This document shows, piece after piece, positions 1-64,000 of a stretch of DNA of 64,000 bases. The position numbers and the translations under genes are program-made. The stretch's first letter is position 1. Each line of letters starts with the position of its first letter. The notes beneath the pieces are model-generated. The model did not search any database, was not told where the DNA came from, and saw only the letters and a list, made by a program, of their open reading frames with translations. The stretch comes from an uncultured Bacteroidia bacterium (GTDB taxonomy: Bacteria; Bacteroidota; Bacteroidia; Bacteroidales; Prolixibacteraceae), in assembly GCA_903904515.1 (NCBI GenBank), contig CAIVCR010000013.1:1-64000 (forward strand), written 5' to 3'.

Positions 1-54
1 ACCGAGATCTACACAGGCGAAGACACTCTTTCCCTACACGACGCTCTCCGATCT
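1..54 (+). other. Illumina P5/i5 sequencing adapter (assembly contamination)
   Basis: The bases match the 3' part of the Illumina P5 adapter: ACCGAGATCTACAC, then the 8-base index AGGCGAAG, then the read-1 primer starting ACACTCTTTCCC and ending CTCTCCGATCT. One T is missing from the usual CTCTTCCGATCT. This is not genomic DNA. It marks the physical end of the contig, and the gene that begins just after it is cut by the assembly rather than by evolution. Confidence 0.97.
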
Positions 55-190
55 AAAAGATCAGCGGGTAACCTCAGTTTTGATTGGCGCCAGTTCAGTC
101 CAACAGTTGAAAGACAACCTTGCCTCAACAAATAACCTGACCTTCACCGGTGCAGAGTTAAACCAAATTGAGGAGATTTTAAAAGCTTAA
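55..190 (+). CDS. Aldo/keto reductase, C-terminal fragment (partial at contig end)
   Basis: An open frame runs directly out of the adapter and stops at TAA 188-190, leaving about 44 codons. The peptide contains VTSVLIGASSVQQLKDN, then NNLTFTGAEL and IEEILKA. This is the typical end of NADPH-dependent aldo/keto reductases of the YghZ / L-glyceraldehyde-3-phosphate reductase type: the TSVLIGAS segment belongs to the phosphate-binding part of the cofactor site and is followed by the last helices. The catalytic residues lie in the missing part, so substrate cannot be judged. The next gene is on the same strand about 140 bases downstream. Confidence 0.8.
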
Positions 191-212
191 TCTAAATAAC
201 AGGAAGAAATTA

Positions 213-330
213 ATGTAAAATGAAAAGTTCAAAATGCAATATTCAAAACTGAAGTTGTCCTTTAAAATAGCAGATGCGTTGTTCTTTGCATTTTACATTT
301 TGCTCTTTACATTTTGAATTTTTTATACTC
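213..330. repeat. Low-complexity word repeat between genes (CAAAATG / TAAAATG words)
   Basis: The gap between the reductase tail and the carrier gene is built of recurring 7-8 base words: TAAAATG, CAAAATG and, on the other arm, their complements CATTTTA and CATTTTG. The left arm (about 213-248) and right arm (about 287-325) can pair imperfectly. The same style of spacer with other words occurs at 11148 and 49543. An open frame starts inside it at 274, but the first 20 codons there are repeat, not protein. Confidence 0.5.
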
Positions 331-333
331 TCC

Positions 334-1263
334 ATGAGCTCCTTTTTCCTCGCAGCCAACTCGATATTGCCACTGTTTCTAATCATTCTTTTGGGTTTTG
401 TGATGATGCGGACAGAGGTTGTCCGCCCCGGATGGGTGGATATCCTGAATAAATATGCCTTATGGATTGGGTTGCCTTCACTGATCTTTGTGGCCCTTAT
501 CAGACTTGATTTTAAGTTTAGCGAATATGGAAGCCTGATTTTTCTTAATTCGGCGTACCTGATATGCTGCATTCTGCTGGCCTTTCCGGTTAGTACGGTT
601 TTCAAAACGTCCCTTCAAACCAGGCGAACGCTGTTTCTGTTACTTGGATTCGGAAATATATCCTATCTTGGAATTCCCTTATTATCCAGCGCATTGGGTC
701 CGGAAGCGCTCGGCCCGGCCATACTGCTTTCGGCTGTTTATCCATTCTGGATGTTTACTTTTGCGATTGGATTGATTGAAATCACCGGCCAGGAGAAGGT
801 GCATATCCTGGTTATCCTCAAGAGATTGGTTACAAATCCACTGCTGATCTCTGTTTTCCTGGGAATTGTCGTCTCGTGGCTGAAAATTCCCGTTCATGGA
901 TCCCTGATAAAAACGCTTGATCTTTTTGGTCAGTCGGTTACCGCAGTTGTCTTATTTTCACTCGGGATCTTTCTGGGTGCCCAGCAAATTGGAACCCGTA
1001 AACAATGGTTGCCGGTTTTAGGGCTTTCGCTTGTCATTTTGATCGTTCTTCCCGGAATTCTCTATTTTGCAGCGAAGGGATCGGGGATGTCAGCCGTCCA
1101 GTTTAGATCTTCGGTCCTTGATGCTGCAATGCCAATGGGACTTACAGCCTATGCGATGACCGAACAATATGAATTAAATGCCTTATTAACCGGGAGATTG
1201 GTTATTCTCTCCACCGCTCTCTCCGCAATTATTCTACCCTTCTGGATCGTATTTACCTCCTGA
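334..1263 (+). CDS. AEC family transporter (auxin efflux carrier type permease)
   Basis: The 309-residue protein is almost wholly hydrophobic, with about ten predicted membrane segments arranged as two five-helix halves around a polar middle. That layout and length fit the AEC family (PF03547), inner-membrane carriers that move organic anions such as malate or malonate; the substrate cannot be read from sequence. I place the start at ATG 334 (MSSFFLAANSILPLF). The frame is open further upstream to 274, but that part is the repeat spacer. The C-terminal half has the conserved glycine-rich stretch LGIFLGAQQ and the PMGLTAYAM helix. It converges with the next gene, on the opposite strand. Confidence 0.85.
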   Translation: MSSFFLAANSILPLFLIILLGFVMMRTEVVRPGWVDILNKYALWIGLPSLIFVALIRLDFKFSEYGSLIFLNSAYLICCILLAFPVSTVFKTSLQTRRTLFLLLGFGNISYLGIPLLSSALGPEALGPAILLSAVYPFWMFTFAIGLIEITGQEKVHILVILKRLVTNPLLISVFLGIVVSWLKIPVHGSLIKTLDLFGQSVTAVVLFSLGIFLGAQQIGTRKQWLPVLGLSLVILIVLPGILYFAAKGSGMSAVQFRSSVLDAAMPMGLTAYAMTEQYELNALLTGRLVILSTALSAIILPFWIVFTS

Positions 1264-1302
1264 TTTATATCTCTCAGAAATCAACGAATGGTTAAACAAC
1301 TG

Positions 1303-1644
1303 TTATCCTTCCCCCTCAAACACTTTTTGAAAGTATCGGATCGCACAATCCTGAAGAGTTTTGAGTTTGCGTTCTTCGGTAATTGCCGGTGCGAGAGCAT
1401 TCTGATGAAAGAGTGGCCAACCATCCGCATCGGTTCCGCTGCGTGTTACCAATCCCATCTCCTGATAGAGCGTGCAACTCCCAAGATTTATCAGGTTGAT
1501 TTTTTCCTCTTTCGTGAAGGGCTGAAACGATAAACCCCGCTCGCGTATCCCCACCAAAAAGAGAACCCCGTTTAAATCGACTTCAATACCAAAAAGGTCA
1601 TTGAGGGTTTTACATAAATCATTCCAATTTTCGGGCGCTTTCAT
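1303..1644 (-). CDS. Conserved hypothetical protein (113 aa)
   Basis: A soluble protein of 113 residues beginning MKAPENWNDLCKTLNDLFG, with a central VLFLVGIRERG segment, a lysine-rich FTKEEKINLINLG helix and LVTRSGTDADGWPLFHQN near the middle. From memory this resembles a small uncharacterised Bacteroidota family with a D-x-D-G-W-P motif, but I cannot name a function. It has no signal peptide or membrane segment. A TACTTTTG element on the same strand at 1659-1666, a good match to the Bacteroidota -7 box, sits about 15 bases upstream of the ATG and supports this being a real, separately transcribed gene. Confidence 0.7.
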   Translation of the reverse strand: MKAPENWNDLCKTLNDLFGIEVDLNGVLFLVGIRERGLSFQPFTKEEKINLINLGSCTLYQEMGLVTRSGTDADGWPLFHQNALAPAITEERKLKTLQDCAIRYFQKVFEGEG

Positions 1645-1746
1645 TTTCCGGGTTTTTACAAAAGTACTATTTTATGAACTATTTGATTTGAGGGTGAAAA
1701 TAAAGGGTTAATTTAGCAGATAACTTCTCAATTAATCTCTTCTATC

Positions 1747-3426
1747 ATGAAAAATGCAAGCCAAGGATTTAGCCTCCTGATCGCATCAGGATTGGTTTTA
1801 GTTCTAAATTTTAGTTATGCCCAAAAAGCCAGCTATCCCATTGATAAAAAGGTTGTCACAACCGTTGAACGAATGGTTAATCCCGTTCCGGTACCTCTAA
1901 CAGCGGCAAAGATTTTCCCGTACGAGATTTCCAAATATTCGCAAAATGGCTATGGCAAATGGGAATTTGGCAAAGGGCTCCCTTATGAGAAAAGATTGGA
2001 CCTGATGCCTGACTCGTATGCAGCTATTTCAGTACGAAATACCGCAAAACTGCTGAATTTTTTCGCGATGACCGATATCCATATCACCGATAAAGAATCC
2101 CCTGCACAGGCCATTTATTTTGGTTTTAAAGGGGGGATAATTTCGGCCTATTCAGGAATTATGCTTTATACAACGCATGTTCTGGATGCTGCTGTCCAAA
2201 CCGTAAATGCTCTTCACAAAACCAACCCGATTGATTTTGGTATCTCATTGGGTGATGATGCCAACAATTCGCAATATAACGAGACCAGATGGTTTATCGA
2301 CATTCTTGACGGGAAGCTTATAAACCCCGATTCGGGTCTTAAAGATGATCCTATTCCCGGAACTCACAATGATTACCAGGATGAGTTCCAGGCAGCTGGG
2401 CTTGATAAGTCGATTCCCTGGTACCAGGCAGTTGGTAATCACGATCATAACTGGATGGGTTGTTTTCCGAAAGACGATTATATTCAAAAGAGCTATATCG
2501 GCGATAGTATTATTAAAATGGGAAAAAACATTTTCGCTCCCGGGGGTACTACCGAACGGACACTTTATATGGGTGTGATGGATGGTAGAACAATCTATGG
2601 TGATATTATTGGCATAGGGCCGGTAAGTACCACAAAGCCGGTGATTATAGCAGCCGATCCAAACCGCCGTTCTCTTTCATCGATCGGGTGGTCAAACGAA
2701 TTTTTTAATACAACCTCAAATCCTGTAGGACATGGGTTTGATAAAGCCGACGCTGCCAGGGGATTTGCCTGCTATGCTTTCGAACCAAAGCCGGATGTTC
2801 CGCTTAAGGTTATAGTTCTTGATGATACGCAGAAAGACGGTGATCCAAGCAAAGATGTTCACGGGCATAGTTTTCTTGACCAGGAACGTTACAACTGGCT
2901 GGTAAAAGAACTGGACAAAGGACAGGCTGAGGGGAAGCTGATGGTTATTGCTGCTCATATCCCTATAGGGTTAAAATCGGTTGACCCTGAACTGGGTTGG
3001 GATCCTAATGCTCCATTATCTGAGGCGACTTTGGTTGCCAAACTTCATACCTATCCAAATCTTATCCTCTGGGTTGCTGGTCACCGCCATCTTAATACGG
3101 TCACTGCCTTAAAATCGCCCGATACCACTCATCCTGAACTGGGGTTCTGGGAGGTTGAAACCCCTTCACTTAGAGAGTTCCCTCAGCAGTTTCGTACTTT
3201 CAACATTGTCCGCAACAGTGACAATACTATTTCGATTTTTGCAACCGATATTGATCCTGCCGTTCAGGAAGGGTCGTTTGCTGCCGCATCGTGTTCCTAC
3301 GCCATCGCTGCCTATGAGATTTTTAAAATGGAACCGATCGGTTCATACAATGCGGAACTTGTAAAACAACTTACTCCGGAGATGCAGCTTAAGATCAGGA
3401 ACTATGGAATACCTGTAAACAAGTAA
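1747..3426 (+). CDS. Exported metallophosphoesterase (RPA4764-like), copy 1
   Basis: A 559-residue calcineurin-type phosphoesterase with long inserts between the metal motifs. The five motifs are present in order: DIH in MTDIHITD, GDD in ISLGDDANNS, GNHD in AVGNHDHNW, the histidine of IAAHIPIG, and GHRH in WVAGHRHLN. This fits the TIGR03768 (RPA4764) group. Residues 1-25 (ending FSYAQ) look like a Sec signal peptide cut after Ala, so the enzyme should be periplasmic or secreted. Copy 2 follows 20 bases later on the same strand, and the two are similar throughout. The substrate is unknown. The HAD phosphatases downstream suggest a role in phosphate release from an organic phosphoester, which is inference. 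Confidence 0.85.
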   Translation: MKNASQGFSLLIASGLVLVLNFSYAQKASYPIDKKVVTTVERMVNPVPVPLTAAKIFPYEISKYSQNGYGKWEFGKGLPYEKRLDLMPDSYAAISVRNTAKLLNFFAMTDIHITDKESPAQAIYFGFKGGIISAYSGIMLYTTHVLDAAVQTVNALHKTNPIDFGISLGDDANNSQYNETRWFIDILDGKLINPDSGLKDDPIPGTHNDYQDEFQAAGLDKSIPWYQAVGNHDHNWMGCFPKDDYIQKSYIGDSIIKMGKNIFAPGGTTERTLYMGVMDGRTIYGDIIGIGPVSTTKPVIIAADPNRRSLSSIGWSNEFFNTTSNPVGHGFDKADAARGFACYAFEPKPDVPLKVIVLDDTQKDGDPSKDVHGHSFLDQERYNWLVKELDKGQAEGKLMVIAAHIPIGLKSVDPELGWDPNAPLSEATLVAKLHTYPNLILWVAGHRHLNTVTALKSPDTTHPELGFWEVETPSLREFPQQFRTFNIVRNSDNTISIFATDIDPAVQEGSFAAASCSYAIAAYEIFKMEPIGSYNAELVKQLTPEMQLKIRNYGIPVNK

Positions 3427-3446
3427 TAGTTATTTGGAAACAGTAG

Positions 3447-5177
3447 ATGTTATTAAGAAATTATATTAAAAGGCAGGGCATTCTAACAGGCTTCCTGGTT
3501 TGTGTAGCAACTTCGTTCAGTCTCATAAGTGGATGCAGGAAAGATGTTAGTTCTTTAGATCCTCCAGGAACCAGGGTCTTTACAACACTTGACAGGACCA
3601 TTATTCCTGCAAATGTGGCATCACAACCTGTACTATATCCCTACGAAATTTCCAAATTTTCCACTTTCACGGGTTATGGAATCTGGAGTTATGGTCCTGG
3701 GCTTGATTGTCAGAAAAGGCTGGATCTTATGTCTACGGGATATACAGGTGCCTCAGTTACAAAAACTGCCAGACTATTGAACTTTTTTGCGATAAGTGAT
3801 GTACATATTACCGATGAGGAATCACCAGCGTCTGCATTGTATTTTGGGTACAAAGGGGGTTTTATTGGAGGATATTCACCGGTTCTGTTATATTCTACGC
3901 AGGTTTTTAACGCTGCAATTCAGACCATCAATATTCTTCACCATGAAAATTCTTTTGATTTCGGGATCTCTCTGGGTGATGCCTGCAACAACACGCAGTA
4001 TAACGAACTCCGATGGTATATCGATATTCTTGACGGTAAGCGGATAATTCCGGATTCAGGCATAAAGGATGATCCGATACCTGGTCCCGGGAATGATTAC
4101 CAGGATGAATTCCAGGCGGAAGGGCTTGATAAGACCATTTCCTGGTACCAGACGCAGGGCAACCATGATCAATTCTGGACAGGTATACTTCCCTCTACTG
4201 AGGTGGTCAGAAATAGTTACACTCAGGATGAAATCCTCAATATTGGCAATATTTTTGCAAACCCCAACGATCCTATCCCTTTCGACAGCAGGGGAATCTA
4301 TATGGGTTCCATCGATGGCACTACACCTATGGGTGAAATAATGGGTATCGGAGCTATGGGTAACTTTCCAACACCACCCAAAGTCCGAGCTGCTGATCCT
4401 GATCGTCGTTCATTATTTAAAGAAGAGTGGATAAACGAATTTTTCAACACATCTTCAAATCCAGTTGGACATGGGTTCAGCAAGGCCTGCGCAACCGCTG
4501 GATTTGCCTGTTATTCATTTGAACCGAAGGCTGACATACCAATCAAAGTAATCGTTTTGGATGATACTCAAAACAATGACGATCCTCATCTTAGCTTTTA
4601 TGCGCATAGCTCCATAGATATGGCCCGTTATGCCTGGCTGGTGAACGAATTAGAGACGGGTCAGTCGGAAGGTAAGCTGATGATTATTTCGTCACATATC
4701 CCGATTGGAGTTTTACCTCCGGATAATGGCATGGGTTGGAGCGCCAGCGCTGCCGTTACGGAAGGCGATTTTATTGCAAAACTTCACACCTTCCCAAATC
4801 TCATTTTATGGATCGCAGGTCATCGGCATGTAAATCAGGTTACACCATTCCCATCGGCTGACCCGGCCCATCCTGAAAACGGTTTCTGGGAAGTAGAAAG
4901 TAAATCACTACGAGATTTTCCTCAGCAATTTAGACTTTTTGAAATTGCGCGTAACAGCGATAATACCGTTTCAATAATCACTACCAACGTTGATCCGATA
5001 ATGAAAGCGGGTTCTTTGGCCGCGAAATCGCGTTATTATGCCGTTGCGGCTCAACAGATATTCAATGTTCTGAAGCCTTATGCCCCCTCTTTTTCGTACA
5101 ATGGCGAGCTCGTTAAACAACTGACAACCGCGATGCAGGTTAAAATTCAAAACTGCGGGACACAGTTTAGCAATTAA
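3447..5177 (+). CDS. Metallophosphoesterase lipoprotein (RPA4764-like), copy 2
   Basis: A paralogue of the preceding gene (576 aa) with the same motif order: [33 protein letters not shown] and WIAGHRHVN. All metal-binding positions are kept, so it should be active. The N-terminus differs: the hydrophobic stretch ends in the lipobox LISGC (Cys30) followed by RKD, which predicts a lipoprotein anchored in the outer or inner membrane, while copy 1 has an ordinary cleaved signal. The pair therefore arose by tandem duplication with a change of cellular location. The C-terminus ([15 protein letters not shown]) is the segment that recurs as an orphan scrap at 6570-6695. Confidence 0.85.
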
Positions 5178-5256
5178 AAGGTTCTCATACAGGCTAATAC
5201 AATTGAAAATTATGAAAAAATATTTTCTCGATTCTAAATATTATAATCATTAAGAA

Positions 5257-6534
5257 ATGGCAAAGAAAATTAAATTCAGCCCACTCCTGATAATCGGCTT
5301 GGTAACTATCCTGACAGTTAGTTGCAAAAAGGAAGATAGTATATCGGTTAACTCACTGAATCTGTTGAACTGGTCGGAGAAGAACTATTCTGTCTTGAAT
5401 CAGTTAATAGAGGACTATGGAACAGGCGGGAAATACTACGATGAAAAAAAGGCCCCTTATGCCGTATTTAATTGGGACCAAACCTGTGCTCATTTCGATG
5501 TTGAGGAGGCGGTAATGCGTTATCAACTTGTTAATATTCTGTTTAAAATGACCAAGGATCAGTTCCGAAACGACCTGCTCAAAGCGACCATCAACGGCGT
5601 AACAAAATTATCCGAGGCATATAAAAGTGTGAATCTGACAGATATTAATACAGACCTTATAAATGATTATAATTTCCTGTATGATAATTTTATAGGATCG
5701 GGAAGCACCATGACGCTTAATGAAATTCAGGCAACATCGCAGTATAAGGACTTTATTGCAAAAATCCCTTTTTTGTACAATGGCTATTGCGAGACCACTG
5801 GAATCGGCGCTGAATATGGGTATCCATGGCAGCACAGTTTGTTGGCAGGGCATACCATTGTGGAAGTAAACCTTCTTGCTAAAGAGGCTATTGATTATGA
5901 GCTGGGTAACAAATTGAGCAAACAAACCTGGCAATCACCTGCAGGTTTTCAGACAAGCACTGGTATTATTAGTTATTCCTACATAACGGGTTTGCGGGTT
6001 TTCCCTGAAATTCAGAACCTGATATCAAACTTCAAAAGTCATGGAATTGAAGTTTTTATTGTTTCGGCAAGTTATAAGCCTGTCGTAGAGGTGTTTTCAG
6101 GCATTGGGAATTATGGTTACAATGTCCCCGCTGATCATGTGATTGCCATGGAGTTGGCAACTTCCGGAGATGGTAAGATTCTGCCACAGTACAAAGCGGG
6201 ATGGATTATAACGCAAAGGCAGGGTAAAGTAGATGCGATTAACAGGGTCATAAAACAGGAGCTGGGAAAAAATTGGGATCCACTCTTCTCTGCCGGTGAC
6301 AGTGATGGGGATTATGAGATGTTAACAATGTTTCCGGATATGAAGTTGACACTGATCTGGAACAGGGTGAAAGGGGGAGATATCGGAAAACTTTGCAAAC
6401 AGGCTGTTGATGAATCGAATTTTGCCATGCCACGATATATCCTTCAGGGTCGAAATGAGAATACCGGTCTTGTAATCCCTTGTTCCGAATCGATCCTTTT
6501 GGGGTCGACTGTGCTGCAATTATTGGCCCAATGA
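5257..6534 (+). CDS. HAD-superfamily phosphatase-like lipoprotein, nucleophile Asp replaced by Asn
   Basis: A 425-residue protein with a lipobox (LTVSC, Cys23 followed by KKED), so a membrane-anchored lipoprotein. The rest resembles HAD phosphatases of the PF12710 / phosphorylcholine-phosphatase type: motif I near residues 72-76 (NWDQT), motif II serine in VFIVSAS, a lysine in QGKVDAI, and motif IV GDSDGD around residue 347. In motif I the first residue, normally the phosphorylated Asp nucleophile, is Asn (codon aat at about 5470). The second Asp is kept. The downstream paralogue keeps Asp here. Copy 1 may thus be a pseudo-enzyme or may depend on deamidation; this is inference. It lies 79 bases after the metallophosphoesterase pair. 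Confidence 0.8.
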   Translation: MAKKIKFSPLLIIGLVTILTVSCKKEDSISVNSLNLLNWSEKNYSVLNQLIEDYGTGGKYYDEKKAPYAVFNWDQTCAHFDVEEAVMRYQLVNILFKMTKDQFRNDLLKATINGVTKLSEAYKSVNLTDINTDLINDYNFLYDNFIGSGSTMTLNEIQATSQYKDFIAKIPFLYNGYCETTGIGAEYGYPWQHSLLAGHTIVEVNLLAKEAIDYELGNKLSKQTWQSPAGFQTSTGIISYSYITGLRVFPEIQNLISNFKSHGIEVFIVSASYKPVVEVFSGIGNYGYNVPADHVIAMELATSGDGKILPQYKAGWIITQRQGKVDAINRVIKQELGKNWDPLFSAGDSDGDYEMLTMFPDMKLTLIWNRVKGGDIGKLCKQAVDESNFAMPRYILQGRNENTGLVIPCSESILLGSTVLQLLAQ

Positions 6535-6569
6535 TGCGGCTGTACACAAGGTTAAAAAACAGAAACTGA

Positions 6570-6695
6570 AATACCACAATACATAATGTAAAAGATGCCC
6601 CATCCTTTTCGTACAATGCTGAACTTGTAAAACAGCTGACTCCGGAAATGCAGAAAAGCTTTACTTTGCTGCGAAATATCTTTAGTACTAAGTAA
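6570..6695 (+). pseudogene. C-terminal remnant of a third metallophosphoesterase gene
   Basis: Between the two HAD genes, one frame opens after TGA 6567-6569 and reads to TAA 6693-6695. It encodes APSFSYNAELVKQLTPEMQ, nearly identical to the last 30 residues of the upstream metallophosphoesterases: copy 2 has [19 protein letters not shown] and copy 1 has SYNAELVKQLTPEMQ. No start codon or metal motifs remain. The stop overlaps the ATG of the next gene (TAATG). I read it as what remains of a deleted third copy, meaning the metallophosphoesterase-HAD unit was once duplicated as a block. Confidence 0.8.
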
Positions 6696-7918
6696 TGGCG
6701 AAAATTTTACCGAATATGAGGGATCGCGAATCTATCCATCCGTTGGATAAATTGAATTGGTCTGAAAGAAACTATTCTGTCTTGACCCAGCTGATCTGTG
6801 ATTATGGGATTGGTGGAAAATATTACGATCAATCCAAACCTCCCTTTGCCGTTTTGGATTGGGATCAGACGTGTGCCCATTTCGATGTGGAAGAGGCAGT
6901 TATGCATTATCAGTTGTTCAATCTTCGGTTTAAACTCTCAAAGGAACAATTCAGAACTATTTTAAAGGATGATATTAACGGAGTAACCCAATTATCGGCC
7001 GATTATCAGCATGTAATTCTTGCAGCGATTAACAGTGATCTTATTGAGGATTACGATTTTCTGCATGATAATTTTTCAGGTCTAAGCGGGACAATGAGCC
7101 TTGCTGAAATCATTTTGACACCTCAATATGCCGATTTTATTGCCAAGATCCCTTTTCTGTACGCCGGATATTGTGCAACTCCCGGAATTACCGATTATTA
7201 TGGTTATCCCTGGATCACTTTTTTACTCGCAGGACATACGATTGCCGAGGTTCAAATACTGGCTAAGGAGGCTATAACATTAGAGCTCGGATACGAACTA
7301 GCGAAACAAACACTTTATTCTCCTGTAACTTCTAAAGTCAGAGTTAATGGGATTAGCGTGAGCTTTAATAAGGGATTACGCGTTCTTCCCGAAATGCAAA
7401 ACCTGATTCAAACTTTTAGTGGGTGCGGAATTGATGTATTTATTGTTTCTGCCAGTAATAAGCATGTCGTTGAGGTGTTTTCCGGATTGGAATGTTTCGG
7501 ATATAATATTCCCCCCGAAAATGTGATTGGTATGGAGCTTGAGACCTCTGATGATGGCAAACTTCTGCCTGAATATAAACATGATTGGGTTAAAACATTC
7601 AGGAAGGGGAAAGTTGAAGCAATAAACCGGGTGATAAAAGGGGAACTCGGCAAAAGCCGGGATCCTCTGTTCGCTGCCATCGACAGTGATGGCGATTATG
7701 AAATGGCAACTGATTTCCCGGATATGAAGCTTGTATTGATCTGGAACAGGATAAAAGGAGGAGATACCGGGAGACTTTGCAAACAGGCAGTAAGCGAATT
7801 CAACACCCAGACACCCAGGTATATTCTGCAGGGTCGTAATGAGAATACCGGGCTGGCAATCCCTTGTTCCGAATCGATCCTTTTGGGGAGTAGAGAGTTG
7901 CAACTACTAAATGGTTAG
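6695..7918 (+). CDS. HAD-superfamily phosphatase, second copy without signal peptide
   Basis: A 407-residue paralogue of the HAD lipoprotein upstream, similar from residue 21 (NWSERNYSVL) to the end (NENTGLAIPCSESILLGS). Motif I is intact (DWDQT, Asp55 and Asp57), the motif II serine is in VFIVSAS, and motif IV is IDSDGD, where the usual glycine before Asp is Ile329. The 20-odd residues replacing the lipoprotein signal (MAKILPNMRDRESIHPLDK) are not hydrophobic, so the protein is predicted to stay in the cytoplasm unless the signal was lost by mutation. The ATG overlaps the stop of the phosphoesterase remnant (TAATG), and an in-frame stop lies just upstream at 6689, so no longer start is possible. 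Confidence 0.8.
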   Translation: MAKILPNMRDRESIHPLDKLNWSERNYSVLTQLICDYGIGGKYYDQSKPPFAVLDWDQTCAHFDVEEAVMHYQLFNLRFKLSKEQFRTILKDDINGVTQLSADYQHVILAAINSDLIEDYDFLHDNFSGLSGTMSLAEIILTPQYADFIAKIPFLYAGYCATPGITDYYGYPWITFLLAGHTIAEVQILAKEAITLELGYELAKQTLYSPVTSKVRVNGISVSFNKGLRVLPEMQNLIQTFSGCGIDVFIVSASNKHVVEVFSGLECFGYNIPPENVIGMELETSDDGKLLPEYKHDWVKTFRKGKVEAINRVIKGELGKSRDPLFAAIDSDGDYEMATDFPDMKLVLIWNRIKGGDTGRLCKQAVSEFNTQTPRYILQGRNENTGLAIPCSESILLGSRELQLLNG

Positions 7919-7994
7919 TTAGGAGAGTTAAGGATCACGGAGGCTAAGTGTTTTTACTTCATTGTTAAGAATCAAAAGATTCAGCCTGGAATGG

Positions 7995-8024
7995 TTTGTT
8001 TACGGGGCAAAAATTTTACTTTTG
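7995..8024 (+). promoter_or_regulatory. Bacteroidota-type promoter for asnS
   Basis: TTTG at 7995-7998 and TACTTTTG at 8017-8024 are separated by 18 bases, matching the primary sigma factor consensus of this phylum (-33 TTTG, -7 TAnnTTTG). The predicted start of transcription near 8030 gives a leader of about 55 bases before the asnS ATG at 8084. Confidence 0.55.
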
Positions 8025-8083
8025 TGGTTTGGTAATTCAAATAAAGGAATTCCCTGAGCATTTTACAAGCTAGAAGAGATAAG

Positions 8084-9523
8084 ATGAAGAACTTACGGAT
8101 TGTTGATATTTTAAAATCGGGGCAGGTGGGCACCGAGATAACAGTAAAAGGGTGGGTACGTACCCGCCGGGGGAGTAAAAATGTCAGTTTTATTGCCTTG
8201 AATGATGGCTCAACGATTCATAATTTGCAGGTTGTGGCTGAGGTGGAGAGCTTTGGTGAGGAGATTTTGAAACTAATCAACACCGGTGCTGCGATAGGTG
8301 TTACAGGAAAACTGGTTGAATCGAGTGGCTCGGGTCAGTCGGTTGAATTGCAGGCTTCTGCCCTGGAGGTGATAGGGGTTGCAGATCCTGAAAAATACCC
8401 TATTCAGCCCAAGCGTCACTCGCTTGAATTTCTGCGTGAAATGGCGCATCTGCGTCCGCGCACTGCCACTTTCAGCGCGATTTTCCGGATGCGTCATGCA
8501 ATGATATTTGCAATCCACAGCTTTTTCAACGAAAGAGGCTTTTATAATGTCCACACCCCTATAATTACGAGTTCAGATGCTGAAGGAGCGGGAGAGATGT
8601 TCCGCGTATCAACACTTCCGGCCAAAGATGCCCCATTGGATGAAGCGGGGAATATCGATTATTCCCAGGATTTCTTTGGTAAAGCTGCCAATCTGACTGT
8701 TTCTGGTCAGCTCGAAGGGGAACTTTTTGCTATGGCTTTATCCCGAATCTATACTTTTGGTCCGACATTTAGGGCTGAGAATTCCAATACTTCCCGACAC
8801 CTTGCCGAGTTCTGGATGATTGAACCCGAAGTTGCCTTCTTCGATCTGAACGACAACATGGATCTGGCAGAAGAGTTTCTTAAATACCTGATTCGGTATG
8901 CTCTCGATCATTGCATGGACGACCTTGTTTTCCTGAGTGGCAGACTGGCTGAAGAGGAGAAAAATAAACCAGCCGATCAGCGCTCAATGGAGTTGATCGA
9001 GAAACTTAAATTTGTTGCTGACAACGATTTTATCCGGCTTACCTATACCCAAGCGATTGAAATTCTTAAAAACTCCAAGCAGAATAAAAAGGGAAAATTC
9101 CAGTATCCGATAACGGGCTACGGGACTGATCTTCAAAGCGAACACGAGCGGTTCCTCGTTGAGGTGGAGTTTAAGAAACCGGTGATCCTTACTAATTATC
9201 CAAAGGAGATCAAGGCTTTCTATATGCGGATGGATGACAATGGTAAAACTGTTTCAGCGATGGATGTGTTATTCCCGCAAATCGGTGAAATTATTGGGGG
9301 TTCACAGCGTGAAGAGAGGCTTGACTTTCTGGAGCGCCGTATGGATGAAATGAACATTCCGAAAGAGGATATGGAATGGTATCTTGATACCCGCAGATTC
9401 GGAGGTTGTCCGCATGCCGGATTTGGTCTTGGGTTTGAAAGACTTCTCCTTTTTGTTACAGGAATGACTAATATTCGCGATGTTATCCCTTTTGCCCGTA
9501 CCCCTAAAAATTGCGAGTTTTAA
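8084..9523 (+). CDS. asnS: Asparaginyl-tRNA synthetase
   Basis: A class IIb aminoacyl-tRNA synthetase of 479 residues that charges tRNA-Asn with asparagine in the cytoplasm. The first 110 residues form the anticodon-binding OB fold ([21 protein letters not shown]). The catalytic core shows motif 1 around residue 140-160 ([20 protein letters not shown]), motif 2 near 226-250 ([16 protein letters not shown]) and motif 3 near 447 ([12 protein letters not shown]). [14 protein letters not shown] and the absence of a GAD insertion distinguish AsnRS from AspRS. Length is close to the usual 430-480. The gene stands alone with its own promoter and a hairpin terminator. Confidence 0.97.
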
Positions 9524-9584
9524 AACTTCGCAGGGAAAGATTCAAAATAGGTATTTGCGTTAATAATACAATCGAAATAAATTG

Positions 9585-9615
9585 ACCCCGGAGAATTAAA
9601 TTCTACCGGGGTTTC
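9585..9615 (+). terminator. Hairpin terminator after asnS
   Basis: ACCCCGG at 9585-9591 pairs with CCGGGGT at 9606-9612, and the inner AGAATT / AATTCT also pairs, leaving a loop of one base and a one-base bulge. A short T run (TTTC) follows. It sits 60 bases after the asnS stop codon. Confidence 0.65.
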
Positions 9616-9680
9616 TGTGGTTAATGGGGTGCATAAATTTTTTTTACTACCTTTAGAACGGAAAAAGGGTATACAGAATT

Positions 9681-11138
9681 ATGCAGAAATTAAGTCTCCA
9701 ACAGAAATTACTTCAGAAGCTTTCGCCACAGCAAATACAGGTTATAAAGCTGTTGGAACTGCCTGGTTTGTTACTTGAACAACGGATCAAGAAGGAGCTG
9801 GAGGAGAACCCTGTCCTGGAGATTGAAAACGAAGAGTATGGGGATTCAGACGAAGAGTTTTCCAATGAATTAAAAACGAATGAGGATCACGATAACGAAG
9901 AGTTTTCGGTGAGTGATTATCTCAATGAAGAGGATTATCCTTCCTATCGTTACAATGCACAGAACACTTCGAAAGATGATAAAGTGACTGACATCCCTTT
10001 TTCAGATGGTACCTCATTCCATGAATACCTTCAGGAACAGGTTAGTATGGAGATGCTCAATTCACGCGAGAGTATTCTGGCAGAGCATATTATTGGCAAT
10101 ATTGATGAAGACGGCTATTTGCGTCGCGATATTTCAGCCATTGTTGATGATCTTGAATTTTCTCAAAATATTAAAACCAACGAAACTGAACTGATCGGAA
10201 TCCTAAGAAAGATTCAGGAGCTTGATCCTCCTGGTGTTGGTGCCCGAAATTTAAGGGAATGCCTGCGACTGCAGATTACCCGGAAGGGGGATCTAAGACC
10301 AGAGCTTAAGCTTGCAGGGCTAATTCTGAAAGAGGCCTTCGATGAGTTTACCCGAAAGCATTTTGACAAGATCGGCCGGAAATTTGCAGTTGATGATGAG
10401 ACCCTTAAAGATGCGATTGACGAAATCCTTAAATTAAATCCAAAACCGGGAAGCTCCTTCAGCAACAATATCAGTCAGGGTAATCAGGCGATTATTCCCG
10501 ATTTTATTCTCGAAATTGTGGAGGACGAGATGCAACTTAGTCTCAACCAGCGTAATGTGCCGGAACTTAACATTAGTCGCCACTATACAAACATGCTCCG
10601 GTCATACCAGGATAACCGGAAGTCAATGACCCGTGATCTTAAAGAGGCTGTCCTTTTTGTCAAGCAAAAAATTGATTCTGCCAAGTGGTTTATCGACGCA
10701 ATCAGACAGCGGCAGGAGACCCTGATGCTGGTAATGACTGAGATCCTGATGTACCAAAAGGAATATTTTCTGGAAGGGGATGAAACAAAAATGCGCCCAA
10801 TGATCCTCAAAGATATTGCCGATCGGACAGGGCTCGATATTTCGACAATTTCGAGAGTCTCAAACAGTAAATACATCCAGACTCATTTTGGAATTTATCC
10901 GTTAAAATACTTCTTTTCCGAATCGATGCAGAAGGATAACGGTGAAGAGGTCTCGACACGAGAGATTAAATCGATATTACAGGAGTGTATCGATAACGAA
11001 AATAAGCAAAAGCCGCTCAACGATGACCTGCTAACCCAAATTTTGAATGACAAGGGTTATGAAATAGCACGCAGGACAGTCGCCAAATATAGGGAGCAAC
11101 TTGATATCCCTGTGGCCAGGATGCGCAAGGAACTTTAG
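9681..11138 (+). CDS. rpoN: RNA polymerase sigma-54 factor
   Basis: The 485-residue protein starts with the glutamine/leucine-rich activator-interacting region I (LSLQQKLLQKLSPQQIQVIKL is the region, at residues 4-24), continues with the acidic region II (about 55-95, many D and E), the core-binding domain, and a helix-turn-helix (ISTISRVSNSKYIQT, near 395-410). It ends with the RpoN box ARRTVAKYRE around residues 463-472, which reads the -24 promoter element. It directs core polymerase to promoters that need an AAA+ activator. One such activator is encoded in this window at 55046-56281. No hpf or rapZ partner gene is adjacent. Confidence 0.97.
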   Translation: MQKLSLQQKLLQKLSPQQIQVIKLLELPGLLLEQRIKKELEENPVLEIENEEYGDSDEEFSNELKTNEDHDNEEFSVSDYLNEEDYPSYRYNAQNTSKDDKVTDIPFSDGTSFHEYLQEQVSMEMLNSRESILAEHIIGNIDEDGYLRRDISAIVDDLEFSQNIKTNETELIGILRKIQELDPPGVGARNLRECLRLQITRKGDLRPELKLAGLILKEAFDEFTRKHFDKIGRKFAVDDETLKDAIDEILKLNPKPGSSFSNNISQGNQAIIPDFILEIVEDEMQLSLNQRNVPELNISRHYTNMLRSYQDNRKSMTRDLKEAVLFVKQKIDSAKWFIDAIRQRQETLMLVMTEILMYQKEYFLEGDETKMRPMILKDIADRTGLDISTISRVSNSKYIQTHFGIYPLKYFFSESMQKDNGEEVSTREIKSILQECIDNENKQKPLNDDLLTQILNDKGYEIARRTVAKYREQLDIPVARMRKEL

Positions 11139-11147
11139 GTGAATGAT

Positions 11148-11325
11148 AAGTTATGAGTTATGAGTTATGAGTTAACCTAGGAGGTAAAGTTTATCCCCTT
11201 CACTTATCTCCTATCAATCATCGCCTTATCACTCTTAACTCATCATTTATAACTTATGAAGGATACGTAATCCAAGGGAGTAGAGAGTTAAATTTTGTGA
11301 AATCCCTTTGCACTCATCACTTATA
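11148..11325. repeat. Intergenic word repeat, GTTATGA units with inverted copies
   Basis: Directly after rpoN, AGTTATG occurs three times in tandem with a 7-base period (about 11148-11174). Complementary arms follow at about 11235-11258 (TTAACTCATCATTTATAACTT) and 11311-11331 (CACTCATCACTTATAACTC). The left and right arms can fold back on each other. No coding potential is seen. The last arm touches the end of the response-regulator gene, so it may act as its terminator region. Confidence 0.6.
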
Positions 11326-11327
11326 AC

Positions 11328-12029
11328 TCAGGTAATAAACTTATAACCAATTCCTTTCAGCGTCCTGATATGGTCATTTCCGATTTTCTCACGCAATTTT
11401 CTGATATGTACATCAATCGTACGATCTCCAACAATCACGTTATTTCCCCAAACTGATTTGTAAATTTCGTCCCGGGTAAAGACTTTATCCGGCTTGGAAA
11501 CAAGTAAAGAGAGCAATTCGAATTCCTTACGGGGTAATGTAAGTTCTTTTTCATCAATGATCAGAATGTACCGTTCTTTGTCAATTACGATATCCCCGAT
11601 CGTCAATATTTTGCTATTGTCCGCACTATCGGAAGCGACTCCACCTGTTCGTTTTAGCAAGGCTTTAACGCGGCTAATCAGCACTTTGGGGCGAACCGGT
11701 TTTGTGATATAATCATCTGCACCCGCTTCGAAACCTGCTATCTGGGAATAATCCTCTCCGCGGGCAGTCAAAAAGGCGATGACCACATTTTTGCAACTGG
11801 GAAGTTTTCTGATCTCTTCACAGGCAGCAATTCCATCCATTTCGGGCATCATAACATCCAGTATAACAAGGTCTGGTTTAACCTTACCCGCCATCTCTAT
11901 GGCTTCTACACCATTTCGGGCAGAATATACCCTAAATCCCTCACGTTGAAGATTGTAGCTAACGAATTCCAAAATATCCTCTTCGTCATCGACAAGAAGG
12001 ATTCGTGGTGTATTATCCTTTTCTACCAT
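11328..12029 (-). CDS. OmpR/PhoB-family response regulator
   Basis: A 233-residue regulator: the receiver domain (1-120) has the acidic pair in LLVDDEED, phospho-acceptor Asp58 in VILDVMMPEMDG, Thr in FLTARGED and Lys in ITKPV. A winged-helix DNA-binding domain (about 140-233) ends with the typical RDEIYKSVWG and IRKLREKIGND segments. It is transcribed after its histidine kinase (gap of 83 bases) from the promoter at 13190-13220. The neighbouring phosphate transport genes point to a PhoB role, which is inference from context and general similarity, as OmpR-family members share this architecture. Confidence 0.88.
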   Translation of the reverse strand: MVEKDNTPRILLVDDEEDILEFVSYNLQREGFRVYSARNGVEAIEMAGKVKPDLVILDVMMPEMDGIAACEEIRKLPSCKNVVIAFLTARGEDYSQIAGFEAGADDYITKPVRPKVLISRVKALLKRTGGVASDSADNSKILTIGDIVIDKERYILIIDEKELTLPRKEFELLSLLVSKPDKVFTRDEIYKSVWGNNVIVGDRTIDVHIRKLREKIGNDHIRTLKGIGYKFIT

Positions 12030-12112
12030 TGGTTTTTAATAAATTGGATGCATTAATTTCAATGAACTAAATATAGGTATTTTTTAGAAATTGAAGTTAT
12101 AGATGGTTTTTT

Positions 12113-13162
12113 TTATTTATTATACTTTTCAAGCATAAAGGTAAATATTGTTCCTTTATCAACCTGGCTTTTAACGTGAATGGTTTGTTCGTGTGCTTCA
12201 ATGATATGTTTAACAATTGATAGTCCCAGACCTGTCCCTCCCTGGATCCTTGATCTGCTCTTATCGACGCGGTAAAAACGTTCAAAGATGCGGATCAGAT
12301 CCTTCTTTTCTATACCGATGCCGTCGTCACTTACTTCAATAAGCACCATTTTATCCATATCGTAAAAGGCGACATTTACGTTCCCCCCCTTTTTGCCGTA
12401 TTTAATGGCATTCCCTACCAGATTACTGATCACTTCGAAGATGCGTTTCTTATCAGCCATGACAAAAACAGGCTTATTCGCAGAACTTACAAGGTTCATG
12501 CTGATTCTCCGTTCCTTTGAATCGCGTAACTCAAATTCAAAAACCTCTTCGGTAAGTTTTACAATATCAAAGGGTTCCATTTTTATTTTGAGTTCGCCTG
12601 ATTCGAGTTTCGTGATCGATTCGAGATCTTCCACCACACTGATCATCCGGTCGATACTTTTTTCTGTCCGTTCGAGGTAGAGCCGGTTGATTTTCGGGTC
12701 CTCCAATCCACCATCAAGAAGTGTCAGAATGTATCCCTGGATGTTGAAAATGGGGGTCTTGAGCTCATGTGAAACATTTCCCACAAAATCTTTCCTGTAT
12801 TTCTCGAGTTCGCGTAACCGGTCGATCTCGGCCAGTTTATCCTCTGCCCACAGCTTTACCTCCTGATCGACCTCCCCGATAATATCTCTGTTCCCATGGA
12901 TAAGTTTGGTCATTCGTTTCATTTCGATCGGAACTTCGCGGATTGTCTTATAGATGGGTGTGATTTTATCATTTATAAGTATAGAGAGCATGTAAAGGGT
13001 TGTAAAGTAGGAGATCAGAAACAGGATCGGAATAAATATTGCCGACCAGACAGACCAGCCCAGCCAATGTGCCGCCCCCAGCAATATAGCGCCAAAGACG
13101 GTAATTATAAAGGAAGAGGTGATGGAAAGTTTCTGGGGAGTGCTTGTTTTTAAAGGAACCAT
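12113..13162 (-). CDS. Sensor histidine kinase, PhoR-like
   Basis: A 349-residue membrane kinase. Two adjoining hydrophobic segments near the N-terminus (FIITVFGAILLGAAHWLG and IFIPILFLISYFTTLYML) leave almost no periplasmic loop, as in PhoR kinases that sense through partner proteins. A HAMP-like linker follows, then HisKA with His132 (NVSHELKTP), and HATPase_c with N box (NLVGNAIKYGKKG), G1 (DDGIGIEKKD) and G2 (GGTGLGLSIVKH). I chose ATG 13162: the frame is open to a TTG at 13192, but that codon lies inside the -7 box of the gene's own promoter. It is followed by the regulator gene; the divergent genes encode PhoU-like proteins and a phosphate transporter. Confidence 0.88.
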   Translation of the reverse strand: MVPLKTSTPQKLSITSSFIITVFGAILLGAAHWLGWSVWSAIFIPILFLISYFTTLYMLSILINDKITPIYKTIREVPIEMKRMTKLIHGNRDIIGEVDQEVKLWAEDKLAEIDRLRELEKYRKDFVGNVSHELKTPIFNIQGYILTLLDGGLEDPKINRLYLERTEKSIDRMISVVEDLESITKLESGELKIKMEPFDIVKLTEEVFEFELRDSKERRISMNLVSSANKPVFVMADKKRIFEVISNLVGNAIKYGKKGGNVNVAFYDMDKMVLIEVSDDGIGIEKKDLIRIFERFYRVDKSRSRIQGGTGLGLSIVKHIIEAHEQTIHVKSQVDKGTIFTFMLEKYNK

Positions 13163-13189
13163 CAGTTGAATTATTAGAATTCTGGGGGG

Positions 13190-13220
13190 CAAAGTTAAAT
13201 TTATTTGCTCTTTCTTCCAA
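13190..13220 (-). promoter_or_regulatory. Promoter of the kinase/regulator operon
   Basis: Read on the minus strand, TTG (complement of CAA 13218-13220) is followed after exactly 20 bases by TAACTTTG (complement of CAAAGTTA 13190-13197). This is a close match to the Bacteroidota consensus. Transcription would start near 13184, giving a leader of about 20 bases before the ATG at 13162. Confidence 0.6.
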
Positions 13221-13323
13221 TTTTTCGCCGTTATTCACTAATTAACATTTATTTAATACACTATGTGCACTTTAGATGACCGCTCAGAAATACATTTGTC
13301 AACTGGAAAAAGTTAACTGTTTA

Positions 13324-14106
13324 ATGGAAAGATTCTATCCTTTTTTTTCGTTTATTCTTGGATTGGTGACAGCGTGGATAATAGTAATTATTTCACGTCG
13401 TCCAAAGAGTGTTCGTAAAAGTGATTCTGTTGTATCCGAGATGGATGAATTTTCAGAACCCTTGATAAAGGCTGAAAATGTGCTGGTAAAAACAACTGAA
13501 GACTCTTCCAATGCTATAATAATGATTTCAAAGGCGTATTATTTGGGGATTTCCGGTTTTCACTCCCAAAATATTAAGCTGCTAGAGGAGATTGAGGTGG
13601 AGATCGAAGAGTTTAATCAGAGAGCCCGAAAGCTAAAAGCAAATACTTATCGGGTTATTCAGGAACTTCAGCACGATTCAATTGAAACAGGTCATTACTA
13701 CGTTCAGATCGTTGATTATTTGCGCGAAATGGCCCACTCGATAAAGTATGTGGTACGACCGCTTCATGTACACCTTGTGAGCGATCACCGCCCTTTTGCC
13801 GAGGATCAAAATAGTGAACTTATTGAATTCAGCAATCAGGTCACCGATTTCCTGAATTTTGCCCTTCATATGATTAAGGTTTCACGGTTTGAGCAAATTG
13901 ACGAGCTGATTCTGAAACGGAAAGAGGTTCTTGGATTGATGTATGAGCAGGAAAACAGGCAAATCCGTAGGATTAAAAGAAAGGGAACAAACAGCCGAAA
14001 TTCCATTTTGTATTTTGGAGTGATGTCTGAAACCAAGCATCTTCTGCTGCAGACAGTTAATCTGGTTAAGGCGACACGCGATTTCGTGTCGTATACCAAG
14101 TCCTGA
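13324..14106 (+). CDS. Membrane-anchored PhoU-like protein
   Basis: About 260 residues with one N-terminal membrane helix (FYPFFSFILGLVTAWIIVII) followed by a long, soluble, all-helical region. The segment ELQHDSIETGHYYVQIVDYLREMAHS is typical of the helical domain fused to the C-terminus of PiT phosphate transporters in many Bacteroidota. Here it is a separate protein tied to the membrane by its own helix. I prefer ATG 13324 because the frame upstream (from 13276) reads like leader sequence. It precedes a DUF47/PhoU-like gene and a PiT gene and is divergent from the PhoR-like kinase, so a role in tuning phosphate uptake or signalling is likely, though inferred. Confidence 0.7.
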   Translation: MERFYPFFSFILGLVTAWIIVIISRRPKSVRKSDSVVSEMDEFSEPLIKAENVLVKTTEDSSNAIIMISKAYYLGISGFHSQNIKLLEEIEVEIEEFNQRARKLKANTYRVIQELQHDSIETGHYYVQIVDYLREMAHSIKYVVRPLHVHLVSDHRPFAEDQNSELIEFSNQVTDFLNFALHMIKVSRFEQIDELILKRKEVLGLMYEQENRQIRRIKRKGTNSRNSILYFGVMSETKHLLLQTVNLVKATRDFVSYTKS

Positions 14107-14223
14107 AAATTGTAGTTTAGCCTAATTCTCTGCTATTTAAAGCTGGCAATTATTTTTTTGTCCAATTCGGTTAAAAATTCTCCTTCTAAATTAGAAATTG
14201 GTGAATCCTCCACGATAAAGTTA

Positions 14224-14231
14224 TAAATTTG
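14224..14231 (+). promoter_or_regulatory. -7 promoter element before the DUF47-pit pair
   Basis: TAAATTTG matches the Bacteroidota -7 box. A TTG at 14198-14200 is the nearest -33 candidate, but its spacing of 23 bases is longer than ideal. The predicted leader to ATG 14271 is about 35 bases. This suggests the transporter pair is transcribed separately from the membrane-anchored PhoU-like gene. Confidence 0.4.
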
Positions 14232-14270
14232 CGCACTTTTAATGCTCAAACTAATTAAACCATTCATGTT

Positions 14271-14918
14271 ATGATGCTGGACAAAATATTCGGATTTCTT
14301 GTTCCAAAAGATCGCAAGTTCTTTCCTTTATTTATTGAAGCCGCAGACAATCTGGTTGTTTCTTCAGATTTACTGATTAAATTGATGGGTGAAAATGATT
14401 TGAATGAACGTGAGGTTTATATCAAATTAATCAAGGAGGCGGAACATAAAGGGGATGTGATTACCCATCAGTTACTTATCGAATTGAACGGAACCTTTAT
14501 CACCCCATTTGACAGGGAGGATATTCATCTCCTGATCTCAACAATTGATGATGTGGTTGACTATATCCATACGGCAGCCATCAGGACCCACTTTTACAAG
14601 CTCCCAACTTTCCCGGAGGAGTTTAGTAAGATCGCAGAGTATATTCATGCTGCCAATAAAGAGATTCAACTGGTTTTACGCAGCGTAAAGAATGCATCCG
14701 ATTTTTTGAAATTTGCGGAGTCTTGCGCAACGATCAGCACTTATGAAAGCGAAGTGGACTATTTATATCAGGAATACCTCTCCAATCTGTTTGAACTGGA
14801 AACAAATGCGATAAACCTGATTAAGAAACGGGATATTCTCGCCTCACTCGAAAAGGCGATTGACAAATGTGATGATGTAGCAAATGTCTTTTCATCGATC
14901 ATCGTAAAAATATCATAA
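14271..14918 (+). CDS. DUF47 / PhoU-like phosphate transport regulator
   Basis: A 215-residue all-helical protein. Its family (PF01865, DUF47) folds like PhoU and is usually encoded next to PiT transporters. Characteristic are the metal-ligand-like clusters EAEHKGDVITHQLLIELN, then FDREDIHLLISTIDDVVDYI and DKCDDVANVFSSI. The E/D-rich helices are where PhoU-fold proteins bind multinuclear metal clusters. The pit gene begins 6 bases after its stop codon, so the two are almost certainly co-transcribed. The likely job is controlling the activity of the partner transporter in the cytoplasm. Confidence 0.85.
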   Translation: MMLDKIFGFLVPKDRKFFPLFIEAADNLVVSSDLLIKLMGENDLNEREVYIKLIKEAEHKGDVITHQLLIELNGTFITPFDREDIHLLISTIDDVVDYIHTAAIRTHFYKLPTFPEEFSKIAEYIHAANKEIQLVLRSVKNASDFLKFAESCATISTYESEVDYLYQEYLSNLFELETNAINLIKKRDILASLEKAIDKCDDVANVFSSIIVKIS

Positions 14919-14924
14919 GAATTT

Positions 14925-15968
14925 ATGAATTTTACTCTGTTAATTGCCATTATTATATTGGCATTTATTTTTGATTTTATCAATGGCTTTCATGATGCGG
15001 CCAACTCAATTGCAACGGTTGTATCCACTAAGGTATTAACACCATTGCAGGCTGTGATCTGGGCTGCATTCTTTAATTTTGCCGCTTACGCCATTTTTGA
15101 GCTTCACATTGTAGATACTATTGCCAAAGTTGTAGATACCTCGGCAATAAATCTGCAGGTCATATTAGCTGGGGTAATCGCTGCAATTATATGGAATTTG
15201 ATTACCTGGTATTTAGGTATCCCTTCTAGCTCATCGCATACCCTCGTTGGTGGCTTTGCCGGAGCAGCGATTGCATTCTCCGGTTGGGGAGTTGTCCATT
15301 CGGATAAGATTATTAAAATCGCAGCCTTTATCTTTCTTGCTCCACTTATTGGAATGCTCCTTTCCTATTTCTTATCTATCGCGTTGCTATGGATCTTTAA
15401 AAGTTTTAACCCGTTCAGATTAAAACGATGGTTTAAGATTGGCCAGTTGATCTCATCAGCTTTGTTCAGTCTTGGGCATGGGGGTAACGATGCACAAAAG
15501 GTAATGGGAATTATTTCTGCCTCTTTATTGGTCTATTTCAAAACAGTAGACCCTGCACTAATTCCTCATTGGGCTCATATCACTTTTGTGGATGGGAAAA
15601 TACATGCTATTCCACTTTGGATTGTTTATGGATGTTATACCGCTATTTCCGCAGGTACTTTACTTGGAGGTTGGCGGATCATCCGGACCATGGGGGGTAA
15701 GATCACCAAATTGACACCTTTTGAAGGAGTAGCAGCTGAAGGTGCTGGTGCTATCATGTTATTTGGAACAGAAGCATTTGGAATTCCTGTCAGTACTACC
15801 CACACAATCACCGGAGCTATTATGGGTGTTGGGTTAACAAAAAGGGTTTCCGCCGTGCGTTGGGGTGTTACAGTAAATCTGCTTTATGCCTGGATTCTTA
15901 CAATCCCTGTTTCAATGGCTCTCGCAGCTGGCATCTATTGGATATTTAAGTTGCTGAATTTCGGTTGA
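14925..15968 (+). CDS. Inorganic phosphate transporter, PiT family
   Basis: A 347-residue integral membrane protein with about ten helices and the two inverted PiT signature repeats: DFINGFHDAANSIATVVSTK near the N-terminus and LGHGGNDAQKVMG around residue 185. The conserved PSSSSHTLVGG and PVSTTHTITGAIMG segments are the second pair of repeats. It imports phosphate with a cation (H+ or Na+) across the inner membrane. It lacks the C-terminal PhoU-like extension often fused to PiT in this phylum; that domain is encoded separately at 13324. A bidirectional terminator lies 24 bases downstream. Confidence 0.93.
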   Translation: MNFTLLIAIIILAFIFDFINGFHDAANSIATVVSTKVLTPLQAVIWAAFFNFAAYAIFELHIVDTIAKVVDTSAINLQVILAGVIAAIIWNLITWYLGIPSSSSHTLVGGFAGAAIAFSGWGVVHSDKIIKIAAFIFLAPLIGMLLSYFLSIALLWIFKSFNPFRLKRWFKIGQLISSALFSLGHGGNDAQKVMGIISASLLVYFKTVDPALIPHWAHITFVDGKIHAIPLWIVYGCYTAISAGTLLGGWRIIRTMGGKITKLTPFEGVAAEGAGAIMLFGTEAFGIPVSTTHTITGAIMGVGLTKRVSAVRWGVTVNLLYAWILTIPVSMALAAGIYWIFKLLNFG

Positions 15969-15991
15969 CGCCAGCGGCTTAACAAGACACA

Positions 15992-16035
15992 AAAAAGAGG
16001 TGAATTATTACATTTGTAATCGTTCACCTCTTTTT
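15992..16035. terminator. Bidirectional hairpin terminator between pit and the SusA-like gene
   Basis: AAAAAGAGGTGAA (15992-16004) pairs perfectly with TTCACCTCTTTTT (16023-16035), with a further ATTAC / GTAAT pairing inside. A/T runs on both sides let it serve the plus-strand pit gene and perhaps also the minus-strand gene that ends at 16087. Confidence 0.75.
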
Positions 16036-16042
16036 ATTTCAA

Positions 16043-16075
16043 AGCCCTGACAGGGTTTTAAACCCTGTCAGGGCT
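16043..16075. repeat. Perfect 16-bp palindrome (CCCTGACAGGG family)
   Basis: AGCCCTGACAGGGTTT at 16043-16058 and its exact complement at 16060-16075 flank a single T. The two arms are themselves nearly self-complementary (CCCTGACAGGG / CCCTGTCAGGG). Similar elements are familiar as dispersed intergenic palindromes in Bacteroidota genomes. It sits 11 bases before the end of the minus-strand SusA-like gene and could help terminate that operon. Confidence 0.75.
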
Positions 16076-16086
16076 AAACTTCTGAT

Positions 16087-17946
16087 TTATTTCAACTCAA
16101 GTATCATGGATGTATTGGCAGGAACAACGATATTGTTCAGATCGTTGACCATATTCCCTGTCATGACCTCTTTGGCTGAAGTAAATCCATGGAGTGATTC
16201 CGCGAAGCGACCAGTGTTCAGGGTTTTATTTTCAGTATTGGTATTGAGGATCACCATAATGGTTTCCTTTTCGTTATACCTGAAATAGACATATAGGTTA
16301 TCCATAGGGAAGTAGTGTTTCAGCCTGCCTGAATGAATCACACTTTTCCCTTTTCTCCAATTCACCAGCTTCTTCAGAAATTGCTGAAATTCTGATTGAT
16401 CAGCAGTCAATCCGGTCCCTTTAAACCCATTTACCTGGTCGTCTGCCCAACCGCCGGGGAAATCTTTGCGCATTTTTCCGTCGCCGTCGCTTTTTAATCC
16501 GGTCATCAGAATCTCACCTCCATAATAAACCTGGGGAATACCACGCGTGGTCATCAGGAAAGTCATCGCTGCCTTTAATTTGGGGATATTTTCACCAATG
16601 GCTGTGAAATAACGCTCAGTATCGTGATTTTCACCAAAGATAACGAGGTTGTCGGGTTTAGGATAAAGGTAATCCTGTGCCAGAGTTTCATAAAGATGAT
16701 TGAAACCCCACCCGTCGGTCATCGATTTGACCAGAGCATTTTGTATCGGGAAATCCATCAGGCTTGGAAGGTAGGAGGTATATCCGTTTGAATTGACTTT
16801 CCCTTTTTGCCAGAAAGCGACATTGGCAGGATTGATGTGCCACTCTTCACCCACGATATTGAAATTCGGGTATTCATCCAACACCTGGCGTGTCCAGTTG
16901 GCCATCATCTGTTTGTCGGGATAGGGATAGGTATCCATTCTGATTCCGTCAAGACCTACATATTCAATCCACCAGATTGAGTTCTGGATTAAGTAATTGG
17001 CCATATATGGGTTGCACTGGTTCAGATCGGGCATGCTTGGAACAAACCATCCGTCTGTAAACTCCTTTGAATCACTCTCTGAACCATAGGGATCCTGTAC
17101 CGTAGCTTTTTTGTGATTCGTGATATGGTAGTTTGGATATCCGTTGATCCAGTCCTTCATCGGCAAATCTTTCATCCACCAATGACTTAACCCGCAATGG
17201 TTAAAGATCATATCCATAACCATCTTGATCCCCCTTTTTTTGGCTTCTGCACTTAATAACTGATAATCGGCATTGGATCCAAATCTGCTGTCTACTTTAT
17301 AAAAATCGGTCGTCGAGTAGCCATGATAGGAGACTTGCGGCATATTGTTTTCGAGAACCGGGTTGACCCACAGTGCCGTATAGCCATTCTCCTGAATATA
17401 GTCAAGATGATCCATTATCCCTTTCAAATCACCTCCATGCCGCCCATTGGGATCAGCCCGGTTACCTTTCTCGGGCATATCATCCTTCGAGTCATTCGAA
17501 GGATCACCATTGGCAAACCGATCGGGCATAATAAGGTACATTACATCAGAGTTGTTGAATCCGATCCGTTGCGATGAACCTTTTTCACGGGACTTTAACT
17601 CGTAGCTTGAAGCAATAATCTTTTTCCCCGCCTGTTTAAAGACGATTTCAAATTTGCCGGGTTTTACCGAAGGTGACAAACGAAGATCGAGGAAAAGGTA
17701 ATTCGGATTCTCAACAGTTGTTGATGAGACCAGTTCTACCCCTTCGTAGTTTATTTCCGGTTTTGTCTCAGAAATCCGTTCTCCGTAAATCATCAGCTGG
17801 AGTGAAGGATTTTTGAATCCCGTCCACCAGAAAGGGGGTTCCACCTTGTTGAGTGTTGGTTTATTGGCCGCAAGAACAGGGGTGAAGATGATTAAAGCAA
17901 TTGATAATAAAGCAATTGTTTTAAATGCTAATTGTTTAATATTCAT
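16087..17946 (-). CDS. SusA-like GH13 neopullulanase / cyclomaltodextrinase
   Basis: A 619-residue GH13 enzyme with a Sec signal peptide (cut after PVLAA, near residue 27), an N-terminal immunoglobulin-like domain (about 30-125) and the catalytic barrel. Conserved regions are DMIFNHCG (I), GIRMDTYPYP (II, nucleophile Asp near 338), VGEEWH (III, acid Glu near 366) and GENHDTERYF (IV, Asp near 441). Length and layout match SusA, the periplasmic neopullulanase that trims imported malto-oligosaccharides. The start codon follows the stop of the maltose phosphorylase gene by one base, so translation is probably coupled. It is the last gene of the minus-strand maltose operon. Confidence 0.9.
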   Translation of the reverse strand: MNIKQLAFKTIALLSIALIIFTPVLAANKPTLNKVEPPFWWTGFKNPSLQLMIYGERISETKPEINYEGVELVSSTTVENPNYLFLDLRLSPSVKPGKFEIVFKQAGKKIIASSYELKSREKGSSQRIGFNNSDVMYLIMPDRFANGDPSNDSKDDMPEKGNRADPNGRHGGDLKGIMDHLDYIQENGYTALWVNPVLENNMPQVSYHGYSTTDFYKVDSRFGSNADYQLLSAEAKKRGIKMVMDMIFNHCGLSHWWMKDLPMKDWINGYPNYHITNHKKATVQDPYGSESDSKEFTDGWFVPSMPDLNQCNPYMANYLIQNSIWWIEYVGLDGIRMDTYPYPDKQMMANWTRQVLDEYPNFNIVGEEWHINPANVAFWQKGKVNSNGYTSYLPSLMDFPIQNALVKSMTDGWGFNHLYETLAQDYLYPKPDNLVIFGENHDTERYFTAIGENIPKLKAAMTFLMTTRGIPQVYYGGEILMTGLKSDGDGKMRKDFPGGWADDQVNGFKGTGLTADQSEFQQFLKKLVNWRKGKSVIHSGRLKHYFPMDNLYVYFRYNEKETIMVILNTNTENKTLNTGRFAESLHGFTSAKEVMTGNMVNDLNNIVVPANTSMILELK

Positions 17947-17947
17947 T

Positions 17948-20266
17948 TTACGCGTGTTTTAATTGAACTTCTGTTTTATGGTGTGCTCCGATATATTGTT
18001 CCTGATCGTAGATTAATAGCGTCAATTCAGTATCGGAAAGATTTTCGATACTCACTGTCTGTTTATTGACATTTATTCGCAGAATCGAGTTTCTGAAATT
18101 GATCCGGAAAGAGTATGAACTCCATTTATCGGGAATAAAAGGTGAAAAGGATATTTTTCCCGATTTTACCCTCATTCCTCCAAATCCTTTTACGAAAGCC
18201 ATCCAGGTTCCCCCCATAGAGGTGATGTGGCATCCGTCGGCGGTATCGTTGTTGTAATCATCGAGATCGAGTCGTGCTGTCCTGATATATAATTCGTATG
18301 CTTTTTCCTCATATCCGATGGCGCTGGCCAGAATAGTGTGGATACAGGAGGAGAGGGAAGACTCATGCACCGTAAAAGGCTCATAAAAGTCGAAATGTCT
18401 TTTGATGGTTTCTTTATCGAAGTTTTCTTCGAAAAGAAACATACTCTGCAAGGTATCAGCTTGCTTAATATATGGAGAGCGCAAAATACGATCCCACGAC
18501 CAATGCTGATTTATTGGACGTTCAGATGCCGGGATTTCAGCAGTTGTTTTTAATGTTTTATCAAGAAATCCATCCTGTTGCAGAAAAATATCCCTTTTAG
18601 TATCGTATGGAAAATGAATATTTGAAATAATATGATGCCATACAGCAGTCTCTGATTCTTCGTTAAAGTTTAATTTTTTCAGCAAGTGACTGTATTGTTC
18701 AAGGTGGTTTTCTTTGAGGTATTGAATGGCTTCAAGGGTAAACTCGAGCGTCCATTGTGCGATACGGTTAGTGTGGTAGTTATTGCTTACGTTGTTTTCA
18801 TACTCATTTGGTCCTGTAACTCCAAGTAACACGTATTTTTGGAGCTGTTCCGACCAGTTTACGCGCTGCGCCCAGAAACGGGATATGGCAAGCAGAACTT
18901 CAAATCCATTAGGATTAAGGTATTCCCAGTCGTTAGTATACCTGATATAATCAAATATGGCATAAGCAATTGCCCCATTCCGGTGGATCTCTTCAAAGGT
19001 AATTTCCCATTCATTGTGGCACTCCTCTCCATTCATTGTAACCATAGGATAGAGGGCTGCACCGTGGTTAAAACCTAAGGTTGTGGCGTTCTCAATCGCT
19101 TTTAGCAAGTGTTTATGTCTGTATTTCAATAAATTGCGCGATACCTGGACCGGAGCGGTGGAGAGGAAAAACGGGAGGCAAAAGGCTTCAGTATCCCAGT
19201 AAGTCGAACCGCCATACTTCTCACCTGTAAATCCTTTTGGCCCGATATTTAATCGTTCATCCTCACCCGTATAGGTCTGGTGAAGCTGAAAAATATTGAA
19301 CCGAATACCCTGTTGAGCAGCGTCATCCCCTTCAATAATTATATCGCTTCTCTTCCATTTCTCAAGCCATGCATTTGAATGTTCGAGTTCGAGCTGATCG
19401 AAGCCTTTATAATAAGCTGTATTTAAGTGGCTTACAGCAGCAATCATCAGTTTCTCTTTTGAAAAGTTTTCTGAGGAGACGTTAACTCCATATTTTTCGA
19501 TAGTAACCGATTCACCCTCATTTAACGTAATTGGGATGATATTTGCGACATATTTTGAGCGTTTCTCAACATCAGCCGCGAACGAGCAGCTTTTCCCGTT
19601 GCGCATGATCTTTATTTTCATCCCTGAACAGACCTGAAAAAGGGTCTTTCGAACTTCCGCAATAACGTAACCTTCTCCCGGTTTTACGTTTACTTCAACT
19701 TCATCCCAGAACTTTTCATCGTAATTGGCATCTTCATTGCGTACATCAAAATCGATATAGGGTGTGAGTATTATTTTATCAGAGAAGTTTAATGCTGTTA
19801 CCGTATATCTGATTGCCCCAATTTCAGAATTGACAATACTCATAAAACGGCGTGTAACAACCTTAATTTGTCTGCCGGATGGGAGTTGAGCAATAAATTC
19901 ACGGTTTAAATGACCCAGCTGCATATTGAGTTCCCTTCTGAATTCAAGAATTTCAGCAGTATTGAGATCAAGGATTTCGTTACCGATTTTTACGTCAATC
20001 CCAATCCAGTTTGCAGCATTAAGTACTTTTGCAAAATATTTTGGATAACCGTTTTTCCACCAACCCACACGTGTTTTATCGGGGTAATAAACCCCTGCGA
20101 CATAATTTCCCGGGAGGGTCTCTCCGGTGAATTTCTCCTCAAAATTAGCCCGGTGCCCTATTCGTCCATTACCGAGACTCATCAGGCTTTCCGTTATTTT
20201 ATTATATGCAGGATGGAACGTCTCTTCGATAATTTTCCATCCGTTATGTGTGATATAATCTTTCAT
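17948..20266 (-). CDS. mapA: GH65 glycoside phosphorylase, probably maltose phosphorylase
   Basis: A 772-residue GH65 protein: N-terminal beta-sandwich (about 1-270), helical linker, (alpha/alpha)6 catalytic barrel and C-terminal sheets. The catalytic acid is probably the Glu in VTGPNEYENN near residue 487, the family's GPxEY motif. The phosphate-binding region follows around 620. It would split maltose with phosphate into glucose and beta-glucose-1-phosphate in the cytoplasm (no signal peptide). Kojibiose and trehalose phosphorylases share the fold, so specificity is inferred from context: beta-phosphoglucomutase and the sugar importer lie upstream and a SusA homologue downstream. The 144-base gap to the upstream gene holds a GC hairpin. 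Confidence 0.85.
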   Translation of the reverse strand: MKDYITHNGWKIIEETFHPAYNKITESLMSLGNGRIGHRANFEEKFTGETLPGNYVAGVYYPDKTRVGWWKNGYPKYFAKVLNAANWIGIDVKIGNEILDLNTAEILEFRRELNMQLGHLNREFIAQLPSGRQIKVVTRRFMSIVNSEIGAIRYTVTALNFSDKIILTPYIDFDVRNEDANYDEKFWDEVEVNVKPGEGYVIAEVRKTLFQVCSGMKIKIMRNGKSCSFAADVEKRSKYVANIIPITLNEGESVTIEKYGVNVSSENFSKEKLMIAAVSHLNTAYYKGFDQLELEHSNAWLEKWKRSDIIIEGDDAAQQGIRFNIFQLHQTYTGEDERLNIGPKGFTGEKYGGSTYWDTEAFCLPFFLSTAPVQVSRNLLKYRHKHLLKAIENATTLGFNHGAALYPMVTMNGEECHNEWEITFEEIHRNGAIAYAIFDYIRYTNDWEYLNPNGFEVLLAISRFWAQRVNWSEQLQKYVLLGVTGPNEYENNVSNNYHTNRIAQWTLEFTLEAIQYLKENHLEQYSHLLKKLNFNEESETAVWHHIISNIHFPYDTKRDIFLQQDGFLDKTLKTTAEIPASERPINQHWSWDRILRSPYIKQADTLQSMFLFEENFDKETIKRHFDFYEPFTVHESSLSSCIHTILASAIGYEEKAYELYIRTARLDLDDYNNDTADGCHITSMGGTWMAFVKGFGGMRVKSGKISFSPFIPDKWSSYSFRINFRNSILRINVNKQTVSIENLSDTELTLLIYDQEQYIGAHHKTEVQLKHA

Positions 20267-20302
20267 CTGTCTATAATTTGTTTTTAAAGGTCAGATAGCT
20301 TG

Positions 20303-20412
20303 CCCCGATCCATCGGGGGAACTCGCCAGGTTATTGATCTAATGAGAAAATTTCTCAAATGGCTCGTTTCATAGTATTCTCCTCTTTTACATAAAAACGC
20401 TTCCATGCGTTT
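20303..20412 (-). other. Gap between pgmB and mapA: GC hairpin and AAACG/CGTTT inverted half-sites
   Basis: CCCCGAT at 20303-20309 can pair with ATCGGGG at 20312-20318; the two-base loop is tight, so this may be a degenerate repeat rather than a real stem. At 20394-20412 AAACG and CGTTT are separated by eight bases, resembling the half-sites of the LacI operator found elsewhere in this locus but split apart. No open frame is seen. Confidence 0.3.
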
Positions 20413-21064
20413 ACAAATACAGTGATCTTAATCGGTCGAAATTCATGTTCTCAAAACCTGGAATAATAAACTCAGCGTTTTTCAGGTTTTCAGCATGACC
20501 GACACCAATGACATGCATCCCGGCATTTCGTGCTGCATCAATTCCTGCCTGGGCATCTTCAAAAACCAGGCAGCTATTCGGATTGATGCCTAATTCGGAA
20601 GCCCCCTTTAAAAAAACTTCAGGGTCAGGTTTGGCCAGGCTAACTTTATTCCCGTCAATTACAGCATCAAATTTTTGAGTTAAATTGATCAGGTCAAGAA
20701 TGGTCATCGCGTTTTTACTGGCTGACCCCAGGGCAATTAATATTTTGTTGTTGCGCAATTCATCCAGAAAAGAGATCACCCCCGGCAGAATTTCATCGGG
20801 AGTCATGCGGCTGATATACGAAACGTATAAATTATTCTTTTTATCTGCCAGAAGCTCTTTCTGATCCTGCTTAAGAGTTACTTTACCTATGGTGAGCAGG
20901 ATATCCAGGGAATCCATCCGGCTGACCCCTTTAAGACGCTCATTATCATTTTCTGAAAAATGAAATCCGAGGTCCTCCGCAATCTTTTTCCAGGCTATGT
21001 AATGGTATCTGGCCGTATCAACCACCACACCATCCAAATCGAATAAACACGCTTTAATCTTCAA
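20411..21064 (-). CDS. pgmB: Beta-phosphoglucomutase
   Basis: A 217-residue HAD-superfamily mutase that turns beta-glucose-1-phosphate, the product of maltose phosphorylase, into glucose-6-phosphate. Motif I is FDLDGVVVDTARYHY with nucleophile Asp9 and acid/base Asp11. The cap-domain segment LKGVSRMDSLDILL is diagnostic for beta-PGM (the RxxS substrate loop). Motif II lies in IALGSASKN, the motif III lysine in VSLAKPDPEVFLKGA, and motif IV in VFEDAQAGIDAA. Its start codon is three bases after the stop of the upstream sugar transporter, so the two are co-transcribed. Confidence 0.93.
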   Translation of the reverse strand: MKIKACLFDLDGVVVDTARYHYIAWKKIAEDLGFHFSENDNERLKGVSRMDSLDILLTIGKVTLKQDQKELLADKKNNLYVSYISRMTPDEILPGVISFLDELRNNKILIALGSASKNAMTILDLINLTQKFDAVIDGNKVSLAKPDPEVFLKGASELGINPNSCLVFEDAQAGIDAARNAGMHVIGVGHAENLKNAEFIIPGFENMNFDRLRSLYL

Positions 21065-21067
21065 AAT

Positions 21068-22396
21068 TTATGATTTAGAAGTGACAATGTGTTCCTTAAC
21101 AAAAACGACTGTGAGTCCGGCGATCACCATCGATAAACCGGCAATACCCAGCATCAGAATTGCTTTATTTTCCACAAGGGTTAAAACTATTCCGCCAAGT
21201 AATCCGGCCGCTATCTGAGGAATGGTAATCGTCGCATTGAAAATACCCATGTAGACCCCCATTTTATCAGAGGGGAGTGCTGCAGAAAGAATAGCATAAG
21301 GCATTGCAAGAATGGCGGCCCAGGCAATACCAATTCCAACCATTGAGACAATTAATCCATATTGATTTTTGATGAAGATCATCGAAATGAGTCCGATTCC
21401 TCCTGCCATCAATGAAAGCATGTAGGTTGTTTTACGACCAAATTTATTGGCCAGCTTAGCCATAACGATGGAGAAGAGCGCCCCAAACAGACTGTAAACT
21501 GCAAAGATTACCCCGACCCAGTTACCGGCTTCGTTGTATCCGGCAGAAGTGGAATCTCCCGAGACTGTATTCCATACGTTTTGAGCTACTCCGGGAGTTG
21601 TGTAGACCCACATCAGAAAAAGGGCGAACCAGGAGAAAAACTGAACGATTGCCAATCGCCACATTGTTTCAGGAATCTCTTTAATCAAGGTAAGGAAAGA
21701 GCTTTTCTTCGTTGGGTCCTGCTTTAGCTGATAGTACTTTTTATACTCTTCGGGTGGAAATTCCTTAGTTCTGAAACTGGTCCATAATACAGATAGTAAA
21801 AGAGTTCCGCCACCAAGATAAAAGGCCCAGATAACCGTGGGTGCGACTTTTTCGCCTGCTGCAGGAACATTCGAAACTCCTATCCAGGTCAGTATGAATG
21901 GGAGCAGAGAACCAATAACAGCACCTGCATTGATTAAAAAACTTTGCACCGAATAACCCTGGTTTCGCTGCTCCTCTGAAACCATATCACCAACAAGTGC
22001 TCTGAATGGTTGCATGGTAATATTAAATGAGGTATCCATGAACAGGAGCATAAAGGCACCAAAAAACAGAGGAGGCAGAATGTAGGCGAAGAATTCTGAA
22101 TTGGGCATAAAGAACATGGCCATAGCTGATATAATAGCTCCCAAAAGTATGTATGGAATTCGGCGCCCAAGTCTGGTCCAGGTGTTATCACTGAAAAGAC
22201 CGATTATGGGTTGTACAATCAATCCGGCAAGTGGGGCAGCCAGCCAAAAATAACTCAGGTGGTGAACATCAGCCCCCAATGCAGACAGGATTCGGCTTGT
22301 ATTACCATTTTGAAGTGAATAACCAATCTGGACACCCATAAAGCCAAAGCTCATATTCCAGATAGACCAAAAAGAGAGATGCGGTTTTTTTTCCAT
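21068..22396 (-). CDS. MFS sugar transporter, maltose/GPH-like
   Basis: About 442 residues with 12 predicted membrane helices. The opening KPHLSFWSIWNMSFGFMGVQIG and LGRRIPYILLGAI after helix 2 resemble the SLC45/GPH-like maltose and sucrose porters common in Bacteroidota starch loci. I chose ATG 22396 (MEKKPHLSFW); the frame is open 14 codons further, but that stretch does not look like the family's N-terminus. It is the first gene of the operon MFS - pgmB - mapA - susA-like, which defines its likely substrate as maltose or a short malto-oligosaccharide brought from the periplasm to the cytoplasm. Confidence 0.85.
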   Translation of the reverse strand: MEKKPHLSFWSIWNMSFGFMGVQIGYSLQNGNTSRILSALGADVHHLSYFWLAAPLAGLIVQPIIGLFSDNTWTRLGRRIPYILLGAIISAMAMFFMPNSEFFAYILPPLFFGAFMLLFMDTSFNITMQPFRALVGDMVSEEQRNQGYSVQSFLINAGAVIGSLLPFILTWIGVSNVPAAGEKVAPTVIWAFYLGGGTLLLSVLWTSFRTKEFPPEEYKKYYQLKQDPTKKSSFLTLIKEIPETMWRLAIVQFFSWFALFLMWVYTTPGVAQNVWNTVSGDSTSAGYNEAGNWVGVIFAVYSLFGALFSIVMAKLANKFGRKTTYMLSLMAGGIGLISMIFIKNQYGLIVSMVGIGIAWAAILAMPYAILSAALPSDKMGVYMGIFNATITIPQIAAGLLGGIVLTLVENKAILMLGIAGLSMVIAGLTVVFVKEHIVTSKS

Positions 22397-22624
22397 AATG
22401 AATAGTAGTTTAATAACACTCTTAAATCGGGCAATCAAATAAATAGCACTTCAATGAGTTCAACGTCACAGGGATTTGAAATCCATGAGCATTTGATCAC
22501 AAAAGCAAAAATCAGCTGAACGAAAATCCAGACGAAAACAGCACCAAAATTTGGATAACAGGAAAGGATCGTAATTCGGGAAGAAAATACGATTTTGTGG
22601 GGAAAGACAATTAATATTCGGCAG

Positions 22625-22655
22625 CAAATATAAATTGGAAATATTATAAATGCAA
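22625..22655 (-). promoter_or_regulatory. Promoter of the maltose operon
   Basis: On the minus strand, TTG (complement of 22653-22655) and TATATTTG (complement of CAAATATA 22625-22632) are 20 bases apart, an exact consensus arrangement. Transcription would begin near 22619, leaving a leader of about 220 bases before ATG 22396. The LacI-type palindrome lies about 97 bases upstream of that start. I see no other structured element in the leader. Confidence 0.6.
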
Positions 22656-22710
22656 TAACTAAACGCTTTTAAATCAAAATAATAATTGCATAAGGTTTAA
22701 ATTCCTGAAT

Positions 22711-22722
22711 GCAAACGTTTGC
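22711..22722. promoter_or_regulatory. LacI-family operator palindrome (maltose-operon side)
   Basis: GCAAACGTTTGC is a perfect 12-base palindrome with the central CG typical of LacI-family operators. It is 15 bases beyond the end of the lacI-like gene and upstream of the maltose-operon promoter. The identical 12-mer occurs at 23962-23973 before the susC gene. Two exact copies flanking the regulator gene make it the likely binding site of that regulator. Confidence 0.75.
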
Positions 22723-22737
22723 GAAACATTTAATTTG

Positions 22738-23754
22738 TCAGATTTTTTTTGTCGATTCGCGTATCACAAGGTTGGTTTCCACGAAAAAAGTCTCTCCGGG
22801 ACCTTCTCTTTTCGATTCTATCCGCTCTAAAAGTACAGTGGCTGCTTTGATACCCATTTCATATCCATGCTGATCGACTGAACTGAGGGTAGGGGTGGTA
22901 ATATCGGAATAGCTTCCGGCTGAAAACCCCATTATGGCCATTTTATCAGGAATCGAAATTCCCACTTTCTGTAAAGTTTTCATAGCTCCGACAGCCGTAA
23001 GGTCATTTACTGTAAATATCCCATCAGGGGGTATTGGAAGCTGAATTAATTTTCGGGTGGCAATGGCTGCAAGGTCAAATGAATCAGCAACGATCACATA
23101 ATCTTCAATATAGGGCATATTGTGCTGAAGTAATGCCTCTTTGTACCCCTCCAGCCGGTATTTCCCGATTCCCAAAGAAGTTGGGGCAGCCAGGTGCGCG
23201 ATCCGTTTGCACCCCGATTCAATTAAATGACAAACCGCATTGAAGGCTGCTTTTTTATCGTCTATAATTACCCTGTCAGAATCGAAACCATCAGGAACCC
23301 TGTCGAAGAAAACCATCGGAATTCCGCTCTCAGCTAACATTTGCAGATGAGCATAATCCTGCGTCTCTTTTGAAATGGAAATCAATGCACCCTCAACCCG
23401 ATTCGAAGAGAGAGCCTGGGCATTGATAATCTCCCGTTCATATTTTTCGTTTGACTGGCAGATCATTACATTATAACCGGCATCGTAAGCCACATCCTCG
23501 ATACCGCTAATTACGGAGGAGAAAAAATAGTGAACCAGTTCGGGAATGATCACCCCTATCGTGTTGGTTTTACTGCTTTTGAGCGAAAGTGCAACCGCAT
23601 TAGGTTTATAATGAAGTTTTTTGGCAAGATCATTTACTGCATCTTTTGTGTCCCTGCTGATGTCCGGATGATCTTTAAGAGCCCGTGAAACAGTTGACGC
23701 CGAAATGCCTAACGCCTTGGCAATATCTTTTATGGTAATTTGACTGTTCATCAA
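22738..23754 (-). CDS. LacI-family transcriptional regulator of the starch/maltose locus
   Basis: A 338-residue regulator with an N-terminal LacI helix-turn-helix (ITIKDIAKALGISASTVSRAL, residues about 6-26), the hinge region (HYKPNAVALSLKSSKTNTIG) and a periplasmic-binding-protein-like sugar-sensing domain (about 60-338). It lies between the two arms of the locus, on the same strand as the maltose operon and divergent from susC. Operators with the central AAACGTTT expected for LacI proteins flank it on both sides. Whether it represses or activates is not shown by sequence; both operators lie upstream of the predicted promoters, which would fit activation. Bacteroides uses an unrelated regulator, SusR, for starch. 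Confidence 0.9.
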   Translation of the reverse strand: MMNSQITIKDIAKALGISASTVSRALKDHPDISRDTKDAVNDLAKKLHYKPNAVALSLKSSKTNTIGVIIPELVHYFFSSVISGIEDVAYDAGYNVMICQSNEKYEREIINAQALSSNRVEGALISISKETQDYAHLQMLAESGIPMVFFDRVPDGFDSDRVIIDDKKAAFNAVCHLIESGCKRIAHLAAPTSLGIGKYRLEGYKEALLQHNMPYIEDYVIVADSFDLAAIATRKLIQLPIPPDGIFTVNDLTAVGAMKTLQKVGISIPDKMAIMGFSAGSYSDITTPTLSSVDQHGYEMGIKAATVLLERIESKREGPGETFFVETNLVIRESTKKI

Positions 23755-23947
23755 AGGATTTAGTTCAGTTGTAATATGATTTTACTAAAGTAGTAAATTA
23801 GTTTGACTAACAACTTATTTCGTTATCTATAATTATTACAAATAACAATTTTTAATGCAAATGTATAGAAAATATGCCCCCTGCAGATCCTGCATTAAAT
23901 TCCGCCATTTCCTCGGTTTTTAAAAAACATGTTGTATAACATATTTG

Positions 23948-23975
23948 ATGCAAACGTCACCGCAAACGTTTGCAT
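23948..23975. promoter_or_regulatory. LacI-family operator palindrome (susC side) with an extra half-site
   Basis: GCAAACGTTTGC at 23962-23973 is identical to the site at 22711-22722. A further GCAAACGT begins at 23950, exactly 12 bases upstream, so three half-sites lie in a row. The region 23755-24170 between lacI and susC holds this cluster and no gene. A weak -7 candidate (TTCTTTTG, 24031-24038) lies about 70 bases downstream of the palindrome. Confidence 0.75.
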
Positions 23976-24170
23976 AGAATTATTTGCGTTTTACCCAAAT
24001 ATGACATGTTAAAATTGTGTTAAAAATGTATTCTTTTGTGAAGCCAAAACGAGAAAGGGAAAGGAATTGTGGAGGCAAACAGTTAGTATTCAAATGGATA
24101 TATGTTAAAAATACCTTAATTTAAGGTAAAAAATTTGAACCATGATTTATGAACCATTAATTTGAATCAC

Positions 24171-27170
24171 ATGAAATTTGAAATTGTAAAGATGAAAGCA
24201 ATTTGGTTTTTTCTATTTGCACTGCTGACGCTGTCGGTAACTGCACAGGAGAGATCAATTACCGGTAAAGTTACCGATGCTACTACGAATGAGGGACTTA
24301 TTGGGGTGACGGTTTTAGTCGAAGGAACCTTTACCGGCACAGTTACCGATATCGATGGAAAATTCACCCTTAAAGTTACTCCGGCAACTAAACTGGTTTT
24401 CTCATTCATCGGATATGAATCTCAGATTGTAGCTGTTGGACAGCAATCACAACTTAACATTGCCTTAAAAACAGAAACTAAAGGGCTTGATGAAGTAGTT
24501 GTTATTGGATATGGAACAGTTAAGAAATCCGATGCAACGGGAGCTGTAAGTACAGTTAGCTCCAAAGACTTCAATAAAGGAGGGATTACTTCTCCGCAGG
24601 ACTTAATCGTTGGCAAGAGTGCCGGTACGGTAATCACCTCAAACAGTGGTGCTCCGGGAAGCGGATCAACGATCAGGATCCGTGGGGGCTCTTCTATGTC
24701 AGCCAGTAATGATCCTTTAATCATTATAGATGGTTTTCCAGTAAGTAATTCAGGAGTTTCCGGATTGGCAAACCCTTTATCGACAATAAATCCTAACGAT
24801 ATTGAGACATTTACTGTTTTGAAAGATGCTTCTGCAACAGCAATTTATGGTTCCAGAGCTTCGAATGGTGTAATTTTAATCACCACAAAAAAAGGGAATC
24901 TTGGTAAACCAATGCAGATTGATTACAACGGAACAGTTGGTGTAAGCACTGTTAATAAATATATGGATGTCCTTTCGGGAGACGAATTCAGGGCGCTCTC
25001 TTTGGATCTTGCAAAAAAGAGTGCGGTTGGTTTAAGCATGGGCGCTTTATCCCGTCTTGGAACATCAAACACAAACTGGCAAAAAGAGATTTACAGATCT
25101 GCAATTACGCATGACCATAATCTCAGCATGAGCGGTGGGATGAAGGCGATGCCTTACCGTGTGTCACTGGGATATACCGGACAGGATGGAATTCTGAAGA
25201 CAACCGATATGAAACGTACCACAATGGCTGTCGGTCTTGATCCACGGTTTTTTGACGACCACCTGAAGGTAAGTGTTAACCTGAAGGGGAGTTATACCAC
25301 TCAAAATTTTGGTGACGCAGGCGCAGTAGGTTCCGCAGTAGCTTTCGATCCGACACAGTCGGTGAGAAACGGGAACACTAAATTTGGCGGTTATTATACC
25401 TGGGCAAATCTTTCCGATGTTTTGGCAGACGGCTCAATGGATCCTAATGGAAGTCCAAACCCAATTGGAGTTTCAAACCCGGTTGCTTTATTGAATCAGA
25501 CAGATAATACATCCGTTGTTCAGAGAAGCCTTGGAAATGCTCAGTTCGATTACAAATTCCATTTTCTTCCTGAATTACGTGCCAATATGAACGTTGGTTA
25601 CGACTATTTTACCACCAAAGGACATAACAATGCCCCGGATAATGCAGCGTTTACATTCAGAAACGGAATTGGCCGGTTGAATGATTATTCACAAACAGGT
25701 AAATCGCAACTTTTCGATTTCTATCTTAATTATGTGAAGGATTTGAAATCCATAAACAGCAAGATTGATGCCACAGCAGGTTATTCATGGCAACATTTTT
25801 ATAAAGACGGATCTTCATTTGTTCGCAATGGTGACGGAAAACAGATCTCTGACAATTCCAAGTTTATCAATGAGAACTACCTGGTTTCTTTCTTCGGCAG
25901 GGTGAATTACACATTCATGGACCGTTATTTACTTACAGTGACCCTTCGCGATGACGGATCTTCACGATTTTCAAAGGCAAACAGATGGGGACTTTTCCCG
26001 GCTGCAGCTTTTGCATGGAAGATCAAGGACGAATCGTTCCTGAAAGATGTTTCAACGGTTTCTGATCTTAAACTTAGGTTGGGTTATGGGATTACCGGTC
26101 AGCAGGATATCGGAAACGATTATCCCTATCTGCCAGTATATCGCGGTAGCACAGCCACTGCTCAGTATCAGTTTGGAAATACATTCTACAATACATTACG
26201 CCCAAATCCATATGATGCAAACATCAAATGGGAAGAGACAACAACTTACAATATTGGGTTAGATTATGGATTCTTAAACAACCGTATAACCGGTTCAATC
26301 GATTTATACGATCGTACAACGAAAGATTTATTGAACTTTATTCCTATTGCAGCCGGAAGTAACTTCTCGAACTTCCTTACAACAAATGTCGGAAATCTGG
26401 AAAATAAAGGGGCTGAGATCTCTATAAACGGAAGAGTTGTTGAGAGTAAAGATTGGAACTGGAGTGTTGGTTTTAATGCTGCCTACAATCAAAATAAAAT
26501 CACGAAGCTGACTAAAACCGATGACCCCAATTACCCGGGTGTTGACGTCGGAGCAATTGGCGGAGGTGTAGGAAATATGATCCAAAATCAACGTGTCGGA
26601 TATGCAGCCAATTCCTTTTTTGTATTTCAACAGGTATACGGATCAAACGGTATGCCAATCGAAGGTCTTTATGTTGACCGTACAGGTACAGGCGGAACTG
26701 TTACAAGCAACAACCTGAATAAATTCCATTATAAGAAACCTGCACCCGATTATACGATCGGAATTAATTCAAGGGTTTCCTATAAAAATGTTGACTTCTC
26801 TTTCTCCGGTAGGTCAAATATTGGAAACTATGCGTATAACAATGTCGCTTCCGGCGCACTTTACTCAACAGTTTACAACCAGTCAGGATTCTATAATAAT
26901 CTTCCAAGGCTTGTAAACAACGCTAAATTTACAAATACCCAGTATTTCTCAGATTTCTATGTTGAGAATGCCTCTTTCTTTAAGATGGACAACATAAGTC
27001 TGGCATACAATTTTGTAAAACACCTTAAAGCGCGTGTTAGCTTTACTGTACAAAACGCCTTCACAATCACTAAATATAAAGGGCTTGATCCTGAGGTTGA
27101 TGGTGGTATTGATAATAACTTCTATCCCCGTCCGAGAGTTTTTGTACTTGGCGTAAATCTTACATTCTAA
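24171..27170 (+). CDS. susC: SusC/RagA-type TonB-dependent outer-membrane transporter
   Basis: About 999 residues. After a signal peptide (ending LSVTAQ) comes a carboxypeptidase-regulatory-like domain (about 28-105, ITGKVTDATTNEGLIGVTV). The SusC signature DEVVVIGYGTVKKSDATGAV leads into the plug domain (about 110-240, with IRIRGGSSMSASNDPLIIID), then the 22-strand barrel ending in an aromatic residue (LGVNLTF). It imports oligosaccharides across the outer membrane using TonB energy, with SusD as lid. The frame extends to a TTG at 24162, but ATG 24171 is the better start, and ATG 24192 is also possible. It heads the susC-susD-susE-susF operon. Confidence 0.95.
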   Translation: MKFEIVKMKAIWFFLFALLTLSVTAQERSITGKVTDATTNEGLIGVTVLVEGTFTGTVTDIDGKFTLKVTPATKLVFSFIGYESQIVAVGQQSQLNIALKTETKGLDEVVVIGYGTVKKSDATGAVSTVSSKDFNKGGITSPQDLIVGKSAGTVITSNSGAPGSGSTIRIRGGSSMSASNDPLIIIDGFPVSNSGVSGLANPLSTINPNDIETFTVLKDASATAIYGSRASNGVILITTKKGNLGKPMQIDYNGTVGVSTVNKYMDVLSGDEFRALSLDLAKKSAVGLSMGALSRLGTSNTNWQKEIYRSAITHDHNLSMSGGMKAMPYRVSLGYTGQDGILKTTDMKRTTMAVGLDPRFFDDHLKVSVNLKGSYTTQNFGDAGAVGSAVAFDPTQSVRNGNTKFGGYYTWANLSDVLADGSMDPNGSPNPIGVSNPVALLNQTDNTSVVQRSLGNAQFDYKFHFLPELRANMNVGYDYFTTKGHNNAPDNAAFTFRNGIGRLNDYSQTGKSQLFDFYLNYVKDLKSINSKIDATAGYSWQHFYKDGSSFVRNGDGKQISDNSKFINENYLVSFFGRVNYTFMDRYLLTVTLRDDGSSRFSKANRWGLFPAAAFAWKIKDESFLKDVSTVSDLKLRLGYGITGQQDIGNDYPYLPVYRGSTATAQYQFGNTFYNTLRPNPYDANIKWEETTTYNIGLDYGFLNNRITGSIDLYDRTTKDLLNFIPIAAGSNFSNFLTTNVGNLENKGAEISINGRVVESKDWNWSVGFNAAYNQNKITKLTKTDDPNYPGVDVGAIGGGVGNMIQNQRVGYAANSFFVFQQVYGSNGMPIEGLYVDRTGTGGTVTSNNLNKFHYKKPAPDYTIGINSRVSYKNVDFSFSGRSNIGNYAYNNVASGALYSTVYNQSGFYNNLPRLVNNAKFTNTQYFSDFYVENASFFKMDNISLAYNFVKHLKARVSFTVQNAFTITKYKGLDPEVDGGIDNNFYPRPRVFVLGVNLTF

Positions 27171-27189
27171 CTTTTATTAAGAATACGAC

Positions 27190-28740
27190 ATGAAAAATAT
27201 AATAAAATCTTTAGCTGTTATTCTTGCGACACTGATGTTTACCTCTTGTGTCAAAGATCTGAATCTTGTCCCCAAGGACCCCAATATAATCACCTCCCTT
27301 ACTGTCTATAGTACTCCGGCAGCCTATAAGGAGGGTTTAGCAAAATTGTATGCTACTTTTTCTGTAAGCGGACAGCAAGGTCCTTCGGGACAACCTGACA
27401 TTGCCGGGATTGATGAAGGTTTCGGGAACTACCTGCGCGAATACTGGAATGTCCAGGAATTATCTACCGATGAGGCAGTAATAGCCTGGAATGATGCCTC
27501 TATCAAAGACTTTCACTGGCAGACATGGGCTCCAAATGATGTATTTATTGCAGCAATCTATTCCAGGATCATGTATACCGTCGCACTTTGTAACGAATAT
27601 ATCAGGGCGACTGAAGGAAAAACCGATGCTGATCTTATCAAGTATCATGCAGAGGCCAGATTCCTGCGTGCGTTGGCTTATTACCATGCAATTGATTTAT
27701 TTGGTAATCCTCCGTTTGTTACTGAGGCAGATGCTCCAGGTGCCTTTTTCCCAAAGCAAACAACACGGGCTTTGTTATTTGCCTATCTTGAAAGTGAACT
27801 TAAGGCTATTGAAAATAGTTTAGGCGCTCCAAAATTTGAATATGGAAGAGCTGACCAGGGTGCTGCCTGGACCCTTTTAGCCAAGCTTTATCTGAATGCC
27901 AAAGTGTATGCAGGCGTTGAGAAAAATGCAGAGTGCGCTACATATTGCAGCAAAGTAATTGCAGCGGGGTACACGCTTAATTCAAAATATGCCAACAATT
28001 TCACCGCTGACAATAATATCAGTCCTGAAATGATCTTCCCGATAACTGCCGATGGACAACATACTCAGACTTATGGAGGTATGGTTTATCTGATCCATGC
28101 CGAAATCGGAGGAAGCATGCCCGCAGCCCAGTTTGGTGTTGGCGGTGGATGGGGAGGACTCCGTACCACCTCGGCATTGGTCAGCAAATTTACTGATCCA
28201 ACCGGAGCCACCGATAAACGTGCGATGTTCTGGACTAGCGGACAGAAACTGGTGATTAATGATATTGGACAGTTCACCGATGGTTATGCAATTACCAAGT
28301 TCTCAAATCTTACCTCAACAGGCGCAGCTGCTCCTCATGCTCATCCTGACTTTGTAGATACCGATTACCCGGTATTCAGACTGGCTGATGTCTACCTGAT
28401 GTATGCTGAAGCGGTTCTTAGGGCTGGCAACGCCGGAGATGCTACTGCGTTGGGATATATTAACGCCCTGCGTGACCGTGCTTATGGAAACACTACCGGA
28501 CGGGTAACTTCCTATGATCTTCCTTTTATACTGGACGAACGTTCCCGCGAACTATTCTGGGAAGGACACCGCAGATCTGACCTTGTCCGTTTTGGCCAAT
28601 TTACCTCCGGCTCCTACATGTGGCCCTGGAAAGGTAAAGTTGCTGAAGGGGCTGCTGTACCAAGTTACCGCGATTTGTATCCGATCCCTTCGAATGATTT
28701 AGGGGCAAATCCAACATTGAAACAAAATACTGGTTATTAA
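27190..28740 (+). CDS. susD: SusD/RagB-type starch-binding outer-membrane lipoprotein
   Basis: A 516-residue lipoprotein (lipobox MFTSC near Cys20) of the SusD family, built mainly of TPR-like helices, which sits on SusC at the cell surface and passes glycan into it. Family hallmarks are the N-terminal LNLVPKDPN, the helical RFLRALAYYHAIDLFGNPPF near residues 155-175, and the C-terminal LDERSRELFWEGHRRSDLVRFG and NPTLKQNTGY. It starts 19 bases after susC, as in nearly all such pairs. Confidence 0.95.
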   Translation: MKNIIKSLAVILATLMFTSCVKDLNLVPKDPNIITSLTVYSTPAAYKEGLAKLYATFSVSGQQGPSGQPDIAGIDEGFGNYLREYWNVQELSTDEAVIAWNDASIKDFHWQTWAPNDVFIAAIYSRIMYTVALCNEYIRATEGKTDADLIKYHAEARFLRALAYYHAIDLFGNPPFVTEADAPGAFFPKQTTRALLFAYLESELKAIENSLGAPKFEYGRADQGAAWTLLAKLYLNAKVYAGVEKNAECATYCSKVIAAGYTLNSKYANNFTADNNISPEMIFPITADGQHTQTYGGMVYLIHAEIGGSMPAAQFGVGGGWGGLRTTSALVSKFTDPTGATDKRAMFWTSGQKLVINDIGQFTDGYAITKFSNLTSTGAAAPHAHPDFVDTDYPVFRLADVYLMYAEAVLRAGNAGDATALGYINALRDRAYGNTTGRVTSYDLPFILDERSRELFWEGHRRSDLVRFGQFTSGSYMWPWKGKVAEGAAVPSYRDLYPIPSNDLGANPTLKQNTGY

Positions 28741-28758
28741 TATTAAAACTTTTGAAAA

Positions 28759-29796
28759 ATGAATAAGAAAATATTTATATATTTAACTTTCATTGGGTTG
28801 ATCGGACTTTTGTTTTCATGTAAGAAGGATGAAACAAAGGCTATCTTATCTGACACCCCAATCGCTCCGGCACTTCAGACTGTTCCCGATCTGACTCTAA
28901 AAAGGGCTAATGGAACAACCGTGCTGACATTTGTCGGTACTGCAGTAAACCCAGGTTTCCAGGCTTCCGCAACATATTACCTCGAAGCTTGCCTTAAGGG
29001 GTCGAACTTTGCCGATCCAATCGCTATCCTAAGTGATAAGCAGGATCTTTCGTTGAAAATTACAGTAGCCGATCTTGATGGTATTTTACTTAAAAAATTA
29101 CCTGCAGATCAGGTCTCTGCTCTTGATTTCCGGATCAGGTCCGTCCTGTCGCTAAGTAGTGGAACCGGTTCTTATGTTTATAGCTCTGCCGTTAAATCTG
29201 TTGATGTTACAACGTATGGCCCACCTGCATTAATCTTTACCGTTGCTGGAAAATCGCAGAGTGTAGTTTCTGCTGCCGATAATAAGGTATATATCGGCTG
29301 GATCTATACCGACGGAACCCCTTTTCAGTTGACAAATAATGATGATGGTAAAAAGTATGGTGGCGTACTTACTGATATAACGGCGGCATTAACCGAAAAC
29401 GGACCTGCAATTGCAATTCCTGCAGGTGCATATGATGTTACAGCGGATATCAATGCCGGCAAATTGACCATGAAAATTACGGATGTTACCATTGGTATCA
29501 TCGGTGACGCTGTTGGTGGCTGGAGCGATGACACTAAGATGGCCTGGGATTTCACAGACCATACCTGGAATGTTACAAAAACAGTTACAGCAGGAGGCTT
29601 TAAATTCAGGACTCACAATAGTTGGGCTGCTGTAAACGTTGCCTACAATCCTGCCGGGCACGACTTAAACAATTTATACCAAAATGACGGCAAAACGGAC
29701 AGTCAGAATATCGACAATGTGGCCCCGGGTAAGTATAATATAAAATTGTTCCTGGAAACAACTCCGATGAAGGTTGTCCTCACTCCAACTAATTAA
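28759..29796 (+). CDS. SusE-like surface starch-binding lipoprotein
   Basis: A 345-residue lipoprotein (lipobox LLFSC, Cys21). Residues about 25-150 match the SusE N-terminal immunoglobulin-like domain (PDLTLKRANGTTVLTF). Two SusE/SusF-type carbohydrate-binding modules follow; the last has the signature IGDAVGGWSDDTKMAWDF and ends GKYNIKLFLETTPMKVVL. Such modules bind starch through exposed aromatic residues at the cell surface. Position directly after susD (18-base gap) and before a SusF-like gene supports this. Confidence 0.88.
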   Translation: MNKKIFIYLTFIGLIGLLFSCKKDETKAILSDTPIAPALQTVPDLTLKRANGTTVLTFVGTAVNPGFQASATYYLEACLKGSNFADPIAILSDKQDLSLKITVADLDGILLKKLPADQVSALDFRIRSVLSLSSGTGSYVYSSAVKSVDVTTYGPPALIFTVAGKSQSVVSAADNKVYIGWIYTDGTPFQLTNNDDGKKYGGVLTDITAALTENGPAIAIPAGAYDVTADINAGKLTMKITDVTIGIIGDAVGGWSDDTKMAWDFTDHTWNVTKTVTAGGFKFRTHNSWAAVNVAYNPAGHDLNNLYQNDGKTDSQNIDNVAPGKYNIKLFLETTPMKVVLTPTN

Positions 29797-29815
29797 ATAT
29801 TAAAAATATTTTCTC

Positions 29816-31669
29816 ATGAAAAGAAAAACTTTAAACAGCATATTAGCCATCCTTGTAATTGCGGCTTTGCTGGTTGGCGCATGTGCAAAGGAAAAATCGG
29901 ACCTACGATTGGCTCCGCAGATTGCCACTTCCCAGCTTCTGAATGTAAGATCTGATTCTGCAACCATTGTCGGCTTTGTAGTCTCCGCTGGTGATGGTAT
30001 TTCAGAACAAGGGGTCGTATACAATACAGCAACGGCTCCAACAGTTGCCCATAAAAAAGTAATCTTTACCGGACCGGTAAAAGGGGCTACCTTTACTGTG
30101 AAAGTTGGCGGACTTACTTATGCTACACTGTATTATGCACGTGCTTATGCCGTTGTTTCAGGCTATGTACTCTATGGCGAAGAGGTCACTTTTAGTACGC
30201 TTCCTGTTGTACCACTGCTTACCACAGATGTAATTTCTGCAATAACAGGGAATTCAGCCAAAGGCGGTGGTAATGTTACGGTCACCGGTGGTGCTGATGT
30301 AACAGCTCGTGGTGTATGTTATGCGACTACTCACAACCCGGTTATTTCAGGAACCAAGACTTCTGATGACAAAGGTGCCGGTGTTTTCGTGAGTACGCTG
30401 GCAGCTTTAAAAGGAAATACCACTTATTATGTTCGCTCCTATGCTAAAAATTCGGCAGGTACCGGATACGGCAATGAAGTCTCATTTACAACGTTGGTGG
30501 ATATGCCGGTTGTAACAACTGCTGCCGCAACTGCTGTTACAAAAGTTACAGCAATTTCGGGTGGAGAAGTTACCTACGATGGTGGAGGTACGATTACTGC
30601 CAGGGGTCTGGCATGGGGTGCTTCTGCAGATCCTACCATTTCTGGGACTAAAATTGACGCAGGCACAGGAACAGGTATTTTTGTAAGTAATCTCGCTGGC
30701 CTTACCAGTAACACAGTTTATCATGTTCGTGCTTATGCAACAAATAGCAAAGGAACAGCCTACGGCGCAGATGTTCAGATTAAAACTTTGGCTGACATTC
30801 TTACCTGGAATCTTCCCGGAGATTATGTTGGTGCAAGTTACCCGGGTTCTGGCCTGGCAGACTGGTCTCCCGATAAGTCACCTCAGGTGATCAGCACTAT
30901 TGCTGCAGGAGATAAACTTGAAGGGTATGTCTATATGGCAAATGCTTCGAACAACTGGAAATTTGCGTCCCAAGCCAACTGGAATGGCCCTAATTATGGT
31001 GATGACAATAAATCTGGGAAGCTTGATCCAAACGCGGCCAATAATATCGCTTCGCCTAAGGGGTATTACAAGATTAATGCCGATGCAACCGCTATGACCT
31101 ACACAGCCGTTGCTACAATATGGGGATTAATTGGTGATGCTACTCCGGGAGGATGGGGTGATCAGACTAATATGCAGTATAATCCTGCCACCCAGAAATT
31201 CTTTTTGGCAATTCACCTCCTCGATGGTAAGGCCTTTAAATTCAGGGGAACTTCAGATTGGGGCGTTAATTACGGGAGCGATAAGGCTGATGGTACTTTA
31301 GGAGCAGGAGCCGGAAATATCCCGGTAACTGTAGAGTCTGATTATGGTGTTACTTTGGATTTGAGCCATCCTAACGCCTATACCTACAGCGCAAACCGAT
31401 GGGGCGTCATCGGTGATGCAACTCCGGGTGGCTGGGATAATGATACCAATATGACCTGGGATACCGCAAATAATGTATTCAAGGTAACTCTTAACTTAGT
31501 CAAAGGTTCTTTTAAATTCAGGGCAAATGACGGTTGGGATATTAATTACGGAGGCACAGATCTGAATGCCCTTAAGGCAGGAGGTGACAATATTGCTATT
31601 GCTGATGCCGGTAGTTATACACTTACTTTCGATTCGATAGCTCTGAAGGCTACTGTTACGAAAAATTAA
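29816..31669 (+). CDS. SusF-like starch-binding lipoprotein with three fibronectin-like spacer modules
   Basis: A 617-residue lipoprotein (lipobox LLVGAC, Cys22). It has three similar beta-sandwich repeats of about 95 residues (roughly 35-125, 130-225, 228-322), each ending like YAKNSAGTGYGNEVSFTTL, a common fibronectin-like surface module in this phylum. Three SusF-type binding modules follow; the last two share IGDATPGGW-D-TNM and FKFR. Bacteroides SusF has a single Ig-like domain before its three modules, so the extra repeats make a longer stalk that would hold the starch-binding sites further from the membrane. A strong terminator follows 15 bases after the stop. Confidence 0.85.
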   Translation: MKRKTLNSILAILVIAALLVGACAKEKSDLRLAPQIATSQLLNVRSDSATIVGFVVSAGDGISEQGVVYNTATAPTVAHKKVIFTGPVKGATFTVKVGGLTYATLYYARAYAVVSGYVLYGEEVTFSTLPVVPLLTTDVISAITGNSAKGGGNVTVTGGADVTARGVCYATTHNPVISGTKTSDDKGAGVFVSTLAALKGNTTYYVRSYAKNSAGTGYGNEVSFTTLVDMPVVTTAAATAVTKVTAISGGEVTYDGGGTITARGLAWGASADPTISGTKIDAGTGTGIFVSNLAGLTSNTVYHVRAYATNSKGTAYGADVQIKTLADILTWNLPGDYVGASYPGSGLADWSPDKSPQVISTIAAGDKLEGYVYMANASNNWKFASQANWNGPNYGDDNKSGKLDPNAANNIASPKGYYKINADATAMTYTAVATIWGLIGDATPGGWGDQTNMQYNPATQKFFLAIHLLDGKAFKFRGTSDWGVNYGSDKADGTLGAGAGNIPVTVESDYGVTLDLSHPNAYTYSANRWGVIGDATPGGWDNDTNMTWDTANNVFKVTLNLVKGSFKFRANDGWDINYGGTDLNALKAGGDNIAIADAGSYTLTFDSIALKATVTKN

Positions 31670-31683
31670 ATTTATTATCTTTG

Positions 31684-31723
31684 AGGCTTATCCTTCCATC
31701 CCGGGAGGATAAGCCTTTTTTTT
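31684..31723 (+). terminator. Strong intrinsic terminator just ahead of the amylase start codon
   Basis: AGGCTTATCCT (31684-31694) pairs with AGGATAAGCCT (31706-31716), an 11-bp stem with an 11-base loop, and runs into eight T residues (31716-31723). It ends only 12 bases before ATG 31736 of the amylase gene, so that gene is reached either by read-through or from a promoter inside the SusF-like gene. It may set the ratio of binding proteins to secreted enzyme. Confidence 0.85.
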
Positions 31724-31735
31724 ATTTCCAGCTGT

Positions 31736-34492
31736 ATGTTATACCGAATATCCCTGCTTTTATGTCTGGTAGTATTTTGGCAGACCGCCTTAGCCCAGGT
31801 GACTACTATTCCTGCATTGCCGATTGAAAACCAGACAGTAAAAATCACTTTTGATGCCACCCAAGGTGACGCCGGCTTAAAAGATTATACAGGAGATGTT
31901 TATACCCATACAGGCGTCATTACAGATAAAAGCACTTCCTCCTCCGATTGGAAATATGTAATCGGAACCTGGGGCAATAATACACAACAACCTAAACTTA
32001 CCAGAATAACAAGTAACACCTATTCTCTGCAGATTGCAACTGATATACGAAGCTTCTATGCTGTTCCCGCCGGAGAAATTATTAAACAGATGGCCTTTGT
32101 CTTCAGAAGCGCAGATGGAACTAAACAGACTAAAAATATTTTTGCGGATGTTTACTCTGCCGGATTAAATGTTGCCTTTACAAATCCAACAGCAAACACT
32201 ATTTTATCTCCGGGTGCCAATATGCAGGTGAATGCCGCATCAAGTGTAACTGCAGATATTCGTCTTTTTTTAAATAAAACACAGGTCGCTATTGTTAATG
32301 GCGGAACACAGCTTTCCTTTCCGTTTAATCCTTCACAGCCGGGAGATTACTCTTTTAAAATAACTGCGACCAGCGGAACAACAGTTGTTACAGATTCTGT
32401 TTTTATAAATGTTATAGGCAGCCAGGTTGTTGAGCCCCTTCCTGCAGGAGCTAAAAAGGGGATTAATTATATTGATTCACAAACTGCAAGATTGGTTTTA
32501 TGGGCCCCTTTTAAAAATACAGTCCATGTAATCGGAGATTTCAATAACTGGACACCATCCTCCAGATCCCGCATGAAAAGAGATGGCGATTATTTTTGGC
32601 TTGATATTACTGGTCTGACTCCTGGGAAGGAGTACCCTTTTCAATACCTGGTTGACGGTCACCTGAAAATTGCAGACCCATATACCGAAAAAACATCAGA
32701 CCCTCAAGATGTTGAGATCACTAAAATTACCTATCCCGATTTAATTCCCTATCCGGCAGGAAAAACCGAGGGGATTGCAAGTGTCCTGCAAACCAACCAG
32801 CAGCCTTATAAGTGGCAAATTACCAGTTACGCTGCTGCTGATCCCGATACCATGATTGTTTATGAATGTCATGTGAGGGATTTTGACTCCATGCATTCGT
32901 ATGCGGCGGTAATCAACCATCTCGATTATTTGAAAACATTGGGTGTTAACGTGCTTGAACTAATGCCCGTGAATGAATTTGTTGGAAATTCCAGCTGGGG
33001 GTATAATCCATCCTTTTATTTTGCTCCCGATAAATATTATGGTCCCAAAAATGATCTGAAACTCCTGGTTGATGAATGCCATAAACGGGGGATTGCCACG
33101 GTGCTTGACATGGTATTAAACCATTCCTTCGGCCAAAGTCCGTTTGTTCAGCTCTATTTTGACGGGTCCAAGCCAACAGCTCAGAATCCATGGTATAACA
33201 TTATTAGTAATTTCACCAATCCTGACGCCCAGTGGGGTTTTGATTTTAACCATGAAAGTCCGTCTACCCGCCAGCTGGTTGACAGTATCAACTCTTTCTG
33301 GATGAGTGAATATAAGATCGATGGTTTCCGCTTCGATTTTACAAAAGGATTTTCAAATAATATAAAGGACTCATCCGATCCATGGGGGAGCAAATATGAT
33401 CCTCAACGGATTGCAATCCTGGAGCGGATGGCAGACGAGATCTGGAAACGTAAACCCGGAGCGAAGGTTATTTTTGAGCACCTCTCCGATAATCCGGAGC
33501 AGACCGAACTGGCTGGTAAGGGGATACTCCTGTGGGGAAACTTCAATTACAATGCCTCTCAGGCGGCTATGGGATATAATGATGCAGGAAAGTCTGACTG
33601 GACCTCTGCATCCTATGCGCATCTGGGTTGGAGTAAACCCGGGCAACTCGGTTATATGGAAAGCCACGATGAGGAACGGATCATGTATCAGTGTCTTACC
33701 TATGGAAGTAGTTCCGGAACTTATGATGTTAAATCACTGCCGGTTGCTTTAAATCGTGCAGCAGCCGTTGCGGCTTTGTTTATCCCGATACCGGGACCTA
33801 AAATGATCTGGCAGTTTGAGGAACTAGGGTATGATATTTCAATCAATGTCAATGGAAGAGTAGGAGAAAAACCAATCCATTGGGAATACAAGGATAATGC
33901 TGACAGAGCCCAGTTGAACAAGGTGTTTTCACAACTATTTAATTTAAAGAAAAAGTATCCGATCTTTTCAACGACCGATTTCACGCAATCCCTGGCTACC
34001 GATATTAAATGGATAAAGCTGAACCGGAATGGCGAAAATGTATTAATTGTCGGAAATTTTGGAGTGGTGAGTGCAAATCCTGTGTTGGAATTCCAGAAAA
34101 CCGGAACCTGGTATGACTTCTTTGGACAGAAAACGTTAAATGTGACCTCCACTTCTCAGTCTGTTACCCTTGCTCCGGGTGAATACAAACTTTTCTCAAC
34201 CCAAAATTTAGGTTCGATTGTAACGGCTGTTCCGGTAATTAAGAGTCAAAACGAGTTGCTGATTTTTCCAAATCCTGCGACCGACAACATCAGGGTGATC
34301 TCGGTGACCGGTACTCAGCGTGCTTCACTGTTCACGCTAACAGGAGTTAAGGTTAAGGAATTTCTGCTATCAGGTGTTCAAGGGGCAGAAAACGAGCTTT
34401 ATATCGGCGATCTTCACTCTGGAACATACCTTCTTCAGGCTTATAATATAAATGGAAGAAGCTCGGTCCAAAAGATAATCAAACGGCCATAG
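31736..34492 (+). CDS. Secreted GH13 alpha-amylase/pullulanase-type enzyme with type IX sorting domain
   Basis: A 918-residue extracellular enzyme. After a signal peptide (ending TALAQ, about 21) come an N-terminal beta domain (about 25-225), a CBM48-like module (about 245-330, VIGDFNNWTPSS) and the GH13 barrel: DMVLNHSFGQ (region I), GFRFDFTKGF (II, nucleophile Asp near 533), IFEHLSD (III, Glu near 580) and MESHDEERIM (IV, Asp near 644). The last 80 residues (LLIFPNPATDNIRV to SSVQKIIKRP) are a type A C-terminal domain for type IX secretion, which carries the enzyme through the outer membrane. It probably starts starch breakdown outside the cell and feeds SusCD. The exact bond specificity is uncertain. 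Confidence 0.9.
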   Translation: MLYRISLLLCLVVFWQTALAQVTTIPALPIENQTVKITFDATQGDAGLKDYTGDVYTHTGVITDKSTSSSDWKYVIGTWGNNTQQPKLTRITSNTYSLQIATDIRSFYAVPAGEIIKQMAFVFRSADGTKQTKNIFADVYSAGLNVAFTNPTANTILSPGANMQVNAASSVTADIRLFLNKTQVAIVNGGTQLSFPFNPSQPGDYSFKITATSGTTVVTDSVFINVIGSQVVEPLPAGAKKGINYIDSQTARLVLWAPFKNTVHVIGDFNNWTPSSRSRMKRDGDYFWLDITGLTPGKEYPFQYLVDGHLKIADPYTEKTSDPQDVEITKITYPDLIPYPAGKTEGIASVLQTNQQPYKWQITSYAAADPDTMIVYECHVRDFDSMHSYAAVINHLDYLKTLGVNVLELMPVNEFVGNSSWGYNPSFYFAPDKYYGPKNDLKLLVDECHKRGIATVLDMVLNHSFGQSPFVQLYFDGSKPTAQNPWYNIISNFTNPDAQWGFDFNHESPSTRQLVDSINSFWMSEYKIDGFRFDFTKGFSNNIKDSSDPWGSKYDPQRIAILERMADEIWKRKPGAKVIFEHLSDNPEQTELAGKGILLWGNFNYNASQAAMGYNDAGKSDWTSASYAHLGWSKPGQLGYMESHDEERIMYQCLTYGSSSGTYDVKSLPVALNRAAAVAALFIPIPGPKMIWQFEELGYDISINVNGRVGEKPIHWEYKDNADRAQLNKVFSQLFNLKKKYPIFSTTDFTQSLATDIKWIKLNRNGENVLIVGNFGVVSANPVLEFQKTGTWYDFFGQKTLNVTSTSQSVTLAPGEYKLFSTQNLGSIVTAVPVIKSQNELLIFPNPATDNIRVISVTGTQRASLFTLTGVKVKEFLLSGVQGAENELYIGDLHSGTYLLQAYNINGRSSVQKIIKRP

Positions 34493-34533
34493 CTCTCAAA
34501 GATGTTTGCTGTATTTCTATCTGTCTGCTCTGC

Positions 34534-34553
34534 TTATAATAGGGTTATTATAA
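34534..34553. terminator. AT-rich hairpin between the converging amylase and receiver genes
   Basis: TTATAATA and TATTATAA form an 8-bp stem with the loop GGGT. It lies 42 bases after the amylase stop and overlaps the last codons of the minus-strand receiver gene. It has no GC pairs in the stem and no long T run, so termination would be weak. Confidence 0.35.
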
Positions 34554-35009
34554 TCTTGAAAAGCAGTAATCAGCAGCAATTTTAAGTTTACTAATAATCT
34601 CGTTTATCGCCAGGGGTTTGGATAAATAATTATTCATCCCGTTTTGAAGGCACTCTTCCCGGTCGCTAGCCATCACATTTGCTGTCATGGCAATAATATA
34701 AGGTTGCTCAATATCCATTTGACGAATAGAGCGGGTAGCTTCATAACCATCCATTACAGGCATCCTGACGTCCATTAAAATGACATTGTGCTTTTTTTTG
34801 CCAAACAACTCCAGTGCCTGTAATCCATCTGCTGCAGTCTCGGTTTGATAACCCAATTTACTCAATATTCTTTCAATAAGTTTCTGATTGACAAAATTAT
34901 CATCAACAATAAGAATACTCAACGGATTCTCATCTGCAAATGACCTCGGCAGAATTCCGGTTTTAGAATCTTCCGTCTGGACCTGGATTTTATCTGGAGA
35001 TAGTAACAT
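34548..35009 (-). CDS. Orphan receiver-domain protein, likely cut from a hybrid kinase
   Basis: A 153-residue protein that is almost only a receiver domain: acidic pair in LIVDDNFVNQ, phospho-acceptor in VILMDVRMPVMDG, Thr in AMTANVMAS, Lys in LSKPLAIN. It closely resembles the last receiver of the hybrid kinase at 35296-39513, and the likeness includes the linker before the domain (TGILPRSFADENPLSIL here, [17 protein letters not shown] there). That suggests the gene is the 3' end of a duplicated hybrid-kinase gene that kept or gained a start codon. It has no output domain. It could compete for, or relay, phosphate from the neighbouring kinase. All residues for phosphorylation are present. 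Confidence 0.8.
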   Translation of the reverse strand: MLLSPDKIQVQTEDSKTGILPRSFADENPLSILIVDDNFVNQKLIERILSKLGYQTETAADGLQALELFGKKKHNVILMDVRMPVMDGYEATRSIRQMDIEQPYIIAMTANVMASDREECLQNGMNNYLSKPLAINEIISKLKIAADYCFSRL

Positions 35010-35295
35010 ATCAATGCTTTTATGGAGTAATATTTTTCACCAGTATAAACCCGAATTTGAATCAAATCCTAATGTGTATAAATAGCAGAAGCAAATATAA
35101 TAGAATATTTACAAATGTGTTCAATTAGCATTAAAATATTTACAAAAATGGAAAAATAATTAATAAACGTAAAATATAATTACATTTAAAAGGATTTGAG
35201 ATGGCTGGTTATGGATTAATTGGTGGACTGAAGGGGTATCGAATTTTGGGAAATAGTAGAGAGCGAAAAGTTAACCATTCCAGGGAATTGATTTT
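35010..35295. other. Intergenic stretch without recognisable gene
   Basis: The 286 bases between the orphan receiver gene and the hybrid kinase are AT-rich and contain no open frame of note, no strong hairpin and no clear promoter box. If the receiver gene is a truncated duplicate of the kinase, this is where the missing upstream part was lost. Confidence 0.4.
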
Positions 35296-38200
35296 TCAGA
35301 TCCCGATTTCTAAATTCTCTGCGGCAATTTTCAGTATAGTTAGAATCTCAGGAAGGCGCATGGGTTTGGCAATATAATTATTCATCCCCATCCTGAGGCA
35401 CTCTTCCTTGTCTCCTGCCATTGCATTTGCTGTTAAAGCGATAATGTACGGCTGAATTACAGCCATCTCCCTGATGATTCGTGTAGTTTCAAATCCATCC
35501 ATTTCAGGCATCTGGATATCCATTAAAATGACATGATAATTTTTGGTTTGCATGGCGAGCAATACCTGATTGCCATCCTCGACAATATCAGTCTGATACC
35601 CTAATTTTAACAGGATACTTCTGATAAGTTTCTGATTGATCAGATTATCTTCGGCAACCAGAATACTTAATGGGAAATCATTTGCGAAAGAAGCAGAGAG
35701 AATTCCTGTTTGTGACGTATCCGGAATTACAGGAATATTTTCAGGTTTCAGAATTTCAAGAAGGTTTTGAAAAAGACGATGTTGTTTGACCGGCTTTGAG
35801 AGAATCGCATCAAACAATTCGGGATGTTTTTTCCAGGTTTCATCACCTATTGGGGTCATCAATATTGTTTTGGGAGGATTTTGGACCTTTTTAATGGCTT
35901 TTGCAAAATGGATATTATGGATATCTGATAGTTGGCTGTCTGTTAGTATAGCATCAAAAGTTCCATATTCTTTGGTATTCAGAATCGCAAGGGCTTCATT
36001 TGCAGTTGCAGTAACCTGAATAATCAGGTTCCAGTTTTCGAGTTGAATTTTAAGAATTTGGAGGCTGTTCTTATTGCAACTAACGATTAAAATCTTTTTA
36101 CCACTGACCCTGGAAAGCTCTTCAGGAGAAGCGGGCTGAGCGGTTAGCTTACTGACCGAACATTTTATAGTGAACATAAAAGTGGAGCCAATACCTAATT
36201 CACTTTTTACTCTGATTTCCCCTCCCATGAGTTTTACAAGCCTGTCACATATGGCCAGTCCAAGGCCAGTTCCACCATACCGGCGTGTTGTGGACGGGTC
36301 AACCTGAGTAAAGGCATCAAATAAGCTCCCGATTTTTTGATCAGGAATCCCGATCCCGGTATCTGTAACCTTAAATCCCAGGACAGCATTTTCGTTCTGC
36401 GGGTCCCGATCGGTCAGGGATACATTTAAATAAACTTCGCCTGCAGTAGTAAATTTTACTGCATTGTTAATCAGATTAATAAGAATTTGTTTTAGCCTTA
36501 GTTCATCACCTGTAACCTGCAATGGTACATCAATCTCAATCAGATAATTCAGATCAATACCTTTAATGGTTGCCTTTTGCGAAAAAAGGTCCATTACCTC
36601 TTCAATACTTTTGCGCAGATTGAAATCGGACTTCTCTAATTCCATATTCCCCGATTCTATCTTCGAGAAATCGAGAATATCATCAATTACAGAGATCAGA
36701 TTTTCGCCGCAGGTTAAGATCGTATCATTGTAGTCGCGTTGTTCAATGGTTAATTTAGTTTCGCTTAAGAGTGACGACATCCCGATAACACCGTTCATTG
36801 GTGTCCGTATTTCATGGCTCATTGTTGCCAGAAAAGAGCTTTTTGCATAATTGGCATATTCTGCCTCTCTTCTGGCATGTTGTTCCATTATTTTTTGTTC
36901 CTGCAGCTCCTCCGATTGCTTCTTCAATTCAGTATTCAGTGCTTTAAGCTCTTCTGATTGCTGCGCTATGCGTGCTGTTCGCTCATTGACAAGCATTTCA
37001 AGTTTAATCCCTTTCCGGTTGATTGATTTTACCCTGTATTTGTAAAGCGTGAAAAGAACAACTCCAGCAGAAATAAGGGTAAGGATTCTGAACCACCAGG
37101 TTAACCAGAATGGGGGGACAATGGTCAAATTGAGTTTATGAATTTCGGGTGACCATTCTCCTGACCTGTTCTGACATTTTACGGTGAAGGTATATTCCCC
37201 GGGATCCAGATTCGTGTATGTGGCCGTGTTATGACTTCCAATAATGTTCCACTCCTTATCGAAACCGTTCATTTTATACGCATACACTTTGTTTTCAGGT
37301 GCAGCAAAATCAAGTGATGCAAATCCGAAAGTGAGTACAGTCGAACGGTAGGGTAGGGTAAGTACCTTAGTTTCGGAAATATCCTGTTTTAATGGTGAAG
37401 GATCATTCTCATTCAGAGCTATTGGGACAATTTTATTGAATAAATGAAAATCGGTAAGTGCAACTGAAGGATTATAGGGTTTGGCTTTTATCTGATCGGG
37501 AGAAAATGAATTATATCCGTTGATTCCACCAAAATACAGTATCCCTGATTTTCCAATAAATGCTGAATGTGGCTTAAACATTTCTCCCTGTAGGCCATCT
37601 TCTACAGAATAATTTTTAATATTCCCGGTTCCCGGATTATAACTTGAAATTCCTTTACTCGTACTTACCCAAATATTCCCATTCAAGTCTTCCAAAGCAG
37701 CATAGGTACATTCCCCTGGAAATTCAGTATTGTTTTTAACCGGAAGAAACAGCCGCTTTGAGGGATCGAAATAATCGAGACCTCCGTTGAGTGTACAGAC
37801 ATAAATTATTCCGGACCTTGCTTCTAAAAACTGGTGTACTGAATTGCTGTTGAGGTTATTGCTCTCTTTGTTAAATCGAATAAAACTATTGGTCTTTGGT
37901 TCGAAAAGATCGATTCCTCCATCAAATGTCCCAACCCAAAGATTCCCGGATTTATCCTCAAGCAGGTCACTGATCTCATCGCTGCTTAAACTTTTCGGAT
38001 CATTACTGTTGTTCCTGAAATGGGTAAACCGGTTAAGCTTTTCATCATATATATCTAACCCACCTCCATGGGTCCCAATCAATATATTCCCATTTCGGGC
38101 AACCGCAATATCATAAATATTATTACTGCTGACTCCGGAACTACTATTTTCGTTGTTCTTAAAGTGACTGAATAGGCCGGTTTTACGATCCAGTTTTGAC

Positions 38201-39513
38201 AGACCATTGCCCCATGTACCAATCCAGATATTGTTTTTAGAATCCTCGGCAATGGAGATAATATAGTCGCTCCCAACACTGTTTTGCGTAGGATGATTTT
38301 TATAGATTACCGATTTTCCTGTCTGAAGGTTAATTCGGTTTAAGCCGCCACCGTCAGTCCCAACCCATAACTCCTTATTCTGATCTTCCAGTATGCTAAG
38401 AACGAAGTTGTTCGAGAGACTTCCCGGGGACGAATTATGTTTGTAGTGATTAAAAAGCTCACTGTTTTTCTTATGCAGACAGATCCCTCCGGAGAATAAT
38501 CCAACCCACATATTCCCATCTTTATCCTTTGTTATAACATCCGCAGAGTTTGAAGTTAAACTATTTACATCGATCTCGTCATTTACTGTAGTCGTAAAAT
38601 GGTTCAATTTGAAATCGAATAGACTGATACCTCCATTTTCACTCCCAACCCAAAGTCTTGAATTATCATCCTGATTAATGGATTGTATGTTATTGGATAA
38701 GGAGTTTGTTGATGAACTATTTTTGAACACCGAAAAATTACCTGTTTCATAGTTATATCGGTTTAGTCCATTTACAGAGGTTCCAATCCATAATTGATGG
38801 TCAAAATCCTCGAAAATAGCAGTGATCCGATTTCCGGAAATTGCTCCTTCTCTTTTTGGGTCGCTCCTGTAACAGGTAAATGTATTCTTTTTTCTTACCA
38901 TGCGATTTAATCCCCCGTTCAATGTCCCAAACCAAAGATTTCCGCGACTATCGGCAAATGCTGCGGTCACATTGTTATCGCTTAAAGTGGTCGGATCGGA
39001 GGGATTGTGAAAAAAAGATGTGAATCGATTTGTCGCAGGATCGAACTGATTCACCCCGTTGCTTGACGCGATCCATAGTTTACCTGTCTGGTCTTCAACT
39101 ATTTTATTGAGGGTATTATCGGATATACTATTTGGGTTAACCGGATCATGAAGGTAACGGCAAAAACGGTTTTTATTGCGGTCAAATTTATTTAACCCAC
39201 CACCATGAGTAGCGATCCAAATATTCCCGTGTGAATCTTCGAGAAGATTTTTCACATAATTATTACTGATACTTCCCGAATCTGTGGCATCGTTTAAGAA
39301 AACGCGAAATTGATGACCATCGTAGCGATTCAATCCATTTTCTGTCCCAATCCACATAAATCCACGACTATCCTGCATGATACACAAGATGTTCAGATCT
39401 GACAGGCCGTTTTTAGCTCCTATCCGCTCAAAACTAAGTTGCTGCTTTTGACAAAATGCAAAAAGGGAGATAAACTGAGTAAGAAAGAATAATATGTATT
39501 GGCCTCTTCTCAT
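35296..39513 (-). CDS. Hybrid sensor histidine kinase with two beta-propellers, two receivers and no DNA-binding domain
   Basis: About 1405 residues. Signal peptide, then 14 Reg_prop blades (about 25-690; motif [18 protein letters not shown]), enough for two seven-bladed propellers, a Y_Y_Y domain (about 700-790), one membrane helix (about 800-820), a coiled coil, HisKA with His near 900 ([13 protein letters not shown]), and HATPase_c ([19 protein letters not shown]). The first receiver (about 1140-1250) has SC in place of the acidic pair (LIVSCNKN) but keeps an Asp and a Lys; the second (about 1285-1400) is complete ([19 protein letters not shown]). The start is ATG 39513, at the signal peptide. 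Unlike typical HTCS regulators of glycan loci it lacks an AraC-type domain, so it must act through another protein. Confidence 0.9.
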
Positions 39514-39650
39514 TCGAATATAATTTTCTTTTGGGGCTTTTGGACGGATATTTATTGTTGATTTAAACCTGCTTTGATAATGCAACAGAATTGAAAATAC
39601 GAAACAAATGTAATAAATATTTACAAGAAGCGGTATTTGATAAAATATTC

Positions 39651-40931
39651 TTACAGCAGGACCAGGAGGATCGAAACAAGAATACCTGAAAATATAAGAA
39701 TGAAATAATTGAGGAGGATTTTCCGTGTGATATTTCTGCTGCTAAGCGAAATGGCATAAATCATTTTCAGCAGGTTATTGCTATTTGTGGCATTAATAAT
39801 GGCAAGAGCAATTGTCGATTCAGAGATTCCACCTGTATGCTGTAACAGATTGAGCAGAAAAGGATCAATATCGGTAACTCCAACAACGAAAGCGAGTGAG
39901 GTTACTCCGCCACTTCCATAGACCTTCATCACAAAGTCTGTAATCATGGCGAATAAAACAAACAAAACGCCAAAAAGTAAGGCTGTTTTAAACTCGAGTG
40001 GATTTTTGTTGTTTTGCAACGATTGACCCCCGTTAGCCGGTTCAGCAGCAAGTTTATCGCTTTTATCTGAAAGTCTTGAAAGTAACCAGCAGAGCGCAAA
40101 GAGCAACACGAATGGAATGGCCAGCTCTTTTGCAATGGAGGGTTTAAAAAGAAAAGCAAGGATAAGAATTCTCAGGTACATCATCCCATTTGCGATCATA
40201 ATTGCTGAGATCGCCTGGTTCCCCGTATTTCCCTCTTTATCACGTCGCGCTATGATTACTGTTGTTGAAGTGCTACTGTATAGCCCGCCAAGAATTCCGG
40301 TGAGAATAATCCCGGAATTAGGGAAAATAAATTTTTTGAGCAGGTAACTGATATACGAAATTGCTGAAACAACGACTACTGCAAGCCATAAATGGTAAGG
40401 GGAAACCGGAATATGCTCCGAAATTGGATGATCTGGCAACAGTGGTAAAACCACCCCTGCAAACGCAATAAACTTAGCCAATGTTACAAACTCTTCTTCG
40501 GAAGCCTTTTTGGAAATTGTGATCAGGTCGCCTTTAAGTTCTGTAAGGACTAATATGACCACTACAAATGAGAGCAGCATCCATACCGGTTGAGTGATAA
40601 CCATAATGGGCAGACAATAGGTGAGCAAGGCCAGGACAGAACTTGTTAATCCATAATAGTTTGACTGCCGGATTTTATGGAAATATTGAATGGCCAGTAA
40701 GCATCCAATTATCACTAAGCCGGTTAGAAAGGGGAGGAATGATTTTGGGTCAGCAATAAATAATACATAGCCGAATAGCCCGATAAAGGTAAAGGTCCGG
40801 TCAGTGCCGAACAATTGTGCTTCATTTTCTGCAATGTGGTGCCGTCGCTGCTCAAGACCAATAATCAAAGAGAAAACCACCACCAGCAGAAAACGGATGA
40901 ATTCTTCCGGAATAAAATTCTGAATCGACAT
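39651..40931 (-). CDS. MgtC/SapB plus DUF4010 membrane protein
   Basis: A membrane protein of about 426 residues with around 12 hydrophobic segments. The N-terminal part (about 5-130) matches the MgtC/SapB family ([26 protein letters not shown]) and the rest the DUF4010 domain ([32 protein letters not shown]). Members are widespread and their transport or sensory role is not settled; MgtC itself is tied to magnesium limitation and control of phosphate uptake, but that cannot be assumed for this fused form. The start at ATG 40931 ([11 protein letters not shown]) fits better than the slightly longer frame. No operon partner is obvious. Confidence 0.8.
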
Positions 40932-41034
40932 ACTTGGTATGATATAAAACAAAGATAGTCATTAATTTCCGGAAAGGCAACTCTCAAAGGGCTAACAGTA
41001 ACTGGCAATTACCTATAAGTTAGATCGTACCATT

Positions 41035-42273
41035 TTACATCTCCAATACTCCAAAGCCCACTTTCTTTAAATCCTCCCAGTATTTTGGATAGGATTTTGT
41101 AATAACCTGAGGATCCTCAATGATAATTTGCGGATAAACCAATGCTGCAAGGGCAAATGCCAGGGCCATTCGGTGATCGTGATAGGTTTTAATCACCGGC
41201 GTTTCGTGAACCAGATTCGAATCAAAGGTTCCATCCCAGGCAAGTTCGCCATTGACCGGTTCATAAAGTGTTGCACCAAATTTTGAAATTTCATTTTGTA
41301 AAGCCTTGATGCGATCGGTCTCTTTTATCTTTAAGGTCAACAACCCCTTAAAGTGGAAAGGAATTTTTTTGCAAACTGCAAGTACCGCAAAAGTCTGGGC
41401 AATATCAGGATTCTCGATGAAATCGATTTCAAGGCACCCAAAGTTCGGGAGATCGTTTTTTGTCAGACGCACGTCATTGCCCTCTTGTACTGATTGCACA
41501 CCAAAATAGTTCCGGTACCATTCTGCCTGATGGGCATCCCCCTGAAGACTTTTCAGGCGCAAACCCTTAAGGATCAGATCGCAATGATCCGAAAGTGTTG
41601 CCATAGCGTACCAATAGGAGGCCCCGGACCAATCTGCTTCAACAGAAAATTGTATAGGTTGATACGGCTGCTCGTCAATCCTGATCTCGTTCCCGTTCCA
41701 GGTGTGGTGAACCCCAAATTCCCTCATCAACTCCAGGGTAAGATCGATGTAAGGTTTTGAGGTTATCTGGTTTAAAAGCCTAAGGGTTATCCCTCCCTGA
41801 ACAGTAGGGGCAATCATCAGTAATGCAGAGATATACTGGCTGCTGATGCTTCCATCCAGTTCAATATTTCCACCCTTTAAAGAGCTCCCAAGGATTCGTA
41901 ATGGAGGAAATCCCTCTTTTTCGGTATATTCGATCGATGCTCCAAGTTGCCGCAAAGCATCTACCAGGATTCCGATCGGCCTTTGCTGCATCCGTTCAGA
42001 ACCGGTTATGGTCCATTCTCCTGCGATTTTTGACAAAAAAGCAGTCAAAAACCGCATGGCAGTTCCGGCATGGCCTATATTAAAATAATTGGTATTTGAG
42101 TTCAGAACCTCCTCCATCACTTTGGTATCATCACTATCGGAAAGATTATCAATAAGGTAGGGTGAATAGCTTAATGAATTTATAATCAATATCCTGTTAC
42201 TGATACTTTTAGATGAAGGAAGGGTAACTTCCCCTTTGATCGTTTTATCGGCTTTGGTAATGACGTATTGCAT
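41035..42273 (-). CDS. aroA: 3-phosphoshikimate 1-carboxyvinyltransferase (EPSP synthase)
   Basis: A 412-residue enzyme of the shikimate pathway that joins phosphoenolpyruvate to shikimate-3-phosphate. Visible family features: the N-terminal LPSSKSISNRILI (shikimate-phosphate and PEP contacts), GHAGTAMRFLTAFL (PEP loop, with A-G-T-A-M-R instead of the common GNAGT), RMQQRPIGILVDAL, the SSQYISALLM helix, and IKETDRIKALQNEI / YHDHRMALAFALAAL near the end. It starts 10 bases after aroB ends, on the same strand, so the two make an operon in consecutive pathway logic. Confidence 0.95.
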   Translation of the reverse strand: MQYVITKADKTIKGEVTLPSSKSISNRILIINSLSYSPYLIDNLSDSDDTKVMEEVLNSNTNYFNIGHAGTAMRFLTAFLSKIAGEWTITGSERMQQRPIGILVDALRQLGASIEYTEKEGFPPLRILGSSLKGGNIELDGSISSQYISALLMIAPTVQGGITLRLLNQITSKPYIDLTLELMREFGVHHTWNGNEIRIDEQPYQPIQFSVEADWSGASYWYAMATLSDHCDLILKGLRLKSLQGDAHQAEWYRNYFGVQSVQEGNDVRLTKNDLPNFGCLEIDFIENPDIAQTFAVLAVCKKIPFHFKGLLTLKIKETDRIKALQNEISKFGATLYEPVNGELAWDGTFDSNLVHETPVIKTYHDHRMALAFALAALVYPQIIIEDPQVITKSYPKYWEDLKKVGFGVLEM

Positions 42274-42282
42274 AACGGGTTC

Positions 42283-43356
42283 TCAACAATTGATTTTTTT
42301 GAAATAATCCAATGCCTCAAAGATCAGACTTTTATCGCAATTTTGATTGATAGCTACCTCGCCGATTGCCGGGATAAGGGTGAAATTAACCCGGGTACCT
42401 TCGTTCTTCTTATCGTGCGTCATCAATTTGTAGAGTGCTTCAAACTGGCTCTCATGAATTTCATATTTCCCGTAAACATCAATCAACCAATTTGATAGTT
42501 CAGCATTTACTGTAAGGGGGAGATTACATACCTTGTGCGAAAGGTACAATTCTGCAATCATGCCATAAGCAACTGCATACCCGTGAAGGATTGGGTTTGG
42601 TGATTCCAATGCAATACTTTCAAACGCATGGCCGATTGTATGTCCGAAATTAAGGGCTTTACGAACATTCCGTTCGTTTGGATCACGAAATACAAATGAA
42701 TCTTTTATGGCCACTGAACGGGCAATGATTCCGCGCAAGGACTCCAAATCCGGATTTTGCAGGTTGAAATTACGCACCTCCTTCAAATGGTCCGGTGAAT
42801 TGATCAGGCCATGCTTGATCATTTCAGCATATCCCGAAATAAAATTTGGCTGATCGATGGTTTGAAGAAACCGGGTATCAATCAAGACACTAAGGGGCTG
42901 ATTAATCACGCCGATCTCATTTTTTAATCCGTTAAAGTTGAAACCTGTTTTTCCACCCACTGAGGCGTCGACCTGCGCTAAAAGGGTGGTTGGAATATTC
43001 ACAAAATCCATCCCTCTTTTTATCGTGGAGGCTGCAAAACTGCCCAGATCGGTGAGCATTCCACCCCCAAGATTCACTACCAGTGATTTACGGTCGGCCC
43101 CGTTCTGACTAAGAAACAGCCAGATCTTCTCAACAGAGGAGAGCTTTTTATTCTCCTCACCGGCAGGGATTACTACCTTTTTAATAGATTCGAAACCTGG
43201 AGTTTGACTGATTATGGTGCGACAAAAGATGTCACAGTTTTCCTCTGTAACCAGAAACCTTTTATCTTCGGGATACCTGGATAGGATTTTTCCCAATTCA
43301 TTTTCGATATCGCTGGTTACGATAATGGAGGCATGATATGCTGGATAACTGTTCAT
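42283..43356 (-). CDS. aroB: 3-dehydroquinate synthase
   Basis: A 357-residue NAD- and metal-dependent enzyme that turns DAHP into 3-dehydroquinate. The Rossmann-type part holds VIPAGEENKKLSSVEKIW and LGGGMLTDLGSFAAS; the NAD/metal site follows with IPTTLLAQVDASVGGKTGFN and the metal ligands in YAEMIKHGLI and LNFGHTIGHAFE, and the C-terminal LMTHDKKNEG supplies the last phosphate contacts. Cytoplasmic; first gene of the aroB-aroA pair. Confidence 0.96.
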   Translation of the reverse strand: MNSYPAYHASIIVTSDIENELGKILSRYPEDKRFLVTEENCDIFCRTIISQTPGFESIKKVVIPAGEENKKLSSVEKIWLFLSQNGADRKSLVVNLGGGMLTDLGSFAASTIKRGMDFVNIPTTLLAQVDASVGGKTGFNFNGLKNEIGVINQPLSVLIDTRFLQTIDQPNFISGYAEMIKHGLINSPDHLKEVRNFNLQNPDLESLRGIIARSVAIKDSFVFRDPNERNVRKALNFGHTIGHAFESIALESPNPILHGYAVAYGMIAELYLSHKVCNLPLTVNAELSNWLIDVYGKYEIHESQFEALYKLMTHDKKNEGTRVNFTLIPAIGEVAINQNCDKSLIFEALDYFKKINC

Positions 43357-43374
43357 TTTATAGTATTAATGGGA

Positions 43375-43382
43375 CAAAGTTA
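43375..43382 (-). promoter_or_regulatory. -7 promoter element for aroB-aroA
   Basis: The minus strand reads TAACTTTG, an exact fit to TAnnTTTG and identical to the -7 box of the kinase operon at 13190. The nearest TTG lies 23 bases upstream (complement of 43406-43408), a longer spacing than usual. The aroB ATG would be about 13 bases after the start of transcription. Confidence 0.4.
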
Positions 43383-43442
43383 AAATATTTTGCTATCTTG
43401 GATTCCAATTAGCGTATTGTGATTTATTAATAACAATCAAAC

Positions 43443-43910
43443 ATGGATTTCAGCACAGGTAAATGGGTAAAAAGACTCAGGATCACTTTCCTGGTTTTGG
43501 GATTGTGCTGGCTTATGTCAGTGACGATACTTATCTTTTTTGATTTTTTTACAGCCGCAGTTATTTTGGCAGGGTTGTTCTTTGTTGCTATGCTATTGGT
43601 GGCTATCCTGAATTTTCACTATGTCAGAATTACAGTTGAAATGGAGAAAGTCACAGTCAGGTATTACTCCATATTCGCAGTTGACAGAATGTTCAGGATG
43701 TTTGAATTCCCGGTTGACAAGCTTTGGAAAGTCGAGGTGCGCAAATATTTACTTGGATTAAAATGCGAAATAAGATTTACGGTTAGGGTTACAAGGGGAT
43801 TAGCAGATTATCCGTGGATAAGTTTATCCGCTACACCTTTTGGAGTAAGATCTAAATTGATCGCCGCTTTAAAAAATCTCGTTCCACAGAAACTTTCCGG
43901 ACAAAACTAA
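43443..43910 (+). CDS. Conserved hypothetical membrane protein (155 aa)
   Basis: I do not recognise this protein. It has two adjoining hydrophobic segments (about residues 14-35 and 38-62, LVLGLCWLMSVTILIFFDFF and AAVILAGLFFVAMLLVAIL) and then a soluble, mainly beta region of about 90 residues (VRITVEMEKVTVRYYSIFAVDR, IRFTVRVTRGLADYPWISL). The layout of two helices followed by a PH-like sandwich is seen in several small bacterial membrane proteins. It is divergent from aroB, about 86 bases away, and faces a converging gene. Confidence 0.6.
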   Translation: MDFSTGKWVKRLRITFLVLGLCWLMSVTILIFFDFFTAAVILAGLFFVAMLLVAILNFHYVRITVEMEKVTVRYYSIFAVDRMFRMFEFPVDKLWKVEVRKYLLGLKCEIRFTVRVTRGLADYPWISLSATPFGVRSKLIAALKNLVPQKLSGQN

Positions 43911-44011
43911 TCGGTATGAAATAGCTGTGTCTAAGTATTAAGAACAATTTTTAAATAGAACATAATATCTATCCGATTACTTAAGCTACTAATGAAGTAA
44001 GATAATCCCCG

Positions 44012-45142
44012 TTATTCCCAAACCCCCGGGATTTTTTCTCCACATTTGGTACAGCACCCTTTTACGAGATTTTCCTGAAGTACCGTAAATCCTCTTCTTT
44101 CGATCAACAGGTCGCGACATTTGGGGCAATAGGTATTTTGAGCTTCAAGACCCGGAACATTACCTATGTATACGTATTTTATCCCTTCAGCGAAGGCAAT
44201 CTCACGTGCCTTAGTCAGGATACCTATAGGGGTGGCGGACAACTGTGTGAGTTTATATTCCGGATGAAAACGGTCAAAGTGAAGCGGATAATTGCCAAGT
44301 TCATTATTTGCCAGCCAGTTGCACATCCTTTTAATCATATCCAGATCGTCAGTCCAACCGGGGACAACCAGGTTGACAATCTCAAGCCAAACTCCTTGCT
44401 GAGCAATAATTTTAAGTGTGTTTAGTACTGGAGCAAGTGATCCGGCACTCAGTTTTAAATATATATCGTTACTGAACGATTTCAGGTCAACTCTTGCAGC
44501 GTCAATGTATTTGCAAAAATTGCGAAGTGGTTCCTCGTTGATATACCCTGCTGTCACAAGTACATTTTTAATCCCTTGTTGCCTTGCCAGTTTAGCTGAG
44601 TCAAAGGTATATTCGTAAAATGAAATAGGCTCGGAATAGGTGTATGCGATTGACTGGCAGTGATTCAAAATTGCCTGTTCAATTAGCTTTTCAGGCATTA
44701 AATCGTAGTTTCGGGTCTCTTTGGGACTAGTCTGCGAGATGGTCCAGTTCTGGCAGTTCATACAGGCGAGGTTGCAGCCTGCGGTACCAATAGAGAAGGC
44801 TTTCGATCGGGGTAAAAAATGGTTAAACGGCTTTTTTTCAATCGGATCAATATTTACCGCACATGGGTTTCCATAAGCAATGGAGAAGAGAGTCCCTTCG
44901 TGGTTTACACGGTTATGGCAAAGGCCGGTTTCACCCTCCTTGATCACACATTCGTTGGGACAGATCAGGCATTTTGTCCCCCGTGGTGTAGAGGTCCAGT
45001 ATAATCCCTCCTTGCTCCATTTTCCTAATTTTTCTGCGGGTTTACTGGAAAGACTCAGCAAGGGAGCAACAGTGATTTCACTGGTGGCCGCTATACCCTG
45101 TTTGAGAAATTCCCGCTTGTTTAATTTATGAATGGCTATCAT
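44012..45142 (-). CDS. amrS: AmmeMemoRadiSam system radical SAM enzyme with export-like N-terminus
   Basis: A 376-residue radical SAM protein with the cluster motif CNLACMNC (Cys near 122, 126, 129) followed by QNWTIS, and an upstream cysteine set CLICPNEC / GLC that is typical of this family. The C-terminal part carries two further pairs (CPKC, CTKCG) that may hold a zinc or second cluster. It belongs to the trio of radical SAM, Memo and AMMECR1 proteins that co-occur in many bacteria and archaea; the reaction is not established. The N-terminus reads NKREFLKQGIAAT, resembling a twin-arginine signal but with KR instead of RR. It lies 70 bases after the Memo-AMMECR1 gene, on the same strand. 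Confidence 0.88.
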   Translation of the reverse strand: MIAIHKLNKREFLKQGIAATSEITVAPLLSLSSKPAEKLGKWSKEGLYWTSTPRGTKCLICPNECVIKEGETGLCHNRVNHEGTLFSIAYGNPCAVNIDPIEKKPFNHFLPRSKAFSIGTAGCNLACMNCQNWTISQTSPKETRNYDLMPEKLIEQAILNHCQSIAYTYSEPISFYEYTFDSAKLARQQGIKNVLVTAGYINEEPLRNFCKYIDAARVDLKSFSNDIYLKLSAGSLAPVLNTLKIIAQQGVWLEIVNLVVPGWTDDLDMIKRMCNWLANNELGNYPLHFDRFHPEYKLTQLSATPIGILTKAREIAFAEGIKYVYIGNVPGLEAQNTYCPKCRDLLIERRGFTVLQENLVKGCCTKCGEKIPGVWE

Positions 45143-45212
45143 CTTTATCCCATTTTAGCGTGAGAACCAAATCCATTTTTCCTTAAAGTTAAATAAATTC
45201 CGAGTACTAAGT

Positions 45213-46694
45213 TTAAAAAACCAGCGCTTCATAGGTGTACAGCTCGGCAGTTTTCCAGCCATCCCATCCAATACCGGCTTTATCCTGAGCGCAATGCCCG
45301 AGAAACTCTTCCTTGCTCCAGCCTGTCTGGTCTGCAACCTGGGGGAGAAAAGTCCCTGATGAATTTCCTTTTTTAATATAGATCCCATGTTTGCCCAGGA
45401 TAAACTCATCGGCTGATTTTATTCGCTTTAAGGGGGTAAGAACGGAGATCTCAATTTTCAACTGGCTTAATTCATTTGGCTCAACACTGTTGAAACGATG
45501 ATCGCGGGTAGCTGCGGCGATTGCCATTTGCTGGACAACTTTCCAGAGTGGAAGATCTGCCTCGAAATGACCAATACAGCCCCGTAAATGGCTGTTTTTG
45601 TTTAAGGTTACAAAAGCCCCTGCATGAGTTTTCAGGGAGGAGTTAAGTGTGGAGAGATCCACTTCCGGAATTTCTCCATTATGAAGGTATTTAGTAATCG
45701 TTTCACGTGCCAGTTTAAGAAGATAACTTTTGTCCTGATCCTTCAGCGAAAATTCAGCTGCCTGATTTAGTGGTTTCCCCCCGGAGAATGTTGCTGCCCA
45801 GTAACCGACAACTCGTTGTTTGTCTCCATAGGATGAATCGCCTGAGTTTTTATACTGGATCAGATCGACTTTCAGATCGGGTAATTCTTCAGTCATATAG
45901 AGCAGTGTCAGCACGGAACTCCATCCGCACAAACTGGTTGCCAGACCGGGTATACTTTTCTTTTTATTGCCATCCAGGGCAGCTATTAAATTTGAGGCTT
46001 TGTTGGTTTTAATTGCCTTTGCAGTTGCCTGATCAGCTAATTGAGCATCTTCATAATCAGGATAATGGGAAAAATCACTGCTAATAACGAACAGGTTTTT
46101 TTCGTTAAGGTAAGGTTTTAAAATCAAAGCAAGTTTTTGGGCTGTTTCAATCGTTGATGATCCGATGATTACGGGGACAATTTTGTAATCGGTAAGTAAA
46201 CGGCGCTGTATAAACGGGAGTTGTACCTCCAGGCTGTGCTCAAATTTATGAGCTTCAGGATAAGAGGTGAGGAGCTTATTCTCTTTTACCAATCGTTTGG
46301 AAAGCTCAAGATCCACTTTAACAGTTCCAAGCGGAGTTTCAAAATTGCCTTCGCAATAGAGGGCAGCACCGGGGAAGTTGGAAGTGTGGCTTGAACCGAT
46401 GATAAAAATCCGCTCAAATGTACGGTGAGGGTCTATCTGGTTAAAAGCCGAAGCTGCGACCTCTCCGCTATAGACATACCCGGCATGCGGGACCAGGATT
46501 GCCAGGGGTGTACTTTCAGATTTTTTTTGAACAGCTTTTGAAAAAAGCTGCTTTAACTGGGCCTCTAATTCATCAGGATTGTTGGTGTAAAACCTCCCTG
46601 CAGCATATGGTTTCCGGTTTTGCAGCGATTCATTGGAGAAAACCGAGGCGCAGATTAAGACCAGTACCGCAATATTCAAATTATTTCCTTGCAT
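45213..46694 (-). CDS. Memo-AMMECR1 fusion protein (AmmeMemoRadiSam components B and A)
   Basis: A 493-residue fusion. Residues 1-20 are a signal-peptide-like hydrophobic stretch (LNIAVLVLICASVF). A Memo-like domain follows (about 27-300) with the metal-site histidines and cysteine in VPHAGYVYSGEVA, IGSSHTSNFPG, SSDFSHYPDY and SLCGWSSVLT. Then comes an AMMECR1 domain (about 320-493) with its hallmark LRGCIGHFEAD. Often these are two genes. The radical SAM partner is the next gene, which together with the fusion strongly supports a joint function. If both export signals work, the system acts outside the cytoplasm, which would be surprising for a radical SAM enzyme. Confidence 0.9.
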   Translation of the reverse strand: MQGNNLNIAVLVLICASVFSNESLQNRKPYAAGRFYTNNPDELEAQLKQLFSKAVQKKSESTPLAILVPHAGYVYSGEVAASAFNQIDPHRTFERIFIIGSSHTSNFPGAALYCEGNFETPLGTVKVDLELSKRLVKENKLLTSYPEAHKFEHSLEVQLPFIQRRLLTDYKIVPVIIGSSTIETAQKLALILKPYLNEKNLFVISSDFSHYPDYEDAQLADQATAKAIKTNKASNLIAALDGNKKKSIPGLATSLCGWSSVLTLLYMTEELPDLKVDLIQYKNSGDSSYGDKQRVVGYWAATFSGGKPLNQAAEFSLKDQDKSYLLKLARETITKYLHNGEIPEVDLSTLNSSLKTHAGAFVTLNKNSHLRGCIGHFEADLPLWKVVQQMAIAAATRDHRFNSVEPNELSQLKIEISVLTPLKRIKSADEFILGKHGIYIKKGNSSGTFLPQVADQTGWSKEEFLGHCAQDKAGIGWDGWKTAELYTYEALVF

Positions 46695-46858
46695 GGCTAA
46701 AGGTATTAACAGGTATAAAGTTACACTATTTTTAAATAAATAAACAGGAGTGATTGGGGTATTTCAACCTTTGATTTTACTATTTTCTACATAACCAACT
46801 CCATCCGTAAAAATTTAGCTGCGATATACTACTTTTACACAACGCTAAAACTCTTGAA

Positions 46859-49057
46859 GTGAAACAAAAAGTTCTCCTGATTACGCCACCATTTACCCAA
46901 TTAAATACGCCATATCCCGCAACGGCTTATCTGAAAGGGTTTTTAAATACCAAATCTATTCTGTCGAACCAGTGCGATCTGGGCATTGAGACCATTCTTG
47001 CGATCTTCTCTGCTGAAGGTCTTACATCTCTTTTCCGTGAAATAGAGCTCAAAAATCAGGATTTGTCACCTAATGCACAGCAGATTTTTAATTTGCGATC
47101 AAAGTATATTCAGACCATTGACCAGGTAGTGGCGTTCCTGCAAGGGAAGAATGCGCTGCTGGTTCATCTGATTTGCGATGGTGATTTCTTGCCTGAGGCG
47201 TCACGCTTTGCAACAACGGAGGATCTGGAATGGGCTTTTGGAACAATGGGTCTTCAGGATAAAGCGAAGCATCTGGCCACCCTTTATCTTGAAGACCTAT
47301 CCGATCTTATTATGGAGGCCATCGATCCCCATTTTGGCTTTAGCCGTTATGCCGAACGGTTAGGAAGATCTGCTGCGTCGTTCAACGAGATCAATGAAGC
47401 CTTGCTCGCACCCGATAGTTTTATTGATCAGATTTTATTTCGGTTGCTCAGTAAAAAAATAGAGTCTTTTAATCCGACACTTGTCGCATTTACTGTCCCA
47501 TTTCCCGGAAATTTGTACAGTGCTCTTAAATGCGGACAATGGATTAAAAAATACTTTCCCGATTTGAAAATCGTAATGGGTGGAGGATTTGCCAACACCG
47601 AGTTACGCTCACTCACTGAACCAAGGGTCTTCAACTTCCTTGATTTTATTACCCTTGACGATGGTGAGGCACCTTTTCTTAATCTGATCGAATACCTTGA
47701 AGGGAACAGGAGCAAGACAGACCTGAAAAGGACCTTTGCCCTAGTGGATGGAAAGGTTGTTTTCCTGAATGGATCTACTCAAAAGGACTTTTCGCAGGTC
47801 GAAACCGGAACTCCGGATTACAGCGATTTCCAATTAGATCACTATCTTTCGGTAATCGAAATTGCTAATCCGATGCACCGGCTCTGGAGCGACGGACGGT
47901 GGAATAAGCTCACCCTTGCACATGGCTGCTACTGGGGCAGGTGTACTTTTTGTGATACGTCGCTCGATTATATTGGTCGTTATGAGCCTAATACGGTGCA
48001 GTTACTCTGCGACAGGATTGAAGAGATCATCCTTCAGACGGGACAAATCGGATTTCATTTTGTTGATGAGGCGGCACCTCCTGCACTTATGAAAGCCTTG
48101 GCTTTGGAGATTATCCGAAGAAAAATTACCGTTGTTTGGTGGACCAATATCCGCTTTGAAAAAAGCTTTACCTATGACCTCTGCTTCCTGCTCAAAGAAT
48201 CGGGGTGCATCGCCGTTTCAGGTGGATTGGAGGTGGCTTCTGACAGGTTGTTGAGTATGATCAACAAAGGGATTAGCGTTGCCAAGGTGGCCAGGGTCAC
48301 CGATAATTTCACCCGGGCAGGCATCATGGTTCACGCTTACCTGATGTATGGGTTCCCCACCCAAACCGCTCAGGAAACCATCGATTCTCTTGAAATAGTA
48401 AGACAATTATTTGAAGCCAGGGTGGTTCAGTCAGGGTTCTGGCACCTTTTTGCCATGACAGCCCACAGTCCCATAGGTCTTAAACCTGCACAGTTCAAGG
48501 TAAAAATTGAAAATATGATACCCGGCACCTTTGCGAATAACGATATGATTCATAGTGATCCAATTGGAACAAACCATGAACTTTTTAGCGAGGGTTTGCG
48601 TAAATCTCTCTTTAATTATATGAATGGGATTGGATTTGAGATGCCATTATCCGATTGGTTCGACTTTAAGGTGCCCCGGACAACCATTGCACCGGATATT
48701 ATCCGGCAGACCATTGATAATGAAGAGTATGAAGGTGTAAGTTCAAGTGCTAAAGTTATTTGGCTTGGAACGAATCCCTCTATCCGATACTTTACAAGAA
48801 AGAAGAAGAACCAAACTTTTGAGATGGCTGAACTCATTTTCCCGACTAAAAAAGAGAATTTGTCGATTCAGCTTAAAAGAGAAGAAGGGAAATGGTTACT
48901 GGAAAAGATTCCGGAAATTTCTGTTCTCAATGAAGCACAAACTTCCTATGGTGAGTTGCAGATCAGCTTTGAAGAGCAGACAGGTCATGATTTTGTACTG
49001 TTCTGGAATAGTCCACCTATCAAACTTTTGCGAAAACATGGGTTGCTGATGCTTTGA
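46859..49057 (+). CDS. B12-binding-type radical SAM protein, cluster motif CX4CX2C
   Basis: A 732-residue protein starting at GTG 46859 (no ATG fits the conserved opening KQKVLLITPPFTQLNTPYPA). The N-terminal third (about 1-290) has the layout of a cobalamin-binding Rossmann-like domain (LVAFTVPFPGN, KIVMGGGFANTELR), though I see no DxHxxG motif. The radical SAM core follows with cysteines at 357, 362 and 365 (HGCYWGRCTFCD), a spacing of four and two rather than the canonical three and two. The C-terminal 150 residues have no recognised domain. It stands alone, divergent from the AmmeMemoRadiSam genes, and the substrate is unknown. Confidence 0.8.
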   Translation: MKQKVLLITPPFTQLNTPYPATAYLKGFLNTKSILSNQCDLGIETILAIFSAEGLTSLFREIELKNQDLSPNAQQIFNLRSKYIQTIDQVVAFLQGKNALLVHLICDGDFLPEASRFATTEDLEWAFGTMGLQDKAKHLATLYLEDLSDLIMEAIDPHFGFSRYAERLGRSAASFNEINEALLAPDSFIDQILFRLLSKKIESFNPTLVAFTVPFPGNLYSALKCGQWIKKYFPDLKIVMGGGFANTELRSLTEPRVFNFLDFITLDDGEAPFLNLIEYLEGNRSKTDLKRTFALVDGKVVFLNGSTQKDFSQVETGTPDYSDFQLDHYLSVIEIANPMHRLWSDGRWNKLTLAHGCYWGRCTFCDTSLDYIGRYEPNTVQLLCDRIEEIILQTGQIGFHFVDEAAPPALMKALALEIIRRKITVVWWTNIRFEKSFTYDLCFLLKESGCIAVSGGLEVASDRLLSMINKGISVAKVARVTDNFTRAGIMVHAYLMYGFPTQTAQETIDSLEIVRQLFEARVVQSGFWHLFAMTAHSPIGLKPAQFKVKIENMIPGTFANNDMIHSDPIGTNHELFSEGLRKSLFNYMNGIGFEMPLSDWFDFKVPRTTIAPDIIRQTIDNEEYEGVSSSAKVIWLGTNPSIRYFTRKKKNQTFEMAELIFPTKKENLSIQLKREEGKWLLEKIPEISVLNEAQTSYGELQISFEEQTGHDFVLFWNSPPIKLLRKHGLLML

Positions 49058-49226
49058 AAATAATCAAAGGATTAGAGACCTGGTAAGTATTTCAGAGTAA
49101 AATTTTTTAGGGAAAAAATTCCGGTTAATCTGTAATTTCTGCATGAATCCTTCTAAAAATCATGATGACACGAATTTAAATCTATGAAATATTTAAATAC
49201 AATTTTAATATTTCATGGATCAGATC

Positions 49227-49262
49227 AAAAAATTCCGGAATCATTCAGCGATGATTCCGGAA
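49227..49262 (-). terminator. Intrinsic terminator of the CDGSH gene
   Basis: TTCCGGAATCAT (49233-49244) and ATGATTCCGGAA (49251-49262) form a perfect 12-bp stem with a six-base loop. Read on the minus strand it is followed by TTTTTT (complement of 49227-49232) and lies 28 bases after the CDGSH stop codon. It may also stop read-through from the plus-strand radical SAM gene. Confidence 0.8.
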
Positions 49263-49289
49263 TCAATAATAATTGAATAGAAAGCTAAT

Positions 49290-49484
49290 CTACCCCTTAA
49301 ATCCGTTTGCACGATGTGAACCATCGCAATAAGGTTTGTTCTTTGATTCTCCGCAGCGGCACAGGTAAATAGGATCTTTTGTCTCTTTTTCCCCATATTG
49401 CCCCGAAATCTTAACGGTTCCGGTTACCTGAATCGGTCCGTTTTCAAGAAACAGAACACTCGTCTTCTCCTCGTTTTTCTTCAT
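49290..49484 (-). CDS. CDGSH iron-sulfur domain protein
   Basis: A 64-residue protein with one CDGSH motif: CRCGESKNKPYCDGSH near residues 43-58, giving the three Cys and one His ligands of a labile [2Fe-2S] cluster. The N-terminal part (GPIQVTGTVKI) forms the usual beta cap. It is cytoplasmic with no membrane anchor. Family members act in redox or cluster transfer. The gene has its own terminator and no close same-strand partner. Confidence 0.93.
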   Translation of the reverse strand: MKKNEEKTSVLFLENGPIQVTGTVKISGQYGEKETKDPIYLCRCGESKNKPYCDGSHRANGFKG

Positions 49485-49542
49485 GATAGTATATTGTTAA
49501 TATATTTTGAATTATAAACTAAATGTAATCTATTTTCCCGGA

Positions 49543-49632
49543 TTCTATTGAATTTTTTCAAATTTTCAAATTGCCACATTAGCAAATTGGCACATTAGCA
49601 CATTAGCAAATTGGCACATTATCTCATTGGCA
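49543..49632. repeat. Low-complexity word repeat (GGCACATTAGC / CAAATT words)
   Basis: About 90 bases of short recurring words: CAAATT or CAAATTTT four times, CACATTAGCA and close variants three times, TTGGCA three times, with an 8-10 base period. There is no open frame. It lies between the CDGSH gene and the end of the pfkB gene. This type of spacer is familiar from other Bacteroidota genomes. Confidence 0.65.
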
Positions 49633-49655
49633 GTTTCACTCCATCCCTTCATTCC

Positions 49656-50570
49656 TTAATTATCAGTTCTCAGCATTTTCGCCGTTTCTTCCGGAATATA
49701 GTTTTCATGTGAACCACAAACCGCAGAGGCAAAAAAAGCGCCATAGTTCATCACCGCTTCCCAATCTGAAGGTTTAAAGTGTTTCAATGGAATGCCTGCT
49801 CTAAATTTGCGACAGAGCCCATATACAATTCCCGCTGAAAAATTATCTCCGGCTCCAATGGTGCTGACAACCTTAGTGGCTTGGGCAGGAATCTGAATAT
49901 GAAGATTGCCGGCAAATAATTCGGCCCCATCACCCCCTTTGGTGTATACCAGAACCTGCTTCTCCTTTTCCGGAATCACCCCCCAGGCGCTTTCACCTTC
50001 TTTAACGCCAAAGATATTGCTGAAATCCTGGTCTGATCCTTTGATAATAGTAGCTAAAGCCATATTCCCGATAATTTTCTGAAGAAGTTCTGGCTTGTCG
50101 CTCATGCATTGCCGTGCATTTGGATCGTAAATTACAATACATTCCATCTTTTGTGCCTCTTCCAAAAAACGGAGCAGATTATCGCGTCCGTTATCCCGCA
50201 GGGCAAATGATGAGCCAAGTAAAATGATATCATTTGGCTGAGGAACTGGATATTCGGGGAAAACATCCTCGGAAGCTGGATAAAATGAATAACCGGCATT
50301 GTTATCCCTATCGAAAAAAGCCAGTGCAACGCGCGAACGGCCATTAAATCGTTTGATCAGATCACATTTTACCCCGTTATTTTTAAGAAATTCCGATGAG
50401 AGATCACCGATCGGATCGTCACCAAATGTTGATATAAGTGTGATCGGGAGGCCACACCTACCCAGTGAAATAGCTGAATTATAAGCACTTCCACCGCTAC
50501 AGGCGCTTACTGGCTGACCATCCCGAAACAGAATATCGTAGGTCGTTTCACCAATGGAAAATATTCTCAT
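49656..50570 (-). CDS. PfkB-family carbohydrate kinase, fructokinase-like
   Basis: A 304-residue ribokinase-fold enzyme that phosphorylates a sugar with ATP in the cytoplasm. The N-terminal glycine-rich signature is GGSAYNSAISLGRCGLP, and the C-terminal PfkB signature with the catalytic Asp is STIGAGDNFSAGIVYG. The insert SVQ-free lid region (ARVALAFFDRDNNAGYSFY) fits fructokinases, but the substrate is not certain. Its ATG overlaps the stop of the branching-enzyme gene by one base (TAATG on the minus strand), so the two are translationally coupled. That pairing suggests a link to glycogen or hexose storage. Confidence 0.85.
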   Translation of the reverse strand: MRIFSIGETTYDILFRDGQPVSACSGGSAYNSAISLGRCGLPITLISTFGDDPIGDLSSEFLKNNGVKCDLIKRFNGRSRVALAFFDRDNNAGYSFYPASEDVFPEYPVPQPNDIILLGSSFALRDNGRDNLLRFLEEAQKMECIVIYDPNARQCMSDKPELLQKIIGNMALATIIKGSDQDFSNIFGVKEGESAWGVIPEKEKQVLVYTKGGDGAELFAGNLHIQIPAQATKVVSTIGAGDNFSAGIVYGLCRKFRAGIPLKHFKPSDWEAVMNYGAFFASAVCGSHENYIPEETAKMLRTDN

Positions 50571-52582
50571 TACCGGACGCTTCGATAAGGTTGTTTTTTT
50601 AAGACAATGGCAGTTCTTGCAGGAAGATAAATTTTAAGATAGTGGGTCGATCCCAGCCCCCCCTCAGGAATGGCATAATAGGTCATCCGATCATCGATTC
50701 GGTTAAACCCACCATAGGCATGCGCATCAGTCTGGAGAATAATATTGAATTTTGAAGGTTCGATCTGTATTCCATACCCTTCAAAAGATTTATACGGATT
50801 GAAGTTGAAAATAAACAGCAGATCTTTTCTCCGGTAAGCCAGCACCTGGTCCGGCTGATTATCGGTAATCCATTGAACATAGGGCTCTTCAAGAAGTCTT
50901 TCATTTTTAACCAGGTTGATCATATCGCGGTCAAAATCGAGCAACCAATGAAAACGAAGTTCCGGATTTTCGGCAATGCTCCAGATCCGGCGTGCATGTT
51001 GGTACGACCAGTCATTCCCTTCACGGGGAAAATCGATCCATTCGGGATGGCCAAATTCATTTCCCATGAAATTCAGATAGGCTCCACCGGCACAGGTAAG
51101 TGTCGCTAACCGGATCATTTTATGAAGCGCAATTCCGCGATCGACAGCCAGATTAGGTTGATCTTTTCGCATGCTGAAATACATCTCCTTGTCTAAAAGT
51201 CTGAAAATTATCGTTTTATCTCCGACCATAGCCTGGTCGTGACTCTCGGCATAACTGACAACCTTTTCATCGGCCCGGTGACTTGTCAGCTCATGAAAGA
51301 TCTGACCAACATTCCAATCCTCATCCTTTTGATCTTTGATCAGTTTTATCCAATAGTCGGGCACACCCATCGACATCCGGTAGTCAAATCCTAATCCGCC
51401 CGTTGCAAGGGGAGATGCCAGGCCTGGAAGACCGCTCATATCTTCAGCGATTGACAATGCATTTGGATTCAGATTATGAATCAGTTGATTCGCCAGCTTG
51501 AAATATACAATGGCATCATCATCAATATTTGGGGTGAAATAATCGGAATAACTGGTAAAGGCTTTTCCCAAACCATGATCGAAATAGAGCATGCTGGTAA
51601 CGCCATCAAAGCGAAAGCCATCGAATTTATACTCCTCAAGCCAGAAACGGATATTGGAGAGGAGAAAATGGAGCACCTCATTCTTGTTGTAATTGAAACA
51701 ATAGGAATCCCAGGCGGGATGTTCCCCTCTGGGTCCGTCATGAAAAAACTGGTAACGGGTTCCATCATAACTGCCCAATCCTTCAACAACATTTTTTACA
51801 GCATGTGAGTGGACAATATCCATGATGACCGAAATCCCCATCCCATGAGCCTCATCAATAAGTTGTTTGAGCTCTTCGGGCGTTCCGAATCGCGATGAGG
51901 CTGCATAAAAACTGGAGACATGGTAACCAAAGCTTCCATAATAGGGGTGCTCGGGAATAGCCATAAACTGAACGGTGTTGTAACCGCCAGCCTTTATCCG
52001 GGGAAGAATATCGGTTCTGAATTCATTATAAGTATGCACCCTGGGCTCTTCACCGCTCATCCCGATATGGGCTTCGTAAATAATTGGGGCTTCCGCCTGC
52101 CGGATAAACCCGCTGTTTTGCCAGTTGTAATTGACTTCGGGAGACCATACCTGGGCGTTAAATATTTTTGTGTGATCATCCTGGACAGCTCTTCGGGTCC
52201 AGGCAGGAATCCGTTTCCCCTGACCGCCGTTCCAATAAACCGAGAGGGCATAAAGATCACCATGAGTTATCCGGTTTGCTTCAAGATGCAGTTCCCAGCA
52301 CCCATTCCCAATATTGGTAAACCTGAAATCCGGCCGCTCGTGCCAGTCATTAAATGAACCTGTTAAATAGATATCTGTCGCGTTTGGTGCCCATTCACGG
52401 ATAACCCAACCTGTGCCGGTACGGAAAAGACCAAAGTAAAGATGCCCCGAAGCAAAGTCTATAAGCGATTTTCCATCGAGTATTTCTGCCTCTTTTACCT
52501 TTAATTTATCTTTCCAGCGAATAAAATCTGCTTTAAAAGGTGCGAGATAAGGATCGTTTTTAACAATTTCGGGGGTTTCCAT
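50570..52582 (-). CDS. glgB: 1,4-alpha-glucan branching enzyme, GH13_8 type
   Basis: A 670-residue GH13 enzyme with an N-terminal CBM48 (about 25-130, VIREWAPNATDIYLTGSFNDW), the catalytic barrel and a C-terminal beta domain. Conserved regions: DIVHSHAVKN (I), GFRFDGVTSM (II, nucleophile Asp near 324), SIAEDMSG (III, Glu near 380) and YAESHDQAMVGDKT (IV). The DGVTSMLYFDHG segment is specific to branching enzymes of the eukaryote-like GH13_8 group. It makes alpha-1,6 branches in glycogen. No signal peptide. No glgA or glgC is in the window; the overlapping partner is a PfkB kinase. Confidence 0.92.
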   Translation of the reverse strand: METPEIVKNDPYLAPFKADFIRWKDKLKVKEAEILDGKSLIDFASGHLYFGLFRTGTGWVIREWAPNATDIYLTGSFNDWHERPDFRFTNIGNGCWELHLEANRITHGDLYALSVYWNGGQGKRIPAWTRRAVQDDHTKIFNAQVWSPEVNYNWQNSGFIRQAEAPIIYEAHIGMSGEEPRVHTYNEFRTDILPRIKAGGYNTVQFMAIPEHPYYGSFGYHVSSFYAASSRFGTPEELKQLIDEAHGMGISVIMDIVHSHAVKNVVEGLGSYDGTRYQFFHDGPRGEHPAWDSYCFNYNKNEVLHFLLSNIRFWLEEYKFDGFRFDGVTSMLYFDHGLGKAFTSYSDYFTPNIDDDAIVYFKLANQLIHNLNPNALSIAEDMSGLPGLASPLATGGLGFDYRMSMGVPDYWIKLIKDQKDEDWNVGQIFHELTSHRADEKVVSYAESHDQAMVGDKTIIFRLLDKEMYFSMRKDQPNLAVDRGIALHKMIRLATLTCAGGAYLNFMGNEFGHPEWIDFPREGNDWSYQHARRIWSIAENPELRFHWLLDFDRDMINLVKNERLLEEPYVQWITDNQPDQVLAYRRKDLLFIFNFNPYKSFEGYGIQIEPSKFNIILQTDAHAYGGFNRIDDRMTYYAIPEGGLGSTHYLKIYLPARTAIVLKKQPYRSVR

Positions 52583-52766
52583 AACGAATGTTTTTAACAG
52601 GTAGCTACCTCACAAATTTAGTAAAGTATATGGATTATTAAGTTAAAAGTATGCTTTCGACCTTCCCGTCTGTAATGCTTTTAATATGAACTATTCTCTT
52701 ACAATCTCCAGCATTTCATCAACAGAAAATCGTAACCCGGACAAGAGGTATTAACTTCTGGTTGGT

Positions 52767-53921
52767 CTAATCATTAAAGAGCGTTAAATAAGGTTCGTAC
52801 GCAAAAATCCGGTTCCGTGACTGGCCCGTATATTCATTAAGCATTTGTTTCTCAACAAGAACATTGATAAGGTCTCCTGCAGCCTTTTTTGACAAAGCGC
52901 ATACAAGTTGCACGTCTTTTACTGTAACCAAAGGTTGTTGGAGCAGGTAGTTGTGGAGCAACAGACCACTCTTAATCCGTTTACCAAATTGGGATTGAAT
53001 TATTCGCTCATTTTCAGATTTAAGCGATATGATACTACTTAATGTTAGCGTTGATTGTTTGGCAGCCTGGGCAACACCCACCAAAAAGTATTTGATCCAC
53101 TGAATCATATCGTTATGTGTCCGCACACGTGTAAGATTGTCGTAATAAAGGTTTTTCTCTTTTTCGAAATAGCTCGACAGGTATAACAATGGTTTTGTTA
53201 AGACATTTTTTTCGATCAAAAATAGAGGGATAATCAGCCTCCCGATACGTCCATTCCCATCCAGAAAAGGGTGGATGGTTTCGAACTGGTAATGAATAAT
53301 GGCCGCCTTGATAAGCAAAGGAATCTCTATGTTTTCGTTATGGATGAAATTTTCGAGATCACCCATCAATTCGCCTAAATATTCGTGATGTGGAGGAATA
53401 AACACAGCATCAGCAAGGCTTTTGCCTCCAATCCAGTTTTGACTTCTGCGGTATTCTCCGGGTGTTTTCTTCTCGCCCCTGACCCCTTGAAGCAACGTTC
53501 TATGTGTTTTTAAGATCAGCCTCGAAGAAATTGGCAAGGTTTTTAATTCCTCAATGGCAGTATTTAATGCTTCGGTATAATTTTGAACCTCCTGCCAATC
53601 GTCTTTTCGTTCAGGATTTACGTTTTCCTTCTGTAAAAAAGCTTCGTCAAAATGGGTCTGAGTCCCCTCAATTTTGCTTGAAACTACAGCCTCTTTAGTA
53701 ATGTGTAGGTGGATAAATAAATCAACATTAGGCACTAATTTGGCAAATGAATTCAATTGGCCTAATTCATAAGAGGCATTCTCAACCAACCTGTTTAGTT
53801 TTGGATCGGTCCAGATCCATTCAACGTTAATCAGATTGGGCATAAAGTATTTATAACCAATGCTTTTCCTAATCTCTCCGGATATGTATTTTTCTAATTG
53901 TATCATATTACTTTTAACCAT
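52767..53921 (-). CDS. Fic-domain protein with N-terminal inhibitory motif and winged-helix C-terminus
   Basis: A 384-residue Fic protein. The catalytic motif is HPFLDGNGRIGR (about 217-228), with His and the GNGR nucleotide loop intact, as needed to transfer AMP to a target hydroxyl. Residues about 78-84 (SSKIEGT) match the (S/T)xxxE(G/N) inhibitory helix of class II Fic proteins, which keeps the enzyme off. The last 70 residues (TVKDVQLVCALSKKAAGDLINVLVE) look like a winged helix-turn-helix that could bind DNA. ATG 53906 is an alternative start and would leave more room after the palindrome at 53924. No toxin-antitoxin partner gene is adjacent. Confidence 0.9.
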   Translation of the reverse strand: MVKSNMIQLEKYISGEIRKSIGYKYFMPNLINVEWIWTDPKLNRLVENASYELGQLNSFAKLVPNVDLFIHLHITKEAVVSSKIEGTQTHFDEAFLQKENVNPERKDDWQEVQNYTEALNTAIEELKTLPISSRLILKTHRTLLQGVRGEKKTPGEYRRSQNWIGGKSLADAVFIPPHHEYLGELMGDLENFIHNENIEIPLLIKAAIIHYQFETIHPFLDGNGRIGRLIIPLFLIEKNVLTKPLLYLSSYFEKEKNLYYDNLTRVRTHNDMIQWIKYFLVGVAQAAKQSTLTLSSIISLKSENERIIQSQFGKRIKSGLLLHNYLLQQPLVTVKDVQLVCALSKKAAGDLINVLVEKQMLNEYTGQSRNRIFAYEPYLTLFND

Positions 53922-53923
53922 GC

Positions 53924-53976
53924 AAAGTAAACTAACTTTTCCGTTAGTTTACTTTAGTGGCACCAAAGTAAACTAA
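53924..53976. promoter_or_regulatory. Palindromic operator candidate upstream of the fic gene
   Basis: AAAGTAAACTAAC (53924-53936) and its exact complement GTTAGTTTACTTT (53943-53955) are separated by six bases. A third copy, AAAGTAAACTAA, stands at 53965-53976 in the direct orientation, 41 bases from the first. The cluster begins three bases before the possible ATG at 53921. The three copies of a 12-13 base word at the 5' end of a gene encoding a winged-helix protein suggest autoregulation. Confidence 0.65.
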
Positions 53977-54102
53977 TTGTTTTTATATTTTACTTTTCAG
54001 TCACATTTTTTATTAAAATTGAAGCAGATTTTAAGCAAGAATTTTCAACTCATTAAAAAAATTTGGGATGAGCACTGTCAAAACACACCCGAAATAAAAA
54101 AG

Positions 54103-54867
54103 CTATCTGTAATACTTATCAATTCCCTCTGCAAGCACTTTAGCCAGATCTTCAGGTGTATCAATACCAAAATTATCGGAGTCGGTAATATTGGTCTTTA
54201 TTTTATACCCGTTTTCAAGCCAGCGCAACTGTTCCAAAGATTCTACTTTCTCAACTAAAACTTCAGATAATTTGGCAAGTTCCTGCAAAACCGAAAATTT
54301 GTAAGCATAAAGTCCCACGTGTCCATAGAAGGGGTAGCTTTCAAGCCATTTGGATTCGTCAACACCGAAGATATGGGGGATGGGAGCACGGCTAAAAAAG
54401 ATCGCGTTTGAATCTTTATCAAGAACTACCTTAACCATCACCGGTTTAAAGATGTCTTCATTAACTAAAATGGGCTGGATCAGGGTCGCGATTTCGGTAT
54501 TTTCCGATTTCGTAAAGCACTCTCTGATCAGTTCTATTTCATGAGGCTGCATAAATGGCTCATCGCCCTGGATATTAACCACAACATCGTAGCTTTTCCC
54601 GGTTAATTGAGCCACTTTAAGGGCAGCTTCCGCACATCGGTCTGTCCCACTCCGGTGGTTTGTTGAGGTCATCACCACATTTCCGCCGAAACCTGTGACA
54701 GCTTCAACGATACGGTCATCATCTGTTGCCACCCAAACCTCGTCCATCGCCTTTTTAGCCTGTTCATACACCCGCTGAATCATCGTTTTTCCGCCGATGT
54801 CCGCAAGTGATTTTCCCGGGAAACGGGTAGATTGGTAACGGGATGGGATTATTCCAATAAAGTTCAT
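54103..54867 (-). CDS. kdsB: 3-deoxy-manno-octulosonate cytidylyltransferase
   Basis: A 254-residue nucleotidyltransferase that activates KDO to CMP-KDO for lipid A-core synthesis. The N-terminal signature IPSRYQSTRFPGKSLADIGG binds CTP. Other conserved stretches are VWVATDDDRI, TSTNHRSGTDRCAE, VVNIQGDEPFM and FFSRAPIPHI, and WLENGYKIK near the end. Cytoplasmic; length matches the family. A minus-strand TAATTTTG (complement of 54889-54896) about 25 bases before the ATG is a likely -7 element. Confidence 0.96.
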   Translation of the reverse strand: MNFIGIIPSRYQSTRFPGKSLADIGGKTMIQRVYEQAKKAMDEVWVATDDDRIVEAVTGFGGNVVMTSTNHRSGTDRCAEAALKVAQLTGKSYDVVVNIQGDEPFMQPHEIELIRECFTKSENTEIATLIQPILVNEDIFKPVMVKVVLDKDSNAIFFSRAPIPHIFGVDESKWLESYPFYGHVGLYAYKFSVLQELAKLSEVLVEKVESLEQLRWLENGYKIKTNITDSDNFGIDTPEDLAKVLAEGIDKYYR

Positions 54868-55011
54868 CTTTTGGTTTTAAATTTTTTTCAAAATTAGCAG
54901 ATTGATTGATTCTAAGTGGTCAATGTGGCGTAAATTTTATCCATTTGTGACGAAATGTCCACTTTGAATCATTCCGGAAAAGATAAATCAAAATTATTTC
55001 GTGATTAATAG

Positions 55012-55019
55012 TAAATTTG
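55012..55019 (+). promoter_or_regulatory. -7 promoter element before the sigma-54 activator gene
   Basis: TAAATTTG matches the -7 consensus and is identical to the element at 14224. It overlaps the first codons of a possible GTG start at 55001, which argues that translation begins at ATG 55046 instead, about 20 bases after the predicted transcript start. A clear -33 TTG is missing. Confidence 0.35.
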
Positions 55020-55045
55020 TAATCCAAAATTTTGTATCAGGTACG

Positions 55046-56281
55046 ATGGATATTCAAGAGATAAAACAACGGTTTGGAATTATAGGGAATGCTCCCGAAT
55101 TGAACCGCGCGATTGAGGTTGCCATACAGGTAGCACCAACCGATTTATCCGTATTAATCAGCGGGGAGAGTGGTGTTGGAAAGGAGTCATTTCCACAGAT
55201 TATCCATACCTTTTCCCATCGCAAGCATGCAAAATATATCGCTATAAATTGTGGGGCAATCCCGGAAGGGACCATTGATTCTGAGCTTTTTGGTCATGAA
55301 AAGGGATCGTTCACAGGAGCTCTTACCGACCGGAAAGGGTATTTTGAAATGGTTGACGGTGGGACACTTTTTCTCGATGAAATCGGAGAACTTCCCGTTT
55401 CTACCCAGGTTCGGCTATTACGGGTTTTAGAGTCGGGAGAATTCATCAGGGTGGGTTCTTCACAGGTTCAAAAAACCAATGTTCGCGTTATCGCAGCAAC
55501 CAATGTGGAGCTCACAAAGGCAATCCGTGAAGGTCATTTTCGCGAAGATCTTTTCTATCGGCTAAATACTGTTCCCATTAAGATTGTTCCCCTGCGCGAG
55601 CGGCGGGAAGATGTGCTGCTCCTTTTCCGCAAGTTCGCTTCCGATTTTGCCGAGAAATACAAAATGCCTTCAATACGGCTTACCGAAGAGGCCCAGCAGG
55701 TAATGCTTAATTACAGGTGGCCCGGAAACGTAAGACAATTAAAGAATATTACTGAGCAAATATCCATCATTGAATTATCACGAGAGATTACAGCCGCTAA
55801 TCTTATTCACTATCTCCCGGCTGAACATGTGGAATTATTACCTGCATTGTATGATAAGATGCTTGATGAAAAAACATTCAGCAGTGAGCGTGAGATTCTG
55901 TATAAAATCCTTTTCGATATGAAAAAGGATATGAATGATCTGAAAAAATTAGTCCATGAGTTGATGCCGGACGGACAAAGCTCTAAAATTCAGGATGAAA
56001 ACGATCAGCTTATCAGAAAGTTGTACCGTGAGTCGGCAGATGATTTCTCACCATCGCAACCCTCTTATCCGTCACCTGTTATCCTTAAAAACAGCAGGCA
56101 TGAAAATATACAGGATACCGAGGAGTTTATTGAAGAGTCGCTCTCGCTTGAAGATAAAGAGATTGAGATGATCCGGAAATCGTTGGATAAACACAATGGG
56201 AAACGTAAGTTGGCAGCCCGCGAACTCGGCATTTCGGAGAGAACACTTTACCGGAAAATTAAAGAATATAATATCGAATAA
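55046..56281 (+). CDS. Sigma-54-dependent transcriptional activator without sensory domain
   Basis: About 411 residues. The AAA+ domain begins almost at once (IIGNAPELNRAIEVA): Walker A GESGVGKE (40-47), sigma-54 contact loop GSFTGA (usually GAFTGA), Walker B GGTLFLDEIGE, then RLLRVLESGEFIRVG and the sensor II region YRWPGNVRQLKN. A variable linker follows, and a Fis-type helix-turn-helix closes the protein (KRKLAARELGISERTLYRKI). There is no receiver, GAF or PAS domain, so activity must be controlled by expression or a partner. It heads the series lptE - TPR-like protein - secG, and the next start codon follows its stop by three bases. Confidence 0.92.
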   Translation: MDIQEIKQRFGIIGNAPELNRAIEVAIQVAPTDLSVLISGESGVGKESFPQIIHTFSHRKHAKYIAINCGAIPEGTIDSELFGHEKGSFTGALTDRKGYFEMVDGGTLFLDEIGELPVSTQVRLLRVLESGEFIRVGSSQVQKTNVRVIAATNVELTKAIREGHFREDLFYRLNTVPIKIVPLRERREDVLLLFRKFASDFAEKYKMPSIRLTEEAQQVMLNYRWPGNVRQLKNITEQISIIELSREITAANLIHYLPAEHVELLPALYDKMLDEKTFSSEREILYKILFDMKKDMNDLKKLVHELMPDGQSSKIQDENDQLIRKLYRESADDFSPSQPSYPSPVILKNSRHENIQDTEEFIEESLSLEDKEIEMIRKSLDKHNGKRKLAARELGISERTLYRKIKEYNIE

Positions 56282-56284
56282 CCG

Positions 56285-56824
56285 ATGACCAGATATTTCC
56301 TCAAAATATGTGCTGTATTTGCGACATTTGTGGCCATTGCAGTTGTTTTAAATAGCTGTAAGATTGGCTATTCCTTTACGGGAGCCTCTATCTCACCCGC
56401 TGTAAAGACCGTATTTGTCGATTACTTTAACAATCGTTCACGCGTTATCAATCCTATGCTGAGTCAGACTTTCAGCGAGGCGATGAAAGACAAATTTGTG
56501 AATGAAACCGGGTTATCTATGGCACGTGATCAGGGTGATCTTGAATTTTCAGGCGAGATTACCGGGTACGATGTGAGGCCATTGTCGATTCAACAAAGCG
56601 GAAGTACAGGTAAAGATTTTGCTTCGATGAACAGGTTGACTATTACTGTTAAAGTTGTATTCACTAACAATAAAGACCATACCCAGGATTTTAACACCGT
56701 TTTCTCGGCTTACTATGACTGGGAGAGTACCCAGTCGCTGAATAGCGTTGAGAGCGCTGCAGTAGAGGTCATTGTTGCACAATTAATCGATGATATTTTT
56801 AATAAATCGGTGGCAAACTGGTAA
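56285..56824 (+). CDS. lptE: LptE-like lipopolysaccharide-assembly lipoprotein
   Basis: A 179-residue lipoprotein with lipobox VLNSC (Cys25). The mature part (GYSFTGASISPAVKTVFVDYF, then LSQTFSEAMKDKFVNETGL and EFSGEITGYDV) follows the LptE pattern of an outer-membrane plug protein that helps LptD insert lipopolysaccharide into the outer leaflet. Three bases separate it from the sigma-54 activator gene, a neighbourhood familiar in Bacteroidota. kdsB, another LPS gene, lies just upstream on the other strand. Confidence 0.85.
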   Translation: MTRYFLKICAVFATFVAIAVVLNSCKIGYSFTGASISPAVKTVFVDYFNNRSRVINPMLSQTFSEAMKDKFVNETGLSMARDQGDLEFSGEITGYDVRPLSIQQSGSTGKDFASMNRLTITVKVVFTNNKDHTQDFNTVFSAYYDWESTQSLNSVESAAVEVIVAQLIDDIFNKSVANW

Positions 56825-56860
56825 ACTTTTGATAGTTAAACTTTCTAATGATGATGTTGT

Positions 56861-57682
56861 ATGTCGATGAGCCGTGATCAAATGCTTCGATATCTTGACG
56901 ATCCGTCATCGCTGAACGAACGGACGGTGGGAGAACTAAAGGAAATTCTGGACGAATATCCCTATTTCCAGTCCGCACACCTGCTTTATATCCGAAATCT
57001 GCAGAGTGAGAACAACTTTCGATATTCTGGTCAGTTAAAAATATCAGCAACTTATGCTACTGATCGCACGATTCTTTATCATCTGTTAAATGAAGGATTA
57101 TCAAAAAGTATTCCCGAAGGTGAGCGCTCTGTTGAAATCAATGTAGCTTCGGTACCGAAAGAGGTTTCTCTGATTGAATTTTCCGAAGAAGCCACCCAAT
57201 ACAACGATCAAACTTCTGAAACTCTTAGGTCTGTACTAAGTAGTGCAGATATCGGACATTTCGATCTTTTGAATTTTGAACTCTCCGACAGTGCTTATTC
57301 GCTGGAGAAGATTGAAGACGAGAAGAGGCAATCACCAGAAGAATCGTACGAAAATAGTGGAAATCCCAACACTCCCCGCACAAAGGAGAAACTTTCAACA
57401 CAAAAAGATGAGTTAATCGATCGTTTCATCAAAGATAATCCTGCGTTCTCTGTAAAACAGCCTGAACAACTCTCCGGAAGCGCAGAGCGGACAGGGGTGC
57501 AAAAAGAGAGTGGAGCCGAGAAAGAGGAATTTATCACTGAGACATTAGCACGAATTTACATGAATCAGGGTCTTTATCAGAAAGCAATCAGCGCTTTTGA
57601 AAAATTAAGTTTGAAATATCCCGAAAAAAGTGCTTATTTTGCGCGACAAATTGAAGAAGTTACAAATCTGCTTAATAAATAA
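56861..57682 (+). CDS. Hypothetical protein with C-terminal TPR-like repeat
   Basis: A 273-residue soluble protein. Residues 1-90 are helical (DDPSSLNERTVGELKEILDEYPYFQSAH). A long low-complexity, charged linker (about 110-215) follows, and the last 50 residues resemble a TPR unit (ETLARIYMNQGLYQKAISAF, then EKLSLKYPEKSAYFARQI). No signal peptide or membrane segment. Genes of this type regularly stand between lptE and secG in Bacteroidota, but no function is known to me. It is co-directional with both neighbours, with gaps of 36 and 4 bases. Confidence 0.75.
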   Translation: MSMSRDQMLRYLDDPSSLNERTVGELKEILDEYPYFQSAHLLYIRNLQSENNFRYSGQLKISATYATDRTILYHLLNEGLSKSIPEGERSVEINVASVPKEVSLIEFSEEATQYNDQTSETLRSVLSSADIGHFDLLNFELSDSAYSLEKIEDEKRQSPEESYENSGNPNTPRTKEKLSTQKDELIDRFIKDNPAFSVKQPEQLSGSAERTGVQKESGAEKEEFITETLARIYMNQGLYQKAISAFEKLSLKYPEKSAYFARQIEEVTNLLNK

Positions 57683-57686
57683 ACCA

Positions 57687-58016
57687 ATGTACGCATTTAT
57701 TATTGTTATTATTTTTATTGTTTGTGCCTTACTGGTGCTGTTAGTGTTGGTTCAGAACTCAAAAGGGGGCGGTCTTGCTTCGTCATTCTCCAGCTCGAAT
57801 CAAGTGATGGGCGTTCGTCGTACCACCGATTTTCTGGAAAAGGCAACCTGGATTCTGGCAATTGTTCTGGTAGTTCTCTCTATCTCATCAACAGCTTTCC
57901 TTCCGCGTAAGGGTGAAATGCAAAAATCTGCCATTGAAGAGCAGATTCAGCATGTGCAGGATCCAACACAGGTTCCGAATTTCCCTCAGGCAGTTCGCGA
58001 CTCAACTAAGAAATAA
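57687..58016 (+). CDS. secG: Protein-export membrane protein SecG
   Basis: A 109-residue protein with the two SecG membrane helices (AFIIVIIFIVCALLVLLVLV and TWILAIVLVVLSISSTAF) and between them the conserved QNSKGGGLASSFSSSNQVMGVRRTTDFLEK loop region, at residues 22-51. It is the small accessory subunit of the SecYEG translocon. I use ATG 57687; the frame is open upstream but that part overlaps the previous gene in another frame. A GC-rich terminator stands 84 bases downstream. Confidence 0.93.
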   Translation: MYAFIIVIIFIVCALLVLLVLVQNSKGGGLASSFSSSNQVMGVRRTTDFLEKATWILAIVLVVLSISSTAFLPRKGEMQKSAIEEQIQHVQDPTQVPNFPQAVRDSTKK

Positions 58017-58099
58017 AGAATATTTCTCAGCTATCCCAATCGTTGAGCTGTGTCTGAGTTTGCAACGATCTGAAAATAGCTATATCGTTTATATACACG

Positions 58100-58133
58100 A
58101 AGCCCGGTTTATCATTTGACGAACCGGGCTTTT
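58100..58133 (+). terminator. Intrinsic terminator after secG
   Basis: AAGCCCGGTT (58100-58109) pairs with AACCGGGCTT (58122-58131), a perfect 10-bp GC-rich stem with a 12-base loop, followed by TTT. It closes the sigma-54 activator - lptE - secG transcript and separates it from groESL. Confidence 0.85.
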
Positions 58134-58376
58134 GTGCTGATGGCTGACACCCGTTAAGAATAATGCCAAGTTGGCAGAAGTTAATGTCAGGTGCTTATGG
58201 TGATTAATTTGTTTAAATTCAGATTGTTGACATTTATTTGAATATGCTCCAAAAACTATTAAGGTAAAAATGTCGGGATAACAAGACAAATTATGTGTTT
58301 CCCCGATTTGGCATATTTTCTGTAAGGTAGTTCGGTACAACGATAAACTATTGTCTAATTATAAATAAATATTGAA
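58134..58376 (+). other. Leader and presumed promoter region of groESL
   Basis: About 240 AT-rich bases between the secG terminator and groES. I find no CIRCE inverted repeat (TTAGCACTC-N9-GAGTGCTAA), no good TTG/TAnnTTTG pair and no open frame. The control site for chaperonin expression could not be identified by eye. Confidence 0.4.
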
Positions 58377-58655
58377 ATGGCAGAACTTAAAGGAAAAATC
58401 CTTGCCGGCAAAGTATTGGTCGAGCCGCAGCAAGCAATTACAAAAACAGCAGGTGGAATTATTATCCCTGACTCGGCGAAAGAAAAACCCCTTGCAGGTA
58501 AAGTTGTCCTTGTGGGAATCGCTAAAAAAGACGAAACCATGGAAGTTAAAGCCGGTGATACGGTTTTTTACGGAAAATATTCAGGAACTGAGCTCACCAT
58601 TGAAGGTAACGACTACCTGTTGATCTCTCAGTCTGACGTCCTTTTTATCGCTTAA
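58377..58655 (+). CDS. groES: Co-chaperonin GroES
   Basis: A 92-residue beta-barrel subunit that caps GroEL as a heptamer. Visible are the start LKGKILAGKVLVEP, the mobile loop that binds GroEL (QQAITKTAGGIIIPDSAKEK region, residues 20-39) and the core GDTVFYGKYSGTEL followed by YLLISQSDVLFI. The first residues lack the usual RPL motif but the rest is typical. groEL follows after 39 bases. Confidence 0.95.
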   Translation: MAELKGKILAGKVLVEPQQAITKTAGGIIIPDSAKEKPLAGKVVLVGIAKKDETMEVKAGDTVFYGKYSGTELTIEGNDYLLISQSDVLFIA

Positions 58656-58682
58656 TTGACTAATATATTGATCATTTTTTAA

Positions 58683-60332
<1,650 letters not shown>

Positions 60333-60373
60333 TTCACCCGATCCAATCATAAAACCGTTACGGTTTAATCTGA

Positions 60374-60408
60374 AAAAGAGGCTGGCTCCATGGAGTTCAG
60401 CCTCTTTT
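60374..60408 (+). terminator. Intrinsic terminator after groEL
   Basis: AAAAGAGGCTG (60374-60384) pairs with CAGCCTCTTTT (60398-60408), an 11-bp stem; the loop itself contains the palindrome CTCCATGGAG. It lies about 40 bases after the groEL stop. Confidence 0.85.
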
Positions 60409-60451
60409 AATATACTGATTTAAAATCTTTTTCACCTGACATGTTTAAAAG

Positions 60452-60485
60452 AAAAAGATGCCTTTATGAAATTGGCATCTTTTTT
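60452..60485 (+). terminator. Second hairpin terminator downstream of groEL
   Basis: AAAAAGATGCC (60452-60462) pairs with GGCATCTTTTT (60474-60484), an 11-bp stem with an 11-base loop and a T tail. It stands about 45 bases after the first terminator, so groESL transcripts meet two stops in tandem. The A run on the other side could also serve transcripts from the minus strand. Confidence 0.8.
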
Positions 60486-60557
60486 ACTTGTCGCTTAGGT
60501 ATGAAATATTTTCAAAAAATCGTAAAATTTGGATTTATAACCAACTACATTTTTCGA

Positions 60558-60758
60558 TTACGGATGGTTCGGCCTGAAAGTTTTGCTTTGAATTCTCTTT
60601 CCTGGCTTGGAATCTACCGGTTTTGTTGCTGAAAAAGTCTGTAAACAGCCGGTTGACTGAAGCCATTTATCTGTGGCAAGATGACTGGTTCCGTTTACGG
60701 GCTGTAAATTACTGGCTGCCATCTGGACAACCTTCATATTCACTGAACTTAATTTCAT
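60558..60758 (-). CDS. Possible small protein (66 aa), unproven
   Basis: From ATG 60758 the minus strand encodes a polar, basic peptide starting MKLSSVNMKVVQMAASN and ending SKTFRPNHP. It has no signal peptide or known motif. The AT-rich bases just before the ATG and the lack of any other gene in the 60486-60995 interval leave room for it, but codon content alone does not prove translation. The frame is open further upstream, where it runs into the G-rich repeat and is not convincing. Confidence 0.25.
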   Translation of the reverse strand: MKLSSVNMKVVQMAASNLQPVNGTSHLATDKWLQSTGCLQTFSATKPVDSKPGKRIQSKTFRPNHP

Positions 60759-60815
60759 CGATTTTAATTTAAGTAATAAGAACAATTTAATGTCGTAATT
60801 ATTTATTTCCTCTTT

Positions 60816-60950
60816 TGACCTCCCCCAACCCAGACCTCCCCCAACCCAGACCTCCCCCAACCCCTCCAGAGGAGGGGAGAAGGAGGGGAGTAAGGTAAAG
60901 ATTGCTGGCCAAAAGTCTCCCCTTTGGGGAGATTTAGAGGGGTCAAATAG
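60816..60950. repeat. C/G-rich tandem and inverted repeat cluster
   Basis: ACCTCCCCCAACCCAG occurs three times in tandem (about 60820-60866, the last copy variant), then CCCCTCCAGAGGAGGGG forms an inverted repeat. About 50 bases on, GTCTCCCCTTTGGGGAGA is another palindrome, leading to AGAGGGGTC. The base composition differs sharply from the AT-rich surroundings. Similar CTCCCCC / GGGGGAG spacers are widespread in Bacteroidota. Confidence 0.75.
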
Positions 60951-60995
60951 GAGAAAATCAGAATTTTAAATAGTATATTATATCCTTCCGATTAC

Positions 60996-62693
60996 TTAGT
61001 TCCAATGGTATAACCCATCAATTAATCTTTCCTGTTTTTCCTCATCTGTCAAGGCATTATATTTCTCAACCTCCGCTTCATAGGCCTGTTGTTTTTTTGT
61101 CTCTGCCTCTTTTAGCTGCGTTCCATAAATACGGTCAATTTTATCCTGCAGGAATTTATTAGCCACCGTAGGAAAAAGCTCCAGTAATAATTCCTCTTTC
61201 TCATTTGAAGCGAGTTTAATATTCTCTCCATATTGGGGGAAGGATGGATTTGGCTGTTTTTCGTAATGAGCAGTGTTGTATGGTACCTCCTCGCGTATTC
61301 CTGCAATTTTTTCACGGAAGTCAGGGTCAACAGGAATGGGTGTCTTGCCATACGATCCTTTGACCAGATTTACAAACTGATTTGAGTTATTGCTGTAAAA
61401 TGGTTTCCCGTTTTTTTCATCAATAACACAGTTTACCGCTTGTGCTCCTACGATCTGACTGGTAGGGGTGACCAGCGGAGGGCATCCGGCAGCCAGACGT
61501 ACAGTAGGGATTACCTCAAGCACACGCGGGAGTAAATCTTCCTGCTTCAATTGTTTTAATTGCGATAACATATTGGTATACATGCCACCCGGAACCTCCG
61601 CAAATTTTACTTTTTCGTCCGGATCCGGGAAATTGAAATATTTTTCAATCTCGGAGCATGAATCCAACAGCGCCTCTTCATTATCCGATTTGGCGTATTT
61701 GATCGCATAATCGAATAACATGTCGATATGGGGTGGCAATATATCTTTGGTAATATCAAATTCGATAGGGAAAATCTTGTAGCTGTCAATATCACCCATT
61801 TCCACACGGATCTCCTTGAGTATTTTATTGATCCGGACAATCGCGTCCAGATTTATTCCGGTTTCTATTCCCAGTTTGGTACAGAAAATCTGAATCAATT
61901 CAAAAGCTGGTGCAGCAGGTCCTCCTGCAAAATTGAGAATGGCCGTATCCAGAATATCAACGCCGCTTATAATCGCAGCTAACGAGGATGCCAGTCCATA
62001 CCCCGGGGTACAATGTGTGTGGAAATCGACTGGAATCTTAATATGCTTTTTGAAACCTTTAATGATCTGACTAACTCTATGTGGAGGAACTAAACCTGCC
62101 ATATCCTTCAGTGTGATCATATCGGCACCCATGGCTTCCAATTCAGATGCCATGTTTATAAAATAATCGTTGGTGAAGATCGCTTTAGGTAATGGTTTCC
62201 CTTTTAACCGGGCAAGAAACCTTTCCTTTCGCGTAAATTTGGGATCAACAGTATAACAAACTACACAATCAGCCAAACCACCGTTTTCTTTCACATATTT
62301 AATGGTCGATTTGATATTGCTTGTATCATTCAGCGCGTCAAAAATACGCATGATTGATATGCCTGATTGAACGGCGTTCCGGTTAAAGCCTTCAATAACC
62401 TCTTCCGGATAGGGGTTGTACCCGAACAAATTACGGCCACGCGAAAGGGCGGTAAGATGGGAGATATTGCCAATCTCCAGTTTTATTTTTTCAAGCCGTT
62501 CCCACGGGTCCTCATTGAGAAACCGCATGATTGAATCGGGAACTGCACCCCCCCAGACTTCCAGGGCATAGAATCCGGCCTCTTTGTAAATTGGCAATAC
62601 CCTTTCGATCTGTGCCTGCTTCATGCGGGTTGCAAAAAGAGATTGCTGTCCATCTCTTAGTGTAACATCTCTTAGTAGTAATTTGTGATTCAT
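60996..62693 (-). CDS. Carboxyltransferase subunit (pyruvate carboxylase subunit B / oxaloacetate decarboxylase alpha type) without biotin domain
   Basis: About 565 residues. The TIM-barrel carboxyltransferase domain (about 3-290) starts LLLRDVTLRDGQQSLFATR and has the metal ligands in RDVTLRDG and FHTHCTPGYG, and the lysine to be carbamylated in MITLKDMAGL. The conserved PYC/OADA domain follows (about 310-480, EVPGGMYTNMLSQL). The protein ends with a charged coiled-coil-like tail (TKKQQAYEAEVEKYNALTDE) instead of a biotinyl domain with its M-K-M motif, so the biotin carrier must be a separate protein. The start at ATG 62693 fits the family. Whether it carboxylates pyruvate or decarboxylates oxaloacetate depends on partners not in the window. 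Confidence 0.88.
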   Translation of the reverse strand: MNHKLLLRDVTLRDGQQSLFATRMKQAQIERVLPIYKEAGFYALEVWGGAVPDSIMRFLNEDPWERLEKIKLEIGNISHLTALSRGRNLFGYNPYPEEVIEGFNRNAVQSGISIMRIFDALNDTSNIKSTIKYVKENGGLADCVVCYTVDPKFTRKERFLARLKGKPLPKAIFTNDYFINMASELEAMGADMITLKDMAGLVPPHRVSQIIKGFKKHIKIPVDFHTHCTPGYGLASSLAAIISGVDILDTAILNFAGGPAAPAFELIQIFCTKLGIETGINLDAIVRINKILKEIRVEMGDIDSYKIFPIEFDITKDILPPHIDMLFDYAIKYAKSDNEEALLDSCSEIEKYFNFPDPDEKVKFAEVPGGMYTNMLSQLKQLKQEDLLPRVLEVIPTVRLAAGCPPLVTPTSQIVGAQAVNCVIDEKNGKPFYSNNSNQFVNLVKGSYGKTPIPVDPDFREKIAGIREEVPYNTAHYEKQPNPSFPQYGENIKLASNEKEELLLELFPTVANKFLQDKIDRIYGTQLKEAETKKQQAYEAEVEKYNALTDEEKQERLIDGLYHWN

Positions 62694-62925
62694 TGTATGG
62701 AATGATTTCAAAATTTCCTGTAAAATTCGGCATTAAATTTGGATTTTAGAAATTTTGAGACAAATATTCTAAAAAAATATTGCTGATTTAAATCATGTTA
62801 TTCTGGTGGTGTGAAGATACAATCTTAACGATTTTAAATTATTTTCCTTGCTCAGATAGCAACAATGAATCGTATACAACATTTGACTATTTTTAAATCC
62901 TTTTTTACTTTGATGTTTTTCCATT

Positions 62926-64000
62926 ATGTTGTATAAAATATTGGCTGTCACTTTTGTCATGTTTTTCGTTATCCGGACTGGAGTGAATGGCGCTGACCTG
63001 CCCGCAAAGGGTACTAAATCGAATACCCGTCCCTTCAAAAAGGAGAACACGTCGTCCTTAGGCACTATAAATCAAGATTTTAAAATTCATGCAAAAAAGG
63101 CAATAAACACAATTAAGTTAGACGGTATCATCGACGAAGCTGACTGGTTAAAGGCAGAAGTAGCTGGCAATTTCTACCAGGTTCTGCCCTATGATACAAG
63201 TCACAGCATAGCCAAGTCGGAAGTCAGGATGGTCTATGACGACAAAGCATTCTACCTGGCTATCATTTTTCACGATACAATTCCCGGAAAGCGTCCTGTA
63301 GAATCGTTGCGAAAAGATTTTGTTTTTGCCAACAACGATAATTTCCTTGTATTTATAGATACATTCAACGATCAAACGACAGGCTACTCCTTTGGGGTCA
63401 ATGCTGCCGGCGCACCCTGGGATGGAACAATGGGGGGCGGATCAGGGGTTAACCTTATCTGGGACTGCAAGTGGGAGTTGAAAACGAAAAATTATCCTGA
63501 TAAGTGGATTTCAGAGATGAGAATTCCATTTAAATCTGTGCGTTATAAACCTGATGTAGACCACTGGAACATCCAGTTTTCGCGCCAGGATCTAAAGTTA
63601 AATGAGAAATCGGCATGGGCCCCTGTTCCACGGCAATTCCCAACCGCCTCTTTGGCCTATACAGGTCAGTTGAAATGGGAAACTCCACCTCCCAGGTCCG
63701 GACTTCGGCTCGCATTGATTCCCTATATTTTTGGTAGGGCATCCAGGAATTTCGAAAACAAGGAGGCTACGCATTATAGAAAAGACTTTGGTTTTGACGC
63801 CAAACTTGGATTGTCTTCAGCACTAAACCTCGATCTGACCTTCAACCCCGATTTTTCGCAGGCAGAAGTGGACGATCAAGTAACTAATCTGGCACGATTC
63901 GAACTCTATTTTCCGGAAAAAAGACAATTTTTCCTTGAAAATAACGACCTGTTCAGCAATTATGGAAATGCAAATATAAATCCCTTCTTTTCCCGACGGA
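62926..64000 (+). CDS. DUF5916 / CBM9-like outer-membrane protein (partial, runs off the window)
   Basis: A frame opens at ATG 62926 and stays open to the window edge (358 codons). It begins with a signal peptide (YKILAVTFVMFFVIRTGVNG, about 1-22), then a carbohydrate-binding family 9-like domain (about 60-240; IKLDGIIDEADWLKAE, MVYDDKAFYLAIIF, NDNFLVFIDTFND) and the start of the DUF5916 region (LTFNPDFSQAEVDDQVTN, FELYFPEKRQFFLEN). The full family is 700-850 residues and probably ends in a beta-barrel. The function is unknown. It is divergent from the carboxyltransferase gene, with 232 bases between them holding nothing I recognise. Confidence 0.85.
   Translation, partial: MLYKILAVTFVMFFVIRTGVNGADLPAKGTKSNTRPFKKENTSSLGTINQDFKIHAKKAINTIKLDGIIDEADWLKAEVAGNFYQVLPYDTSHSIAKSEVRMVYDDKAFYLAIIFHDTIPGKRPVESLRKDFVFANNDNFLVFIDTFNDQTTGYSFGVNAAGAPWDGTMGGGSGVNLIWDCKWELKTKNYPDKWISEMRIPFKSVRYKPDVDHWNIQFSRQDLKLNEKSAWAPVPRQFPTASLAYTGQLKWETPPPRSGLRLALIPYIFGRASRNFENKEATHYRKDFGFDAKLGLSSALNLDLTFNPDFSQAEVDDQVTNLARFELYFPEKRQFFLENNDLFSNYGNANINPFFSRR

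Follow-up and report, generated by a model that had tools for sequence, protein, structure and literature searches.

The array of two metallophosphoesterase genes (M1 and M2) and two HAD-type genes (H1 and H2) found in the window (the whole stretch of 64,000 nucleotides analysed, to which all positions refer) is very likely a composite at a variable insertion spot, between the flanking genes C19 and asnS, and not a duplicated module. A sequence-only reading of this DNA had recognized two paralogues from each of two families, and this is borne out, with M1 and M2 belonging to TIGR03768 and H1 and H2 being HAD-IB-like. The features of the locus are as follows.

1303..1644, minus strand: C19, left flank, encoding a 113-aa protein and diverging from the array.
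1747..3426, plus strand: M1, a metallophosphoesterase of TIGR03768, its N-terminus signal-like and its active-site residues kept.
3447..5177, plus strand: M2, second TIGR03768 metallophosphoesterase, with a lipoprotein-like N-terminus (judged by eye) and its active-site residues kept.
5218..5264, plus strand: H1 leader and start, resembling the leader of H2-type genes.
5257..6534, plus strand: H1, HAD-IB-like, with a lipoprotein-like N-terminus (judged by eye) and with Asn at residue 72, the position of the nucleophile Asp.
6595..6653, plus strand: remnant of a TIGR03768 tail, possibly starting from ~6582, truncated at both ends.
6654..6694, plus strand: H2 leader, with a homologous leader at the same site in a genome that lacks M1, M2 and H1 there.
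6695..7918, plus strand: H2, HAD-IB-like phosphatase, nucleophile Asp kept, signal peptide not seen.
8084..9523, plus strand: right flank, named asparaginyl-tRNA synthetase (asnS) from its sequence; of the 18 genomes compared in the genus, 14 carry it (E 1e-150, 90-96% identical).

The C19-asnS site was compared in a sample of 18 same-genus genomes, 16 of which contain C19 and 14 of which span the interval from C19 to asnS. C19 lies directly beside asnS, leaving the site empty, in nine of the 14 spanning genomes, while the filled sites contain an H2-type gene alone (two genomes), a DUF3089 gene with H2 (one), M1 and M2 alone (one), or the array of the window (one). A contig of genome G080, which ends in DNA upstream of asnS, carries a different metallophosphoesterase together with M2 there. 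In the asnS tree, the window falls in a clade of 10 genomes (98/99), and the four genomes outside this clade are all empty at the site. The M2 genes that G000, G080 and G087 carry at this site form one group (96/93), and the H2 genes of G000, G091, G094 and G086 form another (100/99). In the proposed mechanism, exported hydrolase genes would come and go in the C19-asnS spacer within this genus, the M1-M2 pair being one occupant and H2 another, with both present in the genome of the window. H1, an exported cousin of H2, lies between M1-M2 and H2 behind an H2-like leader.

Variable insertion spots (integration hotspots) are known in bacterial chromosomes, and the C19-asnS site resembles them in its conserved flanks with different or no cargo in each genome. 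It differs in that no integrase, transposase or other mobile-element gene was recognized by eye among the ORFs listed for the first 14 kb, some of which were also scanned for families, and no tRNA was found in the window. At E 0.001, C19 matches no family of Pfam or NCBIfam. The G+C contents of M1 (0.442), M2 (0.436), H1 (0.415) and H2 (0.418), compared with 0.416 for the window, give no sign of recent import.

The sequence-only reading had instead proposed a local duplication of a phosphoesterase-HAD unit, later decay of a third phosphoesterase, and action of the enzymes in series. The locus does hold two paralogues of each family close together, with the remnant of a phosphoesterase gene between H1 and H2. 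However, trees of the two families refuse both sister pairs required for co-duplication: forcing M1 and M2 together is 351 log-likelihood units worse (p-AU 2e-66), and forcing H1 and H2 together is 139 units worse (p-AU 3e-95, in a HAD tree without an outgroup, with the partial L036 left out and L017 represented by its final 395 residues). M1, M2, H1 and H2 each have a separate set of orthologues. Moreover, M1 and M2 without a HAD, or H2 without M1 and M2, occupy the same site in relatives, and the M-M-H-m-H order is not a repeated M-H unit. In favour of the sequence-only reading are the genome-level co-occurrence of the two families above background (see below) and the M1-type genes that, in L010 and L115, adjoin another type of HAD; against it, H1 lacks the catalytic nucleophile. 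As a history, the duplication is rejected by the trees, and the reading as a whole, with its putative action in series, is highly improbable.

The same reading had described a 40-codon scrap of phosphoesterase between the HAD genes. The remnant is real, with 46 of 59 bases at 6595-6653 identical to M2 (compared with 32 for the best of 300 random 59-mers from the window) and 41 of 46 identical to M1, but it is shorter than claimed. The open stretch between stops comprises 41 codons, of which ~20-26 are phosphoesterase (protein matches extend back to ~6582) and the last 13 are H2 leader DNA. A full 40 codons of phosphoesterase is ruled out by the alignment of positions 6654-6700 with the H2 leader of the same-genus locus L026 (genome G094). 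The breakpoint at 6653/6654 is sharp, the phosphoesterase tail being joined directly to the H2 leader, and this scar may have been made by recombination or deletion between the two. The H1 leader also aligns with an H2 leader, that of L037 (G091), with a score of 44, whereas 500 base shuffles reached at most 34; its scores are 33 with L026, and 18-21 with the leaders of L039 and of L009, L010 and L011, which belong to the clade of H1.

Because relations inside the asnS clade are largely unresolved, insertions at the site look the same as losses from a fuller ancestral array. The ancestor of the 10-genome clade could have had a long array, containing M1, M2, the HADs and further phosphoesterases, with the scar representing a deletion in the line of the window; each genome would then have kept a different part of the array. 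The grouping of the M2 genes and of the H2 genes from this site is consistent with such differential loss, and the remnant shows gene loss to occur. On the other hand, no remnant was detected in the spacers of the five empty genomes of the clade, and no phosphoesterase remnant was found near H2 in the spacers of G094 and G086. Differential loss is a less likely account than a composite. We consider it quite improbable that misassembly or a wrong base call in the metagenome bin created the arrangement around H1. The H1-remnant-H2 junctions are known from a single metagenome-assembled genome, whose bin reaches 82.93% completeness in 130 contigs, and one base change suffices for D72N. By contrast, other assemblies have M1-M2 (G087) and H2-asnS (G091 and G094), each at this very site, and the remnant matches neither intact M1 nor intact M2 in full (see the proportions above), which is not expected of a chimera of the genome's own genes.

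M1 and M2 match most of the TIGR03768 model, with scores of 648.7 and 635.8 bits, respectively (cut-off 387.4). The residues D110, H112, D170, N231, H232, H404, H446 and H448, which are presumably the calcineurin-type metal ligands, are invariant among 18 aligned sequences that include M1 and M2. In the tree, M1 groups with M1 of G087 and with L010, and M2 with the genes of the same site in G080 and G087. The genome has a third intact TIGR03768 gene on a separate contig, where no HAD of the H1/H2 family lies nearby. TIGR03768 is an NCBIfam hypothetical equivalog model without a named reaction; a full-text search of a PMC library found no paper naming it, and no title on this family was among the matches listed for TIGR03768 and metallophosphoesterase. 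M1 alone gave a single PDB match (E 0.48), and its predicted structure (AlphaFold, 6-sequence alignment) was unusable at pLDDT 38.3 and was left out of fold searches. The top PDB match of the TIGR03768 profile is the acid sphingomyelinase-like phosphodiesterase 3a, SMPDL3A (2.3e-5), a likeness that includes the AHxP and GHxH histidines but is confined to a stretch of 78 residues. M1 and M2 may cleave phosphodiesters outside the inner membrane.

H1 and H2 are 66% identical. H1 scores 31.1 bits against PF12710 (cut-off 27) and H2 slightly below it at 25.6, while both fall below the cut-off of 45 for TIGR01488 (36.7 and 27.4 bits, respectively). The H2 model (pLDDT 88.2) has a HAD fold. The nucleophile Asp of motif I, taken as the criterion for an active HAD, is present in H2 (DWDQT) and replaced by Asn in H1 (NWDQT). 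This position is Asp in 32/32 relatives and Asn in 0/32, and D72N is the sole private departure of H1 from otherwise uniform columns in 30 sequences. The structure 4gxt, a HAD-like protein of Anaerococcus prevotii, is both the best PDB match to the H1 sequence (6.9e-53) and the fold nearest to the H2 model (TM 0.83/0.88, 31% identity). It has Asp at the position of the H1 Asn; no paper naming 4GXT was found in the literature search. As judged by eye, no signal peptide is seen in H2, which would act in the cytoplasm, taking phosphate off a small phosphomonoester. H1 would lack normal HAD catalysis, being either a ligand binder or newly dead. At their 3' ends, the two HAD genes share a short identical tract, which may reflect gene conversion, for which the window-wise identities are not decisive.

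One candidate function is a headgroup-scavenging route, in which the HADs are phosphocholine or phosphoethanolamine phosphatases like PchP of P. aeruginosa, fed by M1 and M2 as phosphodiesterases. PchP (4as2) is the second-best PDB match by sequence (a partial match, 4.5e-7, or 4.8e-15 with a profile) and by fold (TM 0.51/0.62), sharing the HAD fold, the Asp-x-Asp-x-Thr motif I (in H2) and a Glu-Glu pair after the motif. In PMC3170909, E42 and E43 of PchP are candidates for substrate contact, and these align with E83 and E84 in the motif I alignment, although this alignment is weak alone (9.9 bits, E 2.3). The clusters of relatives also contain a PF02666 decarboxylase-like lipoprotein, but its nearest PDB relative is an L-tryptophan decarboxylase. 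PchP itself differs from H2 in the fold alignment (18% identity, rmsd 7.9), and the closest structure, 4gxt, is without known function. Together with the unseen signal peptide of H2, the missing nucleophile of H1 and the limited extent of the SMPDL3A likeness, this makes the PchP-like route unlikely, and a phosphocholine-like headgroup as substrate is only a lead.

The two families had also been thought to be constantly paired in a conserved cassette, which a search for adjacent genes contradicts. A TIGR03768 gene lies within ~10 kb in 3/32 related HAD loci, several of which are cut by contig ends, and is directly adjacent in none; conversely, a HAD of the H1/H2 family occurs in 3/12 TIGR03768-bearing genomes, and is adjacent only in the window. 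At the genome level, TIGR03768 is present in 11/32 HAD genomes vs 8/395 phylum genomes (Fisher 3.5e-9), in 3/10 HAD genomes vs 2/130 others in the family (p 0.0025), and in 3/5 vs 2/13 in the genus (p 0.10). These tests are only indicative, because they are uncorrected for relatedness, the 32 HAD genomes were gathered by H1/H2 peptide patterns and in part recur in the family sample, and the window's own genome is counted in both the family and the phylum sample. Both families meet in clusters with the PF02666 decarboxylase-like lipoprotein and a permease, and a full-text literature search found no paper combining most components of the cluster. Tentatively, and with less confidence than we give even to differential loss, exported phospho-hydrolases and their companions may form a pool that is reshuffled as it spreads through Bacteroidales, landing repeatedly at certain spots and serving an uncharacterized organic-phosphate route, in which H1 would be retained as a HAD that binds without catalysis. 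Members of such a pool would be TIGR03768 enzymes, other PF00149 lipoproteins, PchP-like and other HADs, the PF02666 decarboxylase-like lipoprotein, a 244-aa lipoprotein, an NCS2 permease and the DUF3089 protein.

A tandem-duplication story that is plausible from one sequence can thus mislead, while same-genus synteny reveals a mosaic. The linked, uncharacterized exported phosphoesterases and PchP-like HADs constitute a concrete set for joint assay, and H1 provides a natural Asp-to-Asn change of the nucleophile in an otherwise well-kept HAD.

The genes between C19, a 113-residue left-flank protein, and the asparaginyl-tRNA synthetase gene asnS form a mosaic array at a chromosomal site of variable content, where a sheared phosphoesterase tail remains as a scar. 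The features of the array, from gene calling and, for the remnant, from base matches to TIGR03768 gene tails, are as follows.

1303-1644, minus strand, C19, left flank of the array
1747-3426, plus strand, M1, TIGR03768 metallophosphoesterase gene
3447-5177, plus strand, M2, TIGR03768 metallophosphoesterase gene
5257-6534, plus strand, H1, HAD-IB-like gene
6595-6653, phosphoesterase-tail remnant between H1 and H2
6695-7918, plus strand, H2, HAD-IB-like gene
8084-9523, plus strand, asnS, right flank of the array

The four phosphatase-type genes claimed by the sequence-only reading are real: M1 and M2 score 648.7 and 635.8 bits against TIGR03768 (cut-off 387.4), and H1 and H2, 66% identical to each other, are HAD-IB-like, both falling below the TIGR01488 cut-off. 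In M2, the residue after the GNHD motif is Gln (H234Q, M1 numbering), with His in the other 17 aligned sequences. Elsewhere in the metagenome-assembled genome (3.57 Mb, 130 contigs, completeness 82.93%), in which the window is part of contig C13, contig C81 carries one more intact TIGR03768 gene, which has no H1/H2-family HAD nearby; apart from H1 and H2, the genome yielded no HAD of this family.

The proposal that the array arose by duplication of a phosphoesterase-HAD unit is contradicted by the phylogenies (19 phosphoesterase and 33 HAD sequences), in which trees constrained to keep M1 with M2 (p-AU 2e-66) or H1 with H2 (p-AU 3e-95) as sister pairs were rejected. M1 clusters with M1 of the same-genus genome G087 and a gene of locus L010 (100/99), while M2 clusters with genes of G080 and G087 (96/93) and next with those of L039 and L009 (100/99). 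H1 groups with HADs of L009, L010, L011 and L012 (99/95), and the nearest kin of H2 are those of L026, L035 and L037 (100/99). The M1-M2 neighbour pair recurs in G087 at the same site and in L115 at another location.

Of 18 genomes of the genus, 16 carry C19 and 14 carry asnS (E 1e-150), and in each of the 14 the two lie on one contig. The site is empty in nine of these (G078, G082, G083, G084, G088, G089, G090, G092 and G093), with a C19-asnS gap of 158-339 bases, the G093 value taking in some asnS codons. The filled sites contain an H2-type HAD (G094 and G086), a DUF3089 protein and H2 (G091), M1 and M2 (G087), or, in the window, M1, M2, H1, the remnant and H2. Two genomes carry C19 without an asnS match: in G080, C19 is followed by response-regulator-like genes (judged by eye), another metallophosphoesterase and M2, the contig terminating in asnS upstream sequence, and in G085 by other genes. 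The examined G085 stretch, in which asnS was not found, has at L096 3557-6280 an unrelated gene and then one for a protein that resembles Rpn-type PD-(D/E)XK nucleases. All four genomes that fall outside the 10-genome clade of the window when asnS is used for the tree have empty sites; within the clade, where branching order is largely unresolved, five sites are empty and five filled.

The remnant matches M2 at 46 of 59 bases (best of 300 random 59-mers from the window, 32) and G080 M2 at 50 of 59, and its part at 6608-6653 matches M1 at 41 of 46; at the protein level, similarity to a further TIGR03768 gene extends back to about 6582. Similarity changes at 6654, from which 6654-6700 aligns with the leader of the L026 H2 gene. 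The tail match ends at 6653 and the H2 leader begins at 6654, and the remnant is therefore truncated at both ends. Thus, what had been read as a 40-codon phosphoesterase scrap is a genuine remnant, but the final 13 codons of the 41-codon stop-to-stop open stretch holding it are H2 leader. Aligned with the H1 leader, the H2-type leader of L037 scores 44, where 500 shuffles reached at most 34, a likeness suggesting that H1 came to sit behind a copy of the H2 leader; the L026 leader is less similar (33, within the shuffle maximum), and those of L009, L010, L039 and L011 score only 18-21.

Judged from its sequence, H1 is a HAD that has lost its nucleophile, a feature that the sequence-only reading does not mention. 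Its motif I reads NWDQT, with Asn at the position of the nucleophile Asp, which is kept in all 32 relatives, collected with search patterns that do not cover this residue, and in three more distant ones. H1 is not generally decayed, because in a 30-sequence alignment D72N is the only change by which H1 alone breaks an otherwise uniform column. By eye, the H1 N-terminus is lipoprotein-like, and no signal peptide was seen in H2 or in the HADs of L026, L035 and L037. An identical 31-base stretch is shared by the 3' ends of H1 (6474-6504) and H2 (7858-7888) amid a background of about 70%, and gene conversion between these ends is possible. The likeness of H2 to L037 falls in the final third of H2.

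The idea of a phosphoesterase-HAD cassette survives as a shuffled set of recurrent companions, but not as a constant pairing: among 32 HAD loci from a genome contig search, several of them short where contigs end, a TIGR03768 gene lies within about 10 kb in three (L009, L010 and L039), in none of which is it directly adjacent. G091 and G094 carry the two families on separate contigs. At E 1e-60, HAD and TIGR03768 were found in 10 and 5 of 140 genomes of a family sample and in 3 and 8 of 395 genomes of a phylum sample, both including the window's own genome, and 3 of the 12 TIGR03768-bearing genomes in these samples had the HAD, two of them being G091 and G094. TIGR03768 occurs anywhere in 11 of the 32 HAD genomes (5/7 and 6/25 in two batches), an excess over the phylum sample (Fisher 3.5e-9, uncorrected for relatedness); with the genus taken alone, the two families show no significant association (p 0.10). 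Companions near TIGR03768 or H1-type genes include a PF02666 lipoprotein (nearest PDB matches L-tryptophan decarboxylase and phosphatidylserine decarboxylase), a 244-residue lipoprotein with no family match, an NCS2 uracil-type permease, another PF00149 lipoprotein, a second HAD type and DUF3089, their membership and order differing among loci (e.g. L009, L010, L039, L115, L116, L117, L073 and L037). A nucleobase permease gene, whose uracil assignment (NCBIfam) rests on the L039 copy, directly precedes the H1-type HAD at L009 8620, L010 8649, L039 5977 and L012 162. At L010 1322-3036, a TIGR03768 gene is broken into two ORFs (381 and 188 residues) beside an intact copy. The 20 kb of L116 1-19999, some of whose genes are named by similarity alone, hold two TIGR03768 genes (one truncated by the stretch end), three more metallophosphoesterase-like genes, of which two share a type, together with a PF02666-like gene and a partial DUF3089-like gene.

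The predicted H2 model (pLDDT 88.2) is nearest in fold to the Anaerococcus prevotii HAD-like structure 4gxt (TM 0.83/0.88), which has no assigned function; next is the Pseudomonas aeruginosa phosphorylcholine phosphatase PchP (TM 0.51/0.62). According to PMC3170909, the PchP substrates are phosphorylcholine and phosphorylethanolamine, and E42 and E43 were chosen as substrate-contact candidates. These correspond to E83 and E84 (H1 numbering) in an alignment whose motif I match is weak by itself (E 2.3); among 33 sequences E84 is invariant and E83 almost so. The best PDB match of the TIGR03768 profile is SMPDL3A (2.3e-5, 78 residues). A phosphodiester headgroup route may tentatively be considered from these sequence and model likenesses, and H1 would not be one of its working steps. 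The combination, for which no description was found in the literature searched, is built from component parts of known kinds.
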